Shown in pieces: positions 1-64,000 of a stretch of DNA of 64,000 nucleotides (its first letter is position 1; every line of letters starts with the position of its first letter). This DNA is from Candidatus Thiothrix sulfatifontis (GTDB lineage Bacteria > Pseudomonadota > Gammaproteobacteria > Thiotrichales > Thiotrichaceae). The translations under genes were made by a program, and so were the position numbers. Location of the stretch: assembly GCA_022828425.1 (NCBI GenBank), contig CP094685.1, forward strand, positions 2,480,001-2,544,000, written 5' to 3'. Under the pieces are notes generated by a model, which was given only the letters and a program-made list of their open reading frames with translations, made no database searches and was not told the DNA's origin.

Positions 1-416
1 TTAACCCGATCAACCACGCCAACTCACCGCAAGCGGTGGCAACGTACAAGGTCGAGCCGTATGTGATTGCCGCCGACGTGTACGGCGTTGCCCCGCATAC
101 CGGACGTGGCGGCTGGACCTGGTATACCGGCTCGGCAAGCTGGATGTACCGGCTGATTACCGAATCGTTGCTGGGATTGCGGCGCGAAGGCGACAGTTTG
201 CGCTTTGAGCCGTGTTTACCACCAGAGTGGGCGGGATTCAAGATGCACTACCGTTATCGGGAAACCCTTTATTATATTGTGGTTTCGCAGTTAAATGCCC
301 AGGAAGGTAAAAATAACGTAACACTTGACGGTGTTAATCAGCTCAACGGCATTATTTTGTTGCTAGATGACCACATTAAACATGACGTTCAAGTTAAAAT
401 AGCGCGGGATTATTAA
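1..416 (+). CDS. GH94-type glycosyltransferase/phosphorylase (cyclic beta-1,2-glucan synthase-like), C-terminal part
   Basis: The gene runs in from the left edge; the frame is open from base 3. The visible C-terminus carries NPINHA, YKVEPYVIAADVY and GRGGWTWYTGSASWMYR, which are typical of the catalytic (alpha/alpha)6 barrel end of family GH94 enzymes, as found in the last domain of NdvB-type cyclic beta-1,2-glucan synthases and in cellobiose/chitobiose phosphorylases. The last 40 residues form the usual small beta-rich tail. Which of these enzymes it is cannot be decided from 138 residues. GTG at base 36 is an internal valine codon, not a start. Confidence 0.8.
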   Translation, partial: NPINHANSPQAVATYKVEPYVIAADVYGVAPHTGRGGWTWYTGSASWMYRLITESLLGLRREGDSLRFEPCLPPEWAGFKMHYRYRETLYYIVVSQLNAQEGKNNVTLDGVNQLNGIILLLDDHIKHDVQVKIARDY

Positions 417-580
417 TCCGTTATCGGTTTAAACAATCAGGTCTATTTTTATTGTTGATAAATCGCTGTTTTTAAAATCTATTTTGTGATTTACCTTGCT
501 ATATTAGTCAATGTAGCGCTTAATGAACCTATAGAGTTTTTAGAAAAAATTAATTCCATCACAGATAAAGGAGATATATT

Positions 581-871
581 ATGAGCACTCAAGAAAATTA
601 TAAACAAAAGATCGAAGGCGAGTTAGCCTTAGCCCAAGCCAAATTAGCCGAGTTTCAAGCGCGTGCAAAGATGGCTTCAGCCGATACCCGTATTAGCTAT
701 GACGAACACATGCATGACATGGAGAAGAAGTTTGACGTAGCCAAAGCGAAATTAAAAGAGTTTGGCGAAGCCAGTGATGGCGCATGGGAAAATATGAAAG
801 ATGGCGTAGAAAGCGCTTGGCATTCATTAAGCAATTCCGTTAAAGACGCTACGGCTAAATTCAAAGCTTAA
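581..871 (+). CDS. Small coiled-coil protein, sll1863-type stress response family
   Basis: A 96-residue, highly charged, cysteine-free protein predicted to be almost entirely helical. It has the spacing of the sll1863-like family: an amphipathic helix rich in Ala/Lys/Glu, an ISYDEHM segment near residue 45, a KLKEFGEAS stretch and a C-terminal AWENMKDGVESAW motif. A strong AAAGGAG ribosome site lies 8 bases before the ATG. It heads a run of small envelope and stress genes (CsbD-like, lipoproteins), which suggests a role in general or osmotic stress. The biochemical function is unknown; family assignment is by pattern memory. Confidence 0.6.
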   Translation: MSTQENYKQKIEGELALAQAKLAEFQARAKMASADTRISYDEHMHDMEKKFDVAKAKLKEFGEASDGAWENMKDGVESAWHSLSNSVKDATAKFKA

Positions 872-1020
872 CCCTGCTCTCTTTCCCCTTTCCAATCAGT
901 TTTGCTAACACACTAGCATTTTAGGGCAGTCTATTGACTTTACCTCCCCCAAAAGGTGGGCTGCCTTACTTTTTAACTCCTCCCAAATGAAGCCAAGATG
1001 CGCTTTAAAGGATCAATTTC

Positions 1021-1245
1021 ATGGATACCAACTATCTATCAGCTCATTGGCATCAAATCAAGGGCGCAGTACGCGAGCAGTTCGGCAAATTGACCGATGA
1101 TGATTTGCTTGAAGTCGGTGGCAAAATCGAAGTTCTCGTGGGCAAATTACAAGAATATTACGACATGAGCCTTGAAGAAGCAGAAGCCGCCGTCACTGGC
1201 TTAAAAATTGATGCCGAAGGCATGAAACTAGAAACCAATATTTAA
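1021..1245 (+). CDS. CsbD family stress protein
   Basis: 74 residues with the CsbD/UPF0337 hallmarks: HWHQIKGAVREQFGKLTDDDL near the start, then a GKIEVLVGKLQEYY segment. CsbD-like proteins are small, hydrophilic, general-stress-induced proteins of unknown mechanism (known of the family). The protein is slightly longer than the classical approximately 65-residue form and has an extra acidic C-terminal helix. An AAAGGA ribosome site precedes the ATG. It lies between a coiled-coil stress protein and a lipoprotein in the same direction. Confidence 0.85.
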   Translation: MDTNYLSAHWHQIKGAVREQFGKLTDDDLLEVGGKIEVLVGKLQEYYDMSLEEAEAAVTGLKIDAEGMKLETNI

Positions 1246-1262
1246 CACATACCGGAGTTTTT

Positions 1263-1550
1263 ATGAAAATCAATATTATGTTATTACCGTTATTACTCGC
1301 AGCAACATTGCTGGGCTGTGACAATAGCACTGAGCAGAAAGCGGCTGATGCTGCCCACAATGCAAATGAGACCATGAAAGACGCAGCGCATGACGCTAAC
1401 GAAAACATGAAAGATGCCGCAGATGCTGTAAAAGAAAAAGCCGAAGATGCTGCCGATGCGATGCAAGAGCAAATTGATAAGGCTAAAGCAGAACGCGCAA
1501 AGCAAGAAGCTGAAGATGCAATGAAAAAAGAAGAAGCCTTAAAAAAGTAA
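1263..1550 (+). CDS. Small lipoprotein with Ala/Lys/Glu heptad/11-mer repeats
   Basis: 95 residues. The N-terminus is a lipoprotein signal (MKINIMLLPLLLAATLLGC), with the LLGC lipobox placing the lipidated cysteine at residue 19. The mature part is a long amphipathic helix with degenerate repeats of the type ANETMKDAAHD / ANENMKDAADA / VKEKAEDAADA, similar in character to LEA-like or Lpp-like stress lipoproteins. It starts 17 bases after the CsbD gene with GGAG just upstream, so co-transcription is likely. No specific function can be assigned. Confidence 0.65.
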   Translation: MKINIMLLPLLLAATLLGCDNSTEQKAADAAHNANETMKDAAHDANENMKDAADAVKEKAEDAADAMQEQIDKAKAERAKQEAEDAMKKEEALKK

Positions 1551-1606
1551 AACCCTAAAGGATTTTCCTTAGTGCGTTTTAACGATTTTTTACGGATGTA
1601 AATACA

Positions 1607-2791
1607 ATGAAAACACAAATGCTAGCCTTCGCAGTTGCGTCTGCACTATTGAGTGTAACAGCGCCTGCGATAGCGGAAGACATCACTCTGTTTGATTACG
1701 AACAACCTACCAGCGCGTATGAAGATGCGTATGTTTCTGGGCGGTTGAATATCAATAGCGGCAATCAAGATCAAACCAGCCATGATTTGAATCTGGACAT
1801 GAATTATGAAAAGGTTTTCAGCTCTCCCGATCGCGATATAAAGCTCAACGGGGATTTGCAAGGCTCATCCAAACGCGGCCCGAATGCTGACGATGACACG
1901 CAAGAAAACTATTTGGGCACCGGCTCAGTAGGCATGAACAAATACTTCAAGCCCAATAGCAAAGGCGCTTTTTGGTATACTGATGGCGAAATCGGCATTA
2001 AAAAAGGTGCTGATGACCCACGTATTAAAGCAGGCGTCGGTGTAGGCTATGGTCGTGTCGTCAATGTGACACCGATGGCACAAGCCATTCGTTTAGTCGA
2101 AGCATTGACTGAGAAACAGCGCCTGACAGGTAGTTTAACTAAAGCAGAATATAACCAAGTTGCAAACATTATTGCACGCGAGAGTGAATACCGCACTAAA
2201 TACGGCGCAGTCGATTATCAGCAGAACTGGATGGCGGATATTGAAAAAGTTCTGCAAGCGACAGGTAAAACGGCAGGTGAACTTGGCGCCATCGGTATTC
2301 TCAGAGCACGTGATGTGTTGGTCAACGAACGCATTTCTACCCGCAAATACGGCTGGTTAGCCAAAGTGGGCGTTAGCGAGGTGTTTAAAGACTATGATGG
2401 CAGTGATACCAAACCGGCATTGGATGTGGGTGCGGAATACCATCACCCGTTGAATAATCAAACCCAGTTTTCCAATGAAGCATCAGCTTCTGCGATTTTG
2501 GAAGATAGCGACAGTAGCTATACTGCTAAAAATGCCATGAGTTTGACGCATGAATTAACTGACCGCGTGGATTGGTTAAATAGCTGGGCGATGAATTACG
2601 ATCACAATGATGTTACCAGCGCTGATACAACAACCAATGCGGTGAGTTCTACCTACCGTTATTATATTAGCAACAAACTGGCATTTGACACGGTAGCCGC
2701 ATTATCCAAAGTCAGTGATGATATTGCTGACAATGGTAATGATGAAATCGATAATTCATTGTTTATGGGTGTGACTTATCGCTTGAAATAA
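1607..2791 (+). CDS. Outer-membrane beta-barrel protein (DUF481-like), function unknown
   Basis: 394 residues with a clear Sec signal peptide cleaved after AIA (about residue 23). The mature protein alternates polar and hydrophobic residues in short strands (for example YVSGRLNINSG, KAGVGVGYGRVVN, WLAKVGVSEVF) and ends in a final strand LFMGVTYRLK, the arrangement of an outer-membrane barrel. A helical insert (about residues 160-240, VTPMAQAIRLVEALTEKQR...) interrupts the strands. Similar proteins are annotated as DUF481-like or hypothetical. It lies downstream of the lipoprotein gene in the envelope/stress gene run. Confidence 0.55.
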   Translation: MKTQMLAFAVASALLSVTAPAIAEDITLFDYEQPTSAYEDAYVSGRLNINSGNQDQTSHDLNLDMNYEKVFSSPDRDIKLNGDLQGSSKRGPNADDDTQENYLGTGSVGMNKYFKPNSKGAFWYTDGEIGIKKGADDPRIKAGVGVGYGRVVNVTPMAQAIRLVEALTEKQRLTGSLTKAEYNQVANIIARESEYRTKYGAVDYQQNWMADIEKVLQATGKTAGELGAIGILRARDVLVNERISTRKYGWLAKVGVSEVFKDYDGSDTKPALDVGAEYHHPLNNQTQFSNEASASAILEDSDSSYTAKNAMSLTHELTDRVDWLNSWAMNYDHNDVTSADTTTNAVSSTYRYYISNKLAFDTVAALSKVSDDIADNGNDEIDNSLFMGVTYRLK

Positions 2792-2849
2792 TATTGTTTG
2801 CTTAATTGATTTAACAGTTGCCCTTGTTTAAAGGGCACGGAGTATGACG

Positions 2850-3062
2850 ATGAAAATGTTACATTCATTAACGGCTAACGCAGTAATCTTTGCTGTTTTA
2901 CTAAGTTTAACAGCGTGTTCGGGGATGACCACCCGCGAGAAAAATACCGCTGTAGGCGCGGGCGTTGGTGCTGTTGCCGGTAGCGCCGTAACGGGTGGTT
3001 CGACTGCTGGAACCATCGGTGGTGCGGCGGTCGGTGGAATCATTGGTAACGGCGTGCGTTAA
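2850..3062 (+). CDS. OsmB-like glycine-zipper lipoprotein
   Basis: About 70 residues: a lipoprotein signal with lipobox LTAC, a short polar linker (SGMTTREKNTAVGAG), then a double glycine-zipper stretch rich in Gly/Ala (AGTIGGAAVGGIIGNGV). This layout matches osmotically inducible lipoprotein B (OsmB) of E. coli almost segment for segment. The upstream ATG at 2844 is only one base from GGAG, so the ATG at 2850 (spacing 7) is preferred. A gccctt/aagggc hairpin lies just upstream of the ribosome site (about 2819-2835) and may affect translation or terminate the preceding gene weakly. Confidence 0.7.
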   Translation: MKMLHSLTANAVIFAVLLSLTACSGMTTREKNTAVGAGVGAVAGSAVTGGSTAGTIGGAAVGGIIGNGVR

Positions 3063-3069
3063 TAAAAAG

Positions 3070-3285
3070 ATGATAATTTCACCTTTATTGGCTGCGCGAG
3101 CAGCCATTTTAATGGCTATATTATTCGGTATAGCGGCTTGTTCCACACTGCCTGAATCTGAACCAACTCAGGGTTGGAAACCGCCATCCACGTGTCCACT
3201 CAACTCCGGCTTCTTTGGAAATCAACCGGATAGCGAGTGCCTACTCAAGGAGCAACAAAATACTGTGCATGGATACATTGTTTAA
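3070..3285 (+). CDS. Small putative lipoprotein
   Basis: 71 residues from the ATG at 3070. A hydrophobic N-terminus (ILMAILFGIAAC) ends in a lipobox with Cys at about residue 23; the short mature part has two further cysteines (STCPLNSG, SECLLKE) that could form a disulfide in the periplasm. It overlaps the next gene by one base (TAATG), so it may be translationally coupled to the ABC exporter adaptor. No family recognised; the ribosome site is weak. It could also be a leader-like small ORF. Confidence 0.4.
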   Translation: MIISPLLAARAAILMAILFGIAACSTLPESEPTQGWKPPSTCPLNSGFFGNQPDSECLLKEQQNTVHGYIV

Positions 3286-4490
3286 TGAAACGCTTCTACC
3301 GCCCCGCCCTTGCGATCGCACTTGCACTGCTCATCAGTGGCTATTTCGCACAGAATCTACTCTTCGGCACGCCGGTTGAAGCGCAAACCGTCGTTAAAAG
3401 CGAATTGCGCCAAACCGTCGTTGCCAGCGGGCGCGTCACATGGCCGCAGCGCATTTCCGTCGCGGCAGAAATCACCGGGCGCGTCACTCACATTCCCGTC
3501 AAAGAAGGTCAAGCGGTCAAACGCGGCGATTTGCTCATCCAGCTTGCAGACAGCACTGAACGCGCCAGCCTCACCCAAGCCACCACCGCCGTAGCACTCG
3601 CCGAAGCCAAACTGCGTCAGCAACGCGAAGTCGCGCTACCTACCGCGCAAGAAGCACTGCGCCAAGCCCAAGCCGATGTCGAACAAACCCGCCAACAACT
3701 CACCCGCATCCGCTCGCTCAACAACCAGAAATACATCAGCAAAACCGAACTGGACACCGCCCAACGCAATCTGGATGTTGCCAACAGCAAACTGGAAGCA
3801 GCCCAATTACAAGTGCAAAGCAACCAGCCCAAAGGCAGCGATGCATTACTTGCCACCACCGCCTTAAATCAAGCACGCGCATCCTTGCAACTCACGCAAG
3901 TCAAGTTAGCGCAAACCACCATCCTCGCCCCCGCCGACGGCACGCTGATCAGCCGCAGCATTGAACCGGGCGATATTGCCACCGCTGGCAAAGCCTTCAT
4001 GGTGTTGGCAGCGCAAGGCGAAACCCAGATTGAAGTGCAAATCGACGAAAAAAACCTCGGCAAACTCGCCGTCGGACAAGTCGCGCTGAGTTCCGCCGAT
4101 GCCTTCCCGCAACAGCGTTTTAATGCCGAAGTTGCCTACATCAACCCCGGCGTGGATGCGACACGCGGCGCGGTAGAGGTGAAATTGCGGGTCAAAGAAC
4201 CGCCGGATTATTTGCGCCAAGACATGACCGTTTCAGTCGATATAGAAACTGCCAAAAAGCCGGATGCGCTGGTAATCCCCACGGGTGCGCTGCACGAACC
4301 CAGCAGCGATGCGCCGTGGGTGCTGGTGGTGCGCAATAACCGCACGGTAAAACAAACCGTCACGCTCGGCTTGCGCGGTGATGAAAACGTGGAAGTGTTA
4401 AACGGTCTGACCGCCGGTGAAGCGGTGATTCCGGCGAATTTAGCCCTGATCAAAGCCGATCAGCGGGTGCGGGTGACACTGCCGCCATGA
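3285..4490 (+). CDS. Periplasmic adaptor (membrane fusion protein) of a MacAB-type ABC exporter
   Basis: 401 residues. An N-terminal membrane anchor (about residues 5-22) is followed by a barrel-sandwich/lipoyl half (QTVVASGRVTWPQRISV..., GRVTHIPVKEGQAVKRGDLL), a long helical hairpin with Ala/Gln/Arg-rich coiled coil (about 85-185), the second lipoyl half (TILAPADGTLISRSIEPGD) and a beta-barrel domain. This is the HlyD/MacA domain order. It would link the inner-membrane ABC permease to an outer-membrane channel. The start overlaps the preceding stop (TAATG), and its own stop overlaps the permease start (ATGA), indicating one operon of adaptor-permease-ATPase. Confidence 0.85.
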   Translation: MKRFYRPALAIALALLISGYFAQNLLFGTPVEAQTVVKSELRQTVVASGRVTWPQRISVAAEITGRVTHIPVKEGQAVKRGDLLIQLADSTERASLTQATTAVALAEAKLRQQREVALPTAQEALRQAQADVEQTRQQLTRIRSLNNQKYISKTELDTAQRNLDVANSKLEAAQLQVQSNQPKGSDALLATTALNQARASLQLTQVKLAQTTILAPADGTLISRSIEPGDIATAGKAFMVLAAQGETQIEVQIDEKNLGKLAVGQVALSSADAFPQQRFNAEVAYINPGVDATRGAVEVKLRVKEPPDYLRQDMTVSVDIETAKKPDALVIPTGALHEPSSDAPWVLVVRNNRTVKQTVTLGLRGDENVEVLNGLTAGEAVIPANLALIKADQRVRVTLPP

Positions 4491-5713
4491 ATTCAGCCAT
4501 GCCCTTTGAATGGATTTTAGCGATTCGCTTCATGCGTCAAGCACGAATGCAAACCTTGCTGATCATGGCGGGTGTGGCGCTCGGCGTGTCGGTAATTGTG
4601 TTTATTTCTGCCTTGATCAGCGGGCTGCAAAGCAATTTGTTCAAACGTACCTTGGATTTTCAAGCGCAAATCGTGATTCTGCCGCCCAAAGAAGTGTCGC
4701 GTCCTCTCCACAAACCGGACGGTGGAATGCTTGCCACGCTGGTGCAACCACGGGCGCAACGCTTGCAGTCGGTCGATCAATGGCAAACCGTCCTCGCGCA
4801 AGTCGCCAAAATGGATGGGGTGAGCATCGTTGCTCCGGTGGTATCAGGTGCGGGTTTTATCGTGCGCGGCGAAGCTAACAAAGCCGTCGGCTTGACCGGC
4901 ATTGAGCCAGAAACCTACCTGCAACTCATCGCCCTCAACAGTAAAATCATCGCAGGCACAGCCAATATCACCGGCACGGATATGCTGATCGGCTTGGATT
5001 TGGCGAAAGATTTGGGCGTGTGGACAGGCGATAAACTCAATCTGCAAACCGCATCCGGCGGCACGGCAACCTTGAGCATTCGCGGCATTTTCGATTACGG
5101 CAATAGCGAGTTAAATTTACGTTCGGTGTACGTCGCGCTGCGCACTGCGCAAAGCCTGCTCGATTTAGCGGGCGGTGTGACCAGCATCGGCGTGAATCTG
5201 GACGCGCCATTTACTGCCGAAACCGTGGCGCAAACCATTCAGGCGCAAACCGGCTTGAAAGTTGACAGTTGGATTGCCACCAACTCCCAGTTTTTCAGCG
5301 CGTTGGAAGCACAATCCATGTCCAACACCGTGATCCGCTTTTTCGTCGGACTGACTGCCGCGTTGGGCATTGCCAGCGTGTTGGTAGTGTCGGTGGTGCA
5401 AAAATCCAAAGCGATTGGCATCTTGCGGGCGACGGGTACATCGCGGCAACAGATCCTGCGGCTGTTTTTGCTGCAAGGCGCGTTGACGGGTTTGATCGGT
5501 TCGCTGTTGGGTGCGCTGGGGGGTTGGCTGTTTTTAAATGCGTGGCGCAATATCGCTATTAACGCCGATGGCACGCAGCTTTTCCCCATTACGTTTGATC
5601 CAATGTTACTTGTGTACGCAGCCGTGGGCGCAACGCTGGTGGGGATACTCGCTGCCTTGTTCCCTGCCCTGCAAGCAGCGCGGCTTGACCCAGCGGTGGC
5701 GATTCGTGGCTGA
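4487..5713 (+). CDS. ABC transporter permease, MacB/LolC (FtsX-like) family
   Basis: 408 residues: an N-terminal membrane helix (about 22-45, LLIMAGVALGVSVIVFISALI), a large periplasmic MacB_PCD-like domain (about 50-270), then three helices in an FtsX domain (FFVGLTAALGIASVLVVSVV; GALTGLIGSLLGALGGWLF; LLVYAAVGATLVGILAALFP). The signature KSKAIGILRATGTSRQQIL between helices 2 and 3 is typical of FtsX permeases. No ATPase domain is fused; that is supplied by the next gene. It acts with the adjacent adaptor and ATPase in mechanotransmission-type export or lipoprotein handling; the substrate is unknown. Confidence 0.85.
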   Translation: MNSAMPFEWILAIRFMRQARMQTLLIMAGVALGVSVIVFISALISGLQSNLFKRTLDFQAQIVILPPKEVSRPLHKPDGGMLATLVQPRAQRLQSVDQWQTVLAQVAKMDGVSIVAPVVSGAGFIVRGEANKAVGLTGIEPETYLQLIALNSKIIAGTANITGTDMLIGLDLAKDLGVWTGDKLNLQTASGGTATLSIRGIFDYGNSELNLRSVYVALRTAQSLLDLAGGVTSIGVNLDAPFTAETVAQTIQAQTGLKVDSWIATNSQFFSALEAQSMSNTVIRFFVGLTAALGIASVLVVSVVQKSKAIGILRATGTSRQQILRLFLLQGALTGLIGSLLGALGGWLFLNAWRNIAINADGTQLFPITFDPMLLVYAAVGATLVGILAALFPALQAARLDPAVAIRG

Positions 5714-6422
5714 CTTTAACGCCATTACCCTGCAACTCAAGGGCATCCGCAAAGCCTACAACGTGGGTTTGCCTGCGGAAACCGAAGTGCTGCACGGGCT
5801 GGATTTAACCCTTGCACGCGGCGAATTCGTGGCACTGATTGGTCCGTCCGGTTCGGGCAAAAGTACCTTGCTGAACCTGATTGGCTTGCTCGACAAACCG
5901 ACGGCGGGTGAATTGTTGATTACGGGGCAACCGACGACGCAATTGCAGGATCGGGAACTGACGCTGCTGCGTGCCAAGGCTATCGGTTTTGTGTTCCAGT
6001 TCCACAATTTACTGCCCGAATTTACCGCGCTGGAAAATGTGATGTTGCCGTTGCTGGCGGCAAGGGGTCGCCCCGATGAAGCGATGCGTTTACGTGCTGC
6101 CGAATTGATTGAGCAAGTGGGGCTGGCCAGTGTTGGCAAGCACATGAGCAATGATTTATCCGGTGGGCAACAACAGCGCGTTGCCATTGCCCGCGCTTTA
6201 GTGATGCAACCCGCGCTGGTGCTGGCGGACGAACCAACCGGCAACCTCGATACCAAAGCCGCCGACAATGTGTTTGATTTGCTGCGCCGTGTGAATGAAG
6301 CCAGCGATACCAGCTTTTTAATCGTCACCCACGACCCGCGTTTGGCGCAACGGTGTGACCGCATTATTGAACTGGTGGACGGGCACATTGATTCGGATAA
6401 AGCCAATGCTCGCGCACGTTAG
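5706..6422 (+). CDS. ABC transporter ATP-binding protein (MacB/LolD type)
   Basis: 238 residues from the GTG at 5706, which overlaps the permease stop by 8 bases; earlier in-frame starts would lie inside the permease. Motifs in order: Walker A GPSGSGKST, Q-loop FVFQFHNLLPEF, ABC signature LSGGQQQRVAIARAL, Walker B LVLADEPTGNLD, H-loop IVTHDPRLA. The sequence type is that of LolD/MacB/FtsE ATPases, which power substrate extrusion from the periplasmic side rather than classic import. The 3' end overlaps the end of the convergent AAA/PD-(D/E)XK gene by 4 bases. Confidence 0.9.
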   Translation: MADFNAITLQLKGIRKAYNVGLPAETEVLHGLDLTLARGEFVALIGPSGSGKSTLLNLIGLLDKPTAGELLITGQPTTQLQDRELTLLRAKAIGFVFQFHNLLPEFTALENVMLPLLAARGRPDEAMRLRAAELIEQVGLASVGKHMSNDLSGGQQQRVAIARALVMQPALVLADEPTGNLDTKAADNVFDLLRRVNEASDTSFLIVTHDPRLAQRCDRIIELVDGHIDSDKANARAR

Positions 6423-8206
6423 CACGCTTCCCACAACACCCGCTCAAACCCCAGTGCCACCACCGCCAAACAGTGCAAACGCTCAGGTTGCTGGTATTTG
6501 GTTTCCAATGCTTGGCGGTAATCCCGCAACTGGGTCAATGCCGCCTGCATCGCTGTTTGCACCACCGGCAACGCTGCCAACGTTTCGCGTGATTGACCGC
6601 GCACTTGTTCTGCCGTGAGTTTGGCATCTGCCAGCGACACGTATTTGAATTCCAGCACGATGTCTTTCAGCAGTGGAAAACGCCGCATATTCGGGCGGAT
6701 GATCATCAGCAGGTCAGAATAACGCCGCTGAATCACCGCTTCCGAATCCATAATGTAATACAAATCGTTGAACAGCAGCGTCATGAAGGCGGTTTTCACT
6801 GTGAGTTCGTTACTCCAGCGGTAATCACGGTTGCTGAATACAGCAAAATATTTGTTCTCAACGAATTCGACCACGGGTTGCAAATCAGCCGTCTGGTAGA
6901 AGTTTTCTGCCAAGTGTTGTGCGGTTTGCTGGTCTTCAAAGCGCGGCAAGGTTTGTTCTTTGAGTTGCTCAACGTACACGCCACGGATCACCAAATTGGG
7001 GATTGCCAGCACCAGCCGCCCCATGCCATCCACGTCCGCTATGGTCAGCACGCCAAAAAAATACAGCAGGGAGAGCATGTAGGTCGGGTCGTGTTGCACC
7101 CGTTGCAATTGCTCTACCCCGAAACGGGTTTCCAATTGCCGCAGGGGGGTGGTGCAGGTTTCATCCAAAATTTGGTCAATCACTGCCGCGCCTGCTGGCA
7201 GGTTGGCAATGTAGCGGATGCGCCCCGCATCCATCGCCAGATTGCCGTCGAGCATTTGGCGCGGCATATCGCCGTTCTGCTGGTAATGGCGCAAAAAGTA
7301 AAAGCTCAAGGTAGGGTTATACACCAGCGGCAACGTCAACACTTCGCAAAAACGGTAGCCGTTATAGAATCGCCGCATCACATCCAGAATACCCGCAACT
7401 TTACAAGTATCCTGCTGATGGGCTTGCAGAATTTGCTGCAATAACAACGTCAGTTCGTCTTGCGTCACCCCACACAAGGCATTGAAACGCTCATCCAAAT
7501 AAATGCTGGTGGCGACATTGTAGCCGCTGGTCATATCGCTCAACACTACAGGGGAAACGCCCGTAATGAATACCCGCGAAATTTTGCCCTCGGACGCACT
7601 CGCCTTGATCACTTTGAACAAGGTTTTCAACACGCCCTCACCTTCCAGCAAGTCGTGGTAACGTACCCGATCACGTGGGTCACTGGTGAGGATTTCATTG
7701 GCAAAATTGTCGTATTCGTCAATCAGCAGGTAGACGGTATGCCCGCTGTTTTTGACTACGCCTGCCAAGGATTCAAAGGAAGCAATCGCATTGTGAGGCA
7801 AAACCGTTACCGCAGAGGTCAGGGTATGGCGGTACTTTTCCACAAACTCCTCAATCGCCACGTTGATATGCTCAAACAAATTGCGCTTAATCTGTTCAAT
7901 ATCACCCTGCCCCGACACTTTGGAAAAATCCCAACGCAGGATCAGGTACTGGTTGCGTTCGGCGGTAGGATTTTTGCCGATGGCAAGATCGCCAAATAGC
8001 GCGGGAAATTCATCTGCCGTGTGACGGTCGTAGTAATTCGCCAGCGTTGACAACAGCAGGGATTTCCCGAACCGACGCGGGCGCAAGAACACCAACTGAT
8101 CCCCAGCGGCTTCTATCGCGGGAATGTGCGCGGTGCGGTCAAAGTACAACATGCCTTGGGAGCGAATACGCTGGAAATCACTGATACCGTAGGGAAACTG
8201 GATCAT
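6419..8206 (-). CDS. AAA-ATPase-like / PD-(D/E)XK nuclease-like protein (DUF1703 type)
   Basis: 595 residues. The N-terminus has the family signature IPYGIS-like (FPYGISDFQRI), then FDRTAHI and LRPRRFGKSLLLS, a P-loop of the AAA-ATPase-like (PF09820) group, with a Walker B-like VYLLIDEYDNFAN near residue 150. The C-terminal half contains the degenerate PD-(D/E)XK part (PLLKDIVLEFKYV near residue 515). Such proteins occur in many copies in some sulfur bacteria and Bacteroidetes; the function is unknown, with a nucleic-acid or defence role inferred. A paralog lies at 24275-25963. It stands alone, convergent with the ABC operon. Confidence 0.8.
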   Translation of the reverse strand: MIQFPYGISDFQRIRSQGMLYFDRTAHIPAIEAAGDQLVFLRPRRFGKSLLLSTLANYYDRHTADEFPALFGDLAIGKNPTAERNQYLILRWDFSKVSGQGDIEQIKRNLFEHINVAIEEFVEKYRHTLTSAVTVLPHNAIASFESLAGVVKNSGHTVYLLIDEYDNFANEILTSDPRDRVRYHDLLEGEGVLKTLFKVIKASASEGKISRVFITGVSPVVLSDMTSGYNVATSIYLDERFNALCGVTQDELTLLLQQILQAHQQDTCKVAGILDVMRRFYNGYRFCEVLTLPLVYNPTLSFYFLRHYQQNGDMPRQMLDGNLAMDAGRIRYIANLPAGAAVIDQILDETCTTPLRQLETRFGVEQLQRVQHDPTYMLSLLYFFGVLTIADVDGMGRLVLAIPNLVIRGVYVEQLKEQTLPRFEDQQTAQHLAENFYQTADLQPVVEFVENKYFAVFSNRDYRWSNELTVKTAFMTLLFNDLYYIMDSEAVIQRRYSDLLMIIRPNMRRFPLLKDIVLEFKYVSLADAKLTAEQVRGQSRETLAALPVVQTAMQAALTQLRDYRQALETKYQQPERLHCLAVVALGFERVLWEAC

Positions 8207-8345
8207 AGGGCTGCAACATTTAGGTTGATATATGTGGCTAGTTTAGCATGAGCAAGCACAAGGCACGATTGATACGCTTGCAAAAGCACAAAACTTAATA
8301 ACTTATTGATTTCCATATATCACCCGACAGGTGTATAACAAGACT

Positions 8346-10856
8346 ATGAACAAAAACTTAACTGGTCTTACCCAAACCGAAGCCGCCCGCCGTTTGGCAG
8401 CCGACGGCGAAAACATGCTCCCCGGCAGTATCCCCAAATCCCTGTTTGCCATTGCCTTGAGCGTGTTTACCGAACCCATGTTCCTGATGCTGTTAGGCGC
8501 GGGCGGCATCTACCTCGCGCTGGGGAGTCGTGCCGAAGCCTCATTCCTGCTCGGTTTCGTATTCGTCGTGATTGGCATTACCCTGGCGCAAGAACGCAAG
8601 ACGCAACGTGCGCTGGAATCCTTGCGTGACCTTTCTGCGCCGCGTGCCTTGGTGGTACGTGACGGACAGGAAATCCGCATTCCGGGGCGCGAAGTGGTAC
8701 GCGGCGATGTGCTGGTATTGCACGAAGGCGACCGCATCCCTGCCGATGCCTTGCTGCTGGATGGGCAGTTGAGCGTGGATGAATCGCTGCTCACGGGTGA
8801 AGCCGTGCCGGTCAACAAATCGCCTTCGACCGCCCTGTATGCCAGCACTGTCGTCACCAAAGGCGTGGGAATGGCGGAAGTCAGCACCATCGGCGTGAAT
8901 ACCGCTGTCGGGCGTATCGGGCAAGCCTTAGCCTCGACGCTGGAAGCCCCCTCCGGTCTGCAACAAGCCTCGCGCAAGCTGATTATCGTCCTAACCATCG
9001 TAGGTTTGACCTTTGCCACCCTGCTAGTATTGCTGGGCTGGCTGTGGGACGGACGGGCGTTTCTGGACAGTTTGTTGTCGGGCATTGCACTGGCAATGGC
9101 GATTTTGCCGGAAGAAATTCCCGTCATCCTGACCGTGTTTCTGGCGCTGGGTGCATGGCGCATTTCCAAGCAAAAGGTGTTGACGCGGCGCGTGTCAGCG
9201 GTCGAAGCCTTGGGCGCAATCACGGTACTGGCGGTGGACAAAACCGGCACGCTCACCCAAAACCGCATGAAGATGGAAGAACTGGTGGCAGCGGATACAA
9301 CCTTCCGCAATGAAGGCGCAAACGCCCTGCCGGAAACTTTTCACGAACTCGCCGAATTCACCCTGTTAGCCACGCCGCTCGACCCTTTCGACCCGATGGA
9401 AAAAGCCATTCAGACCTTCGCCCAGCAATGGTTAAAGGACACGGAACATTGGCATTCACAAGCACCGGAATTTCAGTATGACCTGTCAGCCGAAATACTG
9501 GCGATGACGCAGGTATTTTCCAGCAATGATCCCACCCAGCATTTGCTGGCGTGCAAAGGTGCGCCCGAAGCCGTGGCGGATTTGTGCCATTTGCCCGCTG
9601 CCGAACGCGACATTATCCACCAGCAAGTGTTAAGCATGGCAGAGCGTGGCTTGCGCGTGTTAGGCGTTGCCAAAGGTCAATGGCAAGGCAAGGAATTGCC
9701 GCCCAGCCAGCACGATTTCAGCTTTACCTTTCTGGGGTTGGTCGGGTTTGTTGACCCACCACGAGCAGAAGTACCCGCCGCGATTGCCGAATGCCGTGCC
9801 GCTGGGGTGCGCATTATCATGATGACAGGCGATCACCCCGCCACCGCGCGGGCGATTGCGCAACAAGTCAACCTGAGTACCCGCACGGCGGTGATGACGG
9901 GCGCCGAAGTGGCGGCACTCAGCGATGCCGAATTGCACACACAATTGCAGCAAGTGGATATGTTCACCCGCTTGCAACCCGAACAAAAACTGCGGCTGGT
10001 GCAGATACTGCAACAAAACGGTGAAGTGGTCGCCATGACCGGCGATGGCGTTAACGACGCACCCGCCCTCAAAGCCGCCAATATTGGCATTGCGATGGGC
10101 GAACGCGGCACGGATGTTGCCCGCGAAGCCGCTGCCTTGGTGCTGTTGGATGACAGTTTTGCCAGCATTGTCGCCGCGATTCGCCAAGGGCGGCGCATTT
10201 ACGACAATATCACCAAGGCCACCGCGTTCACCTTCGCGGTACACATGCCGATTATTGTGTTGGCGTTGATTCCGGCGTTATTGCATTGGCCGATATTGTT
10301 GTTGCCGGTGCATATCGTGTTGCTGGAATTGCTGATCGACCCCGCCTGTTCGATTGTGTTCGAGGCTGAACCAGAAGCCAGCGACATTATGACGCGCCGA
10401 CCGCGCAAACTAAGCGATTCGCCGTTTGCGTTTAGCACGCTGCTTTACCCGTTGCTACAAGGCATTGCGGTGGCGGAAGTGTTGCTGTTGGGGTATTGGC
10501 TGATGGATGGGCAAGGCTTTCAGGCAACAGACATACGCGGGGCAATGTTCATGGGCTTGGTGCTGGGATTGTGCCTGCTCATTCTTGCCAATCGCAATGT
10601 AGCGCGGACGTTGTTGCATGGTTTGACAGCAAGTAATCCGTGGATTTGGCGGATGTTTGGCGCGGTGGGATTATTGCTTGTGGTGGTGTTTACCATCCCC
10701 GTGCTGCGCGAGATTATGGGGTTTAGCGTCATGAGTACTCCCCAACTGCTGGCGGGCATGGGCTTGGTGCTGGGGATTGGTGTGTCTCTGGAAGTTTTGC
10801 GTTGGGTCAGTGGCAAAACGACTAGCAACGGGGCACGTTACCCCGCAAAACCTTGA
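8346..10856 (+). CDS. Cation-translocating P-type ATPase (P2-like)
   Basis: 836 residues from ATG 8346; a GTG 15 bases upstream is also in frame and the ribosome site is weak, so the start is uncertain. Seen: TGE of the actuator domain (LLTGEAVPVNK), the M4 motif PEEIP, phosphorylation motif DKTGTLTQN (Asp near residue 298), nucleotide-domain KGAPE, and TGDGVNDAPALK near residue 565. About 8-10 membrane helices are visible. There are no N-terminal heavy-metal domains and no CPC motif, so it is of the Ca2+/Na+/H+-like P2/P3 type rather than a heavy-metal pump; the ion cannot be named. Its last 35 bases overlap the convergent cbpM gene. Confidence 0.85.
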   Translation: MNKNLTGLTQTEAARRLAADGENMLPGSIPKSLFAIALSVFTEPMFLMLLGAGGIYLALGSRAEASFLLGFVFVVIGITLAQERKTQRALESLRDLSAPRALVVRDGQEIRIPGREVVRGDVLVLHEGDRIPADALLLDGQLSVDESLLTGEAVPVNKSPSTALYASTVVTKGVGMAEVSTIGVNTAVGRIGQALASTLEAPSGLQQASRKLIIVLTIVGLTFATLLVLLGWLWDGRAFLDSLLSGIALAMAILPEEIPVILTVFLALGAWRISKQKVLTRRVSAVEALGAITVLAVDKTGTLTQNRMKMEELVAADTTFRNEGANALPETFHELAEFTLLATPLDPFDPMEKAIQTFAQQWLKDTEHWHSQAPEFQYDLSAEILAMTQVFSSNDPTQHLLACKGAPEAVADLCHLPAAERDIIHQQVLSMAERGLRVLGVAKGQWQGKELPPSQHDFSFTFLGLVGFVDPPRAEVPAAIAECRAAGVRIIMMTGDHPATARAIAQQVNLSTRTAVMTGAEVAALSDAELHTQLQQVDMFTRLQPEQKLRLVQILQQNGEVVAMTGDGVNDAPALKAANIGIAMGERGTDVAREAAALVLLDDSFASIVAAIRQGRRIYDNITKATAFTFAVHMPIIVLALIPALLHWPILLLPVHIVLLELLIDPACSIVFEAEPEASDIMTRRPRKLSDSPFAFSTLLYPLLQGIAVAEVLLLGYWLMDGQGFQATDIRGAMFMGLVLGLCLLILANRNVARTLLHGLTASNPWIWRMFGAVGLLLVVVFTIPVLREIMGFSVMSTPQLLAGMGLVLGIGVSLEVLRWVSGKTTSNGARYPAKP

Positions 10857-11133
10857 TTTCATCCAGCAATTCCACCGCCAAAGCAGCACCTGCCAGATTG
10901 ACACCCAAATCGCGCTGAAGCCGGATCACGGTACGCACCCTTACCAGGCTATTGCCAGCAAACTGCCAACTCGTGGTGGTTTGCTGGTAGTCGATGGGTT
11001 CGATAATCCCCTCGTCCACCATTTCCACAAGTTGTTCAGGTAGCAGACTGCAAGAACGGCACAGATCTTCCAGCGAAAACAGTGCATCGTCTTCCAAAAT
11101 TCTGCCGATGATTTCATTTATAGCGGTTTGCAT
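10822..11133 (-). CDS. cbpM: Chaperone modulator CbpM
   Basis: 103 residues from ATG 11133 (a GTG one codon upstream directly follows the cbpA stop). MerR-like helical fold: FSLEDLCRSCSLLPEQLVEMVDEGIIEP is the first helix-turn-helix, followed by VRTVIRLQRDLGVNLAGAALAVELLDEI, the leucine-rich C-terminal helix of CbpM. CbpM binds the J-domain of CbpA and inhibits it (known of the family). It sits 3 bases downstream of cbpA, the same order as in E. coli, and overlaps the end of the convergent P-type ATPase gene. Confidence 0.85.
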   Translation of the reverse strand: MQTAINEIIGRILEDDALFSLEDLCRSCSLLPEQLVEMVDEGIIEPIDYQQTTTSWQFAGNSLVRVRTVIRLQRDLGVNLAGAALAVELLDEIKVLRGNVPRC

Positions 11134-11136
11134 CAC

Positions 11137-12024
11137 TCAGACTCCCATTCCGGCACGCGGATTAAAGGCTTGTTCCAACGCCAATTCACTGTACAACGCC
11201 TTGGCTTTGTCGCTGAGGGTATCGGGCAACACCACTTTCAAGGTGACGTAAAAATCGCCCGGTGTTTGCGCGGGAATGCCGCGCCCTTTCAAGCGTAATT
11301 TGCGCCCTGTGGATGAATTGGGCGGAATTTTCATATCCACCGCACTATCCGGGGTGGGCACTTTGATGTTACCACCCAACGCGGCTTCCCACGGCGCAAG
11401 CGGCAATTCCAGATACACATCCAGCGCCTCAACGCGATACAGCGGATGCGGGTTGAAAGCGATTTCCAAATACAAATCGCCCGCTGCCCCACCGTTAATG
11501 CCGGAGCTGCCCTGTCCTTGCAAACGAATGTGCTGACCTTGCTTGACCCCTTTGGGAATTTTGACATTGAGGGTGCGTTCTTGCTGGGCAGCACGCAAAT
11601 TCAAGCTGCGCGTCGCCCCTCGGTAAGCATCTTCCAAATCAATCGACACATTGAAATGACTGTCTTCACCCTGCATGGATTGTGTCCGCCCTGCACCACC
11701 CCGCCCGCGTTGACCAAACAAGTTGGTAAGGAAATCATCAAAATCGGCAGACTGACCCGTTCCCGCAGCACCATTGGATGGTGGCGGACGGAAATCACGC
11801 TGGGCTTTCAAGTCTTCGCCCAACTGATCATAGGCAGCGCGTTTTTCCGGGTCTTTCAAGACTTCGTAGGCTTCGCCCACTTCTTTGAACTGCTCCTCGG
11901 CATTCACTTCCTTGCTGATGTCAGGGTGGTATTTACGCGCCAGTTTGCGGTAGACACGCTTGATGTCATCCTGCGTGGCTTCTTTGGTCAAACCCAGAAC
12001 TTGGTAATAATCCTTGTATTCCAT
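11137..12024 (-). CDS. cbpA: DnaJ-type co-chaperone, curved DNA-binding protein CbpA
   Basis: 295 residues. J-domain at residues 1-70 (YKDYYQVLGLTKEATQDDIK) with the HPD motif in KYHPDIS; a Gly/Phe-poor linker; and two DnaJ C-terminal beta domains (SIDLEDAYRGATRSL; DLYLEIAFNPHPLYR; DMKIPPNSSTGRKLRLKGRG). There is no zinc-finger CXXCXGXG repeat, which separates CbpA from DnaJ. It stimulates DnaK and can bind DNA. It forms a two-gene operon with cbpM. A GTG immediately before the ATG is an alternative start. Confidence 0.9.
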   Translation of the reverse strand: MEYKDYYQVLGLTKEATQDDIKRVYRKLARKYHPDISKEVNAEEQFKEVGEAYEVLKDPEKRAAYDQLGEDLKAQRDFRPPPSNGAAGTGQSADFDDFLTNLFGQRGRGGAGRTQSMQGEDSHFNVSIDLEDAYRGATRSLNLRAAQQERTLNVKIPKGVKQGQHIRLQGQGSSGINGGAAGDLYLEIAFNPHPLYRVEALDVYLELPLAPWEAALGGNIKVPTPDSAVDMKIPPNSSTGRKLRLKGRGIPAQTPGDFYVTLKVVLPDTLSDKAKALYSELALEQAFNPRAGMGV

Positions 12025-12092
12025 CACACACTCTGCCGTTTAATAGGATTAATCATCTATCACCATAATATGGTCGTATTGTATGTTTTAAA

Positions 12093-12668
12093 TCAATCAT
12101 TACTATAAGAACGTATTTTCCATACCACAAAAACCAGCACCAATGCGATTAATACAACAGCGGCTAATAGAATAATCCACAGAAATTGTCCAACGTAAGC
12201 AGCCATTAATAGCGTCAACAGTAACAACGCCCCCACCACGTACAATTTCCATGACACCAACATTCCATCGACAAACGTCGCGAAAGTCAGCATCAATAAC
12301 ACCAGTAAACCCATCGTATCCACATTGATACGCCCTGCCTCCAGCAGTCGGTAAATGACCGCCACGGCAACCAGTGCCGCACCCCACAAAATAGCTTGCT
12401 GATACAATAGCTTACCACTATGCAATAACCCCAGCTTTTTGGAACGCCAGCTTCCCCATACCGTTGTCGTCAGTGCCAGAAATACCAACATATAGCTCCA
12501 GTAGCTGTAGGCATTGTCTACGCGGTAATTGGTAATACCCACGCCCAACAAAGCCAGAAACACAATGCCGATAAACAACGCAGCATCCACTTTTAAAACT
12601 TGTTTAAATGTAGCACTGGATTCTGCTACGGACGGATTGGCATGAGACTCAGAATTAGCAGTGTCCAT
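12093..12668 (-). CDS. Integral membrane protein of unknown function
   Basis: 191 residues. A polar N-terminal tail of about 25 residues is followed by about six hydrophobic segments (ALFIGIVFLALLGVGI; YWSYMLVFLALTTTVWG; AILWGAALVAVAVIYRL; MGLLVLLMLTFATFV; LYVVGALLLLTLLMAAYV; FLWIILLAAVVLIALVLVFV) and a short charged end. No recognised domain. The ATG at 12668 is preferred over the GTG one codon earlier because AGGGAG is well spaced. It lies upstream of cbpA in the same direction with a 68-base gap, so it may or may not be co-transcribed. The 241 bases to the next divergent gene hold no clear gene. Confidence 0.6.
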   Translation of the reverse strand: MDTANSESHANPSVAESSATFKQVLKVDAALFIGIVFLALLGVGITNYRVDNAYSYWSYMLVFLALTTTVWGSWRSKKLGLLHSGKLLYQQAILWGAALVAVAVIYRLLEAGRINVDTMGLLVLLMLTFATFVDGMLVSWKLYVVGALLLLTLLMAAYVGQFLWIILLAAVVLIALVLVFVVWKIRSYSND

Positions 12669-12909
12669 CACTTTCTCCCTGTAATGATTATTATGTTACG
12701 GAAATATTTATTTGATTAGCATAGACAAATCTTGTATTAATAATGACAGAAGCTTGCAACATAAGCAAATTTAGCGCCTAATGAAATCGAACTTAGTTTT
12801 TATTATTATCTAAAAAACCATCTGGCATTCAGTATAAAAACCCATGTGTTTTTATCGCAAATCATAGAACATTATTATGTTCAAAAATACCGTTTAAAAA
12901 GGTGTTGTC

Positions 12910-13275
12910 ATGTCAAATCTTGGACTAAAAAATGAAAGGCTTCTGTACCACGCCATTGAAGACGTATCACTGACAGAAATTCACCAGCGGGTAAAGCAAA
13001 ATGCCGCTTCCCTGAATATGACCCCAAGCACCGCAGTGCTTGAAGTGGTGGACACCCTGTTCAAGCATTATCAGGAAAATACCAACAATGACCAAAGTCA
13101 GCAGATTCACAACGCGGTGCGTTTCCTCGATCAGGCTTTTGCCCATAAAGGTGGTAGCAAGTATTTGGAAGAACTGTTTCCGAGCGGACAAGGTGTGATC
13201 CGCACCATCCATGCTTTGGCGGGTTTGCCCCCATTGCAAATGGATGTCGATAAAGGCTTGGGGACAGCGTTATGA
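12910..13275 (+). CDS. DsrC/TusE-like protein lacking the conserved cysteines
   Basis: 121 residues. The second half reads GGSKYLEELFPSGQGVIRT then ALAGLPP, which parallels the DsrC/TusE segment around GNSKYLYELFPYGP and KIAGLPKP; LNMTPSTAVLEVVDTLFKHY parallels the ELTPEHWEVINFVRDYY helix. The protein contains no cysteine at all, so neither of the two DsrC redox cysteines is present and it cannot act as the usual sulfur carrier. Cysteine-free DsrC relatives have been suggested to be regulatory (known, from memory). It overlaps the transaldolase start by 4 bases (ATGA), so it is probably translationally coupled to carbon-metabolism genes. Confidence 0.6.
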   Translation: MSNLGLKNERLLYHAIEDVSLTEIHQRVKQNAASLNMTPSTAVLEVVDTLFKHYQENTNNDQSQQIHNAVRFLDQAFAHKGGSKYLEELFPSGQGVIRTIHALAGLPPLQMDVDKGLGTAL

Positions 13276-14363
13276 ACCACAATCCTTTGAACCATTTAGC
13301 CACCTTCGGGCAATCCATCTGGCTGGATTATATTCGGCGTGACCTGATAACTAGCGGCGAACTGCAACGTTTGATTGAGGACGATGACTTACGTGGCATC
13401 ACCTCCAACCCCGCCATTTTCGAGAAAGCCATCACCGACAGCCACGCTTACGATGCTGCCATTCACGCGCTGGCACAGCAAGGCAACAGTGCCGAAGCCA
13501 TCTACGAAACCCTCAGCCAGCAAGACGTGCAAAGTGCCGCTGACGCATTCCGCCCACTTTACGACCGCACCAACGGCAAAGATGGTTACGTTAGTTTGGA
13601 AGTCAACCCGCACCTTGCGCACAATACCGACGGCACATTGCAGGAAGCACGCCGCTTGTGGGCAGCCTTGAACCGCCCGAATGTCTTCATCAAAATCCCC
13701 GCGACTACCGCCGGATTGCCCGCCATCCAGCGACTTATCAGCGAAGGCATTAACGTCAACGTCACCCTGCTGTTTGGCTTGCCGCGCTATCGGCAAGTCG
13801 CCGAGGCTTACATCGCAGGCATTGAAACTCGCCTCGCGCAAGGCGAATCCGTGCAGCAAGTCGCCTCCGTCGCCAGTTTCTTTGTTAGCCGCATTGATGC
13901 GCTGCTAGACCCGCTGTTAGAAACCCCAGCGGCACAAGCGTTAGGCGGACAAGTGGCGGTTGCCAGCGCGAAAATTGCATACCAAATCTACCAAGAAACC
14001 TTCAACAGTGAACGCTTTGAAGCCTTGGAAGCGCAAGGCGCAAACGTCCAACAGCTGTTATGGGCAAGCACCAGCAGCAAAAATCCCGCGTTCAGCGATG
14101 TAAAATACGTCGAAGCCTTGATCGGTGCGGATACAGTCAACACCTTGCCGCTGGAAACCCTTAACGCCTACCGCGACCACGGCGAACCGCAAGCGCAGCT
14201 CGAACAAGGTGTCGCCGAAGCCCGTCAGGTATTGGCACAACTGCCCACGCTGGGCATCGACCTTAACCAATTAACCCAACAGCTTGAAGACGAAGGTGTC
14301 GAAAAATTCAATAAACCGTTCGACAAGCTGCTAACAATATTGGCGCAACGTAATGCCGAATAA
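13272..14363 (+). CDS. tal: Transaldolase
   Basis: 363 residues. TIM-barrel transaldolase of the longer TalB2-like subfamily: [11 protein letters not shown] near the start, [23 protein letters not shown], the Schiff-base lysine in NVFIKIPAT (about residue 140), [15 protein letters not shown] and [15 protein letters not shown]. It transfers a dihydroxyacetone unit between sedoheptulose-7-phosphate and glyceraldehyde-3-phosphate in the cytoplasmic pentose phosphate pathway. It is coupled to the upstream DsrC-like gene by ATGA and followed after 13 bases by phosphoketolase, so the operon handles pentose phosphates. Confidence 0.9.
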
Positions 14364-14376
14364 GGAATGTCAAACC

Positions 14377-16743
14377 ATGACCACTCCACTCTCCCCCGAA
14401 CTGCTAGGTCGGATGGACGCTTACTGGCGTGCCGCTAATTACCTCTCCGTCGGACAGATTTACCTGTTCGACAACCCGCTGCTCAAACGCCCACTGACAC
14501 TGGCGGATGTGAAACACACTCTGCTGGGGCATTGGGGTACAACGCCGGGACAGAACTTCATTTACGTGCATTTAAATCGCATTATCAAACAATACGACCT
14601 CAGTATGCTCTACATCTCCGGCCCCGGACACGGCGGGCCAGCGGTGGTGAGCAATACCTACCTCGAAGGCACGTACAGCGAAATCTACCCCGACATCAGC
14701 CAAGATGAGGCTGGGTTGCAAAAGCTGTTCCTGCAATTTTCGTTTCCCGGCGGCATTCCCAGCCATGCATCGCCGGAATGCCCCGGCTCAATCCACGAAG
14801 GCGGCGAACTGGGCTATTCACTGAGCCATGCGTTCGGCGCAGTATTCGACAATCCCGATCTGGTGGTGGCGTGCGTGGTCGGCGATGGCGAGGCTGAAAC
14901 GGGGCCGCTGGCAACGTCATGGCATTCCAACAAGTTCCTTGATCCGGTGACGGATGGGGTGGTGTTGCCGATCCTGCACCTCAACGGCTACAAGATTGCC
15001 AACCCGACCGTGCTTGCCCGCATCAGCCGCGAGGAACTGGAACAGTTATTGCGCGGCTACGGCTGGACACCCTATTTCGTCGAAGGTCACGAACCGGAGC
15101 TGATGCACGCCGCAATGGCAGCAACGCTCGACACGGTGATGGCGCAAATTAAAGCCATCCAGCAAGCAGCGCGTGTCCACGGCGATTTGACCCGTCCTCG
15201 CTGGCCGATGATCGTGCTGGTATCCCCCAAAGGCTGGACGGGGCCAAAGATCGTCGATGGCGTGCAAATCGAAGGCACGTTCCGGGCGCATCAAGTGCCA
15301 CTTTCCAACCCCGCTGCCCATCCCGAACACCTCCAATTGCTGGAAGATTGGCTCAAAAGCTATCGCCCCGATGAGCTTTTCGATAAACACGGACGATTGC
15401 TAGCAGAACTGGCAGAACTTGCGCCCACGGGTGAGCGGCGTATGGGTGCAAATCCTCACGCCAACGGCGGCATGTTGCTGCGCGATTTGCGGATGCCGGA
15501 TTTCCAAGATTACGCGGTGGACGTAACCACGCCCGGTGTGCGCGGCATCGGCGATACCCGCGTACTGGGACGTTTTTTACGCGATGTGGTAACGCTAAAC
15601 GATGAACAACGCAATTTTCGCATCTTCGCTCCCGATGAAACACTGTCCAACGGCCTCGAAGCCCTGTTTGAAGTCACCCAACGTCAATGGGATGCTGCAA
15701 CGGTAGCAAATGACGAATTTCTCGCCCCCAGCGGGCGAGTGCTGGATTCGATGCTCAGCGAACATCAATGCGAAGGCTGGCTGGAAGGTTATTTGCTAAC
15801 CGGGCGGCACGGGCTATTCACTTGCTACGAAGCTTTCATCCACATCATTGATTCGATGTTCAACCAGCACGCCAAGTGGCTGAAAGTCACCGCGCATCTA
15901 CCCTGGCGGCGCAAGATTGCCTCGTTGAATTACCTGCTGACTTCGCACGTCTGGCGGCAAACTGCCAACGGTTTTACCCACCAAGACCCCGGTTTCATCG
16001 ACCATGTGGTGAACAAGAAAGCCGAAGTCGTGCGGGTGTATTTTCCGCCGGATGCCAATTGCTTGCTGTCGGTGATGGATCATTGCTTACGCAGCTGCCA
16101 CTACGTCAACGTGGTGATTGCGGGCAAACACCCTGCCCCGCAATGGTTGTCGATGGATGCCGCCGTCAAGCATTGCACCCAAGGTATCAGCATCTGGCAA
16201 TGGGCAAGTAACGACCAAGAGGCGGAAACTGATGTAGTCATGGCGTGTTGTGGCGATGTGCCGACGCTGGAAACGTTGGCGGCGGTGTCGATCTTGCGTG
16301 AACATTTGCCCGATTTGAAAGTCCGCGTGGTCAATATCGTCGATTTGATGAAACTGCAACCGCAAAGCGAGCATCCGCACGGCTTGAGCGATGCCGATTT
16401 CGACACGATTTTCACCAAGGACAAGCCGGTGATTTTCGCTTTTCATGCCTACCCGTGGCTAATCCATCGGCTCACTTATCGGCGTACCAACCATGAGAAT
16501 TTCTATGTGCGTGGCTACAAGGAAGAAGGCACGATTAGTACGCCGTTCGACATGACGGTGGTGAATGATCTCGACCGCTTCCATTTGGTGATGGATGCCA
16601 TTGACCGCTTGCCGCAAACGGCTGACCAAGGTAGCTACTTGAAGCAGCAGCTTAAGGACAAATTAGTGGAACATCGGCAATATATTAACCAGTATGGGCG
16701 GGATATGCCGGAAATTCGGAATTGGGTGTGGGAAAAGACCTAA
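14377..16743 (+). CDS. xfp: Xylulose-5-phosphate/fructose-6-phosphate phosphoketolase
   Basis: 788 residues from the ATG at 14377, preceded by AAGGA at a good distance; an ATG 8 codons earlier lies inside the tal stop region. Seen: [21 protein letters not shown] at the N-terminus, [28 protein letters not shown], and [14 protein letters not shown] for thiamine diphosphate and metal binding. A C-terminal phosphoketolase domain contains [11 protein letters not shown] and a run ending [19 protein letters not shown]. The enzyme splits xylulose-5-phosphate (or fructose-6-phosphate) with phosphate into acetyl phosphate and an aldose phosphate. Together with tal it gives a carbon route to acetyl units without decarboxylation. 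Confidence 0.92.
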
Positions 16744-16793
16744 CCGGAAGTATCTACAATCAGTGAAGGACGCTTTAACATTACACCCAATTT

Positions 16794-17402
16794 CTAAAAC
16801 GGAATATCGTCTTCAAAATCAAAGGCATCATGGGATTTATGGACAACTTTTTGTAACCCATTCTTCACCAAAAGCTGATTTAGTTTAACCAAACTCTGCC
16901 CTTCAGCAAACACCGTTGCTGAAGCAGCCCCTTCTCTCAACTTTTCAAGATAAGCTATGGGCAAATCACGTATGTCGTTCAAATACGTTAGTTTTACCAA
17001 CACTTCCTTTTCTTCATTGGTTTGCAAGATAGTGTCAACGAAGCATGTCAGCATTTTGGTTCGACTTTTCGGCGAAGCAACCAAGATTCCAAAAATTTCC
17101 TTGGCGACCTGCATGATTGTTTTATTACCATTCCCTACATTTAAGCCTTGGTATTTTTCAATAAATCCGTAAGGGGTTACGCCTTTAACGATAGGGATAA
17201 CCAAAACACCGCGCCCAATAGCGATACCAACTTCTTGGTCTGTCCAATTACTTTCCTTGAAACCCTGCATCAAGATCGCAGCCAAGGCATCCATAGAAAA
17301 TAAGCCTGCTTCAATTTCATCTTGCCATTCTTTGGTAGGTTCAATGTCAACGTGTGCCACAAAAGCTGAAATGCCAAATCGCTTTAGCATGATACTCCCC
17401 AT
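16794..17402 (-). pseudogene. 3' part of a TIR-domain gene interrupted by an IS3-family element
   Basis: This frame encodes the larger part of a TIR domain: KRFGISAFVAHVDIEPTKEW, then SMDALAAILMQGF, NWTDQEVG (the Glu is at the place of the TIR NADase glutamate) and PIVKGVTPYGFIEKYQGL, plus a helical C-terminal region of about 90 residues. The gene's own sequence ends at 17387; the bases to 17402 are the end of the insertion sequence, which happens to offer an ATG (MLKRFG). The missing start of the TIR domain is on the other side of the element at 18654-18995 and joins in frame through a 3-base duplication. TIR proteins of this type act as NADases in phage defence (family knowledge). Confidence 0.8.
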
Positions 17403-17453
17403 ATTCTAGACCACTGACTAAGATAAGAGGATAGCAGCGAAAGGAGGCATTAC

Positions 17454-17744
17454 ATGGCAAATGTGCGCAAACATCATACAGCGGAGTTCAAAGCAAAAGT
17501 AGCACTGGAGGCCATTCGGCAACAGAAAACCACAAACGAACTGATCGCTGCATACGCTATCCAAGCGGCTCAAATCAGCACTTGGAAAAAACAGGCACTA
17601 GCCGCCATCCCGTTGGCTTTTTCCAGTAAAAGAGACCGTGAGCAACATAACCAGCAAGCGGAGATTGACGAGTTATACCGCCAACTGGGGCAAGTCGTTG
17701 CCGAGCGTGATTGGCTGAAAAAAAAGTCATCGGGTATCCGTTAG
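17454..17744 (+). CDS. IS3-family transposase OrfA (helix-turn-helix)
   Basis: 96 residues. A helix-turn-helix Tnp_1 domain (HHTAEFKAKVALEAIRQQKT, then AAYAIQAAQISTWKKQAL) is followed by a leucine-zipper-like coiled coil (EIDELYRQLGQVVAERDWLKKK). It binds the element's terminal repeats and, fused to OrfB by -1 frameshifting, forms the active transposase. The frame passes through CTGAAAAAAAAGTC, an A8 slippery run at about 17718-17727, close to the end of orfA. AAAGGAGG precedes the ATG. Confidence 0.9.
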   Translation: MANVRKHHTAEFKAKVALEAIRQQKTTNELIAAYAIQAAQISTWKKQALAAIPLAFSSKRDREQHNQQAEIDELYRQLGQVVAERDWLKKKSSGIR

Positions 17745-18622
17745 CCATCAGGAAAGCGTTGGTTGAACCCGCAAATGCGGCGTTTAGCTTACGGCAGCAG
17801 TGTGGATTGCTGGGCATCAACCGCTCCAGTTTGTACTACCAGCCGCAAGGTGAAAGCGAGGAAAACCTGTTGTTGATGCGCTTATTGGATGAGCAATACA
17901 CCCAAACACCGTACTATGGGGTACTCAAAATGACAGCGCATTTGCGTACCTTGGGGCATAGGGTGAACGAAAAGCGGGTGAGGCGGCTATTGCGCACGAT
18001 GGGTCTGGAAGCGGTTTACCAAAAGCCCAACACCAGCAAACCCAACCCTGAACATGAGATTTTCCCTTACTTGCTACGGGGTTTGGTGATTGACCGCTGC
18101 GATCAAGTGTGGAGTACTGACATCACGTACATCAGGCTGGCACACGGCTTTGTCTACCTGATGGCAGTGATTGACTGGTATAGCCGTTATGTACTGGGTT
18201 GGGCAATCAGTACCACGTTGGAAGCTGATTTTTGCATTGAAGCAGTTGGTGAGTTACTGGACAGCGGGTCGTGTGAAATCTTCAATACCGACCAAGGCGC
18301 ACAGTTCACGACACCACGTTTCACTGCACCGCTGCTCAACAAAGGCATCCGTGTCAGTATGGACGGGCGAGGACGCGCACTGCACAATATTTTTATTGAA
18401 CGGCTGTGGCGGACAGTCAAATATGAACATGTTTATTTGCAGGATATACAAACGGTACAGGAGGCAAGAACAGGCTTGCGGGACTACTTCCAGTTCTACA
18501 ACCACCAACGCTTGCATCAGTCCCTCGACTACCGCACACCGGCTACTGTGTATTTTGCAGGACGGCAGGATAGGCAAAGGAAGACAGATTTTTATCAACC
18601 AGCGGTTATCTTAATTTCTTGA
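17711..18622 (+). CDS. IS3-family transposase OrfB (DDE integrase domain)
   Basis: 303 residues as an open frame, -1 relative to orfA. N-terminal HTH_21-like region (LGINRSSLYYQP; YYGVLKMTAHLRTLGHRVNEKRV), then the rve integrase core with the DDE triad: D in WSTDITYI, D in FNTDQGAQFT, E in IFIERLWRTVKYE. It catalyses strand cleavage and joining. It is probably made mainly as an OrfA-OrfB fusion through the A8 slippery run. No internal stop is seen, so the element may be active. Confidence 0.9.
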   Translation: MAEKKVIGYPLAIRKALVEPANAAFSLRQQCGLLGINRSSLYYQPQGESEENLLLMRLLDEQYTQTPYYGVLKMTAHLRTLGHRVNEKRVRRLLRTMGLEAVYQKPNTSKPNPEHEIFPYLLRGLVIDRCDQVWSTDITYIRLAHGFVYLMAVIDWYSRYVLGWAISTTLEADFCIEAVGELLDSGSCEIFNTDQGAQFTTPRFTAPLLNKGIRVSMDGRGRALHNIFIERLWRTVKYEHVYLQDIQTVQEARTGLRDYFQFYNHQRLHQSLDYRTPATVYFAGRQDRQRKTDFYQPAVILIS

Positions 18623-18650
18623 GATTGTGGTCTTGACAATGGGGAGTACC

Positions 18651-18995
18651 TTATAGAGCCGTCTTCAAAGTTTCTGTTGTATCCTTGAATGTCGAAAGAT
18701 GGCTTAGAAAAAGTCGGAAGTGACCAGCCTCCCAAAAAGTTGCTTCCGCAGTATTTTTATCTGCGATGACAGTATAGGTGTGAGGTATGCCTAGCTCATC
18801 GGCAATTTTCAGCACAACCGCATCAGGTTCACCTGTAAGCAAGGCTTTCGTGTAGATCCACTTACTATTAACTCTTCGTGTGAATTTATTGACACCATGA
18901 GCCTTGAGATATGCTGAAATATCTTCATACCCCATTCGAGCTTGTAAGGAACGTCCAATTTTATCAATTAAATCAATTCGATCTAAAGCTTTCAT
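18651..18995 (-). pseudogene. 5' part of the TIR-domain gene interrupted by the IS3-family element
   Basis: 114 residues. The first 90 form a helical/alpha-beta N-terminal region (LDRIDLIDKIGRSLQARMGY..., KALLTGEPDAVVLKIADELG) with no recognised family. It ends with FRLFLSHLSTFKDTTETLKTAL, the start of a TIR domain (box 1 F-L-S-H-x-S). Gene sequence ends at 18654; the stop codon TAA is provided by the insertion sequence. Removing the element and one TAG copy gives ...TETLKTALKRFGISAFVAH..., a continuous TIR domain, so the ancestral protein was about 310 residues with the TIR domain C-terminal. Confidence 0.8.
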
Positions 18996-19259
18996 CAGTA
19001 ACCATCAAGCGTTATGTTTACGTGCGAATTCGACGACATTTCAAGCATTGGCGAGGTCTGCCTCCAGTTCATCCATCGACAAATTCAGCATTAACACACT
19101 GTAGTTTTTCTACGATATTGATTCATTCTAGCAAAATCTGCCGACAGCGCGTGGATCATGTGCCATGACATTAAATTGTGTGCACCCTCAACAAGATCGT
19201 AAGTGTTATGCTGCATTGTGTCATTTCACTTCTGAATCATCAGTTAGAGCATCACCTTT

Positions 19260-20108
19260 ATGCAACGCTATAAAATCCTACACCGCACCTACTACAACTT
19301 CCCCGGCATTGTGCGCCTTGAACCGCACGTCTTGCGCCTGCGCCCCCGCGAAGGCTACGAACTGCGCATCGAATCCTCCAGCTTAAACATCACGCCTGCC
19401 GCCACCCTGCGCTGGCATCGTGACGTGGAAGACAATTCGGTCGCCATCGCCACCTTCAAAACCCCGACCACACAACTGGTGATCGAAAGCACCATCATCA
19501 TCCAGCAATACAACGAAGCCCCGCTGGATTTTCTGGTCGCCGATTACGCCACCTATTACCCATTTGCCTACCTGCCGGATGATCAAGCCGTATTAGCCCC
19601 CTACCGACAAGCAGGCGATCCACCCAGTGCCTTGCTGGAACGCTGGGTAGCAAGCCTCTGGCAACCGGGCGAAAAAATTCAGACGTACAGCTTGCTGCAA
19701 CGCCTCGCCGAACGCATCCAGCAAACCTTGAAGTATCAATTACGTGAAGAGCCGGGTGTGCAATCCGTGACCGACACGCTCACCCGTGGCACGGGGTCGT
19801 GCCGTGACTCGGCGTATCTGTTCATGGAAACGGCACGGCGTTTAGGTTTCGCCGCCCGTTTTGTGAGCGGCTACCTGCACGCACAACTTGCCCCCACCGA
19901 TTTCGGCGCAACCCATGCCTGGGCAGAAGTGTTCCTACCCGGCGCAGGCTGGAAAGGCTTCGACCCCACCATCGGCACGATCGTGGGAACCGACCACATT
20001 GCCGTCGCCGTCGCCCGTCAACCCGAATCCGTACCGCCCGTGGCAGGCGCATTCATCGGGCCTGCGGGCGCAACGCTGACGGTAGGCGTTTGGGTAACAG
20101 AAATATGA
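19260..20108 (+). CDS. Transglutaminase-like cysteine peptidase family protein
   Basis: 282 residues. Transglut_N-type beta domain (YKILHRTYYNF ... LRLRPREGYE) at residues 1-85, then a transglutaminase core with the triad Cys in RGTGSCRDSAYLF (about residue 181), His in GATHAWAEVFL (about 221) and Asp in GFDPTIG (about 237). Members act as proteases or amide-forming/hydrolysing enzymes; the substrate is unknown and no signal peptide is present, so it is cytoplasmic. Its last 91 bases overlap the 3' end of the convergent 1404-residue protein gene. A 264-base AT-rich stretch upstream holds no gene I can support. Confidence 0.85.
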   Translation: MQRYKILHRTYYNFPGIVRLEPHVLRLRPREGYELRIESSSLNITPAATLRWHRDVEDNSVAIATFKTPTTQLVIESTIIIQQYNEAPLDFLVADYATYYPFAYLPDDQAVLAPYRQAGDPPSALLERWVASLWQPGEKIQTYSLLQRLAERIQQTLKYQLREEPGVQSVTDTLTRGTGSCRDSAYLFMETARRLGFAARFVSGYLHAQLAPTDFGATHAWAEVFLPGAGWKGFDPTIGTIVGTDHIAVAVARQPESVPPVAGAFIGPAGATLTVGVWVTEI

Positions 20109-23100
20109 GGCTGCCACAAACCGCCATGGTTAATGGCAGTCCAGCCCCAACGCAACCAACCGAGCAGCGCGACAGCTAACCACAACGCCCAAGCCAACAT
20201 CAGCAAGCGGTAATACAAAATCGGCACACTAATCACGCCTGCCTGTGGCAATAACCCTGCCACGCGATCTTGATACCATTGCAATTGTTGCGCCCATGAA
20301 CCGTTGCCAGTGATTTGCATATCCGGCGACCCCAGCAAGCCATTGGCAACCGCCCCCACCAAGGTCGCTAACGCCACCACGGTCAAGCCTGCCAAGCCCA
20401 CTTGCATCAGATTAAATTGCCAGTACGGTCGCGCCCAGTCAGCGCGTGACACTTTGCTGCGCAACGCCAAAGCAATCAGCCAAAATGCCATTAACACCAT
20501 CAAAAACGGCGTACTCTGGCTCAAACCAATGCCCAGCAAGAACCATTGCCAGCTTTTCAACGGGGTGATTTTTGAACGCCCCAACACCAGCGCAAACACC
20601 AGCAACACCACGACCATGCCCCAGAACAGCACCGCAGGCCCCAGCAATGGTCCATGCGCCCACAATACCCAACGGTCTTGCGGCACTTGCAAACGTGATT
20701 CGCTATTAACACTCGGCAAACCCAAATCCACCGCCGGGAAGGTGTAATGCAAAGGCAATGCGCCGTTTTCCTGCCATTCCAGCACCGCCTCTTGTTTGCG
20801 CGGCAATAACGGCAGGATCACCTTGCCCGCTTGCTGTTGAATCGCTTGTTTGGTGCCATCAATCGTCAAGCTTTGCACCACCGCGTTTTCCGGCAGGCTA
20901 ATGCTGTGTTGCGAACCACGGCTACTGTGCAAATTCAGGCGCAAGCTGACATCACGGGCGCGTTTGCCAATCTCGACCTGCATCTGGCTGGCGAGCAGCG
21001 TCACGGTTTGTCCGGCAGTGCCTTGCGGACGGTTAATCGCCAAGCTCAGGGTTTCGCCTGCCCACGGTTTCCACAATAACGTGCCTTGTGCGTCGGCTTC
21101 TTCATAAGCATTGGCAGGCAAACCGGTGGTATCGACGTGCCATACCGGGCTGGCAGCAATGCGCCATTCTTCCAACCAAGCGTTGTTTTGACTGGCAGTA
21201 AGCTGCAATGCTGCGGTCTGCGGCAGCCGCGATGTCCATTCCAGCGTGTTTTGCTGCGGTTTGAGATTGATTTGCAGCGCCTGATCTTTGAGGGTGAATT
21301 GCTCACTCAACGGCTGTTCGCCCGCCAGCAACGGAATCGCCAAGCTGATCGGCGCGGCACTGTCAGACACGCGGCTGACGGTGGTGGTGACATACCAATC
21401 CAGCCCCAAATCCAAGCGCCGCGAAATTTTGACAAACGCAGGCAAGGTCGGCATGTCTTGCACGGTGTTATCGCTGCTGGCGGTGGTGCGGTTCAGTTGA
21501 AGCTGCGCTTCGGGTACACCGTTGTCGCGGATACCGTCCACCTGCCAGCCTTCGCCCTGCCAGGTCACACGATGCGGTTTCAGCGGCAAAGGCAACGCGA
21601 TGCTGCTGCGCGTGGGAATTGCACCTTGCAACAATACCTCGTGCTGACCTTGCGCCAAGACCACCCACAATTGTTGCTCAGCATCACGGCGCAAGGCTTG
21701 CGTCGGTTGCGTATCCACCAAGACGGTTTGTGGCAACCACGTGCTTTGGCTGCCCGGCAATGGCACGGCAACGGCGGTAGCCGTGTGTACCCGCAACCGA
21801 ATTTGCAAACCATCATTCCCCACATTGAGGTTCATTTGCTCGATTTGCGCACAGTTCGGCAAACACTCCGGCGCACGCAGCAAACGCTCTTGCAAGGTTT
21901 CCAACAAGCTGGGGTCGGGTGTATTGCTGGCGGGTGCAACGGGCATGGCGGCAATAGCAGGCGATTCTGCCAAGGCAGTTTGCGGCAGTGTTACTATTAC
22001 CCACGGTACGGTCATCGCCAGTAACAACGCCACGGACAAACTGCGTTTGGCGGATTGTGCCGCTTGCCACAGTGCCATCAATTTGCCGGAAACCAGCGCC
22101 AAACGTGCCGCCAAAATCAGCATAATAATCACCCCTAACACTTTGAGCAGCGAATGCGCTACCGGCGAAATCAGCCACAAGCCCATGCGTTCGTCGGGTT
22201 GAATCACGCCTGACCATTCCAGACGCACTTGATTCCATTGCCATGTGGGTAAACCGGGGCCGGTTTGAATCATGCTATTCGGGTCGATTTCACGCAGATT
22301 GACCTGCTTTGGGGCGGGTCGCGCCTCAGGATACGTGCCAATGTTTGCCAAGCTACTCATTTTCTCACGCGCATAATTCTCCGATTTCATCATGGGAGCA
22401 GGCGCTGGAGCGGCAGGCATAGCGGCTTGTTCTGCCATCATTGCCGCATCTGCACCCATCGCTTCCTCAGCGGCAGGTGCGGCGGCTGAGGTATAGACCA
22501 CGCCACTCATACCGCCACTGGTGCTGTATTCCAACTGCGGGTACAGCGCCAAACGCACCGTATCAATGGTATATGGCAAAATCACCAGCACCAATCCCAG
22601 CAAGCTCAGCCAGCGGTAACGCCCCAACCAACGCTGAATCGCCCCTTCCGGCACGGAACGCAGCAACGCTGTGACCGCCAACAGATTCAACCACAGCAAG
22701 CGCGGCGCATCCGGTTGATGCCAAGTCAGCAACAATGCAAGCCCTGCCACCGCGCCCCATTGCCAGCCGAATAAATAGCCGGTTGCCACCGTGGTCAGCA
22801 ATACCAGAAACAAATCCAGCAAGCTCCATTGCTGCAACCAGGTCATCGGCAAATTATCCGTGCCACTCGCCGCAAACAGCAACCAGCCGGGCGGCAAGTG
22901 CAAGGTGGTGCTGACTTGCTGCAATTCCTGTTGCCAACCGCTGACTGGCGGGCTGGAACGCGCAGCGACGTAACGGCTATCGGCTTCGAGTGCCAGATTG
23001 CGCTGGCGCACTTCCACACCAGCGGCTTGCCCGGCGGCTTGTTGGGTAATCAATTGCGGTGTGCCGTCAATGCTGACTCTGCCAAGGTGAATATCGGGCA

Positions 23101-24232
23101 GCACTTCCAGCCGTGACTGTTGCGCCAATGTTCCCGTCAACTGGTCTTGCAGGGTGTAACCGTTGCCGTCGAAATCCAGCCACAATTGGCGGGTTAAATT
23201 GAGTTGTGCGGGGCTGTCTGCCATGCCGCGATGTTGTTCTGCCAAGGTCATTTTGCTGCCACTGGTGAGCAGATAGGCTGGCAAACTTGCCCAAGTATCC
23301 GGCAAGCGGGTTTGGCTGGGGTCAACGCTATTCACGCCTTCGACCTGCACTTGGCGCATCGTCGGGTCGGCTTCAAATACCCAAACCTCTTCGCTGGGCC
23401 AGGGGGTAGAACTCGCGGGCAAGGCTAATTCGGTGACATTGGCGAGGGCGCGTCCGGTGAGTTTGAGCGTCCATTCGCCGGGGCGCAGTTGCACTTGCAG
23501 CTTGCCATCCTGCCCCATGCGCGTGGGTAAGGGACTATCGAGGTGCAGCGGGATAAAACCGTCCAGCAATACCGGGGTGAATTCGGCGTAGCGTTGCTTG
23601 CCTGCGACACGCAATTGAATGTGGGTAGTGACTTCGAGCGGGTGCGAATCCAACACTTTGCGGAATACTTGCACTTCGAGGTTGTCTTCGCTGGCTTCTT
23701 GGTTGGTTTGGCTGAGCCATAAACTGCCAGCGGCGTTGAATTCGGGAGTGGCGATGTTTGCGCCATTGACACTGAGTTGCACCAAGCCGCTGGTCGGGGC
23801 AACGAAGAGCGCTTCGGGGAGTTTATCCCAGACGAATTGCCCGCTGAGATCGTGGCTGCCTGCGGGGAGGGTGACAACCGGATAGCCGTCTTTTTCCAGC
23901 ACTGCCAAGAGGGTGTTGGTGCTGTTTTGCACTTGCTGCGGCCAGTGTTGCGCATCACCGGGCAGGCGTACTTGGGTTTCGCCGTAGACTTCCCAGTGTT
24001 GGGTGAACGTGCCGCCGGTGGTGGTGAGTTGCAAATCTAAGCGTCCCGGCCAAGCGCATTGGCGTTCTTCGGCGTTGAAGAGGTAGGGGCATTGCAGGTC
24101 TTTGTACCCATCTAACACCCAGCCTATCCACGGTTTAAGCGGGTCGGGGACTTGTTCGGGGGCAAGCGGGTTGGCGTGTGCGGTGGTTAGCAAGAATAGC
24201 CAGAGGGAGAGGAGGCGCAGAAAATGTAACAT
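20018..24232 (-). CDS. Very large envelope protein with two beta-rich periplasmic regions and membrane clusters
   Basis: 1404 residues. Signal peptide (LLSLWLFLLTTAHA) cleaved near residue 20. A beta-rich periplasmic region covers about 25-470, then membrane helices at about 475-580 (LLDLFLVLLTTVATGYLFG, WLSLLGLVLVILPY). An Ala/Met/Pro-rich linker follows at about 590-640, two further helices at about 690-760, a second beta-rich region at about 780-1200, and four C-terminal helices (GMVVVLLVFALVLG; FLMVLMAFWLIALAL; VGLAGLTVVALATLVGAVA; LLMLAWALWLAVALLG). No enzyme motif is recognised. Homologs are known only as conserved hypothetical proteins. The two halves have the same architecture, which suggests an internal duplication (inference). 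Confidence 0.75.
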   Translation of the reverse strand: MLHFLRLLSLWLFLLTTAHANPLAPEQVPDPLKPWIGWVLDGYKDLQCPYLFNAEERQCAWPGRLDLQLTTTGGTFTQHWEVYGETQVRLPGDAQHWPQQVQNSTNTLLAVLEKDGYPVVTLPAGSHDLSGQFVWDKLPEALFVAPTSGLVQLSVNGANIATPEFNAAGSLWLSQTNQEASEDNLEVQVFRKVLDSHPLEVTTHIQLRVAGKQRYAEFTPVLLDGFIPLHLDSPLPTRMGQDGKLQVQLRPGEWTLKLTGRALANVTELALPASSTPWPSEEVWVFEADPTMRQVQVEGVNSVDPSQTRLPDTWASLPAYLLTSGSKMTLAEQHRGMADSPAQLNLTRQLWLDFDGNGYTLQDQLTGTLAQQSRLEVLPDIHLGRVSIDGTPQLITQQAAGQAAGVEVRQRNLALEADSRYVAARSSPPVSGWQQELQQVSTTLHLPPGWLLFAASGTDNLPMTWLQQWSLLDLFLVLLTTVATGYLFGWQWGAVAGLALLLTWHQPDAPRLLWLNLLAVTALLRSVPEGAIQRWLGRYRWLSLLGLVLVILPYTIDTVRLALYPQLEYSTSGGMSGVVYTSAAAPAAEEAMGADAAMMAEQAAMPAAPAPAPMMKSENYAREKMSSLANIGTYPEARPAPKQVNLREIDPNSMIQTGPGLPTWQWNQVRLEWSGVIQPDERMGLWLISPVAHSLLKVLGVIIMLILAARLALVSGKLMALWQAAQSAKRSLSVALLLAMTVPWVIVTLPQTALAESPAIAAMPVAPASNTPDPSLLETLQERLLRAPECLPNCAQIEQMNLNVGNDGLQIRLRVHTATAVAVPLPGSQSTWLPQTVLVDTQPTQALRRDAEQQLWVVLAQGQHEVLLQGAIPTRSSIALPLPLKPHRVTWQGEGWQVDGIRDNGVPEAQLQLNRTTASSDNTVQDMPTLPAFVKISRRLDLGLDWYVTTTVSRVSDSAAPISLAIPLLAGEQPLSEQFTLKDQALQINLKPQQNTLEWTSRLPQTAALQLTASQNNAWLEEWRIAASPVWHVDTTGLPANAYEEADAQGTLLWKPWAGETLSLAINRPQGTAGQTVTLLASQMQVEIGKRARDVSLRLNLHSSRGSQHSISLPENAVVQSLTIDGTKQAIQQQAGKVILPLLPRKQEAVLEWQENGALPLHYTFPAVDLGLPSVNSESRLQVPQDRWVLWAHGPLLGPAVLFWGMVVVLLVFALVLGRSKITPLKSWQWFLLGIGLSQSTPFLMVLMAFWLIALALRSKVSRADWARPYWQFNLMQVGLAGLTVVALATLVGAVANGLLGSPDMQITGNGSWAQQLQWYQDRVAGLLPQAGVISVPILYYRLLMLAWALWLAVALLGWLRWGWTAINHGGLWQPHISVTQTPTVSVAPAGPMNAPATGGTDSG

Positions 24233-24274
24233 GGCAGTGCCTTTGGATTTTTATTGTTTTGAATTATACCTGTA

Positions 24275-25963
24275 TCATTTTAACTTCACCACTTCCACAC
24301 GCACACCATCGCTGACGAGTAGCCACGCACTCAGTTTGGGAAGTACGGCAATATCAGGTAACTGCAAATATCCCTCTACTTGGGTAATACCGGCTTGGCG
24401 TTTAGCTACCCAACCCGTCTCACCATCGGATTGTTTGCTGTATTTCAGTTCGATCAAATGTTGGTGATCCACCACAATCGGGCTACGTTCCAGCAGCATG
24501 ATGTCGGGGTATTTACGGTTCATTTCCCGCTCACTCTGAATGAAATACACCGAGGTTTGGTATAGCAAAGTGAGTAACAGCACTTTAACGTGCTTTTCAT
24601 CCATCCCCATTGCATCGCGGTTGGAGAGCAATTGCAGCGCCCGTTCCATTTCGGTGATCAATGGTTGGATGTCGTCTTGTAACGCCAACACTTCCACCGC
24701 CAACGCAATCGCACGGTTGGAAATCGTCATTTGGTTGCGGCGTTCCAATTCCACTTTGAAATACTGGAAATAGAGTTCACGCACCACGTAGTTAGGGATA
24801 CCGAACACTTCCCCCGACAAACTAGTGCGTACCAAAGACACAAAGCCCATATACGCCAACAAGCTGATGAAGTCGTCGCGGTCAAAGCCTTTTTCAAAAT
24901 CGAATTTACGGCGTTGTTGGGCGGTCACTTCCCCCATGCTGATCAGTTCATCCAACACGGCGAAGTTTTCGTCGCGGTTGCCGATGCTGAACATGCCGAG
25001 AATTTTGCCGTAATCGGAGGCAATGTTTTCATCCAGCATGGGCTTGGGATAGGAACAGTCTTTGCTGCGGAAATTTTTGATAAAATACAACACCATGTTC
25101 GCGTTGTACACGGTGTCCGCCGCTGACGCGAAACGGTAGCCGTTGTACCAGCGGGTTACGTCTGCCAATAAAGCATCAGGGTGAAGGTTGCAGATTTCCA
25201 CCAAAGGCTGGAGCAAGCTCGCGACTTCTGTTTTGGTGAAACCGACGGCTTCGTTGAAGTCTTCGTGAAATGATAGGTTTTCGCCAATATTGAAACCGCT
25301 GGTCATGCTATCGAGCATAATGGGAGTTACGCCTGTGACAAACAAACGGTCTACTGTGCCGCGTTGGGTGGCGGTTTTAAGGGTTTCGTAGAAGCTGCGC
25401 ACGAAACCACCTTTACCAACGACACGTTGGAACAGTTGCATGTCTGCGGCGAGGATGGCGTTGGCGAAGTGGTCGTATTCGTCGATCAGTAGTAGGAGTT
25501 TTTGCCCTTCCACCAAGCGCCAAAAGGCTTTCATTTTGCTGTGGGGAGAGGGTTCTGCCTCAATGACGGCTAGTGTTTCGGCAGGGTAAGCATAACGCTG
25601 CAAAAAACGTTTCAGGGCATTCGCCACTTCACGGTCAAAGTCTTGATAAACCTGCGCGTGACCGCCTTCAATGCCAATACCGCTGAATTCCATGAACAGC
25701 ACTTGGTAACTGTTTTTGAGCGGGGTTGGGTGCTTGCCGAGGTACAAGTTACCGAATAGGGTATCGAATTCAGCCGCGTGTTGGGTGTCGTAGTAATATT
25801 CCATCGCGGAAAGCAGTAGGCTTTTACCGAAACGGCGGGGGCGTAACAGGATAATGTGGCGACCGCTGTCTTCCAGCTTGGCGATGTAGTCGGTTTTGTC
25901 TACGTAGGCGTAGCCATCGGTGATGACTTGTTTGAAATTGCTCAGGCCGTAGGGGATTTTCAT
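24275..25963 (-). CDS. AAA-ATPase-like / PD-(D/E)XK nuclease-like protein (second copy)
   Basis: 562 residues from the ATG at 25963, where MKIPYGLSNFKQVI begins as expected for the family; the upstream open frame (to 26041) lies in sequence shared with the neighbouring FGE gene tail and is not coding. P-loop region LLRPRRFGKSLLLSAMEYY, acidic motif LLLLIDEYDHFAN near residue 155, and C-terminal PD-(D/E)XK-like part with VVDHQHLIELKYSKQ near residue 520. It is a diverged paralog of the protein at 6419-8206. Function unknown; such genes often lie near defence and mobile genes. Confidence 0.8.
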   Translation of the reverse strand: MKIPYGLSNFKQVITDGYAYVDKTDYIAKLEDSGRHIILLRPRRFGKSLLLSAMEYYYDTQHAAEFDTLFGNLYLGKHPTPLKNSYQVLFMEFSGIGIEGGHAQVYQDFDREVANALKRFLQRYAYPAETLAVIEAEPSPHSKMKAFWRLVEGQKLLLLIDEYDHFANAILAADMQLFQRVVGKGGFVRSFYETLKTATQRGTVDRLFVTGVTPIMLDSMTSGFNIGENLSFHEDFNEAVGFTKTEVASLLQPLVEICNLHPDALLADVTRWYNGYRFASAADTVYNANMVLYFIKNFRSKDCSYPKPMLDENIASDYGKILGMFSIGNRDENFAVLDELISMGEVTAQQRRKFDFEKGFDRDDFISLLAYMGFVSLVRTSLSGEVFGIPNYVVRELYFQYFKVELERRNQMTISNRAIALAVEVLALQDDIQPLITEMERALQLLSNRDAMGMDEKHVKVLLLTLLYQTSVYFIQSEREMNRKYPDIMLLERSPIVVDHQHLIELKYSKQSDGETGWVAKRQAGITQVEGYLQLPDIAVLPKLSAWLLVSDGVRVEVVKLK

Positions 25964-26089
25964 CGGGTACTCATGGGGTTGCGCGGTTAGGGGGAGTTTA
26001 GCACAAGCGTGAAATGACTTGCCCGCTCCCGGCACTGCCACGGTCTGTCGCGGCGTCCCGCCACGCCTGCCCGCGTCAGAGCCGTGCGC

Positions 26090-26980
26090 TTACTTCTTCC
26101 TTTGGGGCGCACCGCGCCCTGCGGCTCCGCCGCCCTGACTTGGCCTGAGCTCAAGACCTAGGGCAAGCCGGAAGCCAATGAAGTCGTAACGGTCGCCGGG
26201 AACGTACCTGTAACGGATGGCAGAACGCACGTACCTGCCGTAGTAGCGCCACGAACCACCGCGAACGACGCGCTTGACGCCTGCTTTATCGCCTCCGGCG
26301 ATACCCTCCGGGTCTATAACCGGCGAAGCCGGTAATTTTTCTTGCCACACATCCTGACACCATTCCCAGACGTTACCGTGCATTTCGTATAAGCCCCAAG
26401 CGTTGCAGGGGTAAGTTTTTACGTCAGCCGTTGATTTTTTAGCTTTATCATCATAGCCAGACTCACTCCATTTACCCGAATAGTTCACGTTGTCCAGCGT
26501 CAATTCTGTGCCGAAGTTGAACGGGGTTTGTGTTCCGGCGCGGCAGGCGTATTCCCATTCGGCTTCCCACGGCAGGCGCACAGTTAAATCGGGGTGGATT
26601 TGGTTGAGTTTGTCGATGAAGGCTTGAGCGTCGTCCCAGTTTACGGTTTCGACAGGACGATTATCGCCTTTAAAGTGGCTGGGATTTTCGCCCATAGTAG
26701 TTTGCCACAAGCGTTGGGGGACGGTGGTTTCGGCAAGCCAGAAGCCTTTACTGAGGGTGACTTGGTGTAAGGTTTCATCTTCCCAACGGCCTTCTTCAGC
26801 GCCTTCTTCTCCACTCCCGTCGGGTGAACCCATCATGAACGTGCCGGGTTGTATCCAACGGAAGGCGTGGCGCACGTCTTTGTAGGTGAAGGCTTGCCAC
26901 AGGCCGTAGCGGTCTTCGCCCCAGTCGGATGCCCAAGCGTAGGGGAATGTGGGTGGGGAGAGGTGATTGCGGTAGGTCAT
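26090..26980 (-). CDS. FGE-sulfatase/SUMF1-fold protein with DGR-like variable C-terminus
   Basis: 296 residues, essentially one formylglycine-generating-enzyme (C-type-lectin-like) domain: FRWIQPGTFMMGSPDGSGEE, VTLSKGFWLAETTVPQRLW, GENPSHFKGDNRPVETVNWD, RLPWEAEWEYACRAG, YEMHGNVWEWCQDVW, RVVRGGSW and a final GFRLALG. The catalytic cysteine pair of true FGE is absent: there is none after RVVRGGSW. It therefore looks like a ligand-binding module rather than an enzyme. Residues after RGGSW follow the pattern of a retroelement-diversified variable region. The start overlaps the DUF559 stop (ATGA). The last 25 residues are Gly/Arg-rich and encoded over a GC hairpin shared with the large paralog. 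Confidence 0.8.
   Translation of the reverse strand: MTYRNHLSPPTFPYAWASDWGEDRYGLWQAFTYKDVRHAFRWIQPGTFMMGSPDGSGEEGAEEGRWEDETLHQVTLSKGFWLAETTVPQRLWQTTMGENPSHFKGDNRPVETVNWDDAQAFIDKLNQIHPDLTVRLPWEAEWEYACRAGTQTPFNFGTELTLDNVNYSGKWSESGYDDKAKKSTADVKTYPCNAWGLYEMHGNVWEWCQDVWQEKLPASPVIDPEGIAGGDKAGVKRVVRGGSWRYYGRYVRSAIRYRYVPGDRYDFIGFRLALGLELRPSQGGGAAGRGAPQRKK
26117..26139 (-). repeat. GC hairpin block after variable region, copy 1
   Basis: Contains the perfect inverted repeat GCGGC-TCC-GCCGC (26121-26133) within a 21-base block identical to 27667-27687. It lies about 30 bases downstream of the end of the variable segment of the FGE-fold gene, inside the coding tail (SQGGGAAG). Retroelement target genes often carry a hairpin at this place; that role is inferred. 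Confidence 0.5.
26168..26270 (-). other. Candidate DGR variable region, copy 1
   Basis: Codons from RVVRGG to GFR. Fixed residues (W, G, RSA, R, P, D-R, GFR) alternate with variable ones, and nearly all variable positions use NNC codons: cgc, tac, tac, tac, atc, tac, tac, gac, tac, gac, ttc. This is what adenine mutagenesis of AAC codons in a template repeat would leave. The paralog at 27721-27822 differs at many of these positions, while the sequence just upstream is nearly identical. Confidence 0.55.
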
Positions 26981-27435
26981 GGGAAGACCCTCACCCCAAC
27001 CCCTCTCCCAGAGGTAGAGGGGCTTAAGAGGGAAGAATTTGGGTCGGCATCTTGCTCCCCCTCTACCTCCGGGAGAGGGGGCTGGGGGGTGAGGGTCTTC
27101 AACACTGAATGAATTTTATCTAAAACACTTGGCATGGATGCTTCAATGTCACGGTTCCAGAAACGTAAGACATGGTAGCCCTGTGCGATGAGAAATTGGG
27201 TACGGATTTGGTCATATTCTGCCTGATCGACTTCTGCATGATGGATACCGTCCAGTTCCACAATAAGCTTTTCCGCTCGGCAGACAAAATCCACGATGTA
27301 GTGACCGATAGCATACTGGCGATGAAACTTGTAACCATCCAGTTGGCGATTGCGCAATTGCTGCCACAAGCACTGCTCTGCGGGTGTTTGCTGTTGCCGA
27401 AGCAGACGCGATTTCTCACGATTTATTATTGTCAT
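26977..27435 (-). CDS. DUF559 endonuclease-like protein with repeat-derived C-terminal tail
   Basis: 152 residues. Residues 1-112 are a DUF559 (Vsr/restriction-endonuclease-like) domain: REKSRLLRQQQTPAEQCLWQQL, GYKFHRQYAIGHYIVDFVCRAEKLIVELDG (with D and E..D of the nuclease fold), HHAEVDQAEYDQIRTQFLIAQGYHVLRFWN. The last 40 residues (TPQPPLPEVEG... and LSPSTSGRGVGVRV) are the translation of two palindromic repeats (27055-27100 and 26986-27022). It ends by overlapping the FGE gene start by 4 bases. Such proteins are presumed DNA nicking enzymes; no partner methylase is near. Confidence 0.75.
   Translation of the reverse strand: MTIINREKSRLLRQQQTPAEQCLWQQLRNRQLDGYKFHRQYAIGHYIVDFVCRAEKLIVELDGIHHAEVDQAEYDQIRTQFLIAQGYHVLRFWNRDIEASMPSVLDKIHSVLKTLTPQPPLPEVEGEQDADPNSSLLSPSTSGRGVGVRVFP
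26986..27022. repeat. REP-like palindromic repeat, copy 1
   Basis: Begins GACCCTCACCCCAACCCC and contains the inverted repeat CCCCTCT...AGAGGGG. It is read through by the DUF559 gene, where it encodes the last residues before the stop. It lies in the opposite orientation to copy 2, about 30 bases away. Confidence 0.75.
27055..27100. repeat. REP-like palindromic repeat, copy 2
   Basis: CTCCCCCTCTACCTCCGGGA then GAGGGGGCTGGGGGGTGAGG; inverted repeat CCCCTCT/AGAGGGG with a short loop. It is inside the DUF559 coding frame and forms a head-to-head pair with copy 1. Confidence 0.75.
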
Positions 27436-27451
27436 GGCACTCTACTTCTCA

Positions 27452-27492
27452 GCCCCTCTACCTCTGGGAGAGGGGTTGGGGTGAGGGCTCTT
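27452..27492. repeat. REP-like palindromic repeat, copy 3
   Basis: GCCCCTCTACCTCTGGGAGA followed by GGGGTTGGGGTGAGGGC. It occupies the gap between the DUF559 gene and the large FGE-fold gene and could form an RNA hairpin between the two reading frames. Confidence 0.75.
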
Positions 27493-27519
27493 CGGCGGGG
27501 ATTTTGAAAAATTTCTGTT

Positions 27520-30459
27520 TCATTTTTTCTTCCTGAAAGGGTTTTTCAATCCTTTGAAAATTTTCTCTACTAAACCACCGCTCCCGGCACTGCCACGACC
27601 TGCCGTGTCGCCCGCGCCACGTCTGTCCGCGTCATTCCCGTCCGCTCTATCGTTGGTCGCTCTGCTCCCTGCGGCTCCGCCGCCCTGCCCTGACCTTAGC
27701 TCAAAATGACCTAAAAGCAAACGGAAACCAAGGTCGTTGTAACGGTCATCAGGCTCGTACCTGTAACGGTAGGCAGAACGGCAGAACACGCCGTCGTAGA
27801 GCCAAGCGCCGCCGCGAACGACGCGCTCAACGCCTGCTTGGTCGCCTCCGGCGACACCCTCCGGGTCTGTAACCGGCGAAGCCAGTAATTTTTCTTGCCA
27901 CACATCCTGACACCATTCCCACACGTTGCCGTGCATTTCATACAAACCCCACGGGTTGGCTGGAAGGGATTTGACAGGAACAGTCTTTTCTCTATATAGA
28001 CCTTTTTTGCCACCTGCGTAGGGATTATTACCGTTGTAATTCACCTGTTCTGGGGTAATGTTATCACCGAACGAAAACGGCGTGGTCGTGCCAGAGCGAC
28101 AGGCATATTCCCATTGGGCTTCGGTGGGGAGTTTGGCTTGTAGATTGGGAATAAGGGCATTGAGTTTTTTGATGAAGTCCTGAATGTCATTCCAGCTTAC
28201 TCGCTCAACGGGGTTGTTAGGGTTGTCGTTGAAACGGCTGGGGTTGTTGCCCATAACCGCTTGCCATAGCGATTGGGTAACGGTGGTATCTGCCAACCAG
28301 AAGCCTTGGGTTAGGGTGACTTGGTGTTGAACTTCATCGTCGTAGCGTCCTGCTTCGGATTCGGGTGAACCCATGAGGAATGTGCCGGGTTCGATCCAGC
28401 GGAAGCGTTGAGGGATGCCTTTTATCTCAAGGTCAGCATAAAGACCCAAACCATTCTGATAGCTATTAATATCACTCAGTACCTCTTGCCCAAAAGGTTT
28501 AGGCCATTCCCAATGACTGATAATTGCATCGGTTGCCTCCTTCCATAGGACGGTATATACCTTACCCACAAAAACAACTTCTGCTTGCAATCCTGTTTGG
28601 TCACGCCAAATTTTATTTGTCCAACTCGGCTTAGTGATATTTTGCAATTCAATCCAATGGGTAGCTGATTCGATTCCAACCAATCCCTGTTCGGCTTGAT
28701 AAACAGCCCCGTCCACTGCGATAGAATGCTGACCACCATCAATAGGAGCAAACAATACCGTCGGCGGCAAACCACGCAACGCACTGAATTCCGCAACAGG
28801 TGTTATTGCCAACCAATCTGCCCGTTGTGCTTGTTGTAGCTTAAATTGACCCTGATCACCGACTTGCACTACCTGCCACTGAACCCATTCTCCCCGCGCT
28901 TTTGCATCCAGCACCCACTGAAATCGTGCCAGATCAAAGTCTTTTTCCAATTGCTCAGGCCACTTACCCGCCCGAATTTCTTCTGCATAAGCCACCCCAA
29001 ACAAGTGATACGCCAACTCATTATGCTCACTGCGCCAGATACTTTCTGGTTTAGAAGCCAGAATAGTGCGGCATTGCATCACCAAGGTTTTATGCCGTGT
29101 TGAACCTTGCACTTCTTGGATAACAGTGGCACACAAGCGTTGGAGATAATCGCGTAACGCGGCATCATCACGTTGCTCCAACACACACTGATTCAGTTTT
29201 TCCAGTTGCCGCAACCCCTCAAAAGCACCGACATGATGCGCCTGCACAAGCTGCCACAATGTTTCTGCTTGCTGCGAACCGGCGAAATGCGCTTGATAGT
29301 CTTGGCGGTAACGTTCCGCTACCCGCTCATCTAAACGGATACCCAACCCAATCCGGCGGATGTCAGGGTGATTCCAGATTTCGCCTTCCCGCTCACTACC
29401 GCCCCAATGCAATGCCATACGCAAACGCCGCAATAACCCTGCATCCACCACAGGCAAACATGATAATAAAGCCAGAATCTCACTAATGGGAACAGGCGAA
29501 GCTGCCGTCAACGCAAAGCCACTTTGCCCCGGATGACGCGGCAACCGATAAGCATCATTTAAGGGGTGCGGCTTGAATGTGCGGCATAGCCACCGCTGGC
29601 GCGGGGAGCGCATCACCGGGCTGAGCGTCAATAGTGGTGCAGGATGCGAACGCAATGCCTTGAGCAAGCGTGACCAGTTGGCACTGGCATTGACGTTATC
29701 GGCTGTTACCCCCAAATCCCCCAAGACCAAAATCGGCACATCCGCTGGTGGGAGTTGCCACTGTTGCCACTCGTCATCCGCCTGCCCCGGCCACGGGATG
29801 CAATCAGGTATTTCCCCAGACCAAGCCGTATCCTCAAAACGGATAGCTTCAACGGCATCCTCACCCAACAACGCCTTGAATTGTTGGATGACACGCGCAA
29901 AATCGCCCCAATACGGTTCTAAATGCAGCCCTGCATCCACAATAATATGCAAACGTTGCGCCCAATGTTGGCGCGACATCTGCGGTAAACGCTGCAACGC
30001 TTTACCCAATGCCACTTGGCGTGCCAGTCGTTGCTGATCCAAACGTTTGCTGGTACGAGACACCCCAAGGCTATTCAACAAAAACGGAATAAGGCGTGAG
30101 AGCGGCAATAAGGGTGGTGGCGGTGCAAAATGGTATGAATCCGTGCTGTTTGCATTAGGCAATAAACGCATGGCGGGGTCATGCAGATAGTCCGACGCTT
30201 GTTTGTCAGGCTCTGTTACACGGGTGATTTTATTGACCCGCAAAAAACGGGCTGGCGGGCGTTGTGGAATGGCTACGTCTGGTGTCGTTTCAAACGGTAT
30301 CAATGTTGAAGTGGTGTGGTGTGAAGCGGTATCGGCATCATCAACGGTAAGCGGTTCTGGCGCAGACTGTTTGACATAACCAAACACAGTCGCCATTTTT
30401 TGCAGATTGGCATCCTCTTCCCCCGCCGCTTGTAGCAGTGCCAACCGCCCCCATGCCAT
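27520..30459 (-). CDS. Large protein: vWA-like N-terminal region plus C-terminal FGE/SUMF1-fold domain with DGR-like variable region
   Basis: 979 residues. About 165-290 (RLHIIVDAGLHLEPYWGDF ... VPILVLGDLGVTADN) looks like a degenerate von Willebrand A fold, with DxGxH in place of the DxSxS metal site (inference). A long helical middle follows. About 690-925 is an FGE fold: RFRWIEPGTFLMGSPE, VTLTQGFWLADTTVTQSLW, KLPTEAQWEYACRSG, YEMHGNVWEWCQDVW, RVVRGGAW, GFRLLLG. One Cys remains after RGGAW, so formylglycine chemistry is unlikely. The Gly/Arg/Asp-rich tail ends in a basic KNPFRKKK. It starts 3 bases after the MoxR-type ATPase gene, so they form one operon; the protein is a likely sensor partner of that ATPase. 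Confidence 0.75.
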   Translation of the reverse strand: MAWGRLALLQAAGEEDANLQKMATVFGYVKQSAPEPLTVDDADTASHHTTSTLIPFETTPDVAIPQRPPARFLRVNKITRVTEPDKQASDYLHDPAMRLLPNANSTDSYHFAPPPPLLPLSRLIPFLLNSLGVSRTSKRLDQQRLARQVALGKALQRLPQMSRQHWAQRLHIIVDAGLHLEPYWGDFARVIQQFKALLGEDAVEAIRFEDTAWSGEIPDCIPWPGQADDEWQQWQLPPADVPILVLGDLGVTADNVNASANWSRLLKALRSHPAPLLTLSPVMRSPRQRWLCRTFKPHPLNDAYRLPRHPGQSGFALTAASPVPISEILALLSCLPVVDAGLLRRLRMALHWGGSEREGEIWNHPDIRRIGLGIRLDERVAERYRQDYQAHFAGSQQAETLWQLVQAHHVGAFEGLRQLEKLNQCVLEQRDDAALRDYLQRLCATVIQEVQGSTRHKTLVMQCRTILASKPESIWRSEHNELAYHLFGVAYAEEIRAGKWPEQLEKDFDLARFQWVLDAKARGEWVQWQVVQVGDQGQFKLQQAQRADWLAITPVAEFSALRGLPPTVLFAPIDGGQHSIAVDGAVYQAEQGLVGIESATHWIELQNITKPSWTNKIWRDQTGLQAEVVFVGKVYTVLWKEATDAIISHWEWPKPFGQEVLSDINSYQNGLGLYADLEIKGIPQRFRWIEPGTFLMGSPESEAGRYDDEVQHQVTLTQGFWLADTTVTQSLWQAVMGNNPSRFNDNPNNPVERVSWNDIQDFIKKLNALIPNLQAKLPTEAQWEYACRSGTTTPFSFGDNITPEQVNYNGNNPYAGGKKGLYREKTVPVKSLPANPWGLYEMHGNVWEWCQDVWQEKLLASPVTDPEGVAGGDQAGVERVVRGGAWLYDGVFCRSAYRYRYEPDDRYNDLGFRLLLGHFELRSGQGGGAAGSRATNDRADGNDADRRGAGDTAGRGSAGSGGLVEKIFKGLKNPFRKKK
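27667..27687 (-). repeat. GC hairpin block after variable region, copy 2
   Basis: Same 21-base block as at 26117-26139, with inverted repeat GCGGC-TCC-GCCGC at 27671-27683. Here it is translated as QGGGAAG in the protein tail. A second shared stretch further downstream (27579-27600, compare 26023-26042) is coding here but lies beyond the stop of the other paralog. Confidence 0.5.
27721..27822 (-). other. Candidate DGR variable region, copy 2
   Basis: RVVRGGAW to GFR segment of the 979-residue protein. Variable codons are ctc, tac, gac, ttc, tgc, tac, tac, tac, gac, tac, aac, gac, all NNC. Conserved residues W, CRSA, R, P, D-R and GFR sit where retroelement-target FGE-fold proteins keep them. 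One AAC codon remains unmutated. Confidence 0.55.
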
Positions 30460-30462
30460 TGT

Positions 30463-31539
30463 TTAACCGTCCACTTCTTTTTTCAGGGCATAACGGGCTA
30501 TTTTATCAAGCCGGGTTTGTTGTTCCGTTTTCTCTAACGATTGCAAAGCACTCAGCAAGTCGATGTATTCCGCTAATCCCGGTGGATAACGGTTTTGGCT
30601 ATCCCCTTCCCTATCTGCCCATAGCTGTTTAGCCGCCTGCAAATAGACAGCATCCGCAATACGGCTACCAAAATGCAATTGACCGCGTTCCACCAACCAC
30701 GCATGACGTTTTTCAACAGTCTCATCATGCCATGTCACCGTTATTTTTTCGGGGGACTCTTCCATTTTCAAGGTGTGTACAAAACAGCGGCGCACGAAGG
30801 CAGAGGGCAATTCACGCTCCTCATTCGTGGTAATCACCACCAGCACCCGCACAGGATCAGCCTGTACAGGGTTATTCAATACACTGTTCGCATCTGCCTG
30901 CTGGGTATCATGTAGGTAAGGAACACTAAAACGGTATTGCCCTAAAGTTTCCAATAAACCATTAGGCAAATCAGGCTCGGCTTTATCAATTTCATCCAAG
31001 AGCAACACAACACCGCCTGTTGGTGGCTGCCATGTTTTACCTTGCGGGGTTGTGCTGTCGGGCTTTAACGGTTCAGGGCGTAAGCGAGTATAACAGGCTT
31101 GATACTGATACGCGGCAGCCTGCCAATCATAAGCCCACCAGAATACACCGGGCGAAAGGAAGTTCAGCGGATTAAGCCTATCTTGGATCGCGCTGCAACC
31201 TGATGCTGAGGGTGAAGCGTTACCCATACTACGTGCTTGCGCTTCACCTAAACGCCCTATCGCATCAAAGTGGCAATGCAAATCGCTAAGTTCGGTACTG
31301 CCGTGTATGACTTCACTAACAAATGCCCAGCCCAATTGTTCGGCTATCGCTTTTGCCATCTGGCTCTTACCCGTCCCCGGTTTTCCCCTCACCAACAAAG
31401 GTCGCCCTGCGGAATACGCCGCCCACAGTGCGTAGCAATCCTCTTCGTTGAAAACGTGGTGTAACCTCCGCCCCGAATTGGAAACGGTAAAATTGGGAGG
31501 GATAAAATCTTTGAGCTTAGGCACTTCTTGTTTAGACAT
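30463..31539 (-). CDS. MoxR-type AAA+ ATPase
   Basis: 358 residues. Walker A GKPGTGKSQ (residues 52-60), an insert with STELSDLHCHFD, Walker B VVLLLDEIDKAEPDLPNGLLE, sensor 1 VITTNEERELP and arginine finger FVRRCF. A helical lid occupies the C-terminal third. The WWAYDWQAAAYQ segment before Walker B is typical of the MoxR-like ATPases that accompany FGE-fold and protease genes. It overlaps the upstream gene by 8 bases and is followed after 3 bases by the vWA-like/FGE protein. MoxR ATPases work with vWA partners to remodel client proteins (family knowledge); here it is the presumed NTP-dependent switch of the conflict system. Confidence 0.85.
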   Translation of the reverse strand: MSKQEVPKLKDFIPPNFTVSNSGRRLHHVFNEEDCYALWAAYSAGRPLLVRGKPGTGKSQMAKAIAEQLGWAFVSEVIHGSTELSDLHCHFDAIGRLGEAQARSMGNASPSASGCSAIQDRLNPLNFLSPGVFWWAYDWQAAAYQYQACYTRLRPEPLKPDSTTPQGKTWQPPTGGVVLLLDEIDKAEPDLPNGLLETLGQYRFSVPYLHDTQQADANSVLNNPVQADPVRVLVVITTNEERELPSAFVRRCFVHTLKMEESPEKITVTWHDETVEKRHAWLVERGQLHFGSRIADAVYLQAAKQLWADREGDSQNRYPPGLAEYIDLLSALQSLEKTEQQTRLDKIARYALKKEVDG

Positions 31540-32446
31540 GGGCAGCTACTCGCTTGGGGTTCTTGAGTCGGAGTATAACGGCTAGATCTTCCAGCAACGA
31601 ACTTTGATCTTCACGACAAGGCGACAACTCATCAAGACTCGTTTGCACACAACAGATGAACTGTACACATCCTGCTAGTTTTTCTTTCAGCTTCGGGTAA
31701 CAAGCCAAATCCTCTAACATCTCCAAATAAGCATTAGAAACGATGTAATAGATCGGTTTACCACCTTGGCGTTTCGATAAGGCACGGGCAGTTTTTTGTA
31801 TATCAGCCAGAAGCCTATCAACATCTTGCGGTGCGCTGTCGACTCGTCGCAATTGCTTAAAAATCTCACTCAATATCTGAATATCGGATGCGCCCGCCGT
31901 ATGCCCATCAAACACCATCGGGTCATGAATGCTGCTGGCGGGTATGGGATCACCGTATTCATCAAGATCATAGCGGGCTTGCTGTAATAAACTGCGCGAA
32001 ATGATGACTTCCACATAGGCTTGCGTATCCAGAGATAGACTACGGGTAACGCTGTCTTGCGCGGTGCTTTGCAAACTGGCTTCGTGTTGAAGCCACCATT
32101 CAGGGTCAACGCTATTGATCAACAACCAGCCGCACAATTGCTCAACATGGGTTAGATAATCTTCCCAGCGCTCCTTGAGTGACTCCGGCTTTTTCTTATC
32201 TAGCTCCAACGAGATTTGAGCGAGTACTCCAACTGCCTGACTAACCTCTTGCTTTTCAACAAGGTGTGCTGCGATGTCAGCCGCGATAGCACAGGAATCC
32301 AGCTTCAAGACGGCTTTCAATTTCTCGCGCAGCACGAGTTGTCCATCCAGAATGCGCGTTGCTTCGGCTTTTACCTTGGTGTGCAATTGAGCTGTTACCT
32401 GCCTGGCAGGCTTAACGATTTCACGAAATAATTTTTCATTGTGCAA
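31532..32446 (-). pseudogene. 3' part of the protease fusion gene interrupted by an IS5-family element
   Basis: About 304 residues, mostly helical (EKLFREIVKPARQVTAQLHT, LKLDSCAIAADIAAHLVEKQ, WEDYLTHVEQLCGWLLIN) with a mixed C-terminal half (KPIYYIVSNAYLEMLEDLA). No family is recognised; by position it should be the effector- or adaptor-binding region of the protease. The apparent TTG start is only the codon left at the insertion point. Deleting the element and one AAT copy joins ...SIPWL to LHNEKLF... in frame with the trypsin domain at 33518-34101, giving a protein of about 498 residues. It may still be expressed if translation re-initiates. Confidence 0.7.
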
Positions 32447-32447
32447 T

Positions 32448-33517
32448 AGACATTATCTATAAAAAAAATAAAATATATAGATAATAATTATAAATGGCAA
32501 AATGCACATCCAGAGCGTAAATTCCTAACAGTAATAACAGCCTAGAGTAGGGACTAACGGCATGGCGGAGTACAGCTTTAACGCATTGAAATCCAATGAA
32601 AAGGCATTTGTTGCCATGACCAGTCTCAACGTCAAGGAGTTTTTGGGTTTGCTCGAACTGTTCAGCGCAGCTTACCAAACTGACCTACACGCACGGGGCA
32701 AACGTGTTGATGAGACGCGGGGTCGTTCTGATGGGAAACTGGCATTAATAGAAGACAAACTGTTTTTCATTCTGTTTTACCTGAAGACCTATCCTTTACA
32801 AGAAGTGCTGGCGCATTCATTTGATCTTCCCCAAAGTGTGGCAAACCACTGGATACACCGCTTATGCCCGGTATTACAAAGTGCATTGGATAAGATGGGA
32901 CATAAGCCCATTCGACTATGCTCAGAATTAATGGGACGGCTAGCAGAAGAAGGGCAACAGGAATTGGTTATTGACGGAACAGAGCGGAGAATCCAGCGCC
33001 CCGTGGATAATGATGTCCAGCGTGAATACTATAGTGGTAAAAAAAATCCCATACGGTTAAAAACAATGTCATCGTTGGCTGTGCTGACAGACATATCAAA
33101 TACTTAGGGAATACCCACTCAGGCAAGAAGCATGACAAGAAAATTGCCGATGAGGAGCAGACCCGATTACCGGAGGGTTCTGTGATTTTACGTGATTTAG
33201 GCTTCAAGGGGGCTGACATGGGAAAAGGTGTCACCGTCATTGAGCCAAAAAAGAAGCCACGGAATAAATGCCTGACCCCGCAAGAAAAAGAAGAAAACCG
33301 TCAAATTTCTGCCCGCAGGGTAGTCGTTGAACATATCATCAGTGGTATTAAACGCTGCCGATGCCTGAAAGATGTGTACCGTAATTTAAAAGATGACTTT
33401 GATGACCAGATTATGGAAATTGCTTGCGGACTACACAACCTGAGAAACTCCATGAGAAATCCCATCTATTGAAAGTTTTAAAAACTTTTAGATAAAAATT
33501 ATTTATAGATAATGTCT
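32448..33517 (+). mobile_element. IS5-family insertion sequence (1070 bp)
   Basis: Ends are inverted repeats beginning AGACATTATCTATAAA on both sides when read inward. A 3-base duplication AAT flanks it (32445-32447 and 33518-33520). Both ends are strongly AT-rich. It carries one transposase gene in two frames. Length, transposase type and 3-base duplication fit the IS5 family. It splits the minus-strand trypsin-like fusion gene. Confidence 0.9.
32562..33472 (+). CDS. IS5-family transposase, split by a -1 frameshift at an A8 run
   Basis: Frame one (32562-33107) has the HTH_Tnp_4-like N-terminus (LIEDKLFFILFYLKTYPLQE) and the first catalytic Asp in VIDGTERRIQRP. At GGTAAAAAAAATCCC (about 33035-33049) a -1 slip continues as KKKSHTVKNNVIVGCADRH, IKYLGNTHSGKKHDKK, then LRDLGFKGADM (second Asp) and the C-terminal RRVVVEHIISGIKRC with the Glu. 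The combined protein is about 303 residues, normal for DDE_Tnp_4 transposases. The slippery run may allow programmed frameshifting; alternatively this is a disabling indel. Confidence 0.8.
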
Positions 33518-34101
33518 AATAGCCACGGAATTGAAACGGCTTTGAAGTAGCCTTCTAACGACGAATAGTCATGGGTAATCACCGCAGCCAATTGCTGACC
33601 AATAAACACCGGAGAGCCTGAAAAGCCAGCCCAACCATTGGCTTCTATCGCATCAACATCCGTTGCCAATTCGACCACATGCTTTTTCAAACCTGCCACT
33701 GTGCCCGACATGCCCAAATCATCGCGAATCGTTGGCTCTTTAGCTGCTCGTGGAAAACCCCGACCTGACCACGCAGTAGTTGGCACAGGAGCAGTAAGCA
33801 ACCAGTCTACCTGAGGTGGTTTGAATGGTGTTGCTTGGGGGCAACGAATAACTGCAACGTCGATATTTGGCTCACAAGCAAATCCATCAAACACAATATC
33901 CGCATCCGCAAACAGCATTTCATGTTTGTCTTGTTCAGGCCATACCAGTTTCAATTGGGGATTGTCTGCACGCTTGTCAAAACGCACCACATGACGAGCA
34001 GTTAGAACTAACCCATTTCCAATGGAATATCCCGTACCAATGCAAGGATCACCGTCTTTATCGTGAGCATAAACCTGCACCAACCAATCGGCATTGAGCA
34101 T
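33499..34101 (-). CDS. Trypsin-like serine protease domain, 5' part of a gene interrupted by an IS5-family element
   Basis: 200 residues, of which the first 194 are native. Chymotrypsin-like fold with His37 in LTARHVV, Asp81 in NIDVAVIRC and Ser161 in GFSGSPVF, so the protease domain is complete and probably catalytic. There is no signal peptide: a cytoplasmic protease, as in NTP-dependent conflict systems. After the WL at residues 193-194 the frame enters the insertion sequence and stops six codons later. The separated C-terminal region is at 31532-32446. The gene begins 15 bases after the trypco2-like gene with GAGGG upstream. Confidence 0.8.
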   Translation of the reverse strand: MLNADWLVQVYAHDKDGDPCIGTGYSIGNGLVLTARHVVRFDKRADNPQLKLVWPEQDKHEMLFADADIVFDGFACEPNIDVAVIRCPQATPFKPPQVDWLLTAPVPTTAWSGRGFPRAAKEPTIRDDLGMSGTVAGLKKHVVELATDVDAIEANGWAGFSGSPVFIGQQLAAVITHDYSSLEGYFKAVSIPWLLDIIYK

Positions 34102-34116
34102 AATGCACCCTCATGG

Positions 34117-34449
34117 TCAGGCTTTATCGTTGATTGTCATCGCATTAGAACCTGTTGCTGCGATTTCTTCAGCCGTTTTGGTCGTATCGACCACCTGCAA
34201 ACTGAGTTTGATTTTCTGGGTCACTGCATCTTTCAGTTCACCGTTGGCTTTCGCATCCGCATCAATCACCCAGAAGCGCACTTTGCCAGACACACCAGCA
34301 TCCACTTTACGTTCAACCACGGTTTGCAGTTCGATGTCTACATTGTTGATGTTAAAACGGATGCCTTGCCCTTCTCCATCACGCTTGGCAAGATTTAACT
34401 CCTCGCGCAACGCCTTAATGACCTCTGCCAGTTCCAATTTCTGTGCCAT
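34117..34449 (-). CDS. Trypsin-co-occurring domain 2 (trypco2)-like protein
   Basis: 110 residues: an N-terminal helix LELAEVIKALREELNLAKRD, then a beta sheet (IRFNINNVDIELQTVVER, GKVRFWVIDADAKA, KIKLSLQVVD) and a polar tail. This is the profile of the small trypco2 family found beside trypsin-like peptidases in conflict-system operons. It starts the operon, with GGAG before the ATG. It is presumably a partner or inhibitor/regulator of the protease encoded next (inference). Confidence 0.7.
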   Translation of the reverse strand: MAQKLELAEVIKALREELNLAKRDGEGQGIRFNINNVDIELQTVVERKVDAGVSGKVRFWVIDADAKANGELKDAVTQKIKLSLQVVDTTKTAEEIAATGSNAMTINDKA

Positions 34450-34521
34450 TTTGATTTCTCCAGCCCGTAAAAATTATTTTTCTTTATAGCGGCTGAACAA
34501 AGGATGCGCAAGGAAAGAATC

Positions 34522-34536
34522 GCTTGCAGGGCAAGC
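34522..34536. repeat. Small hairpin, possible REP element
   Basis: GCTTGC-AGG-GCAAGC is a perfect 6-base stem, followed by TCCTAC. This resembles REP sequences of other gammaproteobacteria. It lies between the trypco2-like gene and guaA; only one copy was noticed. Confidence 0.35.
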
Positions 34537-34568
34537 TCCTACAACAGAAGCTCACGACTACATTCCTA

Positions 34569-34614
34569 CTCCCCCTCTGCCTCCGGGAGAGGGGGCTGGG
34601 GGGTGAGGGTCTTC
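34569..34614. repeat. REP-like palindromic repeat, copy 4
   Basis: CTCCCCCTCTGCCTCCGGGA then GAGGGGGCTGGGGGGTGAGG; the same family as at 26986, 27055, 27452 and 51795. It abuts the guaA stop codon and its hairpin may act as the end-of-operon structure. Confidence 0.75.
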
Positions 34615-36190
34615 ACTCCCACTCAATCGTAGCCGGAGGTTTCCCCGAAATATCATAAACCACACGAGAAACCCCGCGTATCTCATTGATAATCCGCCGC
34701 GACAACAGATCCAACAACTCATACGGCAAATGCGCCCAACGCGCGGTCATAAAGTCAATCGTCTCCACCGCCCGCAACGCAATCACGTAATCGTAACGCC
34801 GCCCATCGCCGGTCACGCCTACCGATTTCACCGGCAAAAACACCGCAAACGCCTGCGAGGTCTTGTCATACAAATCATGTTTGCGCAGTTCTTCAATGAA
34901 AATGTGATCAGCCAAACGCAACAAATCCGCGTATTCCTTCTTCACCTCACCCAAAATCCGCACACCCAAACCGGGACCTGGGAACGGATGGCGATACACC
35001 ATTTCCGGCGGCAAACCCAGTTCCACCCCCATCACGCGCACTTCGTCCTTAAACAATTCGCGTAACGGCTCAACCAGCCCCATCTTCATATTTTCCGGCA
35101 AACCGCCGACGTTATGGTGTGACTTGATCAAATGCGCCTTGCCCGTTTTCGCCCCCGCCGATTCAATCACATCGGGATAAATCGTGCCTTGCGCCAACCA
35201 TTTCGCCGAAGTCAGCTTGGAGGATTCCTCATCGAAAATATCAATGAACAACCCGCCAATGATCTTGCGCTTCTTCTCCGGGTCAGTCACACCCGCAAGG
35301 GCTGACAGGAAGCGTTCCTCCGCATCCACCCGGATCACTTTCACGCCCATGTGTTCGGCGAACATCGCCATCACCTGATCGCCTTCACGATAACGTAACA
35401 AGCCAGTGTCCACGAATACGCAGGTCAATTGCGTACCAATCGCCTTGTGCAACAACGCCGCCACCACCGACGAATCTACCCCGCCGGACAAACCGAGGAT
35501 GACTTCATCCGAACCCACTTTCTCACGAACGGTACGAATGTTTTCGTCAATAATATTCGCCGTCGTCCACAACCCTGCACAACCGCAAATGCCCTGCACA
35601 AAGCGTTGCAAAATGCGCTTGCCTTGCTTGGTATGGGTCACTTCCGGGTGGAATTGCAGCGCGTAGAAATGCCGCGCTTCATCCGCCATCCCCGCAATCG
35701 GCGCGGAATCGGTGCTTGCCATTAGCTTAAAGCCTTCCGGCATCGCGGTGACTTTATCGCCATGCGACATCCACACATCCAGCAAGCCGAAACCGTCAGC
35801 GGTCACATGGTCTTCGATTTCACGCAACAATTCGGTGTGCCCACGCGCCCGCACTTGCGCATAGCCAAACTCGCAATGGCTGGACGATTCCACCGCCCCA
35901 CCAAGTTGCACCGCCATCGTCTGCATCCCGTAGCAAATGCCCAGCACCGGCACACCCAGCGTAAACACATTCTCAGGCGCTTTCGGCGGTTCAGCATCCG
36001 TCACCGATTCAGGGCCACCGGACAAAATAATGCCCTTCGCACCGAATGCAGCAACCGCTTCAGCCTCCACATCCCACGGGTAAATCTCACAATAAACCCC
36101 AACCTCGCGCACACGCCGTGCAATCAACTGCGTATATTGCGAACCGAAATCGAGGATCAGTACACGATCCGCATGAATATTCTGTGTCAT
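34613..36190 (-). CDS. guaA: GMP synthase (glutamine-hydrolysing)
   Basis: 525 residues from ATG 36190. A class I glutamine amidotransferase domain (Cys86 in LGICYGMQ, His/Glu in [11 protein letters not shown]) is followed by an ATP-pyrophosphatase domain with PP-loop [11 protein letters not shown] near residue 235 and a C-terminal dimerisation domain ending in KPPATIEWE. It converts XMP to GMP with glutamine and ATP in the cytoplasm. The ATG lies 3 bases after the guaB stop; TTG one codon earlier is less likely. It forms the classic guaBA operon. The stop overlaps a REP-like repeat. Confidence 0.97.
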
Positions 36191-36193
36191 CAA

Positions 36194-37687
<1,494 letters not shown>

Positions 37688-37689
37688 TC

Positions 37690-37718
37690 ATTATAGGGTT
37701 TGACCTCCAGTCGGTAAA
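37690..37718 (-). promoter_or_regulatory. Sigma-70-type promoter for guaBA
   Basis: On the minus strand: -35 TTTACC (37713-37718), a 17-base spacer and a perfect -10 TATAAT (37690-37695), 35 bases before the guaB ATG. It overlaps a plus-strand promoter-like sequence. Confidence 0.65.
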
Positions 37719-37727
37719 CTGCTATCA
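37699..37727 (+). promoter_or_regulatory. Possible sigma-70 promoter for the 37801 gene
   Basis: -35 TTGACC (37699-37704), 17-base spacer, -10 TATCAA (37722-37727), about 73 bases before the ATG. It lies over the guaB promoter on the other strand, so the two could compete. Confidence 0.4.
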
Positions 37728-37800
37728 ATACGCACTGAAATATTTCACGTAATTTGATATATCTCATTGACGTATTTTTTAGGAGAGGAGGAACTCATTG

Positions 37801-38211
37801 ATGAACGTAAAAACATTATTCGCAGCACTCGCACTGTCCCTGATGGCATCGGTTGCTTTCGCCGCTGAAGACAAAAAAGCAGAAGCTGCCGAAGCAAAAG
37901 ACGCAAAGCCAGCCGCCGCGAAAAAAGAAGAGACCGTTACGCTGAAAGACAGCGTTGACGCCAAAGTCAAAACCGCCATCGAAACCGCGAAAACGGCCAA
38001 TGATGCAGCGAAAAAAGCCGGTTTTGAATGGTACTGGGATGGAAAAGCTGCCAGTAAGCATCTAGAGGCGGCTATCAAAGCAGCCAACGATGGTAAAAAC
38101 GACGACGCCATGAAGATTGCTAAAGCCGTTGAAACCGCTGGCGTACAAGGTCAAGAACAAGCAGAAAAAGCTAAAACGGCTGGTCCTGCGGCTCCCGGTG
38201 CAAAAAGCTAA
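37801..38211 (+). CDS. Secreted Ala/Lys-rich protein, possibly SoxXA-binding (SoxK-like)
   Basis: 136 residues from ATG 37801, with strong AGGAGAGGAGG upstream; a TTG one codon earlier is also in frame. Signal peptide cleaved after AFA (about residue 20). An Ala/Lys/Glu-rich charged linker is followed by a helical domain: TAIETAKTANDAAKKAGFEW, WDGKAASKHLEAAIKAANDG, KNDDAMKIAKAVETAGVQGQ, EQAEKA. This recalls the periplasmic SoxXA-binding protein of thiosulfate oxidation (EW...A...A..G...A..A....Q...), but similarity is by pattern only. It is not in a sox cluster here. It could instead be a generic periplasmic helical protein. A terminator follows. Confidence 0.5.
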   Translation: MNVKTLFAALALSLMASVAFAAEDKKAEAAEAKDAKPAAAKKEETVTLKDSVDAKVKTAIETAKTANDAAKKAGFEWYWDGKAASKHLEAAIKAANDGKNDDAMKIAKAVETAGVQGQEQAEKAKTAGPAAPGAKS

Positions 38212-38237
38212 ACGCTGATTGCAACCAGCCAATCTTG

Positions 38238-38267
38238 AAAAAGCCGAGCAATGTCTCGGCTTTTTTT
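38238..38267 (+). terminator. Rho-independent terminator
   Basis: Stem AAGCCGAG / CTCGGCTT (38241-38248 and 38255-38262) with a 6-base loop, followed by a run of seven T. It ends transcription of the 37801 gene, 14 bases before xseA starts. Confidence 0.9.
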
Positions 38268-38280
38268 ATACAGTTAGCCG

Positions 38281-39618
38281 ATGCAAACCGAACGAATCAC
38301 TTTCAGTGTCTCTCAACTCAACGCCGAAGTCGGGCAACGCCTGTCCCAAGGCTTCCCTGCTCTGTGGGTGGAAGGCGAAATTTCCAACTTTACCCGTGCG
38401 AGCTCTGGGCATTTGTACCTCAGCCTGAAAGATGCCGGAGCGCAAGTGCGCTGCGCCATGTTCAAAGGGCGCACCTCCAGCCTGAAACTTATTCCCAAAA
38501 ACGGTTTGAAAGTGTTGGTGCGCGGCAAAGTTGGCCTGTACGAACCACGCGGCGAATACCAATTCATTATCGAGCACATGGAAGATGCCGGGGTTGGCGC
38601 ATTGCAACGCCAATTTGAAGAACTCAAACAGCGCTTGCAGGCACAAGGCTTATTCGCCCCCGAACACAAACAAACCCTGCCCGCGTTTCCGCGTTGTATT
38701 GGGGTAATTACCTCACCGACAGGGGCGGCGATTCGCGACATCCTCAACGTATTGAAACGGCGTTGCCCGCAAATTCCAGTGATGGTTTATCCGGTACTGG
38801 TACAAGGCGAAGGTGCTAAAGACCAAATTGTCAACGCCATCCGTCAAGCTGACCGCGAACACCGTTGCGATGTGCTGATTTTGACGCGCGGCGGCGGCTC
38901 GATCGAAGACTTGTGGTCGTTTAATGAGGAAGTGGTGGCACACGCGATTTACGCCTGTTCCCTGCCCATTATCAGCGGGGTGGGGCATGAAATCGACTTC
39001 ACGATTGCAGATTTCGTGGCAGATGTCCGCGCACCTACGCCATCAGCAGCCGCTGAATTGGTCAGCCCCGACATGGCAGCGCTGCAAACCCACGTACAAC
39101 GGCTGCTATTCCAACTCCAACGCCATCAGCAACGCCGCTTACAGATTGCCAGCGAACACCTAAAACGTTTGCAACAACGCTTAGAAAACCAACGCCCGAC
39201 CAATCGCTTACAACAGAAAGTGCAGCGATTGGATGAACTCGACATGCGCTTACAAACCGCCCTCCAACGTTATTTGCAAAGCCAGCAACGGCGCGTGACA
39301 AATCTATCCTCGCGCTTACAGTTGCAATCCCCGCAACGCCAAATACAACAGCAGCAAGTGCAATTGTCACGCTGGCAACAGTATCTGCACGTGTTAATCC
39401 AACAACGTTTGGAAAAAGCGCGTAACCGACTGCAAATGCAAGCGGGGCAATTACACGCCCTGAGTCCATTAGCAACGCTGGAACGCGGCTATGGCATTGT
39501 GCGCCATCAAGAAACCGGACAAGTCGTGCGTAGCACCACCGCTCTACGTTTAGGGCAAACCGTTGCCACGCAACTGCCCGACGGCAGTTTTGAAAGCATC
39601 GTTACCCGCGTTCCCTAA
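38281..39618 (+). CDS. xseA: Exodeoxyribonuclease VII large subunit
   Basis: 445 residues, close to the E. coli length. N-terminal OB-fold (FSVSQLNAEVGQRLSQGFPA, VEGEISNF, SGHLYLSLKDAGAQVRC), catalytic domain (GVITSPTGAAIRDILNVL, ILTRGGGSIEDLWSFNEE, SGVGHEIDFTIADFVADVRA) and a long C-terminal coiled coil rich in Gln/Arg/Leu (about 265-400), ending with the YGIVRHQETG barrel element. With XseB it degrades single-stranded DNA. No xseB is adjacent. The ribosome site before the ATG is poor because the terminator is so close. Its end overlaps the convergent gene by 17 bases. Confidence 0.95.
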   Translation: MQTERITFSVSQLNAEVGQRLSQGFPALWVEGEISNFTRASSGHLYLSLKDAGAQVRCAMFKGRTSSLKLIPKNGLKVLVRGKVGLYEPRGEYQFIIEHMEDAGVGALQRQFEELKQRLQAQGLFAPEHKQTLPAFPRCIGVITSPTGAAIRDILNVLKRRCPQIPVMVYPVLVQGEGAKDQIVNAIRQADREHRCDVLILTRGGGSIEDLWSFNEEVVAHAIYACSLPIISGVGHEIDFTIADFVADVRAPTPSAAAELVSPDMAALQTHVQRLLFQLQRHQQRRLQIASEHLKRLQQRLENQRPTNRLQQKVQRLDELDMRLQTALQRYLQSQQRRVTNLSSRLQLQSPQRQIQQQQVQLSRWQQYLHVLIQQRLEKARNRLQMQAGQLHALSPLATLERGYGIVRHQETGQVVRSTTALRLGQTVATQLPDGSFESIVTRVP

Positions 39619-40609
39619 GCTGTTCCCACGTAGCCCTGCGGGTTTGCCAAAACTTCCAAGCAGGCGTGGGCTGGCAATGCAAGGTACGCCCATCGCAAGC
39701 CGTCAAGCTGACTGAAAACTTACCGGATTGCAGCCCCGCCAATGCCGGTGCAAACCAGTGTTCATCCATTAAATCAAGTGTTTGTTGCCAGCTTTGCATG
39801 TCATCACTCACACTCGGTACGTGCAAAGCATCCAGAATCAGCGCGTAAGTTTTGCCAGTTTCCAACCCAGCTTCCGACAGTGTGGTTGGCGCTTGATGTG
39901 GCGTATTGCTTGCCAATGCCATCACCTGACTGGTCAGCGTTGTACCAATAAATCCGTCGAATGCGTTTGCGGGCACGGGAACAATAGAAGCAGGATTTGC
40001 CGCCCCCCACAGCCACAACGCATTCACCGCAGGACTTTCACACGTATGCAATAACATCTGAATTTCATTGAGTAGACGATGCCAATAACGTTTATCGCCT
40101 TGTGGCAGCAACGCAAAAATGCTTTGCCCCAAGGCTTGCGACAGCGGCACGGTACGCAAGGTTGCATCAGCTTGCACCCGTTCCCCCAGCAAGTACCAAC
40201 GCTGCGGATGTTTGGCGACCAATTGCAAACCGTCTTCCTGCAAATGCCTATTCAGCACCGCCAGTAAGCGCGTCACCTCACCCGGCGTCAATGATGGCAA
40301 TTGCGGTTGCATCACCACGCTATCCAACCCGCTTTTCAGCCATACCGGATCCGCACACAACAACGCGGTTGGCGGTAGCACACCAAAATCGGCGCAATAA
40401 CGGTGATAAGCGAACGGAATTTCACCAGCCGAAGCTTGCCCGCAATCGTGAAACAGCGTCGCTTCCAAACCCTGCACCGGCGCGGTGGTGATGCTGCTAT
40501 TAGCACACAAACGTAATAGATTGCTGGCGGCGGGTTGAAAGGCAAAGTCTTTGCACCACAAATTCAGCGGCTGGAATAAACCGGGCAGGTAAAAATGCAG
40601 CTTAATCAT
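39602..40609 (-). CDS. Alkaline-phosphatase/phosphoglycerate-mutase-like protein (COG4255, RpfE type)
   Basis: 335 residues from ATG 40609, which overlaps the stop of the upstream methyltransferase gene (ATGA). Seen: LHFYLPGLF at the start, CADPVWLKSGLDSVVM, KHPQRWYLLG, LLNEIQMLLH and WLWGAANP near the middle. These are hallmarks of a conserved proteobacterial family related to RpfE and sometimes called a phosphoglycerate-mutase-like regulator. No catalytic residues can be confirmed and there is no signal peptide. The function is unknown. It overlaps xseA at the 3' end. Confidence 0.6.
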   Translation of the reverse strand: MIKLHFYLPGLFQPLNLWCKDFAFQPAASNLLRLCANSSITTAPVQGLEATLFHDCGQASAGEIPFAYHRYCADFGVLPPTALLCADPVWLKSGLDSVVMQPQLPSLTPGEVTRLLAVLNRHLQEDGLQLVAKHPQRWYLLGERVQADATLRTVPLSQALGQSIFALLPQGDKRYWHRLLNEIQMLLHTCESPAVNALWLWGAANPASIVPVPANAFDGFIGTTLTSQVMALASNTPHQAPTTLSEAGLETGKTYALILDALHVPSVSDDMQSWQQTLDLMDEHWFAPALAGLQSGKFSVSLTACDGRTLHCQPTPAWKFWQTRRATWEQLRERG

Positions 40610-41214
40610 GCCTGCATACGCCGCTGCCACACCAATAAACGGTTATTCACCGGCATCGTGTAATCCTGTTGCAGGTACATTCCCGCCTGTTCTGCTAACC
40701 GATTCAAATCGGCAAAATCGCGAATTCCACTGCGCGGGTCACGCATCTGCAACCATTGATCAAATCGCGCATTGCTCTCGCTGGTATATTGCCCATTATA
40801 ATTAAACGGGCCGTAGAGCATAAACAAACCTTTATTCGGCAATAACTTACCGACTCCGGCAAACAATGCCTCAACTGCATCCCACTCCATAATATGCACG
40901 GTATTCGCGGAATACACCGCCTGCACGTTTACTTCAGGCCAAGGGTCATGCGTCACATCCAGCGACACGGGGTTGCGGGTATTCGGCAAATTCGCCTCAT
41001 CCAACCAACACTGAATACCCGCATGATGCTCGCGTACATCGCTGGTGTGCCAAAGCAAATGCGGCATCTGTGCAGCAAAATGCACCGCGTGTTGCCCCGT
41101 GCCACTGCCGATTTCCAACACCGCAGCGCAATCCTGCAATAACGGCTGAATCACGGCTAAAATCGGCGCTTTATTTTCTTCACAAGCTTCAGAAAAGGGT
41201 TTTGCTGTCATCAT
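40606..41214 (-). CDS. DUF938 family SAM-dependent methyltransferase-like protein
   Basis: 202 residues. KPFSEACEENKAPIL at the N-terminus and LEIGSGTGQHAVHFA (motif I, SAM binding), WHTSDVREHHAGI, DVTHDPWP, YSANTVHIMEW and LYGPFNYNGQYTSESNARFD are characteristic of the DUF938 family. It is predicted to be a cytoplasmic class I methyltransferase with unknown substrate. GAGG lies 7 bases before the first ATG of an ATGATG pair. It is the first gene of a two-gene unit with the COG4255 gene. Confidence 0.85.
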   Translation of the reverse strand: MMTAKPFSEACEENKAPILAVIQPLLQDCAAVLEIGSGTGQHAVHFAAQMPHLLWHTSDVREHHAGIQCWLDEANLPNTRNPVSLDVTHDPWPEVNVQAVYSANTVHIMEWDAVEALFAGVGKLLPNKGLFMLYGPFNYNGQYTSESNARFDQWLQMRDPRSGIRDFADLNRLAEQAGMYLQQDYTMPVNNRLLVWQRRMQA

Positions 41215-41262
41215 CGGACATCCTCAGGTTAGAATTACGCGCTTATCCATGGCGTAACCATT

Positions 41263-41820
41263 ATGAAAAAATACCTACCCGTTATCCTAACTACCCTACT
41301 ATTGACAGGCTGTCTCGACCGTTTCGACGCGCAGCCCGACGACAAACTGCAAGCGCAATTGCCACCGGGCGCACGCATTACCAACGACGGCACAATGTTG
41401 GCGCAAGGGCGCGTAGTCGGCGTTAGCGATGGCGACACCTTGACCGTGTTAGCCAGCAACAAGCGCACTTACAAAATTCGCTTGCAAGGGATTGACGCGC
41501 CCGAAACCAAGCAAGCACACGGGCAAAAATGCAAAGAAATGCTCATGACCCGCGCTGTCAACCTCACCGCCGAAGTCGAAGCGTACAAACTCGACCGTTA
41601 CGGGCGCGTCATCGGCAAAGTCACGGTAGAAGGCAAGGATGTGGCGTTGGAACAAATCAACGCCGGTTGCGGCTGGCATTATACCGCCTATGCCAAAGAA
41701 CAAAGCGCTGACGATCAAGCCGCGTATGCCGCTGCGGAAAAACAAGCCCGCAAAGCCAAACGCGGCTTATGGCGCGACAAACAACCGCAAGCCCCGTGGG
41801 ATTTCCGCAAACAACAGTAA
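41263..41820 (+). CDS. Thermonuclease (SNase)-family lipoprotein
   Basis: 185 residues. Lipoprotein signal with lipobox LTGC (Cys at residue 17), then a staphylococcal-nuclease fold: GRVVGVSDGDTLTVL (Ca-binding Asp), IRLQGIDAPETKQ (catalytic Arg and nearby Glu), LDRYGRVIGKV (second Arg), INAGCGWHY, KQARKAKRGLWRD. It probably degrades nucleic acids at the outer or inner membrane surface. It stands alone, divergent from the DUF938 gene, with 48 bases between the two starts. Confidence 0.88.
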   Translation: MKKYLPVILTTLLLTGCLDRFDAQPDDKLQAQLPPGARITNDGTMLAQGRVVGVSDGDTLTVLASNKRTYKIRLQGIDAPETKQAHGQKCKEMLMTRAVNLTAEVEAYKLDRYGRVIGKVTVEGKDVALEQINAGCGWHYTAYAKEQSADDQAAYAAAEKQARKAKRGLWRDKQPQAPWDFRKQQ

Positions 41821-41826
41821 GTGCAG

Positions 41827-42825
41827 CTAGAAAAGCGGCGTTTTGGCTTTTTCCCCCGCCACTTCGCGCACCAATTTTGGCATCAGGAAACCGGGCAATT
41901 GTTGACGCATGTCATCCACCATGCGGATTGCCTCGGCTTCTGCCACCTCAAAATGTGCCGCCCCTGCCACCCGATCCAATACGTGCAAGTAATACGGCAA
42001 AACGCGCGCGGCAAACAACGCTTCGCTCAACGCCACCTGTGCCTGCACACTGTCATTCACCCCGCGCAATAACACCGCCTGATTCAACAACGTCACACCC
42101 GCCGAATGCAAAGCGGCTAAAGCGTGACGCACATCGTCCGCCGCCAACTCTTGCGCGTGATTGGCGTGAATCACCATCGCCACTTGCTGACGAATAGTTG
42201 CCAACATCTGCAAGAATCCCGCATCAATCCGCGAGGGCAACACCACCGGCAAACGGGTATGAAAACGCACCCGTTTCACATGAGAAATACCGTTCAACTG
42301 CCTGAAAAACAACTCCAAACGCTCATCAGCAAGCGTTAGCGGATCACCGCCACTCAAAATCACTTCGCACACATCGGGATTGGCACGGATATACGCCAAC
42401 GCCCCTTCCCACTCGCCCTTCACCGGATTCGACTCACTGTACGGAAAATGCCGCCGGAAACAATAACGGCAATGCACCGCACACGCGCCCGTCGTTACCA
42501 GCAATACCCGCCCGTGATACTTGTGCAACACCCCATCCGCTACCAGCGCGTGCTGATCGCCGACCGGATCGTGGTTGAAACCTTCCACCATTTGCAACTC
42601 ATCATCCAAAGGTAGCACTTGGCGTAACAGCGGGTCGTTCCAATCACCGTGTTTCATCCGAGCGACGTAACTGTGAGGAACTAGCAGGCGAAACTGCCGA
42701 GCAGCATCCGTGCTCACACCTCCCCCTTCCAGCTTCAACGCTTGCATCAACACCAACGGATCGCGCACTGCACCCGCCAATTCACGCTGCCAAACCGCTA
42801 CCGGCGTTTGTTTATAAAGCAACAT
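41827..42825 (-). CDS. epmB: EF-P beta-lysylation protein EpmB (lysine 2,3-aminomutase)
   Basis: 332 residues from ATG 42825. Radical-SAM cluster motif CAVHCRYCFRRHFPY (three Cys spaced 3 and 2), ILSGGDPLTLADERL, RVRFHTRLPVVLPSRID, and PLP-lysine-region sequences near the C-terminus (LPYYLHVLDRVAGAAHF). It isomerises (S)-alpha-lysine to (R)-beta-lysine, the donor for modification of EF-P. Efp and epmA lie close by, so all three genes of the pathway are in 3.3 kb. The 5' end overlaps vapC by 14 bases; the longer upstream frame is a shadow of vapC. Confidence 0.95.
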   Translation of the reverse strand: MLLYKQTPVAVWQRELAGAVRDPLVLMQALKLEGGGVSTDAARQFRLLVPHSYVARMKHGDWNDPLLRQVLPLDDELQMVEGFNHDPVGDQHALVADGVLHKYHGRVLLVTTGACAVHCRYCFRRHFPYSESNPVKGEWEGALAYIRANPDVCEVILSGGDPLTLADERLELFFRQLNGISHVKRVRFHTRLPVVLPSRIDAGFLQMLATIRQQVAMVIHANHAQELAADDVRHALAALHSAGVTLLNQAVLLRGVNDSVQAQVALSEALFAARVLPYYLHVLDRVAGAAHFEVAEAEAIRMVDDMRQQLPGFLMPKLVREVAGEKAKTPLF

Positions 42826-43204
42826 AGGGAATATCCGAATGGTTGAAATCATCACATTTGAACAACAGCGGCTCACCCGCGTACTTTGCCAGCGCATACG
42901 AACAACAATCACCGATATTCAATGCGGCACGATGACGACCTTTACCAAACTGCCGCCAGCCTGCGCGGACAAGTTGCGTCTGTTCCTCGTTCATGTCCAC
43001 AATGTCAATCTGCAAGCGGTACAGCAGCAGATCCAACTCGCGCCCGCCCGCTTCGCCTTTGCGACTCTCAATCACAATGCTGCATTCCAACAAGGAAAAA
43101 GCACTCATCAAACGCTTGGGGTCATCTAAAATGGCATTGGAAAGGGCTTCAGCTTCTGGTTCGCCCAATAAAATAGCGATAATGGCAGACGTATCAATTA
43201 CCAC
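42812..43204 (-). CDS. VapC-type PIN-domain toxin (ribonuclease)
   Basis: 130 residues, GTG start overlapping the antitoxin stop by 7 bases. PIN-domain acidic residues: Asp4 in MVIDTSAIIAIL, Glu in LLECSIVI (about 41), Asp in NIGDCCSYALAK (about 98) and Asp in LLFKCDDF. Members cut tRNA or rRNA as type II toxins. The Cys pair in the GDCCS segment is common in this subgroup. It overlaps epmB at its end, so epmB may be transcribed from the TA promoter. Confidence 0.88.
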   Translation of the reverse strand: MVIDTSAIIAILLGEPEAEALSNAILDDPKRLMSAFSLLECSIVIESRKGEAGGRELDLLLYRLQIDIVDMNEEQTQLVRAGWRQFGKGRHRAALNIGDCCSYALAKYAGEPLLFKCDDFNHSDIPYVAL

Positions 43205-43458
43205 AGGGTATTTACCCCGTGTTCGTCATAACCGAGGATGTCGTCAGCACTGCGCGTATCCAGATCGGGCAAGGCACTACACCGCCGCGAAATGACCATA
43301 ATTTCATCCAGCTTGCTGTTCACTCGGCGGAAACGTTGCAGACGCTCTAATTTTTCTTCTAAAGCTATAATAATCGCGGAAGTCATGTTGTAACCCGTCA
43401 ATTGCGCGATTTCGCGGGCTAACTGTTCGGCGCGTTCGTTGCGAATGCTGAGTGCCAT
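43198..43458 (-). CDS. VapB-type antitoxin (Rv0623/PSK-type)
   Basis: 86 residues from ATG 43458: MALSIRNERAEQLAREIAQL then TGYNMTSAIIIALEEKLER, the ribbon-helix-helix-like start of the transcription factor family paired with PIN toxins. The C-terminal acidic part (DLDTRSADDILGYDEHG) should wrap the toxin. Translationally coupled to vapC. An AT-rich stretch with TATATATA-like sequence just upstream is the probable autoregulated promoter. Confidence 0.88.
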   Translation of the reverse strand: MALSIRNERAEQLAREIAQLTGYNMTSAIIIALEEKLERLQRFRRVNSKLDEIMVISRRCSALPDLDTRSADDILGYDEHGVNTLW

Positions 43459-43604
43459 GTCACACCACCGTTGTATTGAATATGAATAATTATATATACA
43501 ATACGGCATTATGCGACTTCATGCCAATTTCTACCTGATTTTTTACTTGGATTCCGGTTATCATAGCGGGCTATTTACGTTTAGATGATTTTGGAGACGG
43601 ACTA

Positions 43605-44174
43605 ATGGCCACCTATGGTAGCAATGATTTAAGAGTTGGTGTGAAGATTATCCTCAATGGCGACCCTTACACTGTCGTGGACAGCGACTTTGTAAAACCC
43701 GGTAAAGGTCAAGCCTTCACCCGCGCCCGCGTCCGCAACCTCAAAACCGGGCGTACCATTGAACAAACCTTCAAATCCACCGAAACCCACGAAGGCGCTG
43801 ATGTGGAAGACCGCGACATGGAATACCTCTACACCGACGGCAGTGTGTGGACATTCATGGATAGCAGCTCTTTTGAACAGCTCGAAGCCGGTGAAGCAGC
43901 GATGGCTGATGCCGTCAAATGGCTGAAAGGCAATGAAAAATGCGTCGTCACCTTGTGGAACGGCGTGCCGCTTCAAGTTACCACCCCTAACTTTGCCGAA
44001 TTGAAAATCACCCAAACCGACCCAGGTGTCCGTGGTGATACGGCGACTGGCGGCACCAAACCTGCCACGCTGGAAACCGGCGCAGTCGTGAAAGTACCGC
44101 TTTACATGGAAGAAGGCGAAATCCTCAAAATCGACACCCGCACTGGCGAATACGTTTCCCGCGTCAAAGCGTGA
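43605..44174 (+). CDS. efp: Elongation factor P
   Basis: 189 residues. KOW-like domain I with the modification site Lys34 in [12 protein letters not shown], then two OB domains ([20 protein letters not shown]; ending [18 protein letters not shown]). It relieves ribosome stalling at polyproline. Lys34 and the nearby epmA/epmB indicate beta-lysylation. GGAGACGG before the ATG. Its stop overlaps the epmA GTG start. Confidence 0.97.
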
Positions 44175-45091
44175 ATCTAACGGCTTTGCACGAACGCGCA
44201 TCCCTGAACCAGCAGGTGCGCGTTTTTTTTGCCGAACGCGATGTGCTGGAAGTCGAAACGCCAGCACTCTCGCAAGCGGGTAATACCGACCCGTTCATTG
44301 ACAGCTTCAGCGTCAACACACCACACGGTTTGCGTTATTTACATACCTCCCCGGAATACCCGATGAAACGCTTGCTGGTGGAAGGTGCGGGTGATATTTA
44401 CCAACTCTGCAAAGTGTGGCGGCGTGATGAAAGCGGCAAACGCCATAACCCCGAATTCACGCTGTTAGAATGGTATCGGCTCGGTTTCACTTGGCAACAA
44501 TTGATGCACGAAGTCGCTGATTTATTGCACACGCTGATTCCGCACCTGCAAAAACCCCCGCGTTTTTGCAGTTATCGTGAGGCATTCCTTGAAAGCGTGC
44601 AGCTTGATCCCCATCTTGCCACAGAAGCTGAATTGTCGGCTTGTGCCAAGGCTCACGGCATCGCCATCAGCGGTGACATGCCGGTGCAAGCTTGGCGGGA
44701 TTTGCTACTAACCCATTGTGTGGAACCGCAATTTCCTACCGACCAATTGACGTTTCTGTACCATTACCCTGCGAGTCAATCTGCGCTGGCAACGATACAG
44801 CAGGTGGCTGGGCAGGCAGTGGCGGAACGCTTCGAGGTGTATTTGGGTACCTTGGAGCTTGGCAACGGTTATCAGGAACAAACCGATTCAGCGCAGAATC
44901 GCTTAATTCTGGTACAAGATGCGCACACGCGCGGGCATGACATTCCCGTGGATGAACGTTTTCTTGCGGCACTCGAACACGGCTTGCCAGAATGCGCAGG
45001 CGTTGCTCTCGGCATTGACCGGATTCTGATGTGCAGGATGCAAGTGAATGACCTGAAACAGGTTATCGCTTTTTCATGGGAGGTGGCATAA
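44171..45091 (+). CDS. epmA: EF-P lysine--lysine ligase EpmA (GenX/PoxA)
   Basis: 306 residues, GTG start overlapping the efp stop. A short class II lysyl-tRNA-synthetase-like core without the anticodon domain: [20 protein letters not shown] (motif 1 area), [39 protein letters not shown] (motif 2), and [11 protein letters not shown] (motif 3). It attaches (R)-beta-lysine to Lys34 of EF-P. The direct fusion in operon with efp supports the role. Confidence 0.95.
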
Positions 45092-45130
45092 TAGCTGCCA
45101 TTTAATGGATTATATTTTTAGGAGATTGCT

Positions 45131-45430
45131 ATGGGTGCTAATGCACAATCCGGTAGTGGCATTGAAATGCTGCTGATGATGGGCGTATTTTTCGCCATTA
45201 TGTATTTCATGATTATTCGCCCGCAGCAAAAGCGCGCCAAAGAACACAAGTTGATGCTGGAAGCTTTGAGCAAAGGCGATGAAATCGTCACCGGCGGCGG
45301 CGTACTCGGTAAAGTTGCTGGCATTAATGATAACTTTGTCGAACTGACTATTGCTGACAATGTAACCATTAAGGTACAAAAACAGGCTGTTGCTTCTGTC
45401 CTGCCCAAAGGCACGATGAAAGGCGCGTAA
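45131..45430 (+). CDS. yajC: Preprotein translocase subunit YajC
   Basis: 99 residues. One membrane helix (about 12-33, IEMLLMMGVFFAIMYFMIIRP) followed by the signature RPQQKRAKEHKLMLEALSKG and DEIVTGGGVLGKVAGI. Member of the SecDF-YajC complex. AGGAG before the ATG. First gene of yajC-secD-secF. Confidence 0.96.
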   Translation: MGANAQSGSGIEMLLMMGVFFAIMYFMIIRPQQKRAKEHKLMLEALSKGDEIVTGGGVLGKVAGINDNFVELTIADNVTIKVQKQAVASVLPKGTMKGA

Positions 45431-45487
45431 ACGGTAAGTGGGGGGATTTTCCCCCTCACCTCCAACCCCACACGGAATCCTATAACA

Positions 45488-47341
45488 ATGAATCGCTATC
45501 CACTCTGGAAGTACCTCATGATCGCAGCCGTGCTGCTGATCGGGGTTATCTACTCTGTTCCCAACTTTTTTCCCTCCGAACTGGCGGTGCAATTAAGCCC
45601 TAAAACCGAACAGGCTATCGACCCGGCAACCATGCAGCGTTTCGAGCAAGCGTTGCAATCGAAAGGTTTGACCATTCGCGCCAGTGAGAACAACGGTCAA
45701 CAAGCCTTATTCCGCTTTGAAGACACCCAAGTGCAACTCAAAGCATCGGAAGCCTTGAAAGAAGCGTTCGGCGATCAGTTTGTGGTAGCGCTCAATCTTG
45801 CGCCCTCCACGCCAAGCTGGTTACGCGCCTTGAATGCGAACCCGATGTTTTTAGGGTTAGATTTGCGCGGCGGGGTACATTTCCTGATGGAAGTGGACAT
45901 GAAAGCGGCACTGGATAAGCAAATTGACCGCTACGAAGACGAATTCCGTGATTTCCTGCGCGAACAAGACATCAAATATCTGGGAATTGCCCGCGAAGGT
46001 GACACCGTAATGGCGAAATTCCGCGACGCTGCCAGCCGCGATGCCGCCAGTGCCGCACTTGCTAAGGAATACCAGAATAGCCTGCAACTCACTGCACTGC
46101 CTGACACCAACGACCTGCAAGCGACTATTCCGCCAACAGCATTACTGGAAATTCAAAAGTTTGCGGTGCAACAAAACATTATTACCTTGCGCAAACGGGT
46201 GAACGAGTTGGGCGTTTCCGAGCCCATCATCCAGCAACAAGGCGTTAACCGCATCGTGGTACAGCTCCCCGGCGTACAAGATACCGCACGCGCCAAAGAG
46301 ATTTTAGGTGCAACGGCTACCCTCGAATTCCGTTTAGTCGATGAGCAGAACGACCCGGCGCAAGCGCAACAAAGCGGGCGCGCGCCCATTGGTTCACAGC
46401 TTTACAAAGAGCGCAACGGTGCTCCTATTCTGCTCAAACGCCAAGTGATGCTAACGGGCGATTACATTATTGATGCGTCGTCGGGTTTTGACGATAACAA
46501 CCGTGCGGCGGTAAACATCACCCTTGATGGCAAAGGCGCGACCCGTTTCAACAAAGTTACTGGCGAAAACGTGCAAAAACTCATGGGCGTGGTTTTCATC
46601 GAAACCAAAGTCGAGACGAAAGAAGTTGAGGGACAAGCGGTTAAAACCAGCAAGACCACCCAAGAGGTTATCAATGTTGCCCGTATTCAAGAGCAATTGG
46701 GTAAACGTTTCCAGATCACCGGCTTGGATTCACCTAAAGAAGCGCGTGACCTAGCGTTATTGCTGCGAGCAGGTGCCCTAGCCGCGCCGGTTTATATCGT
46801 GGAGGAACGCACCGTCGGCCCTAGCATGGGTAAAGAAAACATTGAGAAAGGCTTTAACTCCAATATGTGGGGCTTTCTCGCCGTGGTTGCCTTTATGGTG
46901 GTTTATTATCGCGTGTTTGGTGTTATTTCCAGTATTGCGCTGGCAATCAATGGTATTTTCCTATTCGCACTCTTGTCTTTATTGCAAGCAACGCTCACCC
47001 TGCCGGGTTTAGCGGGTATCGCCTTGACCTTGGGCATGGCAATTGATGCAAACGTATTGATAAATGAGCGTATCCGTGAAGAGTTACGCGCAGGCGTGGC
47101 GCCGCAGCAAGCCATTTTTGCAGGTTACGACCGTGCTTGGGGAACCATCCTTGACTCGAACCTGACCACTTTGATTGCGGGGATTGCGCTGTTCTTGCTG
47201 GGGTCTGGGCCTATTAAAGGTTTCGCGGTGGTACTGTGCTTGGGTATTTTGACCTCCATGTTCAGTGCCGTTACTGTTTCCCGTGCGATGGTAAATCTCC
47301 GGTACGGTTCTAAAACACATCTGGAAAAGATCGCCATTTAA
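45488..47341 (+). CDS. secD: Protein translocase subunit SecD
   Basis: 617 residues. One N-terminal helix (KYLMIAAVLLIGVIYSVPNF), a large periplasmic domain with GLDLRGGVHFLMEVDM at about 123 and VNELGVSEPIIQQQGVNRI, and five C-terminal helices with LGMAIDANVLINERIREEL. It uses the proton gradient to complete protein export through SecYEG. It is preceded by yajC and followed by secF after 12 bases. Confidence 0.97.
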   Translation: MNRYPLWKYLMIAAVLLIGVIYSVPNFFPSELAVQLSPKTEQAIDPATMQRFEQALQSKGLTIRASENNGQQALFRFEDTQVQLKASEALKEAFGDQFVVALNLAPSTPSWLRALNANPMFLGLDLRGGVHFLMEVDMKAALDKQIDRYEDEFRDFLREQDIKYLGIAREGDTVMAKFRDAASRDAASAALAKEYQNSLQLTALPDTNDLQATIPPTALLEIQKFAVQQNIITLRKRVNELGVSEPIIQQQGVNRIVVQLPGVQDTARAKEILGATATLEFRLVDEQNDPAQAQQSGRAPIGSQLYKERNGAPILLKRQVMLTGDYIIDASSGFDDNNRAAVNITLDGKGATRFNKVTGENVQKLMGVVFIETKVETKEVEGQAVKTSKTTQEVINVARIQEQLGKRFQITGLDSPKEARDLALLLRAGALAAPVYIVEERTVGPSMGKENIEKGFNSNMWGFLAVVAFMVVYYRVFGVISSIALAINGIFLFALLSLLQATLTLPGLAGIALTLGMAIDANVLINERIREELRAGVAPQQAIFAGYDRAWGTILDSNLTTLIAGIALFLLGSGPIKGFAVVLCLGILTSMFSAVTVSRAMVNLRYGSKTHLEKIAI

Positions 47342-47353
47342 GGGGGCTGTATT

Positions 47354-48304
47354 ATGTTAGAGTTTTTTCATTTCACTAAAAACATACCGTTCATGCGGTA
47401 TGGCAAACTCACCACCGCGATTTCACTGGCAACATTCCTATTTGCTGTATTTGCCTTGGCTTTTTACGGCTTGAATTTGGGCGTGGATTTCACCGGCGGT
47501 ACAGTGATGGAAGTGCGCTACACCGAAGCTGCGCCATTGGATGCTATCCGCGAAACCATCAAAGCCAGCGGCTATGCTGAAGCTGCTGTGCAAAACTTCG
47601 GCTCAACCCAAGACGTGCTCATCCGCTTGCCGCTGAAAGAAGGCGTTTCCAGCGCTCAAGTCAGCGAACAAATCTTGGGGGTACTCAAAGCCGCAGCGCC
47701 CGATGTGACGCTCAGCAAAGTCGATTTCGTCGGCGGGCAAGTCGGGCAGGAACTGTATGACAACGGCGGTTTGGCATTGTTGCTGGTTGCAGCGGGTATC
47801 ATTATTTACCTTGCCTTTCGGTTTGAATGGCGCTTTGCGATCTCAGCGGCGGTAGCAAACTTGCACGACGTGGTGATTATCTTGGGGCTGTTCGCTTTCT
47901 TCCAATGGCAGTTCGACTTAACCGTATTGGCGGCAGTCTTGGCGGTGCTTGGCTACTCGGTCAATGAATCGGTCGTTGTATTTGACCGGATTCGTGAAAA
48001 TATCCGGGTGATGCGCGATGAGACCATCCCGGACATTATCGACAGCGCGATCACAACCACCATGTCACGGACGATAATCACCCATTTATCCACGCAAACA
48101 ATGGTAACGGCGATGTTGTGGTTCGGTGGCGAAGCCTTGCATAACTTCGCCTTGGCACTGACTATCGGGATTATGTTCGGGATTTACTCATCGGTATTGG
48201 TCGCCGCGCCGCTGCTGTTGCTGTTTGGCTTGAAGCGCGAACACATGATCCCGCAGGAAAGCGAAAAGATGGCAGGCATGAACGCCGACGGTTCGATCGT
48301 TTAA
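47354..48304 (+). CDS. secF: Protein translocase subunit SecF
   Basis: 316 residues, six helices, with GVDFTGGTVMEVRY in the periplasmic domain start and YSVNESVVVFDRIRENIR then TMSRTIITHLSTQTMV in the RND-like C-terminal part. Partner of SecD. Its last four bases overlap the end of the convergent ychJ-like gene. Confidence 0.97.
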   Translation: MLEFFHFTKNIPFMRYGKLTTAISLATFLFAVFALAFYGLNLGVDFTGGTVMEVRYTEAAPLDAIRETIKASGYAEAAVQNFGSTQDVLIRLPLKEGVSSAQVSEQILGVLKAAAPDVTLSKVDFVGGQVGQELYDNGGLALLLVAAGIIIYLAFRFEWRFAISAAVANLHDVVIILGLFAFFQWQFDLTVLAAVLAVLGYSVNESVVVFDRIRENIRVMRDETIPDIIDSAITTTMSRTIITHLSTQTMVTAMLWFGGEALHNFALALTIGIMFGIYSSVLVAAPLLLLFGLKREHMIPQESEKMAGMNADGSIV

Positions 48305-48678
48305 TACTCCCCGTTCACGTAAAACCACTTCCCACTCTCTTTCACAAACCGGCTCGTTTCATGCAACGTGCCGGTTTGCTCCCCTTCGCGGTAACGCGCA
48401 ATGAATTCCACTGTGCCGCTATCATCCGGTTCCTCGCCCTGCTCGGTACGCACGATCTCCAACCCCAACCAATCCAGCGGCGGTAATTGCAGCAAAGTCT
48501 TTTTATTCGGACGTGTGCTGCTGTGCCAACTGCGGTGCAAGTACGCGCCATTACGCAGCACATAAGCACTGTAACGCGAGCGCATTAGCGTTTCCGCTGT
48601 GGGTGCGACTTTGCCCTCATGATACGGGCGGCAGCACTGGTTATAAGTTTGTTCCAAACCACACGGGCAGTTATTCAT
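48301..48678 (-). CDS. ychJ: YchJ family protein (UPF0225, SEC-C motif)
   Basis: 125 residues. A metal-binding SEC-C motif NCPCGLEQTYNQCCRPYHEG at the N-terminus, then ETLMRSRYSAYVLRNGAYL and a NTF2-like half ending FIARYREGEQTGTLHETSRF and GKWFYVNGE. The C-terminal second SEC-C motif of E. coli YchJ is missing, so this is the short form. Function unknown. Convergent with secF, 4-base overlap. Confidence 0.9.
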   Translation of the reverse strand: MNNCPCGLEQTYNQCCRPYHEGKVAPTAETLMRSRYSAYVLRNGAYLHRSWHSSTRPNKKTLLQLPPLDWLGLEIVRTEQGEEPDDSGTVEFIARYREGEQTGTLHETSRFVKESGKWFYVNGEY

Positions 48679-48751
48679 TGGTGCTCCTGTTTTATTGTCA
48701 GCGGGGTGTATGCCACAATACGTTCTTCAATCATTGTCACATTATTTTATC

Positions 48752-49477
48752 ATGCTTATGCAACTCCAGAATCCCACTGCGGCGGCCATCCGTTGCAACG
48801 AACTCGATTTAATCGCCCAGCACTTAACATTAGACAATGCCACCGTGCTGGAACTTGGTTGCGGCAAAGCACAAATGACACGCCGCATCGCGGAACGCTT
48901 CCCCACTGCGCAAATCATTGCCACCGAAGTCGACCAAATCCAACACGCCCGCAATGTCGCGCAACAACAAGACAACATCACCTTCAAATTGGGCGGCGCA
49001 CAAGCCATCGACGCACCCGATAACAGCATTGACATCGTATTCATGTTCAAATCGCTGCACCACGTTCCCCCCGCGCTAATGGCACAATCCCTGCAAGAAA
49101 TTGCGCGAGTGCTCAAGTCGGGCGGCACGGCCTGGATTTCCGAACCTGTGTATGCGGGTGAATTCAACGAAATCTTGCGCCTATTCCATGACGAAAAAGT
49201 GGTACGCGAATTGGCCTTCCAAGCCGTAAATAATGCGGTAGCCGCCGGTACTTTGGAACTGGTGGAACAAATCTTCTGCCACACCGAATCACGTTTTGCC
49301 GATTTCAACGAATTCGACGAGCGCATTATTCAAGTGACGCACACCAACCATCAATTGGATGACGCGCTGTATCAAACCGTGAAAGCCCGTTTCAACGCGC
49401 ATGTGGGCGCAGGTGGCGCAGCATTTGAGAACCCCGCCCGTTTTGATGTGTTGCGTAAGCCTTATTGTACTTTATAA
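48752..49477 (+). CDS. Class I SAM-dependent methyltransferase
   Basis: About 241 residues. Motif I VLELGCGKAQMTRRIA, motif II region IIATEVDQIQHARN, DNSIDIVFMFKSLHHVP (motif IV) and EIARVLKSGGTAWISEPVY (post-motif). This is the UbiE/Methyltransf_11 type; the substrate is unknown. Several in-frame starts exist (48695, 48752, 48758); none has a good ribosome site, and 48752/48758 is preferred because the fold begins just after it. Confidence 0.8.
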   Translation: MLMQLQNPTAAAIRCNELDLIAQHLTLDNATVLELGCGKAQMTRRIAERFPTAQIIATEVDQIQHARNVAQQQDNITFKLGGAQAIDAPDNSIDIVFMFKSLHHVPPALMAQSLQEIARVLKSGGTAWISEPVYAGEFNEILRLFHDEKVVRELAFQAVNNAVAAGTLELVEQIFCHTESRFADFNEFDERIIQVTHTNHQLDDALYQTVKARFNAHVGAGGAAFENPARFDVLRKPYCTL

Positions 49478-49527
49478 AACGTCGTGTACACTGGCAAAAA
49501 CGGTAAAAATCAACATAAGGACAACAT

Positions 49528-51015
49528 ATGAACTACCATTTTGACTCTTCCGCCAATGCCGCTGAACTGCACACCGATTGCGTCGTGGTAGGTGTTTACA
49601 AACACGCCAAACTCTCGGCAGCGGCGGCACAAATTGATGCTGCCAGCGCGGGCGCGATCAGCCAACACTTGGATTTCGGCGACTTTACCGGCGATAAAAA
49701 CCGCACCAGTATGCTTTACAACCTGCCCGGCGTCACCGCTAAACGGGTGCTGCTAATCGGCATGGGCGAAAAAGACAAACTCACGCTGGAAACCTTAACC
49801 CTGATGACGCAAGCAGCGGTTAACCTGCTCAAAACCGCCAAAGTGAACAATGCTGTATCATTCCTGACAGACGAAATTGCCAGCGAATACATTGAAGCCG
49901 CCGTGCGCCAATCGGTCATCGCGGTGGCGGATACGCTGTACACCTTCAACACTTACAAAAGCAAAAAAGACGATGCGCCGCGCACCGCGTTAGAAAGTTG
50001 GACAGTTGCGCACACGATTGCCGGTGAATTCACCAACCCGCTGTTGCAAGGCAATGCGATTGCCGAAGGAATGTGCGTCAGCCGTGACCTTGCCAATAGC
50101 CCAGGTAATGTTTGCACCCCCACGTATCTGGCTGATATTGCGCAAGAACTGGCGAATTCCTCCAATAAAGTCGACATCAATATCCTCGAAGAAGCCGATA
50201 TGGAAGCCCTCGGCATGGGTTCATTCCTTTCCGTCTCCAAGGGCAGCGCCGAAGACGGCAAAATGATCATCCTGCAATACCACGGCGGTAATTCGGGCGA
50301 TGCGCCGTTTGTGCTTGTCGGCAAAGGCATTACTTTTGACACTGGCGGCATTTCGCTCAAGCCCGGCAATGCGATGGATGAAATGAAATTCGACATGAGC
50401 GGGGCTGCCAGCGTGATCGGCACATTGACCGCGTGTGTCGCCATGCAATTGCCCATGAACGTGATTGGCGTGATTGCCGCCGCCGAAAATATGCCCGGCA
50501 GTAAAGCCAGCAAACCCGGCGACATTGTTACCAGTATGTCGGGCAAAACCATTGAAATCCTCAACACCGATGCCGAAGGTCGCTTGGTGCTGTGCGATGC
50601 ACTGACTTATGTGGAACGCTTTAACCCGGTTGCCGTGGTCGACATTGCGACACTGACCGGCGCGTGCATTACCGCTCTGGGCTACCATATCAGCGGTCTA
50701 CTGAGCAATAACGAGGCACTCGCCGACGAAGTGCTCGCGGCGGGCAAACAAGCCAATGACGAAGCGTGGCGCTTGCCGATGGGTGAAAAATACCACGATC
50801 AGCTCAAAAGCAACTTCGCCGATCTTGCCAATATCGGTGGGCCACCGGGCGGCACGATTACTGCCGCGTGCTTTTTGTCACGCTTCACCGAAAGCTACCC
50901 TTGGGCGCATCTCGACATTGCCGGAACTGCGTGGAAAAGCGGCGCAGCCAAAGGCGCAACGGGTCGCCCTGTTCCCCTGCTGTGTCAATTGCTGATTAAT
51001 CGCGCCAAAGCATGA
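49528..51015 (+). CDS. pepA: Leucyl aminopeptidase (cytosol aminopeptidase)
   Basis: 495 residues. N-terminal macro-like domain to about 165, then M17 catalytic domain: VLVGKGITFDTGGISLKPGN (metal and Lys), MKFDMSGAASVIGT, and the signature NTDAEGRLVLCD (two metal ligands). It trims N-terminal residues from peptides; in some bacteria it also binds DNA. AAGGA upstream. It overlaps holC by 4 bases, the usual pepA-holC-valS order. Confidence 0.96.
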   Translation: MNYHFDSSANAAELHTDCVVVGVYKHAKLSAAAAQIDAASAGAISQHLDFGDFTGDKNRTSMLYNLPGVTAKRVLLIGMGEKDKLTLETLTLMTQAAVNLLKTAKVNNAVSFLTDEIASEYIEAAVRQSVIAVADTLYTFNTYKSKKDDAPRTALESWTVAHTIAGEFTNPLLQGNAIAEGMCVSRDLANSPGNVCTPTYLADIAQELANSSNKVDINILEEADMEALGMGSFLSVSKGSAEDGKMIILQYHGGNSGDAPFVLVGKGITFDTGGISLKPGNAMDEMKFDMSGAASVIGTLTACVAMQLPMNVIGVIAAAENMPGSKASKPGDIVTSMSGKTIEILNTDAEGRLVLCDALTYVERFNPVAVVDIATLTGACITALGYHISGLLSNNEALADEVLAAGKQANDEAWRLPMGEKYHDQLKSNFADLANIGGPPGGTITAACFLSRFTESYPWAHLDIAGTAWKSGAAKGATGRPVPLLCQLLINRAKA

Positions 51016-51440
51016 CCAAAATAGATTTTTACGTCGGAAAAACCAACAGCTTGCAGGCGCGGTTATTACTCGCCTGCAAGGTGGTCATGAAAGCGCATCA
51101 GCAACAATTGCACACCTACATTCACACCGATGCGCCGACGACCAGCAGCAAATTGGATGAATTGTTGTGGACGTTTAACGAACTCGCCTTCATTCCCCAC
51201 GCACTTGCGCCCACAAAAGACCAAAACGTGCGCATTTTAATCGGTCACGACCATGAACCGATGGAAAATTGCGGGCTGCTCATTAACCTTTCCAATGAAA
51301 TACCCACTTTTTTCTCACGTTTTGAGCGTTTAGCCGAAATGTTAGATCAAGAAGAAGCGGTACTACACGCTGGTCGTAAACGCTACCAGTTTTACCGTGA
51401 CCGGGGCTATAATCTGGATTACCATCAACTTAAGATTTAA
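51012..51440 (+). CDS. holC: DNA polymerase III subunit chi
   Basis: 142 residues: KIDFYVGKTNSLQARLLLAC at the start, WTFNELAFIPHAL and LLINLSNEIPTFFSRFERL, all typical of HolC. It links the clamp loader to SSB at the replication fork. Start overlaps the pepA stop (ATGA). Confidence 0.92.
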   Translation: MTKIDFYVGKTNSLQARLLLACKVVMKAHQQQLHTYIHTDAPTTSSKLDELLWTFNELAFIPHALAPTKDQNVRILIGHDHEPMENCGLLINLSNEIPTFFSRFERLAEMLDQEEAVLHAGRKRYQFYRDRGYNLDYHQLKI

Positions 51441-51452
51441 TAACTCGGAATA

Positions 51453-51794
51453 ATGATGCGCGAAGACTTCGATAAAACCATTCGTATTCCCGTCGTTACT
51501 GATCTGGTACGCGCAGGCGACGCCGCGATTGTCGAGCAAGTGAAAAACCCTTACGCCCGCCAGCAACGCCGTCAGGTATTTGAGCAACGCCTTAAAGAAC
51601 GCATTGACGAACTCAAATCCGCTACCGGACAAGACGAATATTCGGGTTTAGCACGGGCGCACGCCATCCGCTCAGAAGGCCATCAACAAGCAGCAACACA
51701 AGCCAACGGCTCCCGCATCGACCCTTCGGTGGAAAAACACATTGATAAAGCCCGTGACGACCTCATCCGCGAGCTTTCCACTTTGTTGAAATAA
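51453..51794 (+). CDS. Small hydrophilic protein between holC and valS, function unknown
   Basis: 113 residues, charged, no cysteine, no membrane segment. Helical in character (YARQQRRQVFEQRLKERIDE; PSVEKHIDKARDDLIRELST). An IPVVTDLVRAGDAAIVEQVK segment recalls a short beta-alpha unit. It is 12 bases downstream of holC and is followed by a REP-like repeat, so it belongs to the pepA-holC operon. No family is recognised, though position suggests a replication- or translation-linked protein. Confidence 0.65.
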   Translation: MMREDFDKTIRIPVVTDLVRAGDAAIVEQVKNPYARQQRRQVFEQRLKERIDELKSATGQDEYSGLARAHAIRSEGHQQAATQANGSRIDPSVEKHIDKARDDLIRELSTLLK

Positions 51795-51841
51795 GACCCT
51801 CACCCCCCAACCCCCTCTCCCGCCAAGCGGTAGAGGGGGAG
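51795..51841. repeat. REP-like palindromic repeat, copy 5
   Basis: GACCCTCACCCCCCAACCCC then CTCTCCCGCCAAGCGGTAGA and GGGGGAG. It begins directly after a stop codon and separates the holC operon from valS. Confidence 0.75.
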
Positions 51842-51893
51842 TAAGAAACCCGCTATAATGCCGCTCTTTTCCGACTTCAAAAAGCAGCGGCAC

Positions 51894-54743
51894 ATGGACA
51901 AGACCTACCAACCTCAAGACATCGAACAACGCTGGTATCAGCACTGGGAACAAAGCGGCTATTTCGCCCCCAAAGGCGAGGGCAAGCCGTATTGCATCAT
52001 GATCCCGCCGCCGAACGTCACCGGCACACTGCACATGGGGCACGGTTTCAACCAGATGGTGATCGACACCCTGATCCGCTACCACCGCATGAAGGGCGAC
52101 AAAACCCTCTACCAACCCGGCACTGACCACGCAGGCATCGCCACGCAAATGGTGGTCGAACGCCAATTGCTGGCGCAAGGTGTAACCCGCCACGATCTGG
52201 GGCGTGAAGCTTTCCTCGAAAAAGTCTGGGAGTGGAAAGGGCAATCTGGCGATACCATCAACCGCCAATTGCGCCGTTTGGGGACGACTCCTGACTGGTC
52301 ACGCGAACGCTTTACGATGGACGAAGGCTTGTCGGAAGCGGTGCGCGAAGTGTTTGTGCGCCTGCATGAAGAAGGCTTGATCTATCGCGGCAAACGCTTG
52401 GTGAACTGGGATACCGTGCTGCACACCGCCGTTTCCGACCTTGAAGTTGTGTCCGAAGAAGAAAACGGCAATATGTGGCACTTCCGCTACCCGCTGGCGG
52501 ATGCGGCGGGCAATGCCACCGACGAATTCCTGATCGTTGCCACTACGCGCCCGGAAACCATGCTGGGTGACTCCGCCGTGGCGGTGAACCCGAAAGACGA
52601 GCGTTACCAGCATTTGATTGGCAAAAACGTGGTGCTGCCGCTGGTGGGACGCTTGATTCCGGTGGTCGGCGACGATTACGCTGACCCGGAAAAAGGCACG
52701 GGTTGTGTGAAGATTACCCCGGCGCACGATTTCAACGACTATCAGGTGGGCAAGCGTCATAACCTGCCGCTGATCAATATTTTCACTGTTGATGCCTGCC
52801 TCAATGAGGTTGCACCAGCACAATACCAAGGCTTGGAGCGTTACGCTGCCCGCAAACAGATGGTGGCGGACATGGATGCGCTCGGCTTGCTGGATAAAAT
52901 CGAAGACCACAAGCTGATGGTTCCGCGTGGCGACCGTTCCGGCACGGTGATTGAGCCGTACCTGACCGATCAGTGGTACGTGGATTTGACCCGCGAAACG
53001 CTGGATGACGGGCGACCCGGCGGCAAAACTGCGATTGCACAACCGGCGATTGACGTGGTGGCGAGCGGCGAAGTGCGCTTCATTCCGGGCAACTGGGTGA
53101 ACACCTACAACCACTGGATGAACAACCTCGACGACTGGTGCATTTCGCGCCAATTGTGGTGGGGGCATCGTATTCCGGCATGGTATGACGACGCGGGCAA
53201 TGTCTACGTGGCGCGTTCCGAAGATGAGGTGCGCAGCAAATACAGCCTGCCTGCCGACTTCGCGTTGCGTCAGGACGAGGACGTGCTCGATACGTGGTTC
53301 TCCTCCGCACTGTGGCCGTTTTCGACGCTCGGCTGGCCGAATGTGGACGACGAAGCCCTGAAAGCCTTCTACCCCACGCAGATGTTGATGACTGGCTTTG
53401 ACATCATCTTCTTCTGGGTGGCGCGGATGATCATGTTCGGCAAGAAATTCATGGGCGACGTGCCGTTCCGCGACGTGTACATCCACGGGCTGGTGAAGGA
53501 TGCGGACGGGCAGAAAATGTCCAAATCCAAGGGCAACGTGCTTGACCCGCTCGACATTATCGACGGCATCGACCTCGAAGCACTGGTTGCCAAGCGCACC
53601 AGCGGCATGATGCAGCCGCAACTCGCCGCCAAAATCGACAAAGCCACCCGCAAGCAATTCCCCGACGGCATTACCCCGCACGGCACGGATGCGCTGCGCA
53701 TGACGTTTGCCTCGTTCGCCACCGCTGGACGCGACATCCGTTTCGACATGCAACGGCTGGAAGGCTACCGCAATTTCTGCAACAAGCTGTGGAACGCGGC
53801 GCGTTACGTGCTGATGCAGTGCGACGCTTCGGCTACGCTCAGCGACCGTTCCCTGAGCGAAGCCGAAGGGAACACGGAGACAGTGGAATTGTCGGCGGCG
53901 GATCGCTGGATCATTTCCTTGCTGCAACAGACCGAGGCGGAAGTCGCCGACCACATCGACAACTACCGCTTCGACCTTGCCGCCAAAGCGATGTACGAAT
54001 TTGCGTGGCACGAATACTGCGACTGGTATCTGGAGCTGACCAAGCCGATTTTGGGCAAAGCCAACGACAACCAAGCCGCCAAACGTGGCACGCGCCGTAC
54101 CTTGGTGCGCGTGCTGGAAGCGGCGTTGCGCCTGATGCACCCGATCATGCCGTTCATCACCGAAGAAATCTGGCAGAACATCAAAGGCTTGGCGGGCGTA
54201 TCCGGCGATTCCATCATGCTGCAACCCTACCCCGTCGCCGACACTGCGCTGATTGATCAGGCAGCACTGGCGGAAATCGAATGGGTGAAAGCTTTCATCA
54301 TGGGCATCCGCCGCATCCGCTCCGAAATGGACATCAAGCCGGGGCAAGTGCTGGATGTGCTGCTGCAAAACTGGAGCGACACCGACAAGGCACTGTTCAC
54401 CACCAGCGAAGCGTTTGCGCGGACGCTGGCGAAAGTCGGCAACGTGACGTGGCTGGAAGCCGGGGCGGATGCGCCGGAATCGGCTACGGCGCTGGTCGGC
54501 GAGATGCAAATCCTCATCCCGCTGGCGGGGCTGATCGACAAGGACGCGGAAATTGCGCGTCTGAGCAAGGAAATCGAGAAGCTGCAAAAGAACCTCGGCG
54601 GGCTGGAAGGTCGGCTGAATAATCCGGCGTTTGCGGACAAAGCTCCGGCAGCAGTGCTGGAACAGACGCGCAAGCAGGCGGATGAGCAGCGGGCAGCGTT
54701 GGGACAGTTGGTGGGGCAGTTGGAGAAGATAAGGGCGTTGTGA
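51894..54743 (+). CDS. valS: Valine--tRNA ligase
   Basis: 949 residues from ATG 51894 ([18 protein letters not shown]); the ATG 36 bases upstream is less likely. HIGH region [19 protein letters not shown], editing domain ([19 protein letters not shown]), KMSKS motif [17 protein letters not shown] near residue 540, anticodon-binding domain and a C-terminal coiled coil ([20 protein letters not shown]). It charges tRNA-Val and edits Thr. Between YVLMQC and ELSAADRW a palindromic sequence has inserted in frame (residues about 645-660). Confidence 0.97.
53825..53870. repeat. In-frame palindromic element inside valS
   Basis: Left arm CTTCGGCTACGCTCAG and right arm CTGAGCGAAGCCGAAG are reverse complements except at one base, separated by a short CGACCGTTCC centre. 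It encodes [16 protein letters not shown]. The ValRS sequence is continuous on both sides, so the element is tolerated in the helical linker region before the anticodon-binding domain. Confidence 0.7.
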
Positions 54744-54782
54744 TCAGAATCATGCTATATACGACGAATGTAGGAACAAGTG

Positions 54783-55199
54783 ATGCAAGCTGATTATTTG
54801 GATGCACATAAACGACATTGGAACGATGCAGAATATTTGTTTAAAAACCAACGCTGGGCGAATGCTGACCATTTGTACGGTATATCGGCGGAATGTGGAT
54901 TAAAACGGTTAATGTTGGCATTTGGTATGCATGTCGATGCTGACGGAAGCCCGGCAAGGCACGTGGACAGAAAACATGCCAATGGAGTTTGGCAACGTTT
55001 TGAAAGCTATCGCAGCGGTCATCAGAATGGGGGCAAGTATAATTTACCAAATACTAACTTTTTCGATGATTGGGATGTTTCTCAGCGTTATGCAAACCAG
55101 AGTCATTTTAATGAGACAAGTACAAAAGAGCGCCGTACTAGTGCTAACCAAGTGTATAACTTGATTAAGCAAGCAGATATGAATGGAGACTTAAAATGA
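54783..55199 (+). CDS. Uncharacterised protein, first gene of a three-gene ATPase cassette
   Basis: 138 residues from ATG 54783, with AGGA at good spacing. Mostly helical and aromatic-rich: YLDAHKRHWNDAEYLFKNQR, WANADHLYGISAECGLKRLM, HVDRKHANGVWQRFESYRSG, FFDDWDVSQRYANQSHF. The AECGLKRL helix and the RHVDRKH segment are faintly like HEPN-type helical RNases, but no reliable family can be given. It overlaps the next gene by 4 bases, so the ATPase and this protein probably work together. Confidence 0.6.
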   Translation: MQADYLDAHKRHWNDAEYLFKNQRWANADHLYGISAECGLKRLMLAFGMHVDADGSPARHVDRKHANGVWQRFESYRSGHQNGGKYNLPNTNFFDDWDVSQRYANQSHFNETSTKERRTSANQVYNLIKQADMNGDLK

Positions 55200-56455
55200 T
55201 AACATTCGATCAAATTCTCCCTGTAGTAACATCCACACTAAGGGAGCACCAAGATATAACCAACTCCGTGGGATGGCTATTAGTTAACCGTGATCTGAAT
55301 GGTCGGATACGACTGATCATTCCAGAATCCATAGAATCAAATTTCGTACTAAAAGATCAGGTGGATAAACTAGCTTTTATACTTGCAGAAAGGCTTCCTC
55401 CTCATGCTTATCCTGCCGATGTAATGATTTTGTATGAGGAAAACATGGATTTTGCTTGCCGAGGTGCTGCAACTTTCCTGCTCGAAGGCTTCAGCAACGT
55501 GTGGCTGACGGACCGCTTAGCAACCGAAAGCAATTGGACAAAAATCGCCCCTGAAACTCAAGGTGCACGGCGTGTCGTCTTTTTTTCAATTAAGGGAGGG
55601 GTGGGACGTTCCACAGCCTTAGCTTCTACCGCGTGGGCATTAGCGCAAGCTGGTAAGCGTGTCCTTATATTTGACCTTGATTTGGAATCACCAGGTCTTT
55701 CATCGGCACTATTGCCACCAGAACGCCAGCCAAAATATGGCATTAGCGATTGGTTGGTAGAGGATTTAGTGGAAAATTCCGACACTATATTTGAATCTAT
55801 GGTTGCTACAAGTGGGTTATCTCACGACGGTGAAATTTACGTGATACCTGCTCATGGTATTGAGCCGGGTGAATACGTATCCAAGCTTGGACGTGTATGG
55901 ATGCCAAAGATCAGACCAGACGGCACCCGAGAAGATTGGTCTGCACGGTTACAACGCTTGATTAATACAATGGAGACACGATTCAAGCCCGATGTCATTT
56001 TGCTTGATGCCCGTGCTGGCATTGATGAAGTGGCATCCAGTTGCATTACAGATATGGGGGCTAACCTAATATTGCTCTTCGCGTTGGAAAGTAGTCAAAC
56101 GTGGACAGGCTACCGTATCCTGCTTAAATACTGGTTACAGGCAGGTGTTGCTTTGGATATACGCGAGCGATTACAAATCGTAGCAGCACTAACACCAGAA
56201 ATTGACCGAATTTCTTATTTTGAAAGTTTACGTGACAATGCTTACAACATTTTTGCTGAATCACTTTATGATGAAATTGCTCCCGGAGATACCGCAGTTG
56301 AATGCTGGCACTCCGAACCTCTTGATAGCTCAGCACCACATTACCCTTGGGAGATACGTTGGCATCGTAGTTTAGCTGGATTACGATCTTTGCATGGGCG
56401 GCTTAATACGATTGATAGTCAAGAAGTCCATAGTATCTTTGCGCACTTTAATTGA
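55196..56455 (+). CDS. KGGVGR-type variant AAA/ParA-like ATPase
   Basis: 419 residues. About 1-115 is an unassigned N-terminal domain. Then RRVVFFSIKGGVGRSTALAS is a deviant Walker A of the MinD/ParA kind in which KGGVGK has become KGGVGR; the signature lysine KGG is kept. VLIFDLDLESPGLSSALL (Walker A' / switch) and DVILLDARAGIDEVASSC (Walker B/switch II) follow. ParA-like ATPases of this variant are known from uncharacterised, probably defensive, operons. Its start overlaps the previous stop. Codon use and base composition here are more AT-rich than in the core genes nearby, suggesting transfer. Confidence 0.75.
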   Translation: MITFDQILPVVTSTLREHQDITNSVGWLLVNRDLNGRIRLIIPESIESNFVLKDQVDKLAFILAERLPPHAYPADVMILYEENMDFACRGAATFLLEGFSNVWLTDRLATESNWTKIAPETQGARRVVFFSIKGGVGRSTALASTAWALAQAGKRVLIFDLDLESPGLSSALLPPERQPKYGISDWLVEDLVENSDTIFESMVATSGLSHDGEIYVIPAHGIEPGEYVSKLGRVWMPKIRPDGTREDWSARLQRLINTMETRFKPDVILLDARAGIDEVASSCITDMGANLILLFALESSQTWTGYRILLKYWLQAGVALDIRERLQIVAALTPEIDRISYFESLRDNAYNIFAESLYDEIAPGDTAVECWHSEPLDSSAPHYPWEIRWHRSLAGLRSLHGRLNTIDSQEVHSIFAHFN

Positions 56456-56490
56456 GGGAATAGAAGGAGTTTTAGGTATGGGACATACTA

Positions 56491-57903
56491 ATGTCTAATG
56501 TTACTGTTTTGCGAGAAGCTATTTTGGCAGCCTCACTGGAAACAAGTAGTTATGGCGAAGGCACAAAATGGGAACACTATGTATTCCTCCATCACATTTA
56601 AAAGCTTTGCGTTTAGATGCTCATGTGGTCGTTGGAGGTCGTGGAGTAGGCAAATCTTTTTGGACAGCAGCCCTACTTTCAGAAAAATCTACGTCCTGTT
56701 ATTGGATCAGCCCTACCAGAACTAGAAGGTATTGATGTTCAGATCGGCTTTGGCAATCGTGAAAATATAGAGCATTACCCAAATGCTGACAGTTTTGCTT
56801 CAATGCTTAATAAAAATATCGAAGCTTACGATATATGGCGCTCCACTATTTTGCGTTGGGTGGCCAAAAATAATGGAATCACAATTCCTCAAGACACATG
56901 GGAACATACAGTAACTTGGTTAAAACAAGAACCAGAAAAGGCAGCTCACCTAATGCAATTGCAGCGTACTTGGCGTGGGTTGATTGTTTTCGATGCGTTA
57001 GACCGAACGAGTAATGACTGGCAACAAATGGATGACATAGTACGAGGTTTACTACGTACCATTTTATGGCTAAAATCTTTTCCAAATCTCTATGCTAAGG
57101 TTTTCTTGCGTGAAGACCAAGCTGAACGAACAGTATTCAACTTTCCTGATGCTTCCAAGCTCATTGCCACCAAATTGGAATTAACTTGGGCTAGACATGA
57201 TCTTCATGGACTATTGTGGCAACGCCTAATTAATGCTCCTAGACAATCTGGTGATTATATGCGCGAGCTATGCGAATCTGTCACTATTTCACGCTTAATC
57301 GCAAAAAATGCTGTTTGGTATCCACCTGATGAAATGAAGCGGGAAAGCGAAACTCAGCGTCAAGCCTTTGAAAAACTTGCAGGTCCTTGGATGGGCAAGG
57401 ATAAACGGAGAGGTGTCCCTTACACTTGGTCTGTCAGCCATTTAGCAGATGGACGTGGGCAAACTTCACCGCGCTCATTTCTGGCCGCTATACGCCAAGC
57501 GGCTGAGGACTCCAATGAACGATACCCCCAATATGAATATGTACTGCACTATGAAAGTATCAAACGTGGTATTCAACAAGCATCTGAGATTCGGGTATCC
57601 GAGGTGGCTGAAGATTACCCTTGGGTCAGGGACGTGCTGTCAAGTTTGAAAGGCATGAATGTCCCTTGTGAATATGAGGCTATCGTATCGTGTTGGCGAG
57701 ACGCATTTCCTGAAGGCCCCCAAAGAATCCACACCAACAGATTACCGGCTCAACATGTCGAACGCGGCTGGGATGGCATTCGTGATGACCTACAACGTTT
57801 GGGACTGATTGAGACAAAAAAGGATGGGCGCATTGACATGCCTGATCTCTATCGCGTAGGTTTCGGTTTAGGTCGAAGAGGCGGTATCAAACCTCGAAAC
57901 TAA
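56491..57903 (+). pseudogene. P-loop ATPase gene with two compensating homopolymer frameshifts
   Basis: Three overlapping pieces form one protein of about 470 residues. MSNVTVLREAILAASLETSS begins at ATG 56491. A missing A in CAAAATG (56564-56570) shifts to GTLCIPPSHLKALRLDAHVV with the Walker A GGRGVGKSFWTAALL. An extra A in GAAAAATC (56682-56689) shifts back to LRPVIGSALPELEGIDVQIG. The long final part (56803 onward) contains LIVFDALDRTSNDW, a Walker B-like motif, and a winged-helix-like end (GWDGIRDDLQRLGLIETKKD). Either it is a young pseudogene or the two indels are sequencing errors. It is the third gene of the cassette with the KGGVGR ATPase. Confidence 0.7.
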
Positions 57904-58020
57904 AGTTCCCATACTACCCTCACATAAACTAGCACGACTGGTAAGCTGTCGCCATCCCTATTGAAACGCTCTGGGGCGAACATGCTACGCTTACCTCATT
58001 GCTTCATGCTGGAACACACC

Positions 58021-58275
58021 ATGCAAATCACGTTAGACATTCCTGATCAACACCTTATCGACCAATCCCCCGAAGAATTCGGCAAACGCATCAAATTGTA
58101 TGCCGCGCTGATGATGTTCCAAGAGGGAAGTTTGTCGGCGGGTGCTGCATCCGAGTTTGCAGGTGTTGACCGTTTTACCTTCATCGCCGAATGCCAGCAG
58201 CACAACATCCCACTGGTTGATTTCGCACCGGAAGAGCTGGATGCGGAACTGGAAGATTTACGACGAATACAGTAA
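58021..58275 (+). CDS. UPF0175 family small protein (antitoxin-like)
   Basis: 84 residues from ATG 58021 (MQITLDIPDQHLI). EEFGKRIKLYAALMMFQEGSL then SAGAASEFAGVDRFTFIAECQQHNIPL match the UPF0175 helix-turn-helix-type family, which often pairs with PIN-domain toxins as antitoxin. No PIN toxin follows; a different 62-residue gene does. It may be an orphan antitoxin. Confidence 0.75.
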   Translation: MQITLDIPDQHLIDQSPEEFGKRIKLYAALMMFQEGSLSAGAASEFAGVDRFTFIAECQQHNIPLVDFAPEELDAELEDLRRIQ

Positions 58276-58320
58276 TGTGAGGAAAATCGTTACTGTACCC
58301 ACTCCACAAGAGCAACAGCC

Positions 58321-58509
58321 ATGTACACCTTATACAAACTCAATCCGGCTGACTTGAACGAAAACTTCCTGCAAGCCTTGCAACTGCTTTTCAGCGGAAA
58401 AACCATTGAAGTCTCTGTACGTGAAGTGGATGCTGCCAATGAATCTACCGATATATGGCAAGCTATCCAGCGTTTCCGCCAGAGCATGAACCCGACGGAT
58501 TACCCTTAA
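58321..58509 (+). CDS. Small hypothetical protein
   Basis: 62 residues: [20 protein letters not shown] then a [12 protein letters not shown] beta segment and an acidic/aromatic tail ([20 protein letters not shown]). The layout (Leu-rich helix, beta strand, DIWQAI helix) resembles short antitoxins of the RelB/Phd kind, but no toxin gene follows. AAGAGCAACAGCC before the ATG is a weak ribosome site. Its last four bases overlap the end of rarA. Confidence 0.45.
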
Positions 58510-59777
58510 CCCCCGCTTGACCGAGACCGCCGCAACCCCGCCAACTTCTCCCGAATCTTAATCTCCAGCCCGCGCTCGACCGGCTCATAATAACGCCGCC
58601 CTTTCATCTCATCCGGGAAATAGTTTTCCCCCGCCACATACGCATCCTGCTCATCGTGGGCATAGCGGTAATCTTTGCCATAATCCAGCGCCTTCATCAA
58701 CTTGGTCGGCGCATTACGCAAATGCAGCGGCACATCCAGCGAACCCGACTGTTGCGCATCCGCCCGCGCCAGTTTGTAAGCCGCGTACACCGCATTGCTT
58801 TTCGGCGCACACGCCAAATACACCACCGCTTGCGCCAGCATCAACTCCCCTTCCGGGCTGCCTAAACGCTCGTAAGCGTCCCACGCATTCAGTGCCAACT
58901 GCAAACTGCGCGGGTCGGCATTGCCAATATCCTCACTCGCCATGCGCACCACCCGCCGCGCAATGTACAAAGGGTCACAACCGCCATCCAACATCCGACA
59001 CAACCAATACAACGCCGCATCGGGGTCAGTGCCGCGCACCGACTTGTGCAAAGCTGAAATCTGCTCGTAAAACAAATCACCGCCCTTATCAAAACGCCGC
59101 AACGATTCCGCCACCACTTCCTGCACAGTAGCAGCCGTAATCCGCGCCCCCTCAGGCGTGTCTTCCGCCAAATCTGCCGCAATTTCCAACCAATTCAACG
59201 CCCGTCGTGCATCGCCATCGGCAGCAGCAGCTAATGCCTCCAACACTCCTTCACTGGCTTGCACGTGCAGCGCCCCCAAACCTTTGTCACCGTCCTGCAA
59301 CGCACGTTGCAACACCCGCTGAATATCATCCGGCAACAGGGAACGCAACACGTAAGTACGCACCCGCGACAACAGCGCATTATTCAATTCAAAGGAAGGA
59401 TTTTCGGTGGTTGCGCCAATAAACAATAACGTGCCATCTTCAATATGCGGCAAAAACGCATCTTGCTGCGCTTTATTGAAACGGTGAACTTCATCCACAA
59501 ACAACACCGTGGCACGCCCGAATTGCGCCCGGTTTTGCCGTGCCACCTCAACCGCCGCACGAATCTCCTTCACCCCTGCCAATACCGCTGACAAGGTAAG
59601 AAATTCTGCATTCCAATAATGGGTGATTAAGCGTGCGAGTGTGGTTTTGCCGGTTCCGGGAGGCCCCCAGAACAGCATCGAGTGTGGGCGGGATTCTTCG
59701 ATGGCTCGCCGCAGCGGTTTGCCAACGGCAAGCAAGTGAAGCTGCCCGGCGTACTCATCGAGCGTCGCCGGGCGCAT
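58506..59777 (-). CDS. rarA: Replication-associated recombination protein A (RarA/MgsA)
   Basis: 423 residues. AAA+ clamp-loader relative: [20 protein letters not shown], Walker [17 protein letters not shown], Walker [21 protein letters not shown], sensor 1 [13 protein letters not shown], then MgsA C-terminal domain ([37 protein letters not shown]). It acts at stalled replication forks. The open frame extends 13 codons upstream without an ATG and there reads PLAER before MRP, similar to E. coli RarA, so the true start may be a rare codon within the lolA end. Follows ftsK and lolA as in E. coli. Confidence 0.95.
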
Positions 59778-59794
59778 TCGTTCAGCTAAGGGAA

Positions 59795-60430
59795 TCAGGA
59801 AGCTTTCCCAATCACGTCAGCCCCTTTAGGTGGCGTGAAACTGAAACGGCTCTTGTCGATGTCAACATCGGTACGCAAGCCTTGGAACTTAATGTAGGTT
59901 TGTTGCCCGAATTTATCACCCAAAATCATTTCTTCCACGCCGGTAGCACTAATGCCCAAATCCATTGAAGTGAAATCAGAATCTTGTTTCTTAGGCGTCA
60001 AACGAAACCATTCCAAGGTGCTGCCTTCGGCCTCCATTTCCTGCACATTGAATTGTTTGTCAACGGCTTGCTTTTGAGTCAGCATCCCGACCGGCGCAGA
60101 AGACAAGGCTTGCGTCATCGGCTTGACCGTAACTTGATCCAATTCCACGTCGTAAATCCACACATTTTTGCCATCAGCCACGATTTCGTGCTTATCAGGC
60201 GCGGCGTATTCCCAACGGAATTTGCCGGGGCGCGACAGAAAGACGTTACCACTGGAGGATTGACGCACCACGCCTTTTTCATCAATCACTTGCTGGGTGA
60301 AAGCCGACTGCATGGTATCGATTTTGGTAAAGAAATCGTCAAGTTTTTCACGACCGCCAGCCCATGCACTGCTGCTCATTAAGCCCATCACCAACAGTAC
60401 TGCCAGTGTTTTAGTGAACGTTGTTTTCAT
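59795..60430 (-). CDS. lolA: Outer-membrane lipoprotein chaperone LolA
   Basis: 211 residues from ATG 60430 (GAGG spaced 6). Signal peptide cleaved after AWA (about residue 24). Half-barrel LolA fold: [61 protein letters not shown], and [17 protein letters not shown]. It carries lipoproteins across the periplasm from LolCDE to LolB. It lies downstream of ftsK and upstream of rarA. Confidence 0.95.
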
Positions 60431-60447
60431 CATTAACCTCATGTTAT

Positions 60448-64000
<3,553 letters not shown>

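Follow-up and report, generated by a model that had tools for sequence, protein, structure and literature searches.

A stretch of 64,000 nucleotides from Candidatus Thiothrix sulfatifontis (the window, in whose coordinates features are given below) holds two FGE-fold genes whose ends look hypermutated, raising the question of where this variability came from and whether it is still being generated. An earlier note, made from the letters of the window, had assigned both genes variable regions (VRs) in the style of a diversity-generating retroelement (DGR) and had argued that diversification would have to act in trans. We consider it likely that the two genes, VP1 and VP2, are former DGR targets in a MoxR/trypsin locus from which the cis cassette has been lost, their alleles now being without machinery. 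The targets and their VRs are as follows.

26090-26980, minus strand: VP2, the short target, 296 aa, a single FGE/C-type-lectin domain (PF03781, E=4e-45)
27520-30459, minus strand: VP1, the long target, 979 aa, a C-terminal FGE domain and an N-terminal extension without a Pfam match
26165-26251, minus strand: VR A, in VP2, of the template type of T. fructosivorans (genome G007)
27718-27804, minus strand: VR B, in VP1, of the template type of a second relative (genome G002)

Both reading frames are intact. When VR cores were defined as running from the TGG codon through the codon following GFR, they fell at 26251-26165(-) and 27804-27718(-), where the earlier note had placed DGR-style VRs, and in both proteins the VR makes up the final ~90 bp of the FGE/C-type-lectin domain. 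Side-by-side alignment of VP1 and VP2 revealed almost identical codons before the RVVRGG motif and divergence over the ~30 codons after it, which confirmed that the paralogs are nearly identical directly upstream and part ways in the VR. The best match of VP2 among solved structures was TvpA of Treponema denticola (2y3c), with which the variable segments align; together with PF03781, this alignment predicts that the VR closes a C-type-lectin/FGE fold at its C-terminus, as in DGR targets.

We surveyed 16 Thiothrix genomes, including the genome under study (G000) and T. caldifontis (G012). With VR A as the query, a DNA search across the genus found complete DGR loci in relatives. In T. fructosivorans, on a record titled plasmid pTfr446, the order is MoxR, a 964-aa target, a 168-aa HRDC accessory gene, a reverse transcriptase (RT), a template repeat (TR), a second target and a 1404-aa-type gene; a gene of this last type closes the corresponding place in the window, and the two loci are syntenic. 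The T. fructosivorans RT carries LPIGSLTSQ, a form of the (I/V/L)GxxxSQ motif by which DGR RTs are recognised (PMC3521204). DGR-type RTs were present in G001, G002, G004, G005, G006, G007 and G013, some of them partial or without the catalytic part, as in G002, whose RT (L085:8503-9291) aligns only with residues 2-175 and 273-340 of the T. fructosivorans RT query and has no catalytic YMDD part. Seven genomes (G000, G003, G009, G011, G012, G014 and G015) carried VR-like sequences with no DGR-type RT match; in some of them the RT query picked up RTs of group II introns or others of the QGxxxSP type. RTs of ~280-290 aa in relatives (for example L023, L026 and L028) were likewise rejected as DGR RTs because they carry QGxxxSP, true DGR RTs being of the G007:C5:411399 type. 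In G001 and G009 the VRs of the short genes share an atypical KF(Y/S)RNDRR, and the G001 copy fits the compared templates poorly (12-20 non-adenine differences), so both may be old. Frameshifts lie at or near the VR in the second target of T. fructosivorans (L081:8735-9598) and the first target of T. caldifontis (L093:5128-8088).

Comparison with the TRs of two of these relatives revealed differences clustered at template adenines, as in DGR targets. VR A departs from the T. fructosivorans template (TR_G007) at 14 of 26 adenines and at 2 of 64 other positions (Fisher p=9e-8), and VR B departs from the G002 template (TR_G002) at 11/24 adenines and 2/66 other positions (p=3e-6). In the AAC-derived codons of both VRs the third-base C was kept in 19 of 19, as expected from the earlier proposal that NNC codons arose from template AAC, and 18 of these codons were changed, the background share of codons ending in C being 26.5%; VR A contributes ten AAC codons, every one changed with its third C kept. 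Adenine mutation cannot turn any codon of either template into a stop. When the VR/TR pairings were swapped, 14-15 non-adenine differences appeared, indicating that VR A and VR B descend from two template types (NVRSAIR..DPAN..I and NCRSAYR..EPDD..L). Comparing the paralogs only with each other therefore confounds adenine changes with template-type differences, and the earlier reading of the paralog differences as adenine mutation stands in part: the adenine bias is there against the TRs of relatives, and the paralog comparison mixes in the difference in template type. Two non-adenine changes are left in each VR against these foreign templates; changes not derived from adenine include GCT->GGC in VR A, AGG->GTG (second base) and GGC->GGT in VR B, and likewise TCG->GCT immediately 5′ of the VR B Trp codon. 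Because real templates of relatives account for both VRs at adenines, a DGR origin of VR A and VR B is supported at the level of sequence. DGR reverse transcription would have copied a TR with adenine errors and overwritten the ~90 bp at the end of each FGE domain, and the resulting NNC codons would fall on the face that binds ligand in TvpA-type proteins.

The place where the T. fructosivorans locus carries its accessory gene, RT and TR is occupied in the window by a DUF559 cassette, preceded by a remnant of the accessory gene.

27498-27523, minus strand: accessory-gene remnant, ~9 codons (MKQKFFKIP) from the beginning of the HRDC accessory gene, now lost; sequence ATGAAACAGAAATTTTTCAAAATCCC
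26977-27500, minus strand: DUF559 cassette (gene 26977-27435, PF04480), ending at the start of VP2

The remnant begins as the intact accessory genes in G007 and G002 do, sits downstream of VP1 and is fused straight to the DUF559 cassette. Alignment showed this junction to be common to G000, T. caldifontis and G004, whereas G015 has the DUF559 cassette and yet retains the stretch that complete loci carry on the 3′ side of their TR. The simplest order would be insertion of DUF559 before VP2, after which a single deletion took out the accessory gene together with RT and TR in the common ancestor of G000, G004 and T. caldifontis. An ancestor of the species would thus have lost the three elements beside the cassette, the targets remaining as open reading frames in a genome that now has no mutagenic machinery. 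The DUF559 gene (26985-27500) has CCCTCACCCCAACCCCTCTCCC repeats on its two sides, inverted relative to each other, and occupies the same site in G004, G012 and G015; the unit looks like a small mobile cassette.

The earlier note had proposed comparing relatives for adenine-specific variation, and VR B of T. caldifontis provides it. Where both templates have adenine, 13/23 sites differ between G000 and T. caldifontis, compared with 2/64 of the others (p=9e-8), whereas the 309 bp before VR B are 7.1% divergent, the 191 bp after it 1.6% and the DUF559 cassette 3.0%. Provided that the junction is ancestral, the adenine changes postdate it, and the RT and TR were then located elsewhere. A shared deletion junction with VRs that differ at adenines thus suggests past diversification in trans or VR exchange: probably hypermutation went on after the cis loss through a trans copy that has since been lost, or recombination exchanged the VRs. 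For VR B, and perhaps also for VR A, the probable course is that a DGR elsewhere, since lost, overwrote the region once the cis cassette had been deleted, or that recombination replaced it; the timing of loss and rewriting we infer.

The stricter form of the second alternative, in which no hypermutation followed the deletion in this lineage and finished VRs were gained by recombination with DGR-bearing relatives, has the mosaic structure of the locus in its favour. The nearest neighbour of the FGE domains switches among species along the genes (sliding identity), part of the VP1 domain (about 28600-28000) being nearest to G002 and VP2 to G015, and in VP2 the VR type goes with the allied domain, so the VRs may have come ready-made. 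MoxR is 95% identical to its T. fructosivorans counterpart and 97% to that of T. caldifontis at the nucleotide level, and the flanking 1404-aa gene is 77% identical to that of T. fructosivorans. Against it, VR B lies between flanks 92.9% and 98.4% identical to T. caldifontis and is itself identical at 62/64 non-adenine sites while differing at 13/23 adenine sites, and import of a VR would require breakpoints very close to the VR edges. We regard recombination as the sole source of these VRs as a serious rival, though the less likely reading. Equally tentative is a broader picture in which the Thiothrix sensor-gene pool is rewritten by transient mobile RT/TR cassettes in a 'hit and run' manner; after the cis loss that G000, G004 and T. 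caldifontis inherited, differing foreign templates would have overwritten the VRs in trans and then vanished.

Whether the VRs could still be rewritten depends on what the present genome encodes. The searched G000 assembly is one contig of 3,692,320 bases, scored 100% complete, in which the window spans 2480001-2544000. Its only RVT_1 match is a 519-aa retron type XIII RT with QGxxxSP (gene G000:C1:2628684-2629310, L001); no RT with the (I/V/L)GxxxSQ motif of a complete DGR was found in this genome, and the T. fructosivorans DGR RT query gave no match in it at E<=0.01. DNA and pattern searches of the same assembly for a TR returned only VR A and VR B, plus chance-level matches of 19-31 bases. 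An accessory protein query matched only the HRDC domain in a 616-aa frame, which we rejected as the accessory gene because it is RecQ-sized (it is presumably RecQ). The genome-wide check for RT and template proposed in the earlier note thus found neither, one of the two results that it had named as speaking against its reading; the other, differences that ignore template adenines, was contradicted by the TR comparisons. With no DGR RT, TR or accessory gene in G000, diversification in trans is unavailable now, unless from an unassembled replicon. Of the earlier proposal of trans action, the present-day part is not supported on this assembly, and the shared junction with adenine-differing VRs suggests that trans action, or VR exchange, did occur in the past. 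Since the present genome has no mutagenic machinery, the current VR alleles of VP1 and VP2 are most likely frozen leftovers.

Continuing diversification from a plasmid or phage that carries the RT and TR and is absent from the assembly would fit the plasmid title of the T. fructosivorans record, the intact frames of both targets and the trans targeting known from Thiohalocapsa (PMC10907252). We consider it quite improbable, as no matching TR or RT lies in the single, 100% complete-scored contig, G012 and G015 gave no DGR RT match either, and 72,556 plasmid records contained no close relative of the RT (best, 36% identical). Ordinary FGE-family variability under positive selection with no DGR can be set aside almost entirely: the W..RSA..R..P..R..GFR frame is indeed common to other FGE proteins of G000, but the differences sit on template adenines with synonymous positions conserved, relatives do have TRs, and the three VRs of G015, a genome with no DGR RT match, agree with TR_G007 at 64/64 non-adenine sites while 14-17 of 26 adenines are changed, so that the TR comparisons already contradict this reading.

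Outside the window, G000 has a second orphan VR-like pair in tandem FGE genes, at G000:C1:2992781-2992899(-) and 2993642-2993759(-) (L201). The two copies agree completely over the ~55 bp that precede the VR and are far less alike further upstream; the VRs differ at clustered sites, mostly in codon positions 1-2. Homologues of the pair occur in G002, G003, G006 and G014, and no TR was recognised for it.

The former targets lie beside what we presume to be a ternary conflict system.

30463-31539, minus strand: MoxR-like AAA ATPase (AAA_5/AAA), part of the presumed ternary conflict system
31532-32446, minus strand: C-terminal half of the split trypsin/VMAP protein
32448-33517, plus strand: IS element of ~1070 bp, transposase frame 32562-33107, with ~13-bp terminal inverted repeats AGACATTATCTAT
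33499-34101, minus strand: trypsin-like N-terminal half of the presumed VMAP-type protein, aligning with the N-terminal part of an intact 498-aa T. fructosivorans protein

Clade 5A DGR loci combine MoxR, one long and one short C-type-lectin (CLec) target and a trypsin-like effector (PMC10907252), and DGR-linked ternary conflict systems have a predicted role in defence against phage or other invaders (PMC7159879, PMC10907252). The gene order at 34101-26090 is of this type, with a MoxR ATPase beside a long extended and a short CLec target and a peptidase nearby, and by analogy VP1 and VP2 are presumed to be the antigen sensors of the MoxR/trypsin system. The trypsin/VMAP gene is continuous in T. 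caldifontis and T. fructosivorans; in the window it is split by the ~1070 bp IS, leaving no intact protein, so the conflict system may be non-functional here. At the site between the guaA-like and 1404-aa genes (the window, L087, L093, L094 and L081), the type of conflict system varies by species, the types being told apart by how the long target begins at its N-terminus.

Orphan DGR targets have been described before. In T. denticola isolates lacking RT and TR, targets that differ from known TRs mainly at adenines persist and were interpreted as leftovers (PMC4891356); the TvpA-type DGR of that species resembles ours in its FGE-fold target, HRDC accessory gene and RT/TR-less carriers, whereas the Thiothrix targets belong to another bacterium, lie in a MoxR/trypsin locus and preserve the deletion junction. 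Thiohalocapsa PB-PSB1 has degenerate DGR loci and trans targeting (PMC10907252), and its DGR 8 / clade 5A loci have MoxR directly before a long N-terminally extended target, a short CLec-only target and trypsin-like effectors nearby. This likeness is one of gene arrangement; in contrast to Thiohalocapsa, G000 has no DGR RT left and hence nothing that could now act on its targets in trans. VMAP ternary conflict systems linked to DGRs share MoxR, a peptidase protein and a VR-bearing FGE/CLec component (PMC7159879) but differ in that no vWA domain was found in VP1 and the peptidase gene of G000 is broken by an IS. Among the papers searched, none combined diversity-generating retroelement and Thiothrix. 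With orphan targets and trans targeting already published, the Thiothrix case is a new, well-preserved example.

What it offers is a well-resolved view of how a DGR was lost, in a genus that includes cultured species: the targets, the remnant and the deletion junction can all be seen, and so can intact relatives. Related species with the same deletion but different bases at template-adenine sites allow a test of DGR trans action across the lineage, and the same set lets the fate of hypervariable sensors after freezing be studied. If the 'hit and run' picture is true, their VR sequences would be a record of which template visited.
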